DNA of 37,529 bases from Beijerinckiaceae bacterium (GTDB lineage Bacteria; Pseudomonadota; Alphaproteobacteria; Rhizobiales; Beijerinckiaceae). Positions 1-37,529 of the stretch are shown piece after piece. Within the stretch, counting starts at the first letter, position 1. Each line of letters opens with the position of its first letter. The stretch spans positions 1 through 37,529 of the forward strand of contig CANGTC010000017.1 of the NCBI GenBank assembly GCA_947456505.1, given 5' to 3'. The translations under genes and the position numbers were made by a program. The notes under the pieces were generated by a model. That model saw only the letters and a list, made by a program, of their open reading frames with translations. It was not told the DNA's origin and did not search any database.

Positions 1-89
1 CGCCCTTCCTGATTTTATGCGCCCTCAGCCTCGCCTCCATGGCGCTGGCGCCCTTTGCGGCGGCGGCGGCCTTGCGCAGCGGGGGCTGA
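1..89 (+). CDS. ccmB: CcmB heme exporter permease, C-terminal fragment
   Basis: Only the last 28 or so codons lie in the window; the gene starts upstream. The frame ending in TGA at 87-89 encodes a hydrophobic helix followed by Pro-Phe-Ala-Ala-Ala-Ala-Ala-Leu-Arg, which resembles the C-terminus of CcmB. CcmB is the membrane subunit of the CcmAB ABC transporter, which drives release of holo-CcmE during cytochrome c maturation. The identification rests mainly on position: ccmC, ccmD and ccmG follow directly, the usual order of the operon. Confidence 0.75.
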   Translation, partial: PFLILCALSLASMALAPFAAAAALRSGG

Positions 90-132
90 TGGGCTTCATT
101 GCCAGCGCGCCGACCCGGCGATAGGTAAAAGC

Positions 133-891
133 ATGCTCAAGTACGCAAACCCCACCTTCTTCCTGCGCCTGGTCGGCGCCGTCCTGCCCTGGCTCTGGGG
201 CGCGACCGTGCTGACGCTCTGCGCGGGCCTTTACATGACCTTCCTCATCGCTCCTGCGGACTACCAGCAGGGCGAGACCGTGCGGATCATGTATATCCAC
301 GTCCCCGCCGCCTGGCTCGCCATGTTCATCTACACGGTGATGACCCTCTCGGCCCTCGGCACGCTGGTCTGGCGCCATCCGTTGGCGGGCGCCTCCCAGC
401 AGGCGGCGGCGCCTCTGGGTGCGGGCTTCACTTTCATCTGCCTTGTGACGGGCTCCCTCTGGGGCAAGCCCATGTGGGGGACCTGGTGGGTCTGGGACGC
501 GCGGCTCACCTCGGTGCTGGTGCTGTTCCTGATCTATCTCGGCCTGATCGCGCTGTGGAACACCATCGAGGAGCCGCTGAAGGCCGCCCGGGCGGCGGCG
601 ATCCTGACGCTCGTCGGCGTGGTCAATATCCCCATCATCAAATTCTCGGTGGACTGGTGGAACACCCTGCACCAGCCAGCCTCCGTGCTGCGCATGGGCG
701 GGCCTGCGATCCATCCGTCCATGCTCTGGCCGCTGCTGGTGATGGCGGTGGGGGCGAGCCTGCTGTTCCTCTGCCTGCACCTCATGGGCATTCGCAACGA
801 GATCCTGCGGCGGCGTCTGCGGCGCCTGTCCTATCTCGCCGCCGAGGCCGCCGACCATGTGCTGGAACCCCAGCCGGAGGCCCGCGCATGA
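133..891 (+). CDS. ccmC: Heme exporter protein CcmC
   Basis: This is a 252-residue, six-helix inner-membrane protein that presents heme to CcmE in the periplasm during cytochrome c maturation. The diagnostic tryptophan-rich WWD-type motif lies at residues 110-127 (WGKPMWGTWWVWDARLTS). The family's two heme-ligand histidines correspond to His56 and His180. The start at 133 follows an AGG-containing site and gives a normal family length; an upstream in-frame start at 55 would overlap ccmB and is unlikely. The stop overlaps the ccmD start in an ATGA. The gene belongs to a ccmB-C-D-G operon. Abundant c-type cytochromes are expected in a phototroph. Confidence 0.97.
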   Translation: MLKYANPTFFLRLVGAVLPWLWGATVLTLCAGLYMTFLIAPADYQQGETVRIMYIHVPAAWLAMFIYTVMTLSALGTLVWRHPLAGASQQAAAPLGAGFTFICLVTGSLWGKPMWGTWWVWDARLTSVLVLFLIYLGLIALWNTIEEPLKAARAAAILTLVGVVNIPIIKFSVDWWNTLHQPASVLRMGGPAIHPSMLWPLLVMAVGASLLFLCLHLMGIRNEILRRRLRRLSYLAAEAADHVLEPQPEARA

Positions 892-1037
892 GCGACCATG
901 CTGAGTTCATCATCGCCGCCTTCCTCATCGCGGGCGCCGTGGTGGCGCTGATGCTGGGGGCGATCCTTCTCGACCATCGCAACCTCAAGCGCGCGCTGGC
1001 GAAATTCCCGCCGCGCGGCGAGGGAGAGGGCGCATGA
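888..1037 (+). CDS. ccmD: Heme exporter protein CcmD
   Basis: This is a 49-residue protein with one N-terminal transmembrane helix (residues about 8-28) and a basic cytoplasmic tail (DHRNLKRALAK), the standard CcmD layout. CcmD holds the CcmC:heme:CcmE complex together and helps release holo-CcmE. It overlaps ccmC by ATGA at its start and ccmG by ATGA at its end, so all three are probably translationally coupled. Small size and low conservation mean the call rests on topology and operon position. Confidence 0.88.
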   Translation: MSDHAEFIIAAFLIAGAVVALMLGAILLDHRNLKRALAKFPPRGEGEGA

Positions 1038-1618
1038 GCGAGGCTCCCGCGACGGCGGGCAAGCCGCGCCGCTGGCTGACCCTGCTGCCGCTGATCGCTT
1101 TTCTGGCGCTGGCGGGCCTTTTTCTGGTGCGCCTCTACAGCGGCGACCCGCAACGCCTGCCCTCGCCCCTGATCGGCAAGCCCGCCCCCGCCTTCACCCT
1201 GCCCCCGCTCGAGGGCTCCGGCCTCGCGGGCTTTGGCGACGGGGACCTGCGCGGCGGCAAGGTCACGCTGGTCAATGTCTTCGCCTCCTGGTGCGGGCCC
1301 TGCCGGGACGAACATCCCGTGCTGCTCGAACTTTCGAAGAATCCGGAGCTGGCGCGGGCGGGCGTGCGGCTGGCGGGCCTCGCCTATAAGGACGAGCCCG
1401 GCAATTCCACGAAATTCCTGAAGGAGATGGGCAACCCTTACGCGCTCATCGGCGTGGATCGCTCCGGGCGGGTGGGGATTGATTGGGGCGTCTATGGGGT
1501 TCCCGAGACCTTCGTGGTGAAGGGCGATGGAACCATCGCCTACAAGTTCATCGGCCCGCTCTCGCCCGAGGCCCTGCGCGCCGTGCTCATGCCGCAGATC
1601 GAGAAGGCGCTGCGTTAG
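1034..1618 (+). CDS. ccmG: Thiol:disulfide interchange protein CcmG/DsbE
   Basis: A 194-residue membrane-anchored thioredoxin-fold protein. An N-terminal anchor (residues about 14-34) is followed by a periplasmic domain with the redox motif Trp-Cys87-Gly-Pro-Cys90. The segment GVYGVPETFVV carries the cis-proline loop typical of the family. CcmG is expected to reduce the CXXCH thiols of apocytochromes so that heme can be ligated. It is the last gene of the ccm operon here and ends 3 bases from a convergent small gene. The ccmE, ccmF and ccmH genes are not in the window. Confidence 0.95.
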   Translation: MSEAPATAGKPRRWLTLLPLIAFLALAGLFLVRLYSGDPQRLPSPLIGKPAPAFTLPPLEGSGLAGFGDGDLRGGKVTLVNVFASWCGPCRDEHPVLLELSKNPELARAGVRLAGLAYKDEPGNSTKFLKEMGNPYALIGVDRSGRVGIDWGVYGVPETFVVKGDGTIAYKFIGPLSPEALRAVLMPQIEKALR

Positions 1619-1621
1619 GCG

Positions 1622-1918
1622 TCAATAGCGGTCGCGCGGCGGGTCATAACAATAATAGCCGATGAAGCAGGCGTTGTTGTCGCGGGTCGGCGAGAACAGC
1701 GGTCTGGTGTCCTGCCCGCGCAGGCAAAAGCCTTGATGGGCGACCGCGCGCTCGAAGGTGTCCCCACCGGTGCCGATCACGACCGCGCCACGCGAGGTCA
1801 CGAGATTGGCGGCGGCAGCGCAGGTCATCGAGGTGCTGGAGGGTCGTCCCTGTGCGAGGGCGCCAGACATGCAGGCGGCGAGGGCGGTCAGCGTGAGGGT
1901 GGCGGCGCGTAGCGTCAT
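1622..1918 (-). CDS. Small secreted protein of unknown function
   Basis: A 98-residue protein with a clear signal peptide: a hydrophobic stretch at residues 5-21 ending Ala-Leu-Ala before Gln23. The mature part has four cysteines, consistent with two disulfides, and ends in a Tyr/Arg-rich tail. The start is preceded by a strong AAGGAGG site. It lies 12 bases downstream of yciB on the same strand and may be the last gene of the ftsY-yciB transcript. I do not recognise the family. A disulfide-stabilised periplasmic protein fits what is visible. Confidence 0.75.
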   Translation of the reverse strand: MTLRAATLTLTALAACMSGALAQGRPSSTSMTCAAAANLVTSRGAVVIGTGGDTFERAVAHQGFCLRGQDTRPLFSPTRDNNACFIGYYCYDPPRDRY

Positions 1919-1930
1919 GAGTTTGCCTCC

Positions 1931-2539
1931 TTACCAGTGCTCAGGCTCGTCTTGGTCCTTGATCTCATGTTTCATGATCAGCGGGATCTGCGCCAGCGCA
2001 AAGACCACCGTGATGGGCATGGTTCCAAAGACCTTGAAGCTCACCCAGAAATCCGTGCTCTGGGTGCGCCAGACCACTTCATTGAGTCCGGCCAGAAGAA
2101 AGAAAAACAGGCCCCAGCGCAGGGTGAGAATGCGCCAGCCGATTTCAGTGAGCCGCATCATGCTGTCCAGCACCACCGGCAGCAGGGGCTTGCCCATGGC
2201 CAGAGCGATCAGCAGCACGGCGCCGAAAATCGAGTTCACGATCGTAGGCTTCATCTTGATGAAGATCTCATCCTGAAAAATGAAGGTCAGCCCGCCGAAG
2301 ACGAGAACCGCCACGGTCGTGACCAGAGGCATGATGGGAATATGGCGGGTCAGCAGCCAAGAGGCCGCAAGCGCGGCCACCACGCCGACCATCAGCACGC
2401 CTGTGGCGATGAAGATGCCGTATTTGGCGTTGGCGAAAAAGAATAGCACCAGCGGACCCATCTCCAGCGCCAGCTTGAGGGCCGGGTTCTGTTTAGGGCG
2501 CTTGGGGGCGGCGGACTGGGGCTCGGCGGGCTCGGTCAT
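1931..2539 (-). CDS. yciB: Septation protein A / YciB family inner-membrane protein
   Basis: A 202-residue polytopic protein with five to six predicted helices. The N-terminal tail is rich in Pro/Lys and is followed by the family's opening pattern ([20 protein letters not shown]). The C-terminal segment has the conserved [16 protein letters not shown] pattern. YciB/IspZ proteins act in envelope synthesis and septation; the molecular activity is unsettled. The ATG is one base after the ftsY stop, so translation is probably coupled to ftsY. This ftsY-yciB order is common in Alphaproteobacteria. The start chosen removes a 17-residue extension that would run into ftsY. Confidence 0.93.
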
Positions 2540-2540
2540 G

Positions 2541-3629
2541 TCAGGCGTTCCCTGTCTGCGTTGTGTCCTGGTCGATGCCGGCGATGGCATGGGCGAAATC
2601 GCGGGCTTCGAAGGGTTCGAGATCGTCGCGCCCCTCGCCCACGCCGATGAAATGCACGGGCAGGGCGAATTTTTCCGCGATGGCGACGAGAATGCCGCCG
2701 CGCGCGGTGCCGTCGAGCTTGGTCATCACGAGGCCCGTCACCCCCGCCACCTTGCCGAAGATCTCCACCTGGCTCATGGCGTTCTGGCCCACGGTGGCGT
2801 CGAGCACCAGCAGCACCGCATGGGGCGCGTCGGCGTCGACCTTCTTCATCACGCGCACGACCTTCTCGAGTTCCGCCATTAGCTCCTTGCGATTCTGCAA
2901 TCGTCCGGCGGTGTCCATCATCAGGACGTCCACGCCTTCCGCTTGCGCTTCCGTTATGGCGTCGAAGGCGAGGCCCGCCGCATCCGCGCCCTGGGGACGG
3001 GACACAACCCTGGCCCCGATGCGCTCGCCCCAGATCTCCAGCTGCTGGATCGCGGCGGCGCGGAAGGTGTCTCCCGCCGCCAGCATGACGCTCTTGCCCT
3101 CGGCTGCGAATTGCCCCGCGAGCTTGCCGATGGTGGTGGTCTTGCCCGAGCCGTTCACGCCCACCACCAGAATCACGAAGGGTTTTTGGGCGGGGTCGAT
3201 GACGAGGGGCTTGGCCACGGGCAGCAGCACCTTCTCGACTTCGCTGGCGAGAATGGCCTTTACCTCGTCGGGCTCGATCTGCTTGTCGTAGCGGCCCTTG
3301 CCCACGGCCTCGCGGATGCGCAGGGCGGTGGCGACCCCAAGGTCGGCCTGAATGAGGATGTCCTCGAGCTCGTCGAGCATGGCCCCGTCGAGCTTGCGCT
3401 TGGTGAAGACATTCACGATTCCCTGCGAAATCGTGGAGGAGGAGCGCGCCAGCCCCTCCTTCAGCCGACGCCACCAGCTGCGCGGTTCGGCGGGGGCCTC
3501 GGGCTGCGCGGCCTCCTCAGGCGCGGGCGGTGCGGGGGCGGGCTCGGCCAGGGCTGTGTCGCGTGTGCCGAACAGCCGACCGAAAAGGCCCCGCTTCTTG
3601 CCGCCCGCCTGATTGTCCTCGTCGCTCAT
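2541..3629 (-). CDS. ftsY: Signal recognition particle receptor FtsY
   Basis: A 362-residue SRP-GTPase that docks ribosome-nascent chain-SRP complexes at the inner membrane. The first 55 residues are an acidic, Ala/Pro-rich A domain. The N domain follows at about 55-140. The G domain begins near 150 with the P-loop [10 protein letters not shown] (157-166), then DTFRAAA (187-193), DTAGR (239-243) and the [10 protein letters not shown] guanine-specificity and closing loop (303-312). All catalytic motifs are intact. It is divergent from the pseudouridine synthase upstream and precedes yciB with one base between. Confidence 0.98.
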
Positions 3630-3719
3630 GTCGCCTGTCCGCGCCCTGTGTTAGGGAAGGTCGTCGCCCCGATGGTCGAGGCGATCTAGTCCTACACTCT
3701 GCCAGATAGCTTGTCCCGC

Positions 3720-4457
3720 ATGACGCCGGAAGACCTTAACGCTCGCCTCATCTATCGGGACGCCCTGATGCTCGTGCTGAACAAGCCCGCAGGCATCCCG
3801 GTGCATCGTGGCCCCAAGGGGGGCGACAATCTGGAAAGCCATTTCGAGGCCCTTCGCTTCGGCCTGCCGCGCTCGCCGTCGCTGGCCCATCGCCTCGACC
3901 GCGACACCTCGGGTTGCCTGGTGCTCGGCCGCCATCGCAAGGCTCTGGAGAAGCTGGGGAAACTGTTCAAGCGAGGCGAAATTTCCAAGGCTTATTGGGC
4001 CATTGTGGATGGCCACCCGGAAGGCGATTCCGGCCTCATCGACCTGCCGCTGGGCAGGCTCGACGCCACGCGCGGCTGGTGGATGAAGGTGGATCCGCTG
4101 GGTCTGCCCTCGCAAAGCGCCTGGCGGGTGCTGGGGCGCGGCGTGACGCCGGAGGGGCGGCCCATCGCCTGGGTCGAGCTGGAGCCGAAGACCGGCCGCA
4201 CCCATCAATTGCGCGTGCACAGCGCCGCCATGGGCTGGCCGATTCTGGGCGATCTCATCTATGGCGCCACCGCCAGCGCGCTGCCCTTGCAGCTCCACGC
4301 CCGCGCCATCACCATCCCCCTCTACAAGAACAAGGATTCCATCACCTGCCGCGCGCCCGTCCCCGAGCATATGCGCGACAGCCTGACCCGTTGCGGCTGG
4401 GTGGAGGAGCCCGAGCCCGTTTTCGTCATGGAGACGCAGGCGCCGATGGAGGCCTAG
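3720..4457 (+). CDS. RluA-family RNA pseudouridine synthase
   Basis: A 245-residue protein with the RluA-type active site HRLDRDTSG (residues 57-65, catalytic Asp60) and the later RTHQLRVH motif. These enzymes isomerise uridine to pseudouridine in rRNA or tRNA. There is no N-terminal S4 domain, so it resembles the shorter RluA/TruC-like members; the target base cannot be read from the sequence. The ATG at 3720 is preferred over an in-frame TTG at 3711; neither has a strong ribosome-binding site. It is divergent from ftsY, and its 3' end overlaps the convergent PsiF-like gene by 4 bases. Confidence 0.93.
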   Translation: MTPEDLNARLIYRDALMLVLNKPAGIPVHRGPKGGDNLESHFEALRFGLPRSPSLAHRLDRDTSGCLVLGRHRKALEKLGKLFKRGEISKAYWAIVDGHPEGDSGLIDLPLGRLDATRGWWMKVDPLGLPSQSAWRVLGRGVTPEGRPIAWVELEPKTGRTHQLRVHSAAMGWPILGDLIYGATASALPLQLHARAITIPLYKNKDSITCRAPVPEHMRDSLTRCGWVEEPEPVFVMETQAPMEA

Positions 4458-4693
4458 CTTCCCACCGCATCCTTCACGCATTTCTTGGTGAAGCTGTTCT
4501 TCGCGGCGCCCGCCAGTTTCTTTTCAGCGGCTTGCGAATCGCAGGTCGCCTTGGCGTCCTTTTCGCATTTCTTCATGAAACTGGTTTGCGCCGCGCCTGC
4601 GAGCTTCTTGGCGCCCGCCTCGATCTTGCAGCTCTCGGCCATGGCGGCGCCTGACGCGAGTGCGAAGCCGGCGGCGAGTATGAGTGTCTTCAT
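4454..4693 (-). CDS. Small secreted protein with two PsiF-type repeats
   Basis: A 79-residue exported protein. The signal peptide ends around residues 17-19 (AMA). The mature chain is two tandem copies of a roughly 30-residue unit, each with KKLAGAA, then SF.KKC and a KDA motif, so each copy contributes paired cysteines. This is the PsiF repeat, first named from a phosphate-starvation-inducible E. coli gene; no biochemical function is established. It lies 44 bases downstream of mtaB with a stem-loop between, so it may have its own promoter or be partly read through. Confidence 0.85.
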   Translation of the reverse strand: MKTLILAAGFALASGAAMAESCKIEAGAKKLAGAAQTSFMKKCEKDAKATCDSQAAEKKLAGAAKNSFTKKCVKDAVGS

Positions 4694-4703
4694 TGGAGAA
4701 CTC

Positions 4704-4735
4704 CCGAATAGCGGGGTTATGCTCCCGCTTTTCGG
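4704..4735 (-). terminator. Stem-loop after mtaB (possible terminator or attenuator)
   Basis: On the minus strand CCGAA-AA-GCGGG pairs with CCCGC-TA-TTCGG around an 8-base loop. That gives two 5-bp arms separated by a symmetric 2x2 internal loop. It starts 3 bases after the mtaB stop codon and ends just before the Shine-Dalgarno region of the PsiF-like gene. No clear U-run follows, so it may only attenuate transcription or protect RNA ends. Confidence 0.5.
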
Positions 4736-4737
4736 AA

Positions 4738-6006
4738 TTAGGGCGAGCAGACGGCTTCGCACAGCAGGGCTGTTCCATCATCGCCTGAAATTTTCATCTC
4801 GATGATCTCACCCGGCCCGATCCCGCCCGTGCGCACGGGCGTGAAATCTTCCGCCCGTCCCATGCCGCCGCGCTCGGTCAGCACCCGCAGGGTCTTGCCC
4901 GCCTGGGCCCGCAGATGCGCCGCCAATCGCGCCGCTCCAGCCTCGCGCAGCCGCGCCGCCCGCTCCTTGATGATCTCGCGCGCCACCATGGGCATGCGCG
5001 CGGCGGGCGTGCCGGGGCGGGGCGAGAAGGGGAAGACATGCAGATGGGTCAGCCCGCAGGCCTCGACGAGATCAAGGCTCATGGCGAACATCGCCTCGGT
5101 CTCCGTGGGAAAGCCCGCGATGATGTCGGCGCCGAAAACCAGGTCGGGGCGCAGGCGCCGCACCTCCTGACAAAAGGCGATGGCCTCGTCGCGCGAATGG
5201 CGGCGCTTCATGCGTTTCAGGATCATGTCGTCGCCCGCCTGCAAGGACAGATGCAGATGGGGCATCAGGCGCGGCTCGCTGGCGATGGCGTCGAAGAGAT
5301 CGGCGTCCGCCTCGATGCAATCGATGGAGGACAGCCGCAGCCGCTCCAGTTGCGGAACATGCTTCAGGATCTGCTTCACCAGCCGCCCGAGCTTGGGCGC
5401 TCCCGGCAGGTCCTGACCCCAGGAGGTCAGGTCGACCCCGGTCAGCACGGCCTCGCGATAGCCATTGGCGGTGAGCCGTGTGATCTGGTCCACGATCTCG
5501 CCCGCCGCCGCCGAGCGCGAGGGGCCGCGTCCATAGGGGATGATGCAGAAGGTGCAGCGGTGGTCGCAGCCGTTCTGGATCTCCACGAAGGCCCGAGTCT
5601 GGCCCTCGATGGCGTCCACCGCCCCCGCCACGAAATGATGGGCGGTTTCGGGCAAGGCCATGATGTCGTTGACGGTGGTCATGGGCGCCACCGCCAGCCC
5701 GGCCCAGATGGCGGGCCTCGCCTTGTCCGCGTTGCCGATGATGGAATCGGCGATCCCGGCGAAGCCCTGCGGGTCGATCTGGGCGGCGCAGCCGGTGACG
5801 ACGATGCGCGCGTCCGGCCGCTCGCGCCGCGTGCGGCGGATCGCCTGCCGGGCCTGGCGCACCGCCTCCTGAGTCACCGCGCAGGTGTTGAAGACGACGA
5901 GATCGCTATGGCCAGCAGCCCGGGCGGCGCGGCGGATGGCCTCGGACTCCACCGCATTGAGACGGCAGCCGAAGGTCACCACATCGACGTCGGGCCTTTC
6001 GCTCAC
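4738..6006 (-). CDS. mtaB: tRNA t6A37 methylthiotransferase MtaB
   Basis: A 422-residue radical-SAM methylthiotransferase that converts t6A37 to ms2t6A37 in ANN-decoding tRNAs. The N-terminal UPF0004 domain carries the auxiliary-cluster cysteines Cys14, Cys42 and Cys73. The radical SAM cluster motif is Cys147-x3-Cys151-x2-Cys154 (CDHRCTFC). The C-terminal stretch is consistent with a TRAM-like substrate-binding domain. The start is a GTG overlapping the dapF stop in GTGA, so the two genes are translationally coupled. dapF-mtaB is a common alphaproteobacterial pair. Confidence 0.95.
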
Positions 6007-6875
6007 GCGGATGATCCAGCGAAGATGGCGTTGTCGAAGACGTCTTCGAATTCCAGTTCGACCGGGCCGGTCATCATCACGTGGTCATCGCTCTGGCGCC
6101 AGTCGATCAGGAGATCGCCGCCCGGCAGGGTGACGCGCGCGGCGCGCTCGCTCAGGCCACGCCTTGCGGCGCCGACCAGCGTGGCGCAGGCCGCCGAGCC
6201 GCAGGCTTGGGTGAGGCCGACGCCCCGCTCCCAGACCCGCAGGCGGATATGATCGGGCGACAGCACCTGCGCCAGCGAGATATTGGCCTTCTGGGGAAAG
6301 ATCGGATCGGTTTCGAGCCCCGGCCCCAGCGCGGCGAGATCATAGGACTCGATATCCGCCACGAAGAAGATCGCATGGGGATTGCCCATGTTGACCACGG
6401 CGGGACCATTGAGCGGGGGCGCGGAGCCGGCGTCGCGGCTAAGCTCAATGGCCGTGGTGTCGCTCTGTTCGCGAGATAGCGGAATCTCGCGCCAGTCGAG
6501 CCGGGGCGCGCCCATGTCGACGGTGAAGCTCCACTCGCCCTCGCGCGCGCATTCCAGAACGCCAGCGCGGGTCTCGATAAGGAAGCGGTCGGGGGCGCCG
6601 CCCCTTGTCATGATCCAGGCGACGCAGCGCGTGCCATTGCCGCATGCGCCCGATTCCGTGCCGTCATTGTTGAAGATGCGCACGAAGGCGAGGGTTCCTG
6701 CGCTGACGGGATCATGGATCACCATGAGCTGGTCATAGGCGAGGCGATCCGCCCGATGGATGGCGCAGGCCTGCTGCGGGGTGACGGCGATATCCGTCCC
6801 GCGCAGATCCAGCACCACGATCTCGTTGCCGAGGCCGTTCATTTTGGCGAAGGGGCGGCCCGCGAGCGCGTCCAT
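6003..6875 (-). CDS. dapF: Diaminopimelate epimerase
   Basis: A 290-residue PLP-independent epimerase that converts LL- to meso-diaminopimelate for lysine and peptidoglycan synthesis. The two catalytic cysteines are Cys78 in GACGNGTRC and Cys225 in TQACGSAAC. The N-terminal KMNGLGNE motif and the central NMGNPH motif are also present. The ATG at 6875 has an AGGAGA site upstream. A start farther upstream at 6938 would run through the repeat array and is rejected. The stop overlaps the mtaB GTG start. Confidence 0.97.
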
Positions 6876-6934
6876 GCTGGCTCTCCTGCGGACCCCGCGT
6901 CCGCGCGCTGATTTGGCCTGCTCGCCCGGGGTTT

Positions 6935-6980
6935 GCAAGTCTAAACCTTGGCGAGTCTAACCTGGGCGAGTCTAACCTGG
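6935..6980. repeat. Three tandem copies of a 15-bp unit upstream of dapF
   Basis: Two perfect head-to-tail copies of gcgagtctaacctgg lie at 6951-6965 and 6966-6980. A third, diverged copy with one extra base lies at 6935-6950. The array sits in the 262-base intergenic region between the divergent dapF and the GyrI-like gene, about 60 bases upstream of the dapF start. It may be replication slippage or iterated binding sites; nothing visible decides this. The rest of the intergenic region shows nothing else clear. Confidence 0.85.
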
Positions 6981-7137
6981 GCATGACCAATGACGGCGGG
7001 TTGAACCTTGCTGGCGCACAGGTGTTGAGGGCTGGCGGGGCCCCCTGTCTTGGCATCGCCATCCAACTGGTCTCTATATGGATTGTGCGACTCAGTCTTT
7101 CCGACTACGCCATCCGCCCGTCCGCCGGAGCCAAACC

Positions 7138-7743
7138 ATGTCTCGACCGATCACCGCTCTTTACTCGCTTGCGCGTTTCGCAATGGCGTTTGCGGCGACG
7201 GTGTGCCTCGCCGTCGCGCTCAACCTCTCCTCCGCAGCCGCGCAGTTGGCGCCGCCCGCTGACCCGTCCACCGACGCCTCGTCCCCCAGCATGGTCGAGC
7301 TCAAGGCGCGGCCAACGGTCGCTCTGGCCGGAACGGCGGAGTGGGACGAGGGCATGCGCGCCCTCGCCGACGCCATGGAAAAGCTGCGGGTGGAAATGGA
7401 CAAGGCGGGGCTGGAGCCCGCTGGCAAGCCCTTCGCCGTCTTCGTCGAAACCGACGACAAGGGCTTCCGCTTCGAGGCCATGGTTCCGCTGGCGGCTTTG
7501 CCCGAGCCTGCGCCCAGCCTGCAAAACGGTCTGCGCATCGCCACCTCGCCCGCAGGCAAGACCATGAAATTCGAGCATCGCGGCTCCTATGACGAGATCG
7601 ACACCACCTATGAGGCGATCACCGCCTATCTCGACGAAAAGGGGCTCGAAGCGCAGAACCTCTTTGTCGAGGAATATCTGAGCCTGCCCAAGAGCTCAGA
7701 TGAGGATGGCGCGCAGGTGGATATCTACGTCTTTCTGAAATAA
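7138..7743 (+). CDS. Secreted GyrI-like / effector-binding-domain protein
   Basis: A 201-residue protein. A signal peptide (hydrophobic residues about 12-32, ending AAA) precedes a roughly 150-residue domain resembling the GyrI/AraC effector-binding (SOUL-like) fold. It opens with VELKARPTVALAGT and later has the family pattern GKTMKFEHRGSYDEIDTTYEAITAYL. Such domains usually bind small hydrophobic ligands. Fusion to an export signal without a DNA-binding domain makes this a periplasmic ligand-binding protein by inference. The ATG at 7138 follows GGAG and is chosen over an upstream in-frame start at 7078. It converges on the metallo-hydrolase 6 bases away. Confidence 0.85.
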   Translation: MSRPITALYSLARFAMAFAATVCLAVALNLSSAAAQLAPPADPSTDASSPSMVELKARPTVALAGTAEWDEGMRALADAMEKLRVEMDKAGLEPAGKPFAVFVETDDKGFRFEAMVPLAALPEPAPSLQNGLRIATSPAGKTMKFEHRGSYDEIDTTYEAITAYLDEKGLEAQNLFVEEYLSLPKSSDEDGAQVDIYVFLK

Positions 7744-7748
7744 GGCGA

Positions 7749-8738
7749 TTATTCGAAGATATCCAAGCTCTCCCCGGGCCGCATGGCGTGGAAGAGCTTG
7801 CGGTCGATCCCCGCCGCATCCAGCGCCGCATGCAGGCGCCGCTCGGGTTCGTCGATGGGTTCATCGGTGAGCTGAAAGGTGCCCCAGTGGTGGCCCACGG
7901 CGCGGCGGGCGCCGCAGAGCTGGAAGATCCGCAGGGCTTCCTCGGGGTCCACATGCTGCTCGCCCATGAACCAGCGGGGCTCATAGGCGCCGATGGGAAT
8001 CATGGCGAGACGAGGGGCCCCGTATTTCTCGCGCACCGCCGAGAAGATCGCCCCCGCGCCCCAGCCGGTGTCCGCGATGTGATAGATGGCGCCCGCAGGC
8101 GTCTCGATCACGAAGGCGCACCACAGCGCCATGCGATGATCCCCAAGCCCTCGCGCCGACCAGTGATAGGCGGGCTCCAGATGCACCGCGAGCCGCCCGT
8201 TGAGGGGAACGCGCGCGCCCCAGTCATGGGCCTGCGCATCGATGTTGCGGTCGGAGCGCCACATGATCGCGTCATTGCCCAGCGGCGTGATCACGCGTGG
8301 CGCATCCCGGCGCGCCAGGGCTGACAGGGTCGCCATGTCCATGTGGTCGTAATGGTTGTGGCTGACGAGCACCGCGTCGAGGCGCGGCAGATTTTCGAAG
8401 GCGACGCCCGGCGGGTTCACCCGCAGGGGTCCGGCCCATTGAACAGGGCTGGCGCGCTTCGACCAGACGGGATCGATGAGGATGTTGAGCCCCTCGGTCT
8501 GGATGAGGAATGTCGCGTGGCCCACCAGCGTCACCCGCAGGGCTTCACCCTCCACGCGGGCGGGGGGATGATCGTGGAAGGGGCTCGGCGCATGTTTGGG
8601 CCAGGGCGCGCGCCTGCGCCCGGCCATCCAGCGCAGCATTTCGCCCCGCGTCTTGTCGCGGGTGACGCCGCGAATGAAAAAACGGGTTCCATCGAAATGG
8701 TCCGACTTCGGGCCGGTATAATAGGAATTGCGCGCCAT
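7749..8738 (-). CDS. MBL-fold metallo-hydrolase, NAPE-PLD/RomA-like
   Basis: A 329-residue metallo-beta-lactamase-fold protein. The metal-binding signature HNHYDHMD is present, preceded by the strand pattern of the fold (VGHATFLIQTEGLNILIDPVWSKRASP in part), and a later H-x-G-x-F motif is near the C-terminus. The N-terminal segment NSYYTGPKSDHFDGTRFF is characteristic of bacterial proteins related to N-acylphosphatidylethanolamine phospholipase D. The probable activity is phosphodiester or lipid hydrolysis, but the substrate is unknown. It has no signal peptide and is divergent from the methyltransferase at 8818. Confidence 0.92.
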   Translation of the reverse strand: MARNSYYTGPKSDHFDGTRFFIRGVTRDKTRGEMLRWMAGRRRAPWPKHAPSPFHDHPPARVEGEALRVTLVGHATFLIQTEGLNILIDPVWSKRASPVQWAGPLRVNPPGVAFENLPRLDAVLVSHNHYDHMDMATLSALARRDAPRVITPLGNDAIMWRSDRNIDAQAHDWGARVPLNGRLAVHLEPAYHWSARGLGDHRMALWCAFVIETPAGAIYHIADTGWGAGAIFSAVREKYGAPRLAMIPIGAYEPRWFMGEQHVDPEEALRIFQLCGARRAVGHHWGTFQLTDEPIDEPERRLHAALDAAGIDRKLFHAMRPGESLDIFE

Positions 8739-8817
8739 GGGTCAGAGGTAGCCTGAGCCAGGCGGTGTGTCCATGAGCCGCCTTTGACCGCGTCGCCGCG
8801 CCGCGCCATAAGGCGCC

Positions 8818-9711
8818 ATGACCCAAGCTTCCACACCGACCATCTTCGACCGTCGCCTCCTGCGACTGCGCCTCGCGCGCGCCCTGCGGTTTGGCGCCGA
8901 GAGCTTTCTGCTGGAGCGGGTGGCGGAGGACATGGAGGAGCGTCTTGGCGCCATCATGCGCCCGTTCGAGCGCGCGCTGGATCTGTGTTCGCCGGGGCCT
9001 CAGGTCGCGCAGATGCTGGCGACCCGCAACCCGGGATTGCTGGTGCGCGCCGCCTCCGTTCCCGAGGGGTTGGGGCAAGGGGACTGGCTGGGGCTGCTGG
9101 CGGATGAGGAGGCCCTGCCCTTTGCGCCCGAAAGTTTCGATCTCATCGTCTCGGGCCTGGCGCTGCAGCATGTGAATGATCTGCCGGGCGCGCTGGTGCA
9201 GATCCGCCGGGCGCTGCGGCCCGATGGGCTCTTCATGGCCTGTCTGGTGGGAGGTCAGAGCCTGAATGAATTGCGCGCCGCGCTGGCGGCGGCGGAAGAG
9301 GAGATTCTGGAGGGTGTGAGCCCTCGCGTCGCGCCCTTCGTCGATCTGCGCGATCTCGGCGGGCTCTTGCAGCGCGCGGGTTTCGCCCTTCCGGTGACGG
9401 ATGTGGATACGGTCACCGTGCGCTACGATCACCTCTTCGCGCTGGCCCATGATCTACGCTCCATGGGCGCCACCAATGCGCTGGTCCTGCGCGACAAACG
9501 CGGGCTGCGCCGCACGGTGCTGCTGCGCGCCGCCGAAATCTACGCGGAGCGCTTCAGCGATGCGGACGGGCGGGTGCGGGCCACCTTCGATCTGGTCTGG
9601 CTGTCGGGCTGGGCGCCCCACGAGAGCCAGCAAAAGCCGCTCAAGCCCGGCAGCGCCAAGATGCGCCTCGCCGATGCGCTGAAGACCACTGAACGTAAGC
9701 TTGATGACTGA
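8818..9711 (+). CDS. SAM-dependent methyltransferase, NDUFAF5-like
   Basis: A 297-residue class I methyltransferase. It opens with FDRRLLRLRLARAL, then a Rossmann core with ALDLCSPGP at residues about 52-60 and a motif IV region FDLIVSGLALQHVNDLPGAL. This pattern matches the alphaproteobacterial relatives of mitochondrial NDUFAF5, which hydroxylates an arginine of complex I, and of BioC. The glycine-rich motif I is degenerate here (DLCSPGP where D-x-G-x-G is usual), so methyl transfer itself is uncertain. A role in respiratory complex assembly is an inference from homology. Confidence 0.9.
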   Translation: MTQASTPTIFDRRLLRLRLARALRFGAESFLLERVAEDMEERLGAIMRPFERALDLCSPGPQVAQMLATRNPGLLVRAASVPEGLGQGDWLGLLADEEALPFAPESFDLIVSGLALQHVNDLPGALVQIRRALRPDGLFMACLVGGQSLNELRAALAAAEEEILEGVSPRVAPFVDLRDLGGLLQRAGFALPVTDVDTVTVRYDHLFALAHDLRSMGATNALVLRDKRGLRRTVLLRAAEIYAERFSDADGRVRATFDLVWLSGWAPHESQQKPLKPGSAKMRLADALKTTERKLDD

Positions 9712-9787
9712 AGGTATGAGGGGACGCAGCGTAACCAATCAGCCTTTGGCGGGTTGATGCTCCGGTAGGACAACTGGAGTGCTTCCC

Positions 9788-10345
9788 ATGAAACGCAAGC
9801 TTACCACTTTCGCAGCCGCAGGCGCCCTTCTGGCGGCGGGCGCAGGCTTCAGCGCGGCGCAAGCGCAGGGCTACTATGTCGACTACGCCCCGGGCTATGT
9901 GGCCTATGACTATGGCTGGGGGCCGGGGCCTCTGGGCGCCTTGATCGCCGCGCCGGTTGTGGCGGCCGCGGGCGTCGTCGGCGCCGCCGCGACCCTCGCT
10001 GCAGCGCCCTTTGTGGCGGGCGCTGCTCTCGCCACCGCGCCTCTGGCGGCGGGCTACTACGCCGAACCCTATTATGACGTTGGATATTACGGGGCGGGCT
10101 ACTATGGCCCGGCCTATCGGCGCGTTGGCTGGGGCTACAACTATGGCCCGACCTATGTGGCCTGGCGCAACGGCCCGCTGGTGCGCCGCGCCGCCATCGT
10201 GACGCGTGGGCCCTATCGCGCCGTGACCCCCGTGCGAGCCATTCATACCCGGCCTGTCCATATGCGCCAGATGCACACGCGGCCGGTTCATACACGGCAG
10301 GCGCAGGCGCAGCCGGTGAAGGTGGCGCTCGCCCGCGCCAACTGA
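9788..10345 (+). CDS. Gly/Tyr-rich secreted protein with His-rich tail
   Basis: A 185-residue exported protein. The signal peptide ends near residue 27 (AQA). The mature chain alternates GYY/PGY/GYG aromatic clusters with an Ala/Val-rich central stretch (residues about 50-85) that could insert in or lie on a membrane. The C-terminus has repeated HTRPVH.RQ units. This low-complexity composition is typical of small alphaproteobacterial envelope proteins of unknown function. A GTG at 9779 is possible, but the ATG at 9788 has the better spacing from GGAG. A strong stem-loop follows the stop. Confidence 0.8.
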   Translation: MKRKLTTFAAAGALLAAGAGFSAAQAQGYYVDYAPGYVAYDYGWGPGPLGALIAAPVVAAAGVVGAAATLAAAPFVAGAALATAPLAAGYYAEPYYDVGYYGAGYYGPAYRRVGWGYNYGPTYVAWRNGPLVRRAAIVTRGPYRAVTPVRAIHTRPVHMRQMHTRPVHTRQAQAQPVKVALARAN

Positions 10346-10360
10346 GGGGATGTCCTTTCG

Positions 10361-10389
10361 GGAGCGGCCCTCGCGGAGAGGGCCGCTCC
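10361..10389 (+). terminator. Strong stem-loop terminator
   Basis: A perfect 12-bp stem, GGAGCGGCCCTC against GAGGGCCGCTCC, closes on a 5-base loop (GCGGA), 16 bases after the stop of the Gly/Tyr-rich gene. It is followed by TTGGACTT, a weak U-tract. It probably separates that gene from the Fe-alcohol dehydrogenase downstream. Confidence 0.8.
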
Positions 10390-10460
10390 TTGGACTTATG
10401 CAGCGCTGGCGCCCCGTCGCGCAGGCGTTAATATGGCCCTCCCACTTCAAGGAGCGCGCC

Positions 10461-11615
10461 ATGGGTTTCAGCTTCAACACCGTCCCTTCGATCATCTCCG
10501 CCCCCGGCGCCGTGGCCAGGTTGGGAGAGATCGCCCAGGCGCGGCTTGGCGCGCGGGTGCTGGTGGTCACCGATCCCGGTCTCGTGAAGCTGGGGATCAC
10601 GGGGCGGGGCCTTGAGGCTCTTCAGACGGCCGGCGTGGCCTATGCGCTTTTCGATCAGGTGGAGGCGGACCCGCCGGATCTGTGCATTCTGGCGGCCACG
10701 AAAGCCGCGACCGATTTCGGCGCGACGGGGATCATCGGTTTGGGCGGCGGCTCCTCGCTCGATGTGGCCAAGCTCGTCGCCTTGCTGGCGCGCAGCCCGC
10801 AGGCGCTGACCGAGGCCTATGGGGTTGGCCGGGCGCGTGGGCCGCGCCTGCCTCTTGTGCTGGTTCCCACCACCGCTGGCACCGGCTCCGAGGCGACCGC
10901 CGTGGCGGTCGTCACCACGGGGGAGGCGGAGAAGATGGGCGTGGTCTCGCCCACCATCCTGCCCGATGTGGCCCTGCTCGACCCCGAACTCACCCTTGGC
11001 CTGCCGCCCGCCGTGACGGCGGCGACCGGCATCGACGCCATGGTCCACGCCATCGAGGCCTTCACCTCGATCAATCCGAATAACAGCCCGGTCTCGAAGG
11101 CTCTGGCCCGCGAGGCTCTGGCCCTGCTGGGCGCGAATATCCGCAAGGCCGTGGCGCATGGGAGCGATCTGGCGGCGCGCGAGGCCATGCTGAATGGCTC
11201 GCTGCTGGCGGGCATGGCCTTCGCCAACGCCTCCGTGGGGGCGGTCCATGCGCTGGCCTATCCGCTGGGCGGCTACTACCACCTGCCCCATGGGCTCACC
11301 AATGCCCTGGTGCTCCCTGAAGTGCTGCGCTTCAACGCGCCCGCCTGCGCGTCAGCCTATGCGGAGCTGGCGCCCATCCTCTTCGCCGACGCCCCTGAGG
11401 GAGGCGTGGAGGCGCGCGCGGACTTCTTCGTGCGCGCGCTGGCGGGGCTTTGCGTGGATCTGGGCATTCCCCCGCGCCTGCGCGATGCGGGGGTGCCACA
11501 GGCGGCCCTGCCCATGCTGGCTCGCGACGCCATGAACCAGACGCGCCTGCTGGTGAACAATCCGCGCCCCGTGAGCGAGGCCGACGCGCTGGCGATCTAC
11601 GAGCGGGCCTTCTGA
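10461..11615 (+). CDS. Iron-containing alcohol dehydrogenase (group III)
   Basis: A 384-residue Fe-ADH. The NAD(P)-binding motif GGGSS is at residues 95-99 and the [11 protein letters not shown] signature at 136-146. The metal ligands are Asp192 and His196 in [12 protein letters not shown], and His263 and His277 in the following helices ([10 protein letters not shown] and LPHGLTNA). It reversibly oxidises an alcohol to an aldehyde; substrate and cofactor cannot be fixed from the sequence. The ATG at 10461 has an AAGGAG site 7 bases upstream and removes an implausible 37-residue extension. The stop overlaps the thioesterase start by one base (TGATG). Confidence 0.95.
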
Positions 11616-12058
11616 TGGCGGGCGAGCGCGAGGCGCGCCTGCGCCGCACAGATTTAGCGACCTTCATCCCCATCGCCACCCGCTGGGGCGACAACGACGT
11701 CTATGGCCATGTGAACAACGTGGTCTATTACGCCTTCTTCGACACGGCGGTGAACCGCCTGCTGGTGGAGGGCGGCGCGCTGGATGTGGCGACCAGCGAC
11801 ACGGTGGGCCTGGTGGTCTCCAATTCCTGCACCTTCTTCGAAAGCGTGGCCTTTCCCGAGACGGTCGAGGTCGGGCTGCGGGTGGAGCGGCTGGGGCGCA
11901 GCTCCGTGACCTACCAGCTCGGCGTCTTCCGGGCGGGCGGCGACGAGGCGGCGGCGCAGGGCCGCTTCGTCCATGTCTATGTCACGCGGGCGGACCAGCG
12001 GCCGGTGGCGATCCCGGAGGCGGTGCTAAGGGTGCTGGAGGGGTTGAGGGATAAGTGA
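11615..12058 (+). CDS. Acyl-CoA thioesterase, 4HBT/YbgC-like hotdog fold
   Basis: A 147-residue single hotdog-domain protein. The 4-hydroxybenzoyl-CoA thioesterase signature [21 protein letters not shown] is at residues 23-43, with the usual catalytic Asp near 28. It shares one base with the preceding dehydrogenase stop codon, so the two are almost certainly co-translated. That suggests linked steps on an alcohol/aldehyde and an acyl-CoA, but the actual substrate is unknown. Confidence 0.92.
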
Positions 12059-12093
12059 CCCCTCGAACGTTGCCGCGCGATAGATCAATAGGT

Positions 12094-12111
12094 GCCCGCC
12101 TACGGGCGGGC
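12094..12111 (+). terminator. Stem-loop with UNCG-class tetraloop
   Basis: A perfect 7-bp stem, GCCCGCC against GGCGGGC, closes on TACG. In RNA this is a C(UACG)G loop, an exceptionally stable UNCG tetraloop. It lies 36 bases after the thioesterase stop and about 120 bases before rlmN. No U-run follows, so it may act as an RNA-end stabiliser instead of an intrinsic terminator. Nothing else clear was seen in this 175-base gap except the rlmN ribosome-binding site. Confidence 0.65.
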
Positions 12112-12233
12112 CGGATGACCCATATTCTGCCCCAGACCCCCGCCAAGTCAAGGTCGTGCAAGCCTGGCCTTACCCCCCACACTGGCGATCCCCCCTCCAC
12201 ACATGATATGAGCCCTCTTGAAGGAAACCTCTC

Positions 12234-13466
12234 ATGTCCATTGTCGAGCTTGATCCGGCCGCGAGCCCCCTCGCCGCCGCCCCCGCTATCCGTCCCTCCC
12301 TGCTCGGCCTGACCCGTCAGGGGCTGGCGGAGGCGCTCGCCTCCATTGAGGTGCCCGAGCGGGAGATCCGCATGCGGGTGAACCAGCTCTGGCACTGGAT
12401 CTATTTTCAGGGCGTCACCGATTTTGCGCTGATGACCGATGTCGCCAAGGGCCTTCGCGCGCGGCTGGCGGAGCGCTTCACCTTGGCGCGGCCGGAAGTC
12501 ATCGCCGAGCAGATCTCCAAGGACGGCACGCGCAAATGGCTGATCCGCATGCCCCCGGTCGACGCCAGGGATCGCGGCGCGGAGATCGAATGCGTCTATA
12601 TCCCCGAGCGCCATCGCGGCACGCTCTGCGTGTCGAGCCAGGTGGGCTGCACCCTCACCTGCACCTTCTGCCACACGGGCACCCAGAAGCTGGTGCGCAA
12701 CCTCACGGCGCAGGAGATCGTCCAGCAGCTCGTTGTGGCGCGCGACCGCATCGGCGATTTTCCGGGCATGACGCCGCCCACCGATGGGCTCCTGCCCTCG
12801 GGCGAGGGCGTGCGCGCCGTGTCCAACATCGTCTTCATGGGCATGGGCGAGCCGCTCTATAATTTCGACCATGTGCGCGACGCCATCGCGGTTCTCTCCG
12901 ACGGGGATGGGCTGTCCCTGTCCAAGCGCCGCATCACCGTCTCCACCTCGGGCGTGGCGCCGCAGATTTCGGCGCTGGGCGACGAGATGGGGACCATGCT
13001 GGCCATTTCGCTCCATGCGGTGCGCGATGAGCTGCGCAACACGCTGGTGCCGCTCAACAAGAAATATCCGCTGAAAGAGCTGTTGCAGGCCTGCCGCGAC
13101 TATCCCGGCGTCTCCAACGCGCGGCGCATCACCTTCGAATATGTGATGCTGAAGGGCGTGAACGATTCCCCCGCCGACGCGCGCGAACTGGTGCGCCTGC
13201 TCAAGGGCATTCCCGCCAAGATCAATCTGATCCCCTTCAACCCCTGGCCGGGCACGCAATATGAATGCTCGGACTGGGACGTGATCGAGCGGTTTTCCGA
13301 GATCGTCTTCAACGCCGGTTACGCCAGCCCCGTGCGCACCCCGCGCGGTCGCGACATCCTCGCCGCCTGCGGCCAGCTCAAGAGCGAGACCGAAAAGATG
13401 CGCGCCCGCGCGCGGCTGATGATGGAGCAGGAGGAGGCCGAGGATGGGGCGGCCACGCCCCACTGA
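12234..13466 (+). CDS. rlmN: Dual-specificity 23S rRNA/tRNA methyltransferase RlmN
   Basis: A 410-residue radical-SAM enzyme that methylates C2 of A2503 in 23S rRNA and A37 in some tRNAs. The radical SAM cluster motif is [11 protein letters not shown] (C-x3-C-x2-C). The SAM-binding region [16 protein letters not shown] follows, and the conserved C-terminal AACGQL segment carries the methyl-carrying cysteine. The N-terminal accessory domain is complete, with [19 protein letters not shown] site precedes the ATG. Two long antisense frames over this gene are shadows. Confidence 0.97.
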
Positions 13467-13538
13467 GCCTCTTCAGTCCGCGTTAACCCGCAAGCCCTAT
13501 GATGCCGCCAACGATGTATGTCTGCGTAGGTGCGTGTC

Positions 13539-13856
13539 ATGCGTGAACAGTATTTGGAAGACCGCCTCATTCGTATGGAGGCGGAGATCGCCAGCCTGAG
13601 CGAGATCGCCCGCGCCAGGACCATGGCTTCCGTGGACATGCGGCCCCGCATCGACAGGCTCGAAGAGCAGATGCGCGATGTCGTCACCATGGTGCATCAT
13701 CTGGCGGAAATGCTGAGCGAGACCTCGGCGCGCGTCGCCCGACCCGTTGATCCCGCCACCCAGGGCCTGCGTGATGAGGTCGAGGAGCTGCGCACCTGCG
13801 TGCGCACGCTGGTTCAGCTCGTGACCCAGATCGCGGATTCCCGCGCCGCCGCCTGA
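13539..13856 (+). CDS. Small coiled-coil protein of unknown function
   Basis: A 105-residue, charged, helical protein with no signal peptide or transmembrane segment. Heptad-like spacing of Leu/Ile/Val/Met runs through residues 5-65 and again at about 75-98, so a coiled coil is likely. The ATG at 13539 sits 9 bases after AGG; an in-frame GTG at 13530 is an alternative. It converges exactly on dsbB, whose stop codon begins at the next base. I do not recognise the family. Confidence 0.7.
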   Translation: MREQYLEDRLIRMEAEIASLSEIARARTMASVDMRPRIDRLEEQMRDVVTMVHHLAEMLSETSARVARPVDPATQGLRDEVEELRTCVRTLVQLVTQIADSRAAA

Positions 13857-14369
13857 TCAGGCCAGCGCCTTGCGGGCGCCCAGGACCGCCAGCGCGGCCA
13901 TGGCGCCGGAGATCACGGCGTTCCAGCCCGCCAGCGACAGGCCCAGAATGCGGATCGCCACGGCGTCGCAGCGCACGACCTTCGTGGTCTCCAGCTGTTT
14001 GAGAAAATCCGCCATGGTGTCGGCGCGGGTGAGGGCGCCGGTGCAGCCGGTGGGGCCGGGCCAGAAGCCCCATTCGACGCCCGCGTGATAGACGCCGAAG
14101 ACCATGCTGCCGATGAACAGCAGCCCCAGCAGGGCCAGCCCCGCCCTCGCCAACCCTTGCGATCCCCGCGCCGCGATGATGGCGACGAGCGCCGCCAGTG
14201 GCACGCCCGCATAATAGGCCCAGCGTTGCATCAGGCAGAGCTCGCAAGGGGCATAGCCCGCCCATTCAAAGACCCATGCGCCCGCGATGGTGGCGAAGGC
14301 GATGAGGAATACGCCAAGCGCCGCCTGCCGGGGCGTTACGGTCTGGAGCGAGCGGAGCAGGGTGGGCAT
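13857..14369 (-). CDS. dsbB: Disulfide bond formation protein B
   Basis: A 170-residue four-helix quinone-linked oxidase that reoxidises DsbA. The first periplasmic loop has Cys42-Glu-Leu-Cys45, and the following LMQRW is the family signature. The second loop carries Cys109 and Cys134. An AGGAACAGAG ribosome-binding region precedes the ATG. It lies 10 bases downstream of the YqaA/DedA gene on the same strand, and the three genes carbonic anhydrase, YqaA/DedA and dsbB look like one transcript. Confidence 0.93.
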   Translation of the reverse strand: MPTLLRSLQTVTPRQAALGVFLIAFATIAGAWVFEWAGYAPCELCLMQRWAYYAGVPLAALVAIIAARGSQGLARAGLALLGLLFIGSMVFGVYHAGVEWGFWPGPTGCTGALTRADTMADFLKQLETTKVVRCDAVAIRILGLSLAGWNAVISGAMAALAVLGARKALA

Positions 14370-14379
14370 TCTCTGTTCC

Positions 14380-14961
14380 TCAGAACATATGCAGCGCGAG
14401 CCAGAAACCGCCGATCACCGACACGACGATGATCGCCAGAAACACGGCGAAATAGCGTTCCAGCAGATCCCGCAAGCGGTCGCCCCACAGATTCATGGCG
14501 CCGGCCACCAGAAAGAATCGCGCCCCGCGCGTGATCGCGCAAAGCAGCACGAAGAGCGGGAAATTATAGGCCAGCAAGCCGCTGACGATGGTGATGAGCT
14601 TGAAGGGGATTGGCGAAACGCCCTTCACCAGAATGAAGGCCCAGCCCCATTGGGCGTAGAAGTCGCGCATGGCCTCGACCTTCTCGCCATAGCGATAAAG
14701 CTCGATGAGCCACAGCCCCACCGTATCATAGAGCAGATGCCCGATGGCGTAGCCCAGCATGCCCCCGAGCACCGAGGCTGTGGTGCAGACGCCCGCATAG
14801 AAGAAGGCGCGCTTGGGTTTGGCGAGCGCCATGGGCGCCAGCAGCACATCAGGCGGAATCGGAAAGAAGGAGCTTTCCGCGAAGGCGATCAGCGCCAGCG
14901 CCCAGGTGGCGCGCGGGCTCCGGGCGAGGGATATGGTCCAGTCGTAGAGGCGTTTGAACAT
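14380..14961 (-). CDS. YqaA/DedA-family membrane protein (VTT domain)
   Basis: A 193-residue polytopic protein with the SNARE-associated/VTT-domain pattern: FAESSFFPIPPDVLLAPMAL near residue 30 and the conserved KGVSPIPFKLITIVSGLL region near 115-130. DedA-superfamily members are linked to lipid (undecaprenyl phosphate or phosphatidylethanolamine) flipping and membrane homeostasis. YqaA-type proteins are a short, less studied branch. The ATG at 14961 is 5 bases from the carbonic anhydrase stop, so the genes are co-transcribed. Confidence 0.9.
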   Translation of the reverse strand: MFKRLYDWTISLARSPRATWALALIAFAESSFFPIPPDVLLAPMALAKPKRAFFYAGVCTTASVLGGMLGYAIGHLLYDTVGLWLIELYRYGEKVEAMRDFYAQWGWAFILVKGVSPIPFKLITIVSGLLAYNFPLFVLLCAITRGARFFLVAGAMNLWGDRLRDLLERYFAVFLAIIVVSVIGGFWLALHMF

Positions 14962-14966
14962 GCGCT

Positions 14967-15683
14967 CTAGAACCTTGGTTCGCTGAAAGCCGCCGCATGT
15001 TCGTCGCCCGCTACGGCGACGAATTTGCCGGTCGTCTCGTTCAACGCCAGCAGGCGTCCGTCCGCCACGCCAAAGAAGGCGCCATGCAGCTTCAGCCGTC
15101 CCTTTTGCTCGAGGATGCGCACGCAGGGGAAGGTGCGCAGATTCGCGAGGGATTGGATGACGGCCTCCCGGGACAGGCGCTCCACATAGGCGTCGAAGGG
15201 CTCGGCCATGGGGCCGATGCGCTGGGCGGCGGGCTCGATGAGGGTCATCCATTTGCCGATGAAGTCGCCGGGTGAGAGCGGGCGCGAATAGGGGTCGGCG
15301 TCGTTCTGCGCATAGGCGCGGATGCCGCCGCACTGGGCATGGCCCATGACGACGATATGCTCCACCCGCAGGCCCATGACGCCAAACTCCAGCGCCGCCG
15401 AGGTGCCGTGCAGATCGTCATTGGGCGCATAGGGAGGCATGAGATTGGCGACATTGCGCACCACGAAGATTTCGCCCGGGCGGGCGTCGAAGATCACCTC
15501 GGGCGAAACGCGCGAGTCGCAGCAGCCGATCAGCATGACCGAGGGCTTCTGCCCGGCCTCAGCCAGTTCGCGGAAGCGTTGCTGTTCGCTGACGAAGCGC
15601 CCGGACAGGAAGGATTGATAGCCCTTCAGCAACCGCTCGGGGAAGAGTTCGTGGTCAGGTGTCTGCGCGTCCGGGTTCGCCAT
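14967..15683 (-). CDS. Beta-class carbonic anhydrase
   Basis: A 238-residue zinc enzyme that interconverts CO2 and bicarbonate. The zinc/catalytic signature is Cys54-x-Asp56-x-Arg58 in IGCCDSRV, with the remaining ligands His115 and Cys118 in MGHAQCGG. No signal peptide is visible, so it is cytoplasmic. An AAAGGA site immediately precedes the ATG at 15683; much longer readings of this frame (to 16511) are antisense to the CitE-like gene and are rejected. It is the first gene of a probable operon with the YqaA/DedA and dsbB genes. Confidence 0.96.
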   Translation of the reverse strand: MANPDAQTPDHELFPERLLKGYQSFLSGRFVSEQQRFRELAEAGQKPSVMLIGCCDSRVSPEVIFDARPGEIFVVRNVANLMPPYAPNDDLHGTSAALEFGVMGLRVEHIVVMGHAQCGGIRAYAQNDADPYSRPLSPGDFIGKWMTLIEPAAQRIGPMAEPFDAYVERLSREAVIQSLANLRTFPCVRILEQKGRLKLHGAFFGVADGRLLALNETTGKFVAVAGDEHAAAFSEPRF

Positions 15684-15839
15684 GGGGGGTCCTTTGGTGC
15701 CGGGGGACTCATAGCGGCCGGGGCGGCGCATGCAACCCAAAGCTTCGCCCTGCCGTCGCCATTCTACTCTCCATAGGACCCAGATGACAGTGGGCCGCCA
15801 GACCGGTACGGTGTGGATCATGTCAGCCTGGAGCCTTGA

Positions 15840-16733
15840 ATGACGATTCGCCCCCGGCGCAGCGCGCTTTACATGCCGGGCTCGAACGCCCGCGCCCTGG
15901 AAAAGGCCCGCAGCCTGCCCGCCGACGTCCTCATCTTCGATCTGGAGGATGCGGTCGCGCCCACCCTGAAGGAAACCGCCCGCGCCCAGGTCGTGGCGGC
16001 GCTGCGCGAAGGCGGCTACGGATCGCGCGAAGTGGTGGTGCGGGTGAATGCCGCCAGCACCCCCTGGGGTCGCGACGATCTCCTCGCCCTGGCGGGCGCA
16101 GGGGCGGACGCGGTTCTGTTGCCCAAGGTCGGCGCGCCCGGCGACATCATGCGCGCCTCCCGGGAACTGCGCGAGGCGGGCGCCCCCGACAGCCTGCAAA
16201 TCTGGGCCATGATGGAGACCCCCATCGCCATTCTCAACGCCGATTCCCTCGTGCGGACCGCGGCCGACCCCACTTCGCGCCTCACCGCCTTGGTCATGGG
16301 CGTCAATGATCTCGTGAAGGACACCCGGGGTCGCCTGACCAAGGGTCGGGCCTCCATGGTTCCCTATCTGGCCATCTGCGTGGCGGCGGCGCGCGCCTAT
16401 GGGGTGGATATTCTGGACGGCGTCTTCGGCGATCTCAAGGATGAGGCCGGCTTGCTGGCGGAATGCGAGCAGGGGCGCGATCTTGGCATGGATGGCAAGA
16501 CCCTGATCCATCCCGGCCAGATCGCGGTGGCCAACGAGGCTTTCCGGCCGAGCGATGCGGAAATCGCCTGGTCGCGCAAGGTCCTAGCGGCCTTCGCGGA
16601 GCCGGGCGCGCAGGATGCGGGGGTGATCGCCCTCGAAGGACGCATGATCGAAAGGTTGCATGCCGAGATCGCCGGACGCACCATCGCCATCGCCGATGCG
16701 CTCGGGCTGCAGGCGGCCGCATCAGGTTCTTGA
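15840..16733 (+). CDS. HpcH/HpaI aldolase / CitE-like CoA ester lyase
   Basis: A 297-residue TIM-barrel protein of the citrate lyase beta-subunit family. Visible family positions are RRSALYMPGSN (6-16), FDLEDAV (33-39), VRVNAA (67-72), MMETP with metal ligand Glu126, and GKTLIHPGQI. Relatives cleave malyl-, methylmalyl- or citramalyl-CoA, or act as (3S)-malyl-CoA thioesterase (Mcl2) in the ethylmalonyl-CoA pathway. Which applies here cannot be decided by eye. GGAG lies 6 bases before the ATG. It is divergent from carbonic anhydrase and 45 bases upstream of mic60. Confidence 0.9.
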   Translation: MTIRPRRSALYMPGSNARALEKARSLPADVLIFDLEDAVAPTLKETARAQVVAALREGGYGSREVVVRVNAASTPWGRDDLLALAGAGADAVLLPKVGAPGDIMRASRELREAGAPDSLQIWAMMETPIAILNADSLVRTAADPTSRLTALVMGVNDLVKDTRGRLTKGRASMVPYLAICVAAARAYGVDILDGVFGDLKDEAGLLAECEQGRDLGMDGKTLIHPGQIAVANEAFRPSDAEIAWSRKVLAAFAEPGAQDAGVIALEGRMIERLHAEIAGRTIAIADALGLQAAASGS

Positions 16734-16778
16734 TTCAAGGGACGGGTTCCCTCGGGAGGCGTTCAGGAGGCTTCACTT

Positions 16779-18134
16779 ATGGCGGCGACAGACAACGATG
16801 GGCCTGAGGATCCGGGCAAGCGGAAAAGGCCCCGGGTGAATCGCGTCCCCGATGTGATCGAGGGCGAGGCCGTGCGGGTCCAGCCAGAACCCGTGGCTGA
16901 AGCTGCGCCCGAACCACCGGCGGAACAACCGCCCGAGCCTGCGGCCGTCCCCGGTTCCCCATTGCCGCCTCTGGTCCAGGCCGCCGCCCCGTATTTGCCC
17001 CTCGCTGGCGCTGTGCTGGGGGCTCTTGGCCTTGGCATGGGCCTCTTTGGCGTCATCGAGGCGCAGCAATCCTCAGGCGCCGTCGCCGATCTGCGGGCCG
17101 AGGTGGCGGCTCTGCGCGCGCGCCCCGGGGTTTCGCCTGCGGCGCCAGCCGCGCCGTCCGCTGATCAGCTCGCCGCCTTCGAGCAGCGCATCGCGGCGCT
17201 GGAGCGCAGGCCTGTGGCGGCCGCCGCACCCGCCCCCGCCGCGCCGCCTATAGGCGATCTGGTGAAGCGGGTGGAGGGGCTGGAGCAGGGGCTGCGTCAG
17301 GCGACCGCCGCCCGTCCCGCCTCCGATGTTGGCGCTCCGGCCGAGACGCAGGCGCTCGCAGCCCGGCTCGCCGCAGTGGAGGCCGCCGCCAACGCAGCTG
17401 AACAGTCCGCCAAAACCGCCTTGCAGACCGCCAATCGTGCTGCGGAGGCCAGCGCAAGGCCGGCCGCGCCCCCGGTCGATCTGCGTCCCCTCGAAGCGCG
17501 CCTGCAAGGCTTCGATCAGCGGCTCGCCACCGCGGAGGCCGAGGCGCGCGCCGCGAAGTCCGAGACGCTTGCGCGCGAAGCCCCCGTGGCCGCGCTCACC
17601 CGGCGCAGCGAGGCGACCAGTCTTGCGGTGGTGGCCCAATCCATCAGCCAGGCGCTTGATCAGGGCGCGCCCTTCGAAGCCGCTCTGGCGGTCGCCGCAG
17701 GCCTTGGCGCCGACGCCTCTAAAACGGCGCCCCTGCAGGCTGTCGCCAAAACCGGCGCCCCGACCACCCGCGCCATCGCGCTTGTGTGGAGTGAAGAGGG
17801 TCGCGCCGCCTTTGACGCGACGCAGGAGCCCGAGACCGACCAGGGCTGGTTCGACCGTCTGAAGGCCGGCGCCGCACGGGTGGTGCGCGTGCGCCCCGCT
17901 GGCGAGACGCCGGGAGACGATCCCGCCGCGCTCATCGGGCGCATCGACGCCGCGCTGGGTCGCGGCGCCGTTGGCGAGGCCCTCGCCGCCTGGAACCGTC
18001 TGCCAGACCCCGCGAAGGCGGCCTCGCGGGGCTTCGCCGAGGCTGCGCGCAAGCGGGTGGCGGCGGAGGAGGCCGTGAAGGCCCTGACCTCTGGCGCGGT
18101 GGCGGATATCGCCCGTTCGAAGGGGGCCCCATGA
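16779..18134 (+). CDS. mic60: Mic60/mitofilin-family inner-membrane protein
   Basis: A 451-residue protein with an acidic, Pro-rich cytoplasmic N-terminus (1-68), one transmembrane helix (about 70-94), a long Ala-rich coiled-coil region (95-290), and a C-terminal mitofilin-like domain (from about residue 290). An AGGAGG site precedes the ATG. Its stop overlaps the hemY start (ATGA). Alphaproteobacterial Mic60 is the homologue of the mitochondrial cristae-junction protein, usually sits next to hemY, and has been linked to intracytoplasmic membrane shape in purple bacteria. A role in shaping photosynthetic membranes is therefore a reasonable inference here. The usual hemC/hemD neighbours are absent from the window. 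Confidence 0.85.
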   Translation: MAATDNDGPEDPGKRKRPRVNRVPDVIEGEAVRVQPEPVAEAAPEPPAEQPPEPAAVPGSPLPPLVQAAAPYLPLAGAVLGALGLGMGLFGVIEAQQSSGAVADLRAEVAALRARPGVSPAAPAAPSADQLAAFEQRIAALERRPVAAAAPAPAAPPIGDLVKRVEGLEQGLRQATAARPASDVGAPAETQALAARLAAVEAAANAAEQSAKTALQTANRAAEASARPAAPPVDLRPLEARLQGFDQRLATAEAEARAAKSETLAREAPVAALTRRSEATSLAVVAQSISQALDQGAPFEAALAVAAGLGADASKTAPLQAVAKTGAPTTRAIALVWSEEGRAAFDATQEPETDQGWFDRLKAGAARVVRVRPAGETPGDDPAALIGRIDAALGRGAVGEALAAWNRLPDPAKAASRGFAEAARKRVAAEEAVKALTSGAVADIARSKGAP

Positions 18135-19744
18135 TCCGGCTTCTCACCTTTCTCTTCGTCCTGGCCCTGGCGGCGGCTGGCGTCGCCTGGATTGCGGATC
18201 GCCCTGGCGATGTGTCCGTCGTCTGGCTCGGCCAGCGCTATGAGACCTCCGTGGCGGTGGCCCTTTTGGGCGTGTTGCTGGCGGCGATCGCCTTCACGAT
18301 TCTTTGGGGTCTGTTACGTTTCGTCCTGCGCATTCCCTCGCTGATGTCCATCGCGGCGAAGGCCCGGCGGCGCAACAAGGGGTATGAGGCCCTCAGCCGG
18401 GGCATGGTGGCGGCGGGCGCGGGCGATTCCGCCCTCGCCCTGCGCTCGGCCCGCGCCGCCGAAAAACATCTGGGCGAGGACGCCCTGACCCTGCTTTTGC
18501 GCGCGCAGGCGACCCAATTGGCGGGCGACCGGGCCGGGACTGAACGCGCTTTCGCTCGCATGGTCGACCGACCGGAGACGCGGGTTCTGGGACTGCGCGG
18601 GCTGCATGTGGAGGCGTTGCGTCGCGGCGACGTCAGCAGCGCCCATCACTACGCCGAGCAGGCGCATCGCATCGCCCCCGTGACCTGGGCGGGGCAGGCG
18701 CTGCTCGACCATCACTCCGCCGCGCAGGACTGGCCGCGCGCGCTGGCCGCCCTGGAATCCAACCTCGCCCAGCGCAGCGTCGACAAGCCCACGGCCCGCC
18801 GCCAGCGGGCGGTTCTGCAAACCGCCATTGCGCAGGACCTGCCGCCGCAGGACGCCGCCGAGGCCCTGCGTCTGTCGAAGGAAGCTGCGGAAATTGCGCC
18901 CGACCTCGTGCCCGCCGCCACGCTGGCGGCGAGCCTGCTCAGTCGGCGCGGGGATCTGCGCCGGGCTGCTCGCCTGCTTGAGGCCAGCTGGAAAGCGCAG
19001 CCCCATCCCGACCTTGCGCGCGCCTATCTGGATCTGCGCCCCGGCGATTCCACCAAAGACCGACTGGCCCGGGCGCGAACCCTTGCGAGGGTCGCTCCCG
19101 AAGATCCCGAGTCCGTCCTTTGCGTGGCGCAGGCCGCCATGGAGGCCCGAGACTTCGCCTTGGCCCGCGCGACCATGCAACCCCTGATCGATGGCGGGGC
19201 CAGAGCTACCGCCCGCATGTGCTTGCTGATGGCGGACCTTGAGGAGATGGATGGCGGCGCCGAGGGCAAGGTGCGCGAATGGCTCGCGCGCGCCTCCCGC
19301 GCCCCCCGCGACAAGACCTGGGTGGCGGATGGGGTGGCCTGCGATGAATGGGCGCCGGTTTCGCCGATCAGCGGCAAGCTGGACGCCTTCCGCTGGCAGG
19401 CGCCGGCCGAGCGTTTGAGCGCGCCGGTTGACCCCATGCCTGAAGATCCCGCGCCTGTTCCTGAACTGGCACCGGCTATGGTCGAGCCCCCCCCGGTTCT
19501 GGCTGAGGACCCGCAGCCGCTCCCGGTATCGCCCTTGCCGGAGGTTCAGGCCCCGGGACCTCAGGAAAAGCCTCCGGAACAAAAGTCCGTCGAGGCCACC
19601 GCGCCCGCCCTTGGCCAGGAGGACGCGCTGGCCAAGCTCGCGGCCATCCGCCGCTTCGCCAAGACCGATGCGCCGCGCCCCCTGAAGGTTCCGCCGATGA
19701 TCACCGCGCCAGACGATCCGGGCCCTGACGCGCCGAGGCGCTGA
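18131..19744 (+). CDS. hemY: HemY-like TPR membrane protein
   Basis: A 537-residue protein with two N-terminal transmembrane helices (about 4-22 and 41-64) flanking the HemY_N pattern (RPGDVSVVWLGQ), followed by a long stretch of TPR-like helical repeats (about 80-400). The C-terminal tail is Pro/Glu-rich and probably disordered. HemY of this type (distinct from the Bacillus protoporphyrinogen oxidase of the same name) is associated with heme synthesis operons, but its biochemical role is unknown. It is translationally coupled to mic60. Confidence 0.9.
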   Translation: MIRLLTFLFVLALAAAGVAWIADRPGDVSVVWLGQRYETSVAVALLGVLLAAIAFTILWGLLRFVLRIPSLMSIAAKARRRNKGYEALSRGMVAAGAGDSALALRSARAAEKHLGEDALTLLLRAQATQLAGDRAGTERAFARMVDRPETRVLGLRGLHVEALRRGDVSSAHHYAEQAHRIAPVTWAGQALLDHHSAAQDWPRALAALESNLAQRSVDKPTARRQRAVLQTAIAQDLPPQDAAEALRLSKEAAEIAPDLVPAATLAASLLSRRGDLRRAARLLEASWKAQPHPDLARAYLDLRPGDSTKDRLARARTLARVAPEDPESVLCVAQAAMEARDFALARATMQPLIDGGARATARMCLLMADLEEMDGGAEGKVREWLARASRAPRDKTWVADGVACDEWAPVSPISGKLDAFRWQAPAERLSAPVDPMPEDPAPVPELAPAMVEPPPVLAEDPQPLPVSPLPEVQAPGPQEKPPEQKSVEATAPALGQEDALAKLAAIRRFAKTDAPRPLKVPPMITAPDDPGPDAPRR

Positions 19745-19798
19745 CCGGGGCCCGGCGCCCATGATCGCCCAGCGACCTGCCAGCCCGGACCGTGCGGC

Positions 19799-19827
19799 TT
19801 GCAATGGCGTGGCGCAATGGCTATGAC
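19799..19827 (+). promoter_or_regulatory. Sigma-70-type promoter for tRNA-Thr
   Basis: TTGCAA (19799-19804), a 17-base spacer and TATGAC (19822-19827) match the housekeeping consensus well for a GC-rich genome. Transcription would begin near 19834, about 33 bases before the mature tRNA 5' end. Confidence 0.6.
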
Positions 19828-19866
19828 ACGTCATCCTTCAGACGGCCGATCCGGCCGACTTGAAGC

Positions 19867-19942
19867 GCCGCTTTAGCTCAGCTGGTAGAGCACCTCATTC
19901 GTAATGAGGGGGTCGGGGGTTCGAATCCCTCAAGCGGCACCA
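19867..19942 (+). tRNA. tRNA-Thr (anticodon CGU)
   Basis: A complete cloverleaf. The acceptor stem GCCGCTT pairs with AAGCGGC, the D arm reads AGCTCAGCTGGTAGAGC, the anticodon stem CCTCA/TGAGG holds loop TTCGTAA with anticodon CGT at 19900-19902, and the T arm contains GGTTCGAATCC. The 3' CCA is encoded (19940-19942). It reads ACG codons, a common threonine codon in GC-rich genomes. Confidence 0.97.
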
Positions 19943-20038
19943 TTCCTGAAATCACGCTCCCCTGCCTTGCGCCCGGCGTAAGCCCTTCGAAGCGGCTACC
20001 CATTCCGTTCATTTCCATTGTCCAGCGACCATAGCTTC

Positions 20039-20064
20039 CCAATCTTCGGTCAAGACAAGATTGG
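20039..20064 (+). promoter_or_regulatory. Perfect 8-bp dyad upstream of the Ntn amidohydrolase
   Basis: CCAATCTT and AAGATTGG are perfect inverted repeats separated by 10 bases. The right arm ends one base before the GGAG-containing ribosome-binding region of the gene at 20077. It could be a repressor operator or an RNA hairpin limiting ribosome access. The rest of the 130-base gap after tRNA-Thr shows no other clear element. Confidence 0.5.
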
Positions 20065-20076
20065 ACGGAGATGATC

Positions 20077-21177
20077 ATGCTTGCCCGGGCCAAAACCCAA
20101 ATTTCCCTGATCGCCGCCATCGCGGTTTCATTGGCCCTGCAGCCTGCGGGCGCCTGCACAGGCATTATGCTCAAAACCGCCGACGGGTCCTTCGTGCATG
20201 GGCGGACGGTCGAGTTCGGCGTCGCCATCGACAGTTCCATTGCGGTGATTCCCCGTGGTCACGCCTTCGTGGGCAAGACGCCCAGGGGCGATGGCCTGGC
20301 ATATGCGGCGAAATACGCGGCTGTGGGCGCCGTCGCCTTCACGGATGTGAAACTGCTGGATGGCCTCAACGAACAGGGACTTGCGGTAGGATCGTTCTAT
20401 TTTCCCGGCTTCGCCACCTATGCGCCGGTCACGCAAGCCAACCAGACGAAGGGCCTGTCGCCCGGCGACTTTCCCAACTGGCTCCTGACCCAGTTCGCAT
20501 CGGTTGGCGAGGTCCGGGGGGCGATCGAGCGGGGCGAGGCCGTCATCACGCCCACGGTCATCGATCATTGGGGACCTGAGGCGCCGCCGTTCCACTATGT
20601 CGTCTACGACAAGACGGGCGCCAGCATCGCCATCGAACCGGTCGGGGGCGGGCTTGTCATCCATGACAATCCTCTGGGCGTGATGACCAACTCGCCCTCG
20701 TTCGACTGGCACATGACCAACCTGCGCAATTACATTACCCTGAACCCGCTCAATGCGCCCCCGCTCAAGATCGATGGCGAGAGCTTCGCGCAACTGGGGC
20801 AGGGAAGCGGCATGTTCGGCTTGCCGGGCGACTTCACGCCTCCGTCCCGCTTCGTCCGTGCGGCTTTCTTCAGCAAGACCGCCATCCCCGCCAGGACAGC
20901 GCAAGGCGGCGTCGAGCAGGTCTTTCACATCCTCAACAATTTCGACATCCCCGTCGGCGTCTCCCGAGAGGTGGGGGATGGCGTCGTTCATACGGACTAT
21001 ACCTTGCTCACCATCGCCCGAGATCCGCAGAGCCTTCGCTATTATTACAAATCCTATGGGGATCAGACGATCCGCATGGTCGATCTCAAGCAACTGGATT
21101 TGAACGCCAGGGAGATCAAGCTCGTCAGCACGAGCCAGCAGCAGCCCATCGTCGACATGACTGCAGCGGTGAAATGA
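20077..21177 (+). CDS. Exported Ntn amidohydrolase (penicillin V acylase / choloylglycine hydrolase family)
   Basis: A 366-residue linear-amide C-N hydrolase. The signal peptide (hydrophobic residues 9-22) ends ...GA, directly before Cys27. That exposes the N-terminal nucleophile, and the mature start CTGIMLKTADG is typical of the family. Gram-negative members are usually periplasmic and often cleave long-chain acyl-homoserine lactones or penicillin V instead of bile salts. Bile salt hydrolysis is unlikely in this organism, but the actual substrate is unproven. The ATG at 20077 has GGAG at 6 bases; the ATG at 20071 would touch the ribosome-binding site. It is the first of four exported proteins in a row. 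Confidence 0.92.
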   Translation: MLARAKTQISLIAAIAVSLALQPAGACTGIMLKTADGSFVHGRTVEFGVAIDSSIAVIPRGHAFVGKTPRGDGLAYAAKYAAVGAVAFTDVKLLDGLNEQGLAVGSFYFPGFATYAPVTQANQTKGLSPGDFPNWLLTQFASVGEVRGAIERGEAVITPTVIDHWGPEAPPFHYVVYDKTGASIAIEPVGGGLVIHDNPLGVMTNSPSFDWHMTNLRNYITLNPLNAPPLKIDGESFAQLGQGSGMFGLPGDFTPPSRFVRAAFFSKTAIPARTAQGGVEQVFHILNNFDIPVGVSREVGDGVVHTDYTLLTIARDPQSLRYYYKSYGDQTIRMVDLKQLDLNAREIKLVSTSQQQPIVDMTAAVK

Positions 21178-21301
21178 AGATCGCGGCTGCGCCCGCGCTT
21201 TGAGGCTGTCCCGGGATCGTGACGGGCCCGGGCGCGCCTGCGTTTGCAAAAGCGTTGCGGACTGTGGCTAACTGCTCCCAATCATGGCCGAGTGGCCGAA
21301 A

Positions 21302-21310
21302 GGGGGGGGG
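21302..21310 (+). repeat. Nine-G homopolymer in the ribosome-binding region
   Basis: A run of nine G residues is flanked by AAA and AA. It ends 5 bases before the ATG of the alpha/beta hydrolase at 21316, so it forms the Shine-Dalgarno region itself. Homopolymers of this length can change by replication slippage and would alter spacing to the start codon. A sequencing miscount is also possible. Confidence 0.7.
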
Positions 21311-21315
21311 AAGCC

Positions 21316-22362
21316 ATGCTGAATCTGAGGCCCATTCGCGTCCTGGGGGCGCTTGCTGCGGCTTGTGGATGGTCTGTGGAGGCGCCTCAAGCCTCTTCCC
21401 TGGGTGGACCTCTGACGCTTTCCGACATGGGAAGTTTCTATGTGGGCGGACGCAATCATGTCTCGGATTTCGCGGACGCGCGTGGCGACGCCGGGGTCAA
21501 GGGAACCGTCCGCAGCAGCCAGATGTATGTGCAGTTCCAGATTCCGCAGAACAGCAATGGCGTCCCTGTGGTCATGGTGCACGGCGCCAACCACAGCGGC
21601 GTCACCTATGAGACCACGCCTGATGGCCGCGAAGGATGGGGCGTTTATTTCGCCCGCAAAAATCACCCCGTCTATATCGTCGATCAGGCGGGACGCGGGC
21701 GTTCGGGATTCGATTCGTCCGCCATCAATCGCGCTCGCATAGAAGGCGCGGCGAAAGACCTGCCGCCGATTGCGATTCCGACCCGCGAAAGCGCCTGGAT
21801 GAGTTATCGGCTGGGCCCGTCCTATGGGGTCTTCTGGCCGGACTCGCGCTTTCCCCAGCAATCCCTTGATCAGTATTTTTCGCAGGCCGCCCCCATGGCG
21901 GAATCGACCTTGCCCGGCGGAGGCGAGAACACCATCGAAGGCCTGAAGCTTCTTCTGGAGAAGGTGGGGCCCGCCGTTCTGCTGGTCCATTCCCAATCGG
22001 GCGCCTATGGGCTCGCCGTCGCCAAGGCCCGCCCGGACCTGGTGCTGGCGCTTGTCAGCATCGAGGGCGACTGCGTCCCGATGGATGCGCAGGATATCGC
22101 CGGACCCTTCAAACGCGTGCCGCTTCTGTCCGTCTGGGGCGACCATAGTTTCGGCTTCCCGAGCCGCAATGGGGATGAGCGGCGCAATGGATGCGACGCC
22201 AGCGTCAAGGCCATCAGGGCTGCGGGCGGCAACGCGCGGTTCCTGCTGCTGCCCGAGGAGGGCGTCAAGGGCAATAGCCATATGATGATGCTCGAGACCA
22301 ACAATCTTCAAATCGCCGATCTGGTGATCGCATGGCTGGCGCAGAACGCCCGCAAGAAATGA
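21316..22362 (+). CDS. Exported alpha/beta hydrolase (first of a related pair)
   Basis: A 348-residue protein with an N-terminal export signal (residues 1-27). The alpha/beta fold is seen from VPVVMVHGANHSG (83-95, HG oxyanion region), nucleophile Ser226 in VHSQSGAYG, a likely acid in the VWGDH segment (near 276) and catalytic His322 in GNSHMMMLE. The nucleophile elbow is degenerate relative to G-x-S-x-G. It shares the TTPDGREGW motif with the next gene. The substrate is unknown; an esterase or lactonase is plausible. The start at 21316 is chosen over an in-frame upstream codon at 21244 because only it gives a clean signal peptide. Confidence 0.85.
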   Translation: MLNLRPIRVLGALAAACGWSVEAPQASSLGGPLTLSDMGSFYVGGRNHVSDFADARGDAGVKGTVRSSQMYVQFQIPQNSNGVPVVMVHGANHSGVTYETTPDGREGWGVYFARKNHPVYIVDQAGRGRSGFDSSAINRARIEGAAKDLPPIAIPTRESAWMSYRLGPSYGVFWPDSRFPQQSLDQYFSQAAPMAESTLPGGGENTIEGLKLLLEKVGPAVLLVHSQSGAYGLAVAKARPDLVLALVSIEGDCVPMDAQDIAGPFKRVPLLSVWGDHSFGFPSRNGDERRNGCDASVKAIRAAGGNARFLLLPEEGVKGNSHMMMLETNNLQIADLVIAWLAQNARKK

Positions 22363-22407
22363 AATCGCCGTAGCGGCGCAATCCAGTCATCAAAACAGGG
22401 GAAATGC

Positions 22408-23430
22408 ATGAAAAAGGTTTTAGCCGCAGGCTTGCTGGCGGGACTCATGACGCCCGCATGGGCGGAGGCGCCCTTGCAGATCGCCAGGCAGGGCAGCATG
22501 GAGGCGGGCGGCAAACTCATCGCTTGCGAAACCAATGATGGCGGCGACGCCAACAGCACGCGCTGGCCGCGCGGTCAGGTCATGGTCGATCATGTCTATG
22601 CGACCTATCAATATCCGGCGGATCAGAAATATCCCTATCCCATCCTGTTCAATCCCGGCGGCGGCCATACTGCGCGAGTCTATGACACAACGCCTGATGG
22701 GCGCGAGGGCTGGCTTACCCTGTTCCTGCGTGAGGGTTTCGCCACCTATGGAGTCGACCGGGTGAACACCGGCCGCGCGGGCAATGACATCTGCGCCATC
22801 AACGCGGTCAAGCTGGGCAAGGCGCCGGTTTCGGCCCTGCCTGCGATCAATCGCTATGCGGCGGAATCCTCCTGGGTGACCTTCCGTTGGGGACCGAAAT
22901 TCGGCGAACCCTTCCCCGACACCCAATTCCCCATTGAGGCGGCCGCCACCTATTATCCGCAGACCGTCAGCACCTATCGCGATCCGCAGGAAACCGAGAA
23001 ATCCGTCGCTGCTTTTGCGGCGCTGATCGACAAGGTCGGGCCTTCCATCGTGCAGACCTGGTCGTCGTCAGGACTGCTGGGCTATCTGACCGCCATCGAG
23101 CGGGCGGACAAGGTCAAGGGCATTCTGGCGGTTGAAAGTTCGGTCACCGCTTTCGACGCCATTCCGGCGGCCAAATTGCCCATTCTGGCGAAGATCCCCA
23201 TCCTTATCGTCATCGGCGACAGGGCTCAGGACCGGGTGGAGGCGTCGCGCGCTTTCCAGACGAAAATGAAGGCCTTGGGCGGCGATGTGACGATCGATGT
23301 GCTGCCTGAAAATGGCATCTACGGCAATGGTCACACGCTGATGCTGGAACGCAACAACAAGCAGATCATGTTCCGCATGATCGCCTGGATGGAAGGGCAT
23401 ATCTTCAATCCGCCCGCGCGTGCGAAATAG
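22408..23430 (+). CDS. Exported alpha/beta hydrolase (second of the pair)
   Basis: A 340-residue secreted hydrolase related to its upstream neighbour. The signal peptide ends at Ala-Trp-Ala-Glu (residues 16-20). Family positions are FNPGGGH (81-87), TTPDGREGW (94-102), nucleophile Ser219 in TWSSSG, VIGD (268-271) and His309 in GNGHTLMLERNN. The shared motifs and order suggest the pair arose by duplication followed by strong divergence. An AGGGGAAA ribosome-binding site precedes the ATG. The next gene starts 11 bases downstream, so they form one transcript. The substrate is unknown. Confidence 0.87.
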   Translation: MKKVLAAGLLAGLMTPAWAEAPLQIARQGSMEAGGKLIACETNDGGDANSTRWPRGQVMVDHVYATYQYPADQKYPYPILFNPGGGHTARVYDTTPDGREGWLTLFLREGFATYGVDRVNTGRAGNDICAINAVKLGKAPVSALPAINRYAAESSWVTFRWGPKFGEPFPDTQFPIEAAATYYPQTVSTYRDPQETEKSVAAFAALIDKVGPSIVQTWSSSGLLGYLTAIERADKVKGILAVESSVTAFDAIPAAKLPILAKIPILIVIGDRAQDRVEASRAFQTKMKALGGDVTIDVLPENGIYGNGHTLMLERNNKQIMFRMIAWMEGHIFNPPARAK

Positions 23431-23441
23431 AGGAGCGAACC

Positions 23442-24383
23442 ATGCGAAGGATATGGACGTCACTGATCGCCGTAGGCCTTGCGGGAGCCGCGCATGCGCA
23501 GGCGCCGCCCTGCGACGTCATCAAGATCATCTCTCCCTATACGGCGGGCGGAGCGACCGACGTGCTCACGCGCCTGACCATGGAGCCACTTGGCCAGGCG
23601 CTCAACCGCAGCTTCGTGCTGGAGAATCGCGCCGGGGGCGGCAGCAACATAGGGTCCAGCTTTGTCGCCAAGGCGAAGCCGGATGGTTGCACTCTCCTGG
23701 TCAATGGCACCATGCTGGCGACCTTTCCCTACAGCTATCCTGATCTGAATTACGATCCCATCAAGGATCTGATCCCCATCGGCGGCATGGGCGCGACGCC
23801 CACAATCCTGGTCAGCGGCGCCAAGGACAAAAGCCTCGCTGACTTTGTGGCGCAGAGCAAACGCGATCCCAACGGCGTCAGTTTCGCCATCGGCGGCATA
23901 GGCCTTTTGCAGCATCTGGCGGTGGAGGCCATTGCGCGCAACACGCAGGCGAATTTCGTGTCGGTTCCATATCCCGGTTCGCCCACGGCCATCGCCGACA
24001 TGCTGTCGAATCGGGTGGATTTCGGCAGTTTCACCTTCGGCGCCATGAGCGGTCTTGTGGAGACGGGAAGTCTGAAGGGTCTTGCGATGGTGCAGGACAT
24101 GCGCAGCGCGCTGGCGCCGCAGATTCCGTCTTTGCCGGAAACCGGCATGGCCCCGGTCGATGCGCGCGTGCAGTTCATCATGTTCGCGCCCGCCGCCACG
24201 CCGCCCGGCGTCGTGAAAACGCTGGAAACCGAACTGAAGAAGCTCATCGAAAAGCCCGAAACCCGCGAGGCCTTTTTCAAGATCGCCTTCGAGCCCACGC
24301 CCGGTACGGGCGAGGAGGTGCGCGCATGGATGCAGAAGACGGCGCTGGATTGGGAGCCAATCGTGAAGGGCCTGAAGAAATAG
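23442..24383 (+). CDS. Bug/TctC-family periplasmic solute-binding protein
   Basis: A 313-residue tripartite-tricarboxylate-transporter receptor. The signal peptide ends AHA-Q (17-20). The mature start PCDVIKIISPYTAGGATDVLTR and the ENRAGGGSNIGSSFVAKAKPDGCTLL segment are typical of Bug proteins, which bind organic acids such as citrate, glutarate or aromatic carboxylates. No tctA/tctB membrane genes are present, so it is an orphan receptor, as is common for this family. It is probably co-transcribed with the two hydrolases and may capture a carboxylate they release; this is inference. Confidence 0.93.
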   Translation: MRRIWTSLIAVGLAGAAHAQAPPCDVIKIISPYTAGGATDVLTRLTMEPLGQALNRSFVLENRAGGGSNIGSSFVAKAKPDGCTLLVNGTMLATFPYSYPDLNYDPIKDLIPIGGMGATPTILVSGAKDKSLADFVAQSKRDPNGVSFAIGGIGLLQHLAVEAIARNTQANFVSVPYPGSPTAIADMLSNRVDFGSFTFGAMSGLVETGSLKGLAMVQDMRSALAPQIPSLPETGMAPVDARVQFIMFAPAATPPGVVKTLETELKKLIEKPETREAFFKIAFEPTPGTGEEVRAWMQKTALDWEPIVKGLKK

Positions 24384-24405
24384 CGCGCCGCCTCAAGCGG
24401 CGCGC
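24383..24405. terminator. Bidirectional stem-loop between convergent genes
   Basis: A perfect 9-bp stem, GCGCGCCGC against GCGGCGCGC, closes on CTCAA. It begins at the last base of the binding-protein stop codon and lies 10 bases from the end of the convergent oxidoreductase. It can serve both strands. Confidence 0.7.
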
Positions 24406-24415
24406 CTGATCGTGT

Positions 24416-25423
24416 TCAGATGGAGATGACGATCTTGCCGAAATGGGCGCCGGCCGCCAGATGGCGATAGGCGTCGGGGGTTGCGTCGAAGGGGAAGGTC
24501 GTATCGACGATGGGCTGAATCTTGTTGAAAGAGAAAGCCCGGTTCATCGCTTCGAACATGCGGGTCGAACCGACGCTGATGCCCTGGGCGTTGACGCGCT
24601 TGGCCAGGATCATGCCGGGGTTGATCTCCGCCATGCCCGAGAGCACGCCAATGGCGCTGATCTTGCCGCCCGAGCGAATGGCGTTCAGCGATTTGGCGAA
24701 GGTGCCGGGGCCGCCGACCTCCACGACCTGATCGACGCCGCGCCCGCCGGTGATCTCGATGGCCGCCTTGTCCCAATCGGGCGTGGTCTTGTAGTTGATC
24801 AGGTGGGTCGCGCCGAGCGCCTTGGCGCGAGCGAGTTTCTCGTCGCTGGAGGAGGTGACGATGACCTCGACGCCCATCATATGGGCGATTTGCAGGGCGA
24901 AGATCGACACACCCCCCGTGCCCTGCACCAGAATTGTCTGGCCGGGAACAAGGCGACCATGTTCGATCAGGGCGTGCCAGGCGGTGAGGGCCGCGCAGGG
25001 CAGGGTGGCGGCTTCGACGAGGCTCATATGGGCGGGGATCAGCACCACGCCTTCCTGCTCAAGCACCACGACTTCAGCCAGCATGCCATCGACGCCGCCG
25101 CCAAGGGCGCTGCCCTGGGCGTCTGCGCCAGGCTCGCCGCCAACCCAGTTCTGGAAGAAGCAGCCTGCGACCCGGTCGCCCATCTTCACGCGGGTCACAT
25201 CCGGGCCAACCGCGATCACCTCGCCCGCGCCGTCGGACAGGGGAATCACGCTGGAGCGCGTCGGCTGGCGGTAGCGTCCGGTGGCGATAGCCAGATCCCG
25301 GTAATTCAGCGAGCAGGCGGAAACGCGCACCGCCACCTGACCCCGCGCAGGCTTGGGTTCGGCGATTTCGACCTTCTGGAGGGCTTCGATTCCGGTCTGG
25401 CTTTTTAATTGAAACGCGCGCAT
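24416..25423 (-). CDS. Zinc-type MDR alcohol dehydrogenase / quinone oxidoreductase
   Basis: A 335-residue medium-chain dehydrogenase/reductase. The N-terminal GroES-like domain includes SLNYRDLAIATGRY and PLSDGAGEVIAVG. The Rossmann domain has VQGTGGVSIFALQIA (G-x-G-x-x-x motif) and EVIVTSSSDEKLARAKALGA. The catalytic-zinc cysteine of classical ADHs is replaced (SLNYRD), so it is probably a zinc-independent NAD(P)H-dependent reductase. GGGAG precedes the ATG at 25423. It is convergent with the hydrolase/Bug genes; the substrate is unknown. Confidence 0.92.
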   Translation of the reverse strand: MRAFQLKSQTGIEALQKVEIAEPKPARGQVAVRVSACSLNYRDLAIATGRYRQPTRSSVIPLSDGAGEVIAVGPDVTRVKMGDRVAGCFFQNWVGGEPGADAQGSALGGGVDGMLAEVVVLEQEGVVLIPAHMSLVEAATLPCAALTAWHALIEHGRLVPGQTILVQGTGGVSIFALQIAHMMGVEVIVTSSSDEKLARAKALGATHLINYKTTPDWDKAAIEITGGRGVDQVVEVGGPGTFAKSLNAIRSGGKISAIGVLSGMAEINPGMILAKRVNAQGISVGSTRMFEAMNRAFSFNKIQPIVDTTFPFDATPDAYRHLAAGAHFGKIVISI

Positions 25424-25488
25424 GTCCAACTCCCTTTTTGGCGACGCGCACCATAGCATAATGGTCTGCTGACGACAGGGCGTCAGAT

Positions 25489-25833
25489 CTAGATCGGCGT
25501 CCCCTTGCAGTTATATCGGCCTTTCACGCCTGCGGTGAAGGTCGCGGTGACGATTGACTTGTTGAAATAGATTTCGACGAAAACCTCGCCATTCTCGTGA
25601 AAGGCCTCGGTGGTGAGCTCGGGGCCACGTTCGAATTTCACGCGGTAATTGATGAAATAGGCGTTCTGCTCGTCCACATACGCGATCTTGTCTTGCTTGA
25701 CGAAGATGGCGAAGCTTTCGGGGGCCATGATGTCTTTCTGCATGGCCTTGCAATACATGGCCTGATCCGCAGCATCGGCGGCCGTCGTGCTCGCGCACAG
25801 GGTCAGAAAAAGCGCCGTGGCGACGTGTTTCAT
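25489..25833 (-). CDS. Small secreted protein of unknown function
   Basis: A 114-residue protein with a signal peptide (residues 1-19, ending ADA). The mature part has two cysteines (in MYCKAM and RYNCKG) that could form one disulfide closing the domain, and alternating beta-type segments (YFINYRVKFE, VFVEIYFNKSIVTATF). The ATG at 25833 is the first giving a clean export signal. The 198 bases between this gene and the DUF6165 gene hold only GC-rich inverted segments near 25985-26030 and a short TTTGT-A-ACAAA dyad. I do not recognise the family. Confidence 0.75.
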   Translation of the reverse strand: MKHVATALFLTLCASTTAADAADQAMYCKAMQKDIMAPESFAIFVKQDKIAYVDEQNAYFINYRVKFERGPELTTEAFHENGEVFVEIYFNKSIVTATFTAGVKGRYNCKGTPI

Positions 25834-26031
25834 GGCTTCAGCCCAACTCCGCAAGAGGCGAGTGCATGGTCGCGAAAGAGGGTCTGCGACGTTGCTTTGG
25901 CGCGCCGCCAACCCTTCCCGACCTTCCATCAAATTCTGAAATGCATCGGTTTGCATTTGTAACAAAGTCCAAAACGGCCCCGCGCATCCATCCGCCCCCG
26001 CCCCGCCGAGGCAGGGCGCATCCGCCGGGGA

Positions 26032-26448
26032 TCAATAGGCGGCGTAACCCTTCTCTTCGACCAGTTCGGACGCCAGCAGTTGATTGATCTGACGCTTGAG
26101 CGCCGCCCGCTTGTCATTGGTGATGTAGACAGAGCGCGCGAGTTCAATGAATTCAGCGTCAAAGGCCTTGGCGGATTCCTTGTCGCGGATCTTGTCCTCG
26201 ATCTCCCACAGGGCTTCGTTGACCCTTGTGAGATCCTTCTTCAAGGGCGCCACCTGCTGGCTCATGTCGCCCAGAGGGATGGTCTTTTCGTTCAACTGGG
26301 CGAGTTCATTGCGAACGTTTTGAAGCGCCGCCGCGGAGGTCAGTCGCGCGGATTTGATCTCCAGAATCGTGATCTTGTCGATCAGTTCCCCCCAGGACAC
26401 GGGCACCTGCGGTGTTGCGATGCTCGGGGCGGTTTTCTCGCTAGCCAT
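26032..26448 (-). CDS. DUF6165-family protein
   Basis: A 138-residue cytoplasmic, helical protein beginning VPVSWGELIDKITILEIKSARL near residue 15. That is the characteristic opening of the DUF6165 family, which is often found near polysaccharide or glycosyltransferase genes. Long amphipathic helices run through residues 18-130. No enzymatic motif is visible. The ATG at 26448 is chosen; longer readings of this frame are antisense to bciB. It is divergent from bciB across 183 bases with no TGT-N12-ACA operator. Confidence 0.82.
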   Translation of the reverse strand: MASEKTAPSIATPQVPVSWGELIDKITILEIKSARLTSAAALQNVRNELAQLNEKTIPLGDMSQQVAPLKKDLTRVNEALWEIEDKIRDKESAKAFDAEFIELARSVYITNDKRAALKRQINQLLASELVEEKGYAAY

Positions 26449-26631
26449 GATCTGCGTCCGTTTCGATGAGGAGAGGCTGGGCCTTGGGCGTTCAGGCCCC
26501 GAAGCCTCGCCCGAATCCATCACATCCATATGGACTATCAACGACATCAATTGGTTAACATATTGCTTGCGGCCTGAGCGTCTCGCCGCAAGCGTCACGG
26601 TTGCCAGTGCGCCCCTGATCAGGGAGACTTC

Positions 26632-27918
26632 GTGGGTTACGAGGCTATCCCGCCTCCCCATCCCGGCGCCTCGTTCATGTCGCAGATTGATCTTCCCCCC
26701 CTCTGGACGCCCCCGCTTGCAGCGGCGCCGCCCCGGTCGCTCTGCACGGATTGCGGCGTGTCGCGGATGGAAAATCCCAAGGCCTGCGGCGCCGCCTGCC
26801 AGTTCATAAAGCCCGATTATGCGGCGGCGGAGGCGCATGTCCACGGCCGCGCCCGCGACCCAGCGCGCCCGGACGAGATGTTCTTCGGGCCCTTCCGGCG
26901 CATGGTGCGTGCGAAAATGGCCAAGCCCCTGGCGGGCGCCCAGTGGACCGGGATCACAACCCGCATCGGCGAGCGCCTGCTGGAGACGGGCGCGGTCGAG
27001 GCGGTGCTGACCATGGCGCCGGACCCTGACGATATCTGGCGGCCGGTTCCCGTGCTCGTCACCAGGGCTGAGGGCATGGCTCAATGTCGGGGCATGCGCA
27101 TGGGCTATGCGCCTCTGCTGGCCCTGCTGGAGCCCGCGCGAGCCAAGGGCATCCGCAAGCTGGCGGTCATCGGCATCCCCTGTCAGGTCTATGCGCTGCG
27201 AAAGCTGGAAGCGGAATTGGGTTTCGAGAAGATCTACGTCGTGGGCACGCCCTGTTCGGACAATACGACGACGCAGAGCTTCCACACCTTCCTCGACCTT
27301 CTGTCCGAAGAGCCCGACAGCATCACCTATCTGGAGTTCCGAGCCGATTACCATGTGGAGCTGAGGTTCAAGGACGGGCGGGTGCGCGAAGTGCCCTTCC
27401 TGCAATTGCCGATCTCCAAGCTGCCGCCGGATTTCTTCCCACTGACCTGCCGCACCTGCGTCGATTACACCAATGTGCTGGCCGACATCACCGTCGGCTA
27501 CATGGGCGGGCAGGGCGAGCAATGGCTGCTGGTGCGCAATGAGCGCGGCGAGGAATTGCTGGGCCTGCTGGGCGATGAGGTCGTGACCACGACTCCAGGC
27601 AGCGCTGGCAAGAGGCAGGGCGCGGTGAAGGGCTTCCTCGCCAATGTGGAGCGCGCGGCGGGTGGCTTGCCCCTGCGGCGCATGCCCGATTGGCTGCGGC
27701 CCATCGTCAGCTGGCTCATGCCGCGCATAGGTCCAAGGGGCCTCGAATTCGCCCGGGCGCGGGTGGAGATGAAAGCGGTCGAGACCGTGCTGCATCTGCG
27801 TCGCAACGAGCCCCGGAGGATGCGCGCCATGGTGCCGCCCCATGTCTGGAAACTGGTGGAGCCCTATGGCCTGAAGCCTGCGGATGATGAGCTGCCCCGC
27901 TCGCCTGACGGCCCGTAA
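26632..27918 (+). CDS. bciB: BciB-type 8-vinyl reductase (F420-hydrogenase beta-subunit family)
   Basis: A 428-residue iron-sulfur flavoprotein. Cluster cysteines are Cys38, Cys41, Cys52 and Cys56 in CTDCGVSR...CGAACQF, with further cysteines at 184 (GIPCQ), 208 (GTPCSDN), 273 and 276 (CRTC). This matches the divinyl (proto)chlorophyllide a 8-vinyl-reductase BciB, which uses reduced ferredoxin. The same family includes F420-hydrogenase beta and 7-hydroxymethyl-chlorophyll reductase, so the call leans on bchG lying 100 bases downstream. A GTG at 26632 has a good AGGGAG site; an ATG at 26677 is the alternative start. Confidence 0.85.
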   Translation: MGYEAIPPPHPGASFMSQIDLPPLWTPPLAAAPPRSLCTDCGVSRMENPKACGAACQFIKPDYAAAEAHVHGRARDPARPDEMFFGPFRRMVRAKMAKPLAGAQWTGITTRIGERLLETGAVEAVLTMAPDPDDIWRPVPVLVTRAEGMAQCRGMRMGYAPLLALLEPARAKGIRKLAVIGIPCQVYALRKLEAELGFEKIYVVGTPCSDNTTTQSFHTFLDLLSEEPDSITYLEFRADYHVELRFKDGRVREVPFLQLPISKLPPDFFPLTCRTCVDYTNVLADITVGYMGGQGEQWLLVRNERGEELLGLLGDEVVTTTPGSAGKRQGAVKGFLANVERAAGGLPLRRMPDWLRPIVSWLMPRIGPRGLEFARARVEMKAVETVLHLRRNEPRRMRAMVPPHVWKLVEPYGLKPADDELPRSPDGP

Positions 27919-28017
27919 AAATTCTTGGTCATCGAGCCTCTGGATTTTTGCGTAAAGTTAGATAGACACTTATCCTGTCGGTGAGGCGCATGGGCGCGAC
28001 AGGGGGCGGATCACTTC

Positions 28018-28911
28018 ATGCAGGCCAAAACCTATCCCGCCCCGGCGGCCGTTCTGGAATTGCTGAAGCCGATCACCTGGTTTCCGCCCATGTGGGCCTT
28101 CGCCTGCGGGGTTCTGGCCTCGGGCGCGCCGCTGCTCCAGAACGCCCTGATCGCCCTGGTGGGGATCATTCTGGCGGGGCCACTGGTCTGCGCCATGAGT
28201 CAGGCGGTCAACGATTGGTATGACCGCCATGTGGACGCCATCAACGAACCGAACCGCCCGATCCCCTCGGGCCGCATCCCCGGCGCCTGGGGTCTTTATA
28301 TCGGCGTCGCCTGGACCGTGCTGTCGCTGGCGGTGGCGGCCGTGCTCGGCCAATGGGTGTTCATCTCGGCCATCATCGGCGCGGCGCTGGCCTGGGCCTA
28401 TAGCGCGCCGCCCTTCAGGTTGAAGGAAAATGGCTGGTGGGGCAATGCGGCCTGCGGCTTTTCCTATGAGGGCCTCGCCTGGATCACCGGCGGCGCCGTG
28501 ATGCTGGGCGGCGCCTTGCCGACCAACGCCTCCATCGGCCTCGCCATTCTCTATAGCATCGGCGCCCATGGCATCATGACCCTTAATGATTTTAAGTCGA
28601 TCAAGGGCGATAGCCAGATGGGCGTCAATTCGCTCCCGGTGTTGCTGGGCGCTGACGGCGCCGCGAAGGTCGCCTGCGCCATCATGGCTGCGCCTCAGGT
28701 GGTGGTGATCGGGCTGGTCGTCTCCTGGGGTAAGCCAATCCAGGGCGCCTTCATAGCGCTGCTGCTCATCGGGCAATTGCTGATGATGGCCAAGTTCCTG
28801 AAAGCCCCCGTGGAAAAGGCGCTGTGGTACAGCGGCTTCGGCGTGCCGCTGTTCGTGCTGGGCATGATGGCGAGCGCCTTCGCCGCCCGCGTCTTCGCCC
28901 TTTCGGCTTGA
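28018..28911 (+). CDS. bchG: Bacteriochlorophyll synthase BchG
   Basis: A 297-residue UbiA-family prenyltransferase that attaches geranylgeraniol or phytol to bacteriochlorophyllide a. The polyprenyl diphosphate/Mg2+ motif NDWYDRHVDAINEPNRPIPSG is at residues 62-82. The second Asp-rich region (TLNDFKSIKGD) is near 188-198, and the remainder is seven to nine helices. The N-terminal LLKPITWFPPMWAFACG pattern is typical of chlorophyll synthases. It is followed by idi and preceded by bciB. bchP (geranylgeranyl reductase), often adjacent, is not in the window. Confidence 0.97.
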   Translation: MQAKTYPAPAAVLELLKPITWFPPMWAFACGVLASGAPLLQNALIALVGIILAGPLVCAMSQAVNDWYDRHVDAINEPNRPIPSGRIPGAWGLYIGVAWTVLSLAVAAVLGQWVFISAIIGAALAWAYSAPPFRLKENGWWGNAACGFSYEGLAWITGGAVMLGGALPTNASIGLAILYSIGAHGIMTLNDFKSIKGDSQMGVNSLPVLLGADGAAKVACAIMAAPQVVVIGLVVSWGKPIQGAFIALLLIGQLLMMAKFLKAPVEKALWYSGFGVPLFVLGMMASAFAARVFALSA

Positions 28912-28996
28912 GGCGGATCCAATGACCTCGGCCCGGCGTAACCAAAATGGGAAAGCCAGATGATGATGACCTTCCTCAGGGATGCAGGGCGCCGCC

Positions 28997-29533
28997 ATGG
29001 ATGACACGCTTGAACAGGTGATTCTTGTTGATCGGGAAGACAGGGAGATTGGCCACGCCGACAAACTGCCGGCCCATCGCTTCGGCTACCTTCACCGCGC
29101 CGTTTCGATCTGCATCGTCGACGATCACGGCAGGATGCTGCTGCAACGTCGGGCGCCGGAGAAATATCACTCCGCGGGTCTGTGGACCAACGCCTGCTGC
29201 TCCCATCCACGTCCGGGCGAGGCGACTGACAAGGCGGCTTTACGGCGTCTGCCCGAAGAGCTGGGCTTTTCCTGTCCCCTTTTCTGGAAGGCCCACACCC
29301 ATTACCGGGCGAATGTCGGCGCGGATCTGATTGAAGATGAATTCGTGCATCTTTTTGTTGGCCGCTATAACGGTGAAGTACAGCCCGACCCTCGAGAGGT
29401 CGATAATGTCTCCTGGCTGACCTATGATTTTCTAAGCTCGGACATTCTCAGCAACCCTGGAAATTATACCTATTGGTTCAGGCACTATATGACGGTCTTC
29501 GGTAAGAAGCTGTTTGAAATACCTGAATTCTGA
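28997..29533 (+). CDS. idi: Isopentenyl-diphosphate delta-isomerase, type I
   Basis: A 178-residue Nudix-fold enzyme interconverting IPP and DMAPP, feeding carotenoid and bacteriochlorophyll-tail synthesis. The catalytic Cys68 lies in WTNACCSHPRPGE and the essential Glu in IEDEFVH (near 115). The start at 28997 has AGGG upstream; an ATG at 28982 would leave no room for a ribosome-binding site. It follows bchG by 85 bases in the same direction, an arrangement known in purple bacteria. A CGTATTT/AAATACG stem with a T-rich loop at 29571-29589 may end its transcript. Confidence 0.96.
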   Translation: MDDTLEQVILVDREDREIGHADKLPAHRFGYLHRAVSICIVDDHGRMLLQRRAPEKYHSAGLWTNACCSHPRPGEATDKAALRRLPEELGFSCPLFWKAHTHYRANVGADLIEDEFVHLFVGRYNGEVQPDPREVDNVSWLTYDFLSSDILSNPGNYTYWFRHYMTVFGKKLFEIPEF

Positions 29534-29633
29534 GTTTGTAGCCTCGCGCGCGCGCCCCAATTGTTGGAGCCGTATTTTTTTCAAATACGTGTTCCGGCCT
29601 AAACGACCGTCATTTTATTTTTCCATCGAAAGA

Positions 29634-29651
29634 TGTATATTTGAGTTGACA
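29634..29651. promoter_or_regulatory. PpsR/CrtJ operator (TGT-N12-ACA) overlapping a -35 element
   Basis: TGT at 29634-29636 and ACA at 29649-29651 are separated by exactly 12 bases, the recognised PpsR/CrtJ half-site spacing. The right half lies within TTGACA (29646-29651), a perfect -35 hexamer oriented toward ppsR. The -10 element is not obvious. It sits 56 bases before the ppsR start in an AT-rich island, consistent with autoregulation. Similar sites were not found in the gaps upstream of bciB, bchG, pucC or the repeat-protein operon. Confidence 0.75.
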
Positions 29652-29707
29652 TTTCCGGGTCGCGGTACGACTTCTTGTGCAGCGCAAGGCTGCGCATCAG
29701 GTCCTCC

Positions 29708-31021
29708 ATGATCGCCAACAGTTTCGCAAAGCCCGACATCACGTTGACGCTCGACTCCAACGGCGTCATCCGTAACGCCGTGCCTTCGGACGCCCTCGCC
29801 GATGAGGGCATCGACGCCTGGCGGGGCCGCAGCTGGACAGAAACGATCAGTCCCGAGATCAATCCGCAAATCCTGAAAATGATCGAGGACATGCGCCTGA
29901 AAGGCGCTTCCTCCTGTTTTCAGGTGAAGCAGCGTTTGCCCAGCGGCCGCGAGCTGCCCTTCGAATATACCGCCGTCAGTCTTGGCAAGGAGCTGGGCTT
30001 CATCGCCATCGGCAAGAACCTGCAGGCGATTTCGGATCTGCAAATACGCTTGCAGGAGGCGCAGCAGGAGCGCGAGCGTGACCATTGGCGGTTCCGCGAG
30101 ATCGAGACCCGCTACAAGATGCTCTTCGACGCCTCCACCGAACCGGCGGTCGTGGTGCGCGTCACGAATTTGCGGGTTGTCGAGGCTAATGCGGCGGCGA
30201 CCAGGCGACTCGGCCTTCTGCCCGGACCCGAATTTTTTCAGGACATGCCCGCCCGCGACCGCAGGTCCTTCGACGCCATGCTGGGCAAGGTGCGCGAGCA
30301 GGGCCGGGCGCCCAGCATCGCCATTCGCCTGTCGGCGACCGATGCCTTGTGGAGCCTGCGCGCTTCGCTCATGACCACCGACGCCGGCGCCTTCTATCTG
30401 TTTCAGATGACGCCCATGGGCGCGGCGCAGGTTCCGCCGGAGGCGCTGGACAATGTCTCCAGCGACAGCATCATCCAGCGTCTGCCCGATGGCTTCGCCA
30501 TCGTGGACCGGGACGGCGTGATCCAGCGCGCCAATCACACCTTTCTCGATCTCATCCAGATCGGCGCGGAAAACGCGGTGCTGGGCGAGAAGATCGAGCG
30601 CTGGCTATCCCATCCCGGCGCCGACGCCTCGCTCATTCTGAACCTGGTGCATCGCCATGGCGGCGTGCGTTTGCTGACGACCATGATTTACGGGGAGTTG
30701 GGCTCCAATACTCAGGTGGAAATTTCCGCCGTGGGCGACCGGCCGGACCAGCCCGCCTACTTCGGGCTTCTCCTGCGGGATGTGACGACCCGTCTTTCGG
30801 AAGGCCAGGGCATCGCTGGTCCTGGCGCGGTCGAAGACTATGCGGAGGGCTTCTCGCTGGAGCAATTGGTGAGCGCCTCCACCGAAGCCATCGAGCGCAA
30901 GACGATCATCGCGGTTCTCGATTTGTGCAAGGGCAACATCACCAATGCGGCGAAACGGCTCGGCCTGAGCAGGCAGAGCTTGCATTCCAAATTGAAAAAG
31001 TATGTTCTAGACGTTAAATGA
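29708..31021 (+). CDS. ppsR: PpsR-family photosynthesis repressor
   Basis: A 437-residue transcription factor: N-terminal PAS (about 5-105), Q-linker helix (about 105-135), PAS1 (136-240), PAS2 (255-365) and a Fis-type helix-turn-helix at 400-430 (CKGNITNAAKRLGLSRQSLHSKLKKY). PpsR binds TGT-N12-ACA and represses bch, crt and puc genes. Only two cysteines are present: Cys70 and Cys407 in the HTH. The second inter-PAS cysteine used for redox control in Rhodobacter is missing, so this is more like the BphP-partnered PpsR2 type. The start at 29708 is the only ATG that fits. bphP follows after 25 bases. Confidence 0.94.
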   Translation: MIANSFAKPDITLTLDSNGVIRNAVPSDALADEGIDAWRGRSWTETISPEINPQILKMIEDMRLKGASSCFQVKQRLPSGRELPFEYTAVSLGKELGFIAIGKNLQAISDLQIRLQEAQQERERDHWRFREIETRYKMLFDASTEPAVVVRVTNLRVVEANAAATRRLGLLPGPEFFQDMPARDRRSFDAMLGKVREQGRAPSIAIRLSATDALWSLRASLMTTDAGAFYLFQMTPMGAAQVPPEALDNVSSDSIIQRLPDGFAIVDRDGVIQRANHTFLDLIQIGAENAVLGEKIERWLSHPGADASLILNLVHRHGGVRLLTTMIYGELGSNTQVEISAVGDRPDQPAYFGLLLRDVTTRLSEGQGIAGPGAVEDYAEGFSLEQLVSASTEAIERKTIIAVLDLCKGNITNAAKRLGLSRQSLHSKLKKYVLDVK

Positions 31022-31046
31022 TGAGACGCGTCTATGGAGCGCGTCC

Positions 31047-33245
31047 TTGGAGACGCGTGATTTGGCCTCTGGACAGGGTGCTTCCCCCGCTTTCGGCACG
31101 GCTGACCTGACCAATTGCGAGCGGGAGCAGATCCACCTCGCCGCCTCGATTCAGCCCTATGGCGCCCTGCTGCTGCTGCGTGAGCCAGATGGCGTGATCG
31201 TTCAGGCCAGCGCCCAGGCCGGCCCCTTCATGGGCGTTTCCGGCGACGTGCTGGGACGGCCGCTCAAGGCGTTTGGCGGCAATCTCTGGTCTTCTGTGCG
31301 GCCCTATCTCGGCGCCAAGATCGAAGCGATCCCTGTTTCGCTGCGTTGCCATTTGGGCGATCCGGCAGAGGCCTTCACCGCGCTTCTGCATCATCCGCGT
31401 GGCGGCGGATTGGTGATTGAGCTCGAACGGGCCGTTCCGCTGCAAGATGTTTCGCCCCAGATCGAACAGGCGATCCAGCACTTTCTCAGCGCAAGCACCT
31501 TGCAGGGACTGTGCGATGAGGTGGCGCGCGTCTTCGAGGATCTGACGGGCTATGATCGGGTGATGGTCTATCGTTTTGACGAGGCTGGCCATGGCCAGGT
31601 CTTTTCCGAAACGAAGAAGCTGGAGCTGGAGGCCTTCCTCGGCAATCGCTACCCTTCGACCGACATTCCGCAAATCGCCCGCCGCCTTTATGAGCAAAAC
31701 CGGGTGCGCCTGCTCGCGGATATTGACTATCAGCCCGAGCCCCTCGCGCCGCGCCTCTCGCCTTTCACGGGCGAGGATCTCGACATGTCCCTGTGCTTCC
31801 TGCGCAGCGTGTCGCCCATCCACACACAGTATCTCAAGAACATGGGCGTTGGCGCCACCCTGGTCGTCTCGCTCATGGTGGGCGGAAAATTGTGGGGGCT
31901 GGTGTCCTGCCACCACTATTCGCCGCGCTTTCTGCCCTTTGAAATGCGCGCCGTCTGCGAATTGCTCGCAGAGGTCATCGGCACGCGCATCACCGCGCTG
32001 GAAAGCTTCACCCTGGGGCAGGCCGAACTCTCCGTGCGCCGCCTTGAACAAAGAATGGTCGAGAGCATCTCGCGCGACGGCGACTGGCGCAGCGCGCTCT
32101 TCGACAGCGCCCGCTCGCTCCTGCTGCCCCTGAACGCCACCGGCGCTGCGCTTCTCTTCGAGGGGCAGATCCTCGCCACCGGCGATGTCCCCGCGACCGA
32201 GCAGATCCGCGATATCGGGCGTTGGCTGGAGCCGAAGATCGCCGATGGCCTCTACGCCACCTCGACCCTCGCAGCCGAAGAGGCCGCCTTCACTCCGTTG
32301 ATCGGCGTCGCCAGCGGCGTGGTCGCGACCCGCATTTCCGGCGAAGCCAGCGACATGCTGATCTGGTTTCGCAATGAACGGGTGCGCACAGTCACCTGGG
32401 GCGGCAATCCCTTCCAGAAAATGTCCACTTCGGATGATCCTCTGGAATTGTCTCCGCGTCGCTCCTTTGCTCAATGGCATCAGGTGGTCGAAGGCACCTC
32501 CGATCCCTGGACGGTTCCCGACCTCACCGCCGCCCAACTGATCGGCGCCAGCGTCACCGATGTGATCGTGCAATTCAGGTCCGTGCGGATTTTGATCGCT
32601 CAGGACCAGCTTGAACAGGTGTTGCGTCAGGTCCGCTCTTCGGACCAGCATGTGGTCGTCGCCAATGCGGATGGACAGATCCTGGAAGCCAATCCCGCCT
32701 TCGCCGCCTTGCTGGGCACGGGCAACCGCCCCGTGAAATCGCTTGAGGATCTGCCATACTATTTCACGGATCCCGGCGAGATCCAGCGCAGGCTGCTGGC
32801 GCTGAAACAGTCCCGTCAGCCCTGGCGCGGCGAAGTCGAGCTGGAAAACGCGCGCGGCGAACGAAAGCCCCTGCTCGTGCGTGCTGATCCCGTCATGTCC
32901 TCGCCCGACCGGGTGCTGGGCTATGTTCTGCTGTTCATGGATCTGACCGAGCGCAAGGCGGCGGACGCGGCGCGACGGCGCTTTCAGGAAGGGATCCTGC
33001 AAAGCCACCGCAAGCCGAAGGGACCCTTGCTCTCCCAAAGCGATCTGGCGGCTCAGGCGCTCCTGTCCACCATCATCGAAAATGCGCAGTTGGCGGCTCT
33101 CGAAATCACGGATGGCTTTGACACGGCGCGCATGCCCGGCCTGCTGGAAAGCGTCCGCGCGTCCGTGGCGCGCACCGCCGAGGTGCTTGAGCATCTGTCA
33201 CTGGGAGCTGGCGAGGCGGATGGCGCGGGTGGCGACAAGCCATGA
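31047..33245 (+). CDS. bphP: Bacteriophytochrome, PAS-GAF-PHY-PAS type (BphP1-like, no kinase domain)
   Basis: A 732-residue photoreceptor. Biliverdin-binding Cys24 lies in LTNCEREQIHL. The PAS domain spans about 25-125 and GAF about 145-320, with Asp206-Ile-Pro208, His259 (SPIHTQYLKNMG) and His290. PHY spans about 330-515 with tongue motif PRRSF (470-474). A further PAS (525-640) and a helical output region (645-720) follow. There is no histidine-kinase catalytic domain, matching Bradyrhizobium/R. palustris BphP1, which acts by binding PpsR. The start is a TTG at 31047 with GGAG 7 bases upstream; no in-frame ATG exists. It overlaps bphO by ATGA. Confidence 0.95.
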   Translation: METRDLASGQGASPAFGTADLTNCEREQIHLAASIQPYGALLLLREPDGVIVQASAQAGPFMGVSGDVLGRPLKAFGGNLWSSVRPYLGAKIEAIPVSLRCHLGDPAEAFTALLHHPRGGGLVIELERAVPLQDVSPQIEQAIQHFLSASTLQGLCDEVARVFEDLTGYDRVMVYRFDEAGHGQVFSETKKLELEAFLGNRYPSTDIPQIARRLYEQNRVRLLADIDYQPEPLAPRLSPFTGEDLDMSLCFLRSVSPIHTQYLKNMGVGATLVVSLMVGGKLWGLVSCHHYSPRFLPFEMRAVCELLAEVIGTRITALESFTLGQAELSVRRLEQRMVESISRDGDWRSALFDSARSLLLPLNATGAALLFEGQILATGDVPATEQIRDIGRWLEPKIADGLYATSTLAAEEAAFTPLIGVASGVVATRISGEASDMLIWFRNERVRTVTWGGNPFQKMSTSDDPLELSPRRSFAQWHQVVEGTSDPWTVPDLTAAQLIGASVTDVIVQFRSVRILIAQDQLEQVLRQVRSSDQHVVVANADGQILEANPAFAALLGTGNRPVKSLEDLPYYFTDPGEIQRRLLALKQSRQPWRGEVELENARGERKPLLVRADPVMSSPDRVLGYVLLFMDLTERKAADAARRRFQEGILQSHRKPKGPLLSQSDLAAQALLSTIIENAQLAALEITDGFDTARMPGLLESVRASVARTAEVLEHLSLGAGEADGAGGDKP

Positions 33246-33844
33246 AGGCCGTCAACAACCTGCGAACCCGCCTGCGCGAAGCCACCGCGCAAATCCATGA
33301 GCGTCTGCATGGCCATGTCGGGCTGGGCGCCGCCGCATCCGGCGCCATGACGCGTGACGATTATCGATTTCTCCTCGCCCGCCTTTGGGGGTTTCACAGG
33401 GCGTTCGAGGGGGCGCTGGAGGAGATTGCGCGCAGCCTTCATCTGGATATCGTGATGGCCGACCGCGCCCGCGCGCCCATGCTGGAAGCTGACCTGATGA
33501 CGCTGGGCCTCGACGCCGACGAGATCGCGCAACTGCCCCGCTGCGACCATATCTTTCGCCCGACCGATGAAGCGTCCTTCATGGGCGCGCTCTATGTGGT
33601 GGAGGGATCAACCCTGGGCGGCATCCAGATCGCTCGTGCGCTTGCGGGCCTGTTTGGCGGATCGGAAGGCGAAGGGCGCAGGTTCTTCCTGGGCTACGGC
33701 GAGCGCCATGGCGTGATGTGGCGAGGGTTTCTCGAGGGGCTGGACGCCTTTGCGGGAGATGAGGCGCGCGAGGCCCTGGCCATTCAGGGTGCGGTCAAAA
33801 CCTTCGCTGATTTTGAAATCTGGATGGAAGGCTGGCGGCCCTAG
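33242..33844 (+). CDS. bphO: Biliverdin-producing heme oxygenase BphO
   Basis: A 200-residue helical heme oxygenase. The proximal histidine is His19 in LREATAQIHERLH, and the distal-helix glycine motif is VVEGSTLGGIQIA (residues about 119-131). It opens heme to biliverdin IXalpha, the chromophore of the upstream phytochrome. The ATGA overlap with bphP makes co-translation of sensor and chromophore enzyme likely. The reductant partner is not visible. A bidirectional stem-loop follows. Confidence 0.95.
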   Translation: MKAVNNLRTRLREATAQIHERLHGHVGLGAAASGAMTRDDYRFLLARLWGFHRAFEGALEEIARSLHLDIVMADRARAPMLEADLMTLGLDADEIAQLPRCDHIFRPTDEASFMGALYVVEGSTLGGIQIARALAGLFGGSEGEGRRFFLGYGERHGVMWRGFLEGLDAFAGDEAREALAIQGAVKTFADFEIWMEGWRP

Positions 33845-33885
33845 GCTTTGCAAGTAGCGCACAACGCCATCTTTCATGCAGCCTC

Positions 33886-33922
33886 TTGTTCGAGCGAAGC
33901 GCCTTTGGCTCCGCTCGAACAA
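33886..33922. terminator. Bidirectional terminator between bphO and the repeat-protein gene
   Basis: A perfect 11-bp inverted repeat, TTGTTCGAGCG against CGCTCGAACAA, encloses a 15-base interior that itself contains AGC/GCT. It lies in the 90-base gap between convergent stop codons (33844 and 33935) and can terminate both transcripts. Confidence 0.75.
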
Positions 33923-33934
33923 TGGATCATTCGA

Positions 33935-34873
33935 TTAATGGCTGGCCTTGCGCTTGTTCAGCAGCAACGGGATGCCGAACGCGCCCGAGAGCGAGCCGCC
34001 GCCTTTCAACACCGTGGGTATGCACAGGATCGATGAGAGAGGCGCGGGCGTGTCGCTCAGATTGTTCACGCCCGAGGACGGGAAGATCGGGGAGCTCTTC
34101 TCCGTCAGCACCCGCCAGCCAAAGAACCTCGACAGGGAAGCGGAATTGTCCACCAGCTTGGGCACGCCCTGCACCTGCGCATCCCAGCCGCGCTCATTGA
34201 TCAGCGAGGGAATGCGGAAAAAGGCCGAAAAGGGCGCCGCCACGCTGGTGAGTTCCGGCATGCGGAAGAACTCGTTGAAGGGGCGCCCGCTCTTGATGAG
34301 CAGGGGCAGATTATACCAGGAGGAGAGGGTCTGCTTGCTGCGCAGGAGCTTGGGGAAACCGAAGAAGGTGGTTTCAGTCGAGGGCTGGCGCCACAGGGTG
34401 GGAACGCTGAACCAATTGGAAAGCGGCGTAGAGGAGCGCACCAGCGAGGGCATGTTCCAGAAGGTTGCGAAGGGTGTGGGGTCGCGCAGCAGGACGGGGA
34501 GGCCGAAGACGGAGGAGAGCGGCGTGCCTTGATCCACGGTCGAAACGTAATAATCCTTGCGTTCGACGGCGCCCTGCTTGGGATTATGAGCGTTGAGAAT
34601 GGCCGTGGCCTTCAGGCCTACGCCCATCACCGCCCTGACCGCCACGAGTGAATGACCTTCCCGGATGGCGGCCGCGAAGACGCCTGCGTCACCGGCGGGA
34701 ACGCCCGCCTTGATGATGCGGTCCTCAAGCGTCATTTCAGCCTCCGAGGGGTCGTTCGGGGCCATGGAAATGAGATGGATCGCATTGTCGCCAAACCGGT
34801 TCCGCTTGAGTTCGTTCACCGCGCTCAAGGCGTCGCCATAGGCTTCATAAATTCGGGTGATGAGTGTGCTCAT
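33935..34873 (-). CDS. YflT-like domain protein with twelve 16-residue repeats (uncharacterised)
   Basis: A 312-residue soluble protein of unknown function. Residues 1-95 resemble the YflT/general-stress-17M fold: TRIYEAYGDALSAVNELKRNRFGDNAIHLIS, then IKAGVPAGDAGVFAAAIREGHSLVAVRA in outline. Residues 117-308 are twelve gap-free 16-residue units, best seen as TPLSSVFGLPVLLRDP and TPFATFWNMPSLVRSS. No signal peptide or transmembrane helix is visible. Its ATG overlaps the stop of the upstream 93-residue gene (ATGA). It lies between bphO and pucC. A regular solenoid, scaffold or pigment/antenna-associated role is possible, but nothing proves it. I do not recognise the repeat family. Confidence 0.85.
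   Translation of the reverse strand: MSTLITRIYEAYGDALSAVNELKRNRFGDNAIHLISMAPNDPSEAEMTLEDRIIKAGVPAGDAGVFAAAIREGHSLVAVRAVMGVGLKATAILNAHNPKQGAVERKDYYVSTVDQGTPLSSVFGLPVLLRDPTPFATFWNMPSLVRSSTPLSNWFSVPTLWRQPSTETTFFGFPKLLRSKQTLSSWYNLPLLIKSGRPFNEFFRMPELTSVAAPFSAFFRIPSLINERGWDAQVQGVPKLVDNSASLSRFFGWRVLTEKSSPIFPSSGVNNLSDTPAPLSSILCIPTVLKGGGSLSGAFGIPLLLNKRKASH
33950..34525 (-). repeat. Coding repeat array: 12 units of 48 bp / 16 residues
   Basis: Residues 117-308 of the protein divide exactly into 12 x 16. Consensus positions are 1 T/A, 2 P, 3 L/F, 4 S, 7 F (aromatic), 9 I/V/L/M, 10 P, 12 L and 13 L/V. Units 1-3, 5-7, 11 and 12 fit best. Units 4, 8, 9 and 10 are degenerate but keep the register with no insertion or deletion. 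The units are diverged in sequence, so this is an old, selected protein repeat and not recent slippage. Confidence 0.85.
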
Positions 34874-35151
34874 AGCGTTCGCGCCTGTCTGTTAGGGTTG
34901 AATTCGAGCGCCGCAACTATCGGCTTTGTGGGGTTTTTCGCCGACCACACGAGATGGTCAAATTTGATATAGAATGTGCTGTCTGGCAAGCCCGGCTGAT
35001 GCAATGACGCGGAGATTTCGCCGCCCTCGCGGGCCTTGCGAGGGATCATCCGCACTCTCTTGAAATGGCCGCCCGCCATTGCCCGCGCAAGGCATTGAAG
35101 GCTATCCTCAGAGCGAGACCGCAGCTCGTATTTTTGGCCGGGTGCTGACAT
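34870..35151 (-). CDS. 93-residue protein coupled to the repeat protein (unknown)
   Basis: A small, basic, probably cytoplasmic protein. It has an Arg-rich N-terminal half (YELRSRSEDSLQCLARAM, FKRVRMIPRKAREGG) and a C-terminal half with beta-type segments (STFYIKFDHLVWSAKN, PIVAALEFNP). Its TGA overlaps the ATG of the repeat-protein gene (ATGA), which supports it as a real gene despite its size. The start at 35151 is opposite the start of the divergent membrane gene (shared CATG), so both starts are uncertain. The family is not recognised. Confidence 0.65.
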   Translation of the reverse strand: MSAPGQKYELRSRSEDSLQCLARAMAGGHFKRVRMIPRKAREGGEISASLHQPGLPDSTFYIKFDHLVWSAKNPTKPIVAALEFNPNRQARTL

Positions 35152-35512
35152 GCCGATGTTTCCGTTTATCGTTCTCCCGCTCGCCGCCATGGCTCTTGGG
35201 CTGGTTCTCGTCATTCTCCACCTGCGCGGCATACGAAAGCCGCTGTTGATTGGATTGCATCTGCTTCTGGGCCTGGGCGCCCTGGAACTTCTGGTCGTTT
35301 TGCTGAAGGGCACGCCCAGCAACGATGGTTTGCCGCCCGGAGATTTCGGCAACGTCGCCGCCGGGTTTTTAGCTCTGGCCGCCTTTATCGGCCTCCTCAC
35401 CCCCATCCTTGGCCGACGCTCCCGCCTCACCGGCAACGCCATGCTTCTGGCCCATGTCAGCGCTGGCGTCGCGGGGGTTCTCCTGTGCATCGCCTGGGCC
35501 TCCGGTCTCTAG
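35150..35512 (+). CDS. Small four-helix membrane protein of unknown function
   Basis: A 120-residue hydrophobic protein with four predicted transmembrane helices (about 4-24, 31-51, 65-84 and 97-117) joined by short loops. The second loop carries KGTPSNDGLPPGDFGN. The ATG at 35150 overlaps the divergent gene's start; ATG at 35156 is a near alternative. Its stop overlaps the pucC stop tail to tail in CTAG. Location between the repeat-protein operon and pucC hints at a photosynthetic-membrane role, but no motif shows this. Confidence 0.7.
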   Translation: MPMFPFIVLPLAAMALGLVLVILHLRGIRKPLLIGLHLLLGLGALELLVVLLKGTPSNDGLPPGDFGNVAAGFLALAAFIGLLTPILGRRSRLTGNAMLLAHVSAGVAGVLLCIAWASGL

Positions 35513-36918
35513 GTCAAGGCGTCGCTGCGTCTGGCGGAGAGGCCCAGGCTTTTGCGCATAAGCGGCGCCATGGTCACGAGCGTCCAGATCAGCAGAATGA
35601 TTTCAAGGGTGTAGACACAGAGATAGCCGGTGGCGTGGCCGAACTGGCTCCGGGCGGGCGAATTCGCCACCACATCGCGAATAATGCCGCCAATCGCGAT
35701 GGCCAGTCCCGCAGCCACGGCCTGGGCCGCGCCCCAGGCGCCAAGCGCTAATCCAACCTGATTGCGCGGGGCGAGATTCATGGTGGACGTCAGAGTGCCA
35801 TGGCCGAAGAGACCTGCGCCAAAACCCACCAGAAGGGTGCCGACCGCAAAGAATTCGGGCATATCGAAAGGCGCCGCTGCGATCACCAGAAGGAAGGCGG
35901 GCACGCCCGTGAGGGCGCCATAGCTGGCCATGCGGAAGGGGTCGGCGCCCCGGCTCAAGACGCGCGAGGCGAGGGCGAGACCAAGCAGGCCCCCGCCCGC
36001 CAGAGTCGCCGTCAGGCTTGTCGTTGCGCCAACGCTTAGCCCGAGGATCTGCCCACCATAGGGCTCGAGCAAAACATCGGCCATGCTGAAGCCCATGGTG
36101 CCAAAGCCAACCGCCAGAAGCCGGCGCACCGCATGACCGCCCTCAGCGAAGGAGTCCCAGGACTCCCGGAAGGAGGGTTGGCGTTGCATGGGATTTCGTC
36201 GCGCCGCATGGCGCCCTTCCTGTTTCCAGGCGGCGACGCCATTCAGAACCAGGGTGATGACCGCGCAGGCCTGAATCACCTGAATGAGCCGCAGCGGGCT
36301 GAAGTCGTGCAGGGCCGCGCCAAAGCCCACCGCGCTGACGATCATGCCAAGCAGCAACATGACATACATAAGGCCGACAACCTTGGGCTGAGACTCCGGC
36401 GGGGCCAGATCGGTGGCCAGCGCCAGGCCGATGGTCTGCACGGTATGCAAACCCGCCCCGACGAGCAGAAAGGCAACGCCTGCGCCCAACTGGCCGACCC
36501 AGACCGGGTAGCGCGCCGACTCGCCACCACCCGACAGCACCAGCAAGGCGAAGGGCATGATGGCGAGGCCGCCGAATTGCACCATGGTGCCGCGAAAGAT
36601 GAAGGGCACACGCCGCCAGCCAAGGGCTGACTGATGGGTGTCCGACTTGAAGCCAATGAGCGCGCGAAAGGGCGCGAAAAGCAGCGGCAGGGATATCATG
36701 ACCCCCACCAGCGAGGCAGGCGCCGAAAGTTCGACGATCATCACGCGATTGAGCGTGCCCACCAGCAGGACAAGCGCCATGCCGACCGTGACCTGAAACA
36801 TGGAAAGGCGCAGCAGTCGCCCGAGCGGCAGATCAGCTGTCGCCACATCGGCGAAAGGCAGGAAGCGGGAGCCAAGGCCCACCCATGTGTGCATGAACTT
36901 CAGGCTGACGCGATTCAT
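35509..36918 (-). CDS. pucC: PucC/LhaA-family antenna assembly protein (BCD/MFS type)
   Basis: A 469-residue, twelve-helix major-facilitator-like protein needed for LH2 (PucC) or LH1 (LhaA) assembly. Diagnostic segments are VGMALVLLVGTLNRVMIVELSAP, APFRALIGFKSDTH and WRRVPFIFRGTMVQFGG in order from about residue 40 to 120. The ATG at 36918 (MNRVSLKFM) has AAAGGA upstream; a 31-residue upstream extension is highly basic and unlikely. It follows pucB-pucA on the same strand, with a stem-loop between, giving a pucBAC operon. I assign PucC over LhaA from that position. Confidence 0.93.
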   Translation of the reverse strand: MNRVSLKFMHTWVGLGSRFLPFADVATADLPLGRLLRLSMFQVTVGMALVLLVGTLNRVMIVELSAPASLVGVMISLPLLFAPFRALIGFKSDTHQSALGWRRVPFIFRGTMVQFGGLAIMPFALLVLSGGGESARYPVWVGQLGAGVAFLLVGAGLHTVQTIGLALATDLAPPESQPKVVGLMYVMLLLGMIVSAVGFGAALHDFSPLRLIQVIQACAVITLVLNGVAAWKQEGRHAARRNPMQRQPSFRESWDSFAEGGHAVRRLLAVGFGTMGFSMADVLLEPYGGQILGLSVGATTSLTATLAGGGLLGLALASRVLSRGADPFRMASYGALTGVPAFLLVIAAAPFDMPEFFAVGTLLVGFGAGLFGHGTLTSTMNLAPRNQVGLALGAWGAAQAVAAGLAIAIGGIIRDVVANSPARSQFGHATGYLCVYTLEIILLIWTLVTMAPLMRKSLGLSARRSDALT

Positions 36919-37040
36919 GATGTGAGCCAGTCCTTTCGGGGCCACATGGATCAAGGGACGACGGCGCGCCCTTTGATCCTTTTGTGGGCGTGCGCGCTTA
37001 TTCGCACGCAAATCCCGGCGTTGACCGCCGTTTGTTTGAA

Positions 37041-37067
37041 AGGGCCGGAATCGCAGGATCCCGGCCC
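37041..37067 (-). terminator. Intercistronic stem-loop after pucA
   Basis: GGGCCGG and CCGGCCC form a 7-bp GC stem (extendable with one bulge), followed on the minus strand by TTTC. It lies 28 bases after the pucA stop and upstream of pucC. Similar hairpins in puc operons stabilise the abundant pucBA message and limit read-through into pucC. The remaining 120 bases to pucC show no PpsR site. Confidence 0.65.
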
Positions 37068-37094
37068 CTTGTTCCGTAAACGAAGGAAAAACCG

Positions 37095-37316
37095 TTACTT
37101 GACGGTCGTCACATCGTTCATAGCCAGAGCGGCCGGAGCGGTCGTCTGGGTCTCGATCGCGACCTTCTTCTGACCGCCCTGCATGAATGCCGGGTACCAG
37201 GTGGTGTGCGTCAAGATGGAGTAGTGGATGATCAACGAAGTGATCGCCACTGCGCCGAGGAAAAGGGGAAGCCCAACGGTGGGCCTAACCACAGTCCAGA
37301 GTCTGCCTTGGTTCAT
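37095..37316 (-). CDS. pucA: LH2-type antenna alpha polypeptide (low-light form)
   Basis: A 73-residue single-helix antenna subunit. The N-terminus [21 protein letters not shown] is typical of LH2 alpha chains, His31 is the bacteriochlorophyll ligand, and [12 protein letters not shown] ends the helix. Residues 44-45 are Phe-Met where B850 LH2 has Tyr-Trp. Loss of these hydrogen-bond donors marks the blue-shifted LH3 (B820) and LH4 (B800) antennae. The C-terminal tail is about 20 residues longer than usual and Ala/Thr-rich. GGGAG precedes the ATG; pucB ends 12 bases upstream. Confidence 0.96.
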
Positions 37317-37328
37317 GTTCGATCTCCC

Positions 37329-37484
37329 TTAGTGAAGCCAGGGTGAATAAACATAGGCGAGGAAATGCGCGAACAGAGCGATGGCCCCGAAAACCCGGGT
37401 CCCATCGATCAGGTGCTTGTGCAAGTCCTCAGATTCCGCGGCGGTTAATCCCGTCGGCCAAACACGGTTTGGATCGTCTGCCAT
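37329..37484 (-). CDS. pucB: LH2-type antenna beta polypeptide
   Basis: A 51-residue single-helix antenna subunit. [21 protein letters not shown] (13-33) is the conserved cytoplasmic and early helix region, His40 in LFAHFLAY is the bacteriochlorophyll ligand, and YSPWLH ends the chain. GGAGG lies 8 bases before the ATG. It is the first gene of the pucBAC unit; its promoter lies mostly outside the window, so PpsR or other operators there cannot be examined. Confidence 0.96.
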
Positions 37485-37529
37485 ATCGCTACCTCCATAG
37501 AGAAATGCGATCATTATCGTGCTCACCCA

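Follow-up and report, generated by a model that had tools for sequence, protein, structure and literature searches.

PucE, a 14-kDa LH2 protein, is known from Rhodobacter capsulatus, and the LH2 of Rhodoblastus acidophilus is not known to contain a belt polypeptide. The R. capsulatus operon is given as pucBACDE in the available part of PMC9231093. The closest described system to the one analysed here is the gamma polypeptide of Rhodopseudomonas palustris LH2 (RPA1495; PDB 7ZCU, 7ZDI, 7ZE3, 7ZE8). The available sections of PMC9618040 describe gamma as an extended chain on the cytoplasmic side of the complex whose six repeats span six of the nine pairs, report it only from Rhodopseudomonas, state that Rhodobacter sphaeroides LH2 lacks it, and leave open (section 9) the reason for its incomplete coverage of the ring; in those sections no head-bearing relative is named in the complex. 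The LH1 gamma of Blastochloris viridis resembles it by description, as an extra polypeptide outside an LH ring, but consists of sixteen separate polypeptides around a 17-pair LH1 ring rather than one repeat ribbon (PMC10214105, available text).

The window analysed here, a stretch of 37,529 nucleotides from a Beijerinckiaceae bacterium (contig CANGTC010000017.1), carries LH2 genes together with a gene for a repeat protein, which we call REP:

33935..34873, minus strand: REP, candidate gamma-type LH2 accessory protein of 312 amino acids, ATG start
34538..34873, minus strand: N-terminal ferredoxin-like head domain of REP, residues 1-112
33950..34525, minus strand: twelve 16-residue gamma-type repeat units of REP, residues 117-308, defined by periodicity and predicted to be largely unstructured alone
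35150..35512, plus strand, opposite to the others: hydrophobic ORF of 120 amino acids between pucC and the repeat gene, role unassigned
35509..37011, minus strand: pucC, of the class accompanying LH2 (PF03209, E 1.9e-149)
37095..37316, minus strand: pucA, LH2 alpha, with F44 and M45 (PF00556; top PDB match 1ijd, B800/820 alpha)
37329..37526, minus strand: pucB, LH2 beta (PF00556)

The 120-amino-acid ORF was conserved at 53-90% identity across six same-genus loci, and a Pfam search with it gave no match. A TGT-N12-ACA site, which we take to be the PpsR pattern, lay at 29634-29651 on the plus strand just ahead of a ppsR-like ORF (29675), the count of such sites in the window being not above chance. 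Genes for a bacteriophytochrome and a heme oxygenase were present in the same window as the F44/M45 PucA. The PucA residues F44 and M45, by the rule given in the available text of PMC5069747, and its closest match of known structure, a B800/820 alpha chain, lead us to predict that the antenna is of the B800-820 (LH3) type and that PucA is a low-light antenna.

The initial annotation had described the C-terminal part of REP as twelve consecutive 16-residue units without insertions or deletions, and this was confirmed. Residues 117-308 divided into twelve such units with zero indels, and the BLOSUM62 autocorrelation of REP peaked at three lags (48, 32, and 16). The lag-16 value was 0.91 (z 11.4), whereas 2000 shuffled versions averaged −0.95 with sd 0.16 and had a maximum of −0.33. 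The N-terminal 112 residues gave no comparable peak. The unit consensus derived from eight close homologues, A-P-L-S-S-F-F-G-V-P-K-L-S-K-S-P, was close to the one first read from the sequence, and REP was kept at 52-87% identity in six genomes of the window's genus.

The AlphaFold2 model of the window protein had a ferredoxin-like head predicted with confidence (residues 1-100) and a tail with pLDDT of 41-60 (in blocks of ten), almost no secondary structure, and at most three short helices; a distant relative, L067, gave the same picture, with a confident head and a tail pLDDT of 41-58. Such low values are consistent with the expected look of a ribbon that would fold on a partner, and alone prove nothing. 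These predictions did not uphold the folded solenoid that had been suggested from the strict 16-residue register. A rival reading that builds on the early proposal has REP not bound to LH2, as a solenoid scaffold or a stress-linked factor with a YflT-like stress domain at its N terminus. PF11181 (YflT) weakly matched 2 of the 36 family members searched (best E 2.5e-4), which agrees with this reading, as does the register itself. For the window protein, no PF11181 match was obtained at E values up to 1, and the YflT-like assignment of the head has only weak support. Set against the largely unstructured tail, and against the kinship with gamma and the tight link to pucBA described below, a scaffold or stress factor off LH2 appears very improbable. 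Searches of the window protein against Pfam and NCBIfam gave no family match.

The relationship with gamma emerged from profile comparisons. When the family alignment was searched as a profile against 177,635 PDB sequences, the R. palustris LH2 gamma chain came first at E 0.011, the next match being at 2.1; a broader alignment run against the same 177,635 sequences again placed it first (E 0.024, next 0.066). With hhalign, family profile A1 and gamma were aligned over 68 columns (probability 76, E 2.3e-5) with prolines and glycines in register. Gamma likewise has an autocorrelation period of 16, and against the unit profile from the eight close homologues it scored 4.3 bits in all, a score reached by only 50 of 20,000 permutations of the 16 columns (same order in all repeats; mean −58); the agreement in register between the unit cores of the window family and of gamma goes beyond shared composition and a shared period. 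The two proteins thus have in common 16-residue units with a G-x-P-hydrophobic core in register and a puc-linked gene, and the extended chain seen in gamma would have its counterpart in the window tail. They differ in that gamma has no head, 97 amino acids, six units, and a bacteriochlorophyll-ligating Ser before Gly, whereas the window protein has 312 amino acids, a head, twelve units, and the ligand Ser in one of the twelve. The early remark that no named repeat has this pattern was accurate for Pfam and NCBIfam; the repeat is, however, that of R. palustris LH2 gamma, a known protein although not a filed repeat family, and the match to a well-characterised family that would have counted against the initial annotation was obtained only in part. 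Taken singly, each direct match between the REP family and gamma is marginal, and the kinship rests on a bridge protein.

This protein lies beside gamma itself. In the family of G107, gamma-like repeats turned up in 19 of 371 genomes, which carry three different genus labels. One of the 19 gamma chains matched the solved chain at all 91 residues used as query (100% identity), from which we infer that these genomes are Rhodopseudomonas and close kin. In 18 of the 19, the ORF ending directly before gamma has the REP-family head, at E 7e-15 to 8e-23 (for G1089 this was established via L217); in the nineteenth, gamma is cut by the contig end. At L209, the locus with the identical gamma chain, the order is pucB-pucA-pucC-head-bearing protein-gamma, and the head-bearing protein matched the family HMM at E 4.4e-37 and the head at E 9.8e-18. 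Its tail is a hybrid, the first and last units being of the family type (APFSNLIHAPVLL, TPFSSWLGLPVLL) and those between of the gamma type (YKSFSGTPLLL). Like the window protein it has a head domain, a repeat tail, and, at L209, a place after pucC; unlike the window protein it has about seven units, most of them gamma-type with Ser. The published locus numbers, RPA1491 and RPA1492 for pucBe and pucAe (PMC5069747) and RPA1495 for gamma (PMC9618040), in the available parts of both papers, agree with this gene order, and by locus numbering the head-bearing protein upstream of gamma is probably RPA1494. The gamma-bearing genomes hold head-bearing and headless forms side by side and, because a head-bearing protein with a hybrid tail adjoins gamma in 18 of the 19, gamma is most readily understood as a relative of the REP family that lacks the head.

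We consider it probable that the window protein belongs to the LH2 gamma family and is built of a ferredoxin-like head and an extended ribbon laid along the LH2 ring. We propose that the head would be, presumably, cytoplasmic and that the ribbon, having no fold of its own, would take shape when laid along the cytoplasmic rim of the ring, as gamma does, with roughly one 16-residue unit per alpha-beta pair. The ribbon would stabilise or shape the LH2 made by the adjoining pucBA, and the protein may also help PucC-dependent assembly, although we would expect it to be a lasting subunit rather than an assembly helper alone. With this proposal, a protein that has no Pfam or NCBIfam name gains a likely site of action.

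The initial annotation had placed REP between a phytochrome unit and the antenna genes and had suggested a link to light harvesting, and surveys of related genomes supported such a link, specifically to LH2. Within the genus, the REP gene occurred in 7 of 51 genomes, and the same seven, and only they, held the top-scoring PucC class (487-510 bits, the next match in the 51 genomes being at 463). Reaction-centre genes were present in 14 of the 51. Six of the seven REP carriers were among these 14, the seventh, G010, being a 920-contig assembly. As 8 of the 14 reaction-centre genomes lacked both REP and the LH2-class PucC, REP follows the LH2 antenna and not phototrophy as such. A common history of one linked operon could yield the same co-occurrence within a genus; mere hitch-hiking is disfavoured, however, because gene orders vary outside the genus. 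This variation was seen in 20 homologue neighbourhoods, of which six were from the genus, four from the same family or order, and ten were the strongest of 24 other genomes matched among 385 of the class, the set leaving out 14 weaker class matches (E 2.6e-9 or worse, mostly in the head region). The order was pucB-pucA-REP-pucC in many loci and pucB-pucA-pucC-REP in others, and in a few the gene was divergent, convergent, or upstream. All 20 neighbourhoods contained pucBA, and 19 contained an LH2-type pucC; the contig of the twentieth, L051, stops just past the repeat gene. In contrast, bphP or bphO was detected by tblastn in only three of the 20 (L054, L055, and L062), a fourth BphP match, at L051, being a short PAS match within ppsR, so that the phytochrome is not a constant neighbour. 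Homologues mainly in non-phototrophs away from photosynthesis genes were not seen; the 20 strong homologues all stood beside pucBA.

The distribution was also approached starting from the antenna. Named genomes were scanned with a PucC alignment, and of at least 566 confirmed loci the best 80 were taken. Of these best 80, 73 contained pucBA and 36 of the 73 a family member, a fraction biased upward by a PucC query drawn mostly from REP-carrying operons. In the other 37 of the 73, no family member was found in the fetched stretch, and some of these misses may reflect short contigs. Carriers among the best 80 of 566 came from Rhodobacteraceae, Roseiarcus, Elioraea, Hoeflea, Aestuariivirga, a caulobacterial MAG, Granulosicoccus, and Halieaceae, and one was labelled Myxococcota; a further family member, at L134 on a contig starting at pucC, is outside the 36. 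In some carriers, for example Roseiarcus fermentans (L077) and the Roseobacter of L131, a gamma gene separate from the family gene was not seen. Among betaproteobacterial-labelled pucBA loci of the same best 80, with taxon labels grouped by us, the REP family was found in none of 26. A PucC in an Anaerolineae-labelled record (L072), on a 3.2-kb contig, was 72% identical to the proteobacterial query and is perhaps a binning error.

A second sample, the family of the Gemmobacter record L136, was searched with LH2 alpha and was therefore independent of REP. LH2 alpha occurred in 37 of 295 genomes, at 40 places, and 39 of these regions were fetched, the fortieth lying in the genome of L113, which was already covered. 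Thirty-six of the 39 held pucBA and pucC, and in 31 of these 36 there was a REP family gene; four (L155, L161, L183, and L188) lacked it both by HMM and by eye, and the fifth miss, L151, is cut by the contig end. In the three remaining regions, with pucBA pairs but no pucC, a REP family gene was absent. The position after pucC, where those 31 of 36 loci have the REP family, is also that of PucD and PucE in R. capsulatus. Two loci fetched from a further 394 genomes had the gene (L224) or a headless relative upstream of pucB (L223). From these data, gamma, reported from one genus, looks like a single branch of a larger family that spans LH2 operons of alpha- and gammaproteobacteria and one Myxococcota-labelled record, with a head and up to twelve units.

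The arrangement of these loci bears on whether REP is a subunit of the antenna or an assembly factor, the tail of which would bind alpha-beta pairs or bacteriochlorophyll transiently and pass them to PucC, perhaps setting the number of pairs per ring, so that mature LH2 would lack REP; the headless copy, gamma, would then have become a lasting subunit in Rhodopseudomonas. The gene adjoins pucC in most loci examined, as a role in assembly would lead one to expect, and the R. palustris LH2 structures show gamma with no head-bearing relative named in the available text of PMC9618040, even though a gene for such a protein immediately precedes gamma in gamma-bearing genomes. Yet gamma, the relative of REP, is described in the same text as a lasting structural subunit, and LH2 operons without REP exist, which argues against a general need in assembly. 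We therefore regard a pure assembly factor as rather unlikely. For a REP that is a gamma-type subunit, the silence of the available R. palustris text on a head-bearing protein suggests that the form with a head may be associated only transiently or come off during purification, and the pucBA loci without a family member indicate that LH2 can do without the family.

The repeats themselves bear on pigment binding. The Ser before Gly is common to the six repeats of gamma, as read from its sequence, and ligates bacteriochlorophyll there. By eye, it was present in one of the twelve window units, and in the 71 detected genus cores it was found in none. At this position, position 7, 69 of the 71 had F, L, W, or Y; in 198 cores from 48 other proteins the residue was hydrophobic in 190, and none of the ten listed residue types was Ser. 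Because the ligand Ser occurs in just one of the twelve window units, pigment binding is doubtful, and binding in the gamma mode is, from these residues, unlikely for most units of the window protein; given the one window Ser and its absence from the 71 genus cores, REP is a variant relative and, strictly speaking, not a pigment-binding gamma. The gamma-family explanation also has a stronger version, compatible with it, namely a pigment-carrying belt in which each unit would ligate an extra bacteriochlorophyll through a Ser at position 4 or 5 or through the backbone, so that LH2 would gain B800-type pigments. Membership in the same family as gamma, and the Ser that 54 of the 71 genus cores have at unit position 4, are in keeping with such a belt, but with position 7 so uniformly hydrophobic we think it unlikely. 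What remains is a pigment-free belt, or a passing role in assembly alongside PucC.

The family varies in unit number, unit length, and head. Unit counts were six in gamma, about seven detected in Rhodospirillales-type relatives, nine in a second headless protein, and twelve in the window protein, and the twelve units exceed the nine pairs of a nonameric ring. The wider reading, that in many proteobacteria the LH2 complex contains a REP-family belt or is built around one, that gamma is a late, headless, Ser-bearing offshoot, and that unit number acts as a molecular ruler, is one we hold only tentatively, as possible but doubtful. If the ruler holds, unit number would govern the extent of ring wrapped or the ring size, and such a belt would have been overlooked because the model LH2 complexes show none. 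The family in any case offers natural variants for probing belt function, whether in ring size, stability, extra pigment, or low-light packing.

The second headless protein, of 145 amino acids with nine 16-residue units, was found in some gamma-bearing genomes (L212:10168-10620, L214:7076-7627, and L208:1727-2278), and its nine units equal the pair number of nonameric LH2. Headless repeat proteins of the family type also lay upstream of pucB on the other strand at L119:6742-7152 and L223:8433-8873, the former being the family member without a head among the 36 carriers of the 73 pucBA loci (best 80 of 566). Of 78 tails tested, 69 had a best lag above all 100 shuffles, and in 46 of these 69 it was 16, 32, or 48. 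Among eight long tails from Rhodobacterales-type loci, six peaked at lag 25 and two at lag 15, and the repeat unit is therefore not constant across the family. At four Rhodobacterales-type loci (L113, L127, L137, and L140), the 15- or 25-residue repeats were His-rich, for example RHARMANFPIPLLSRRKPFTGSIFP, and these residues are possible pigment ligands.
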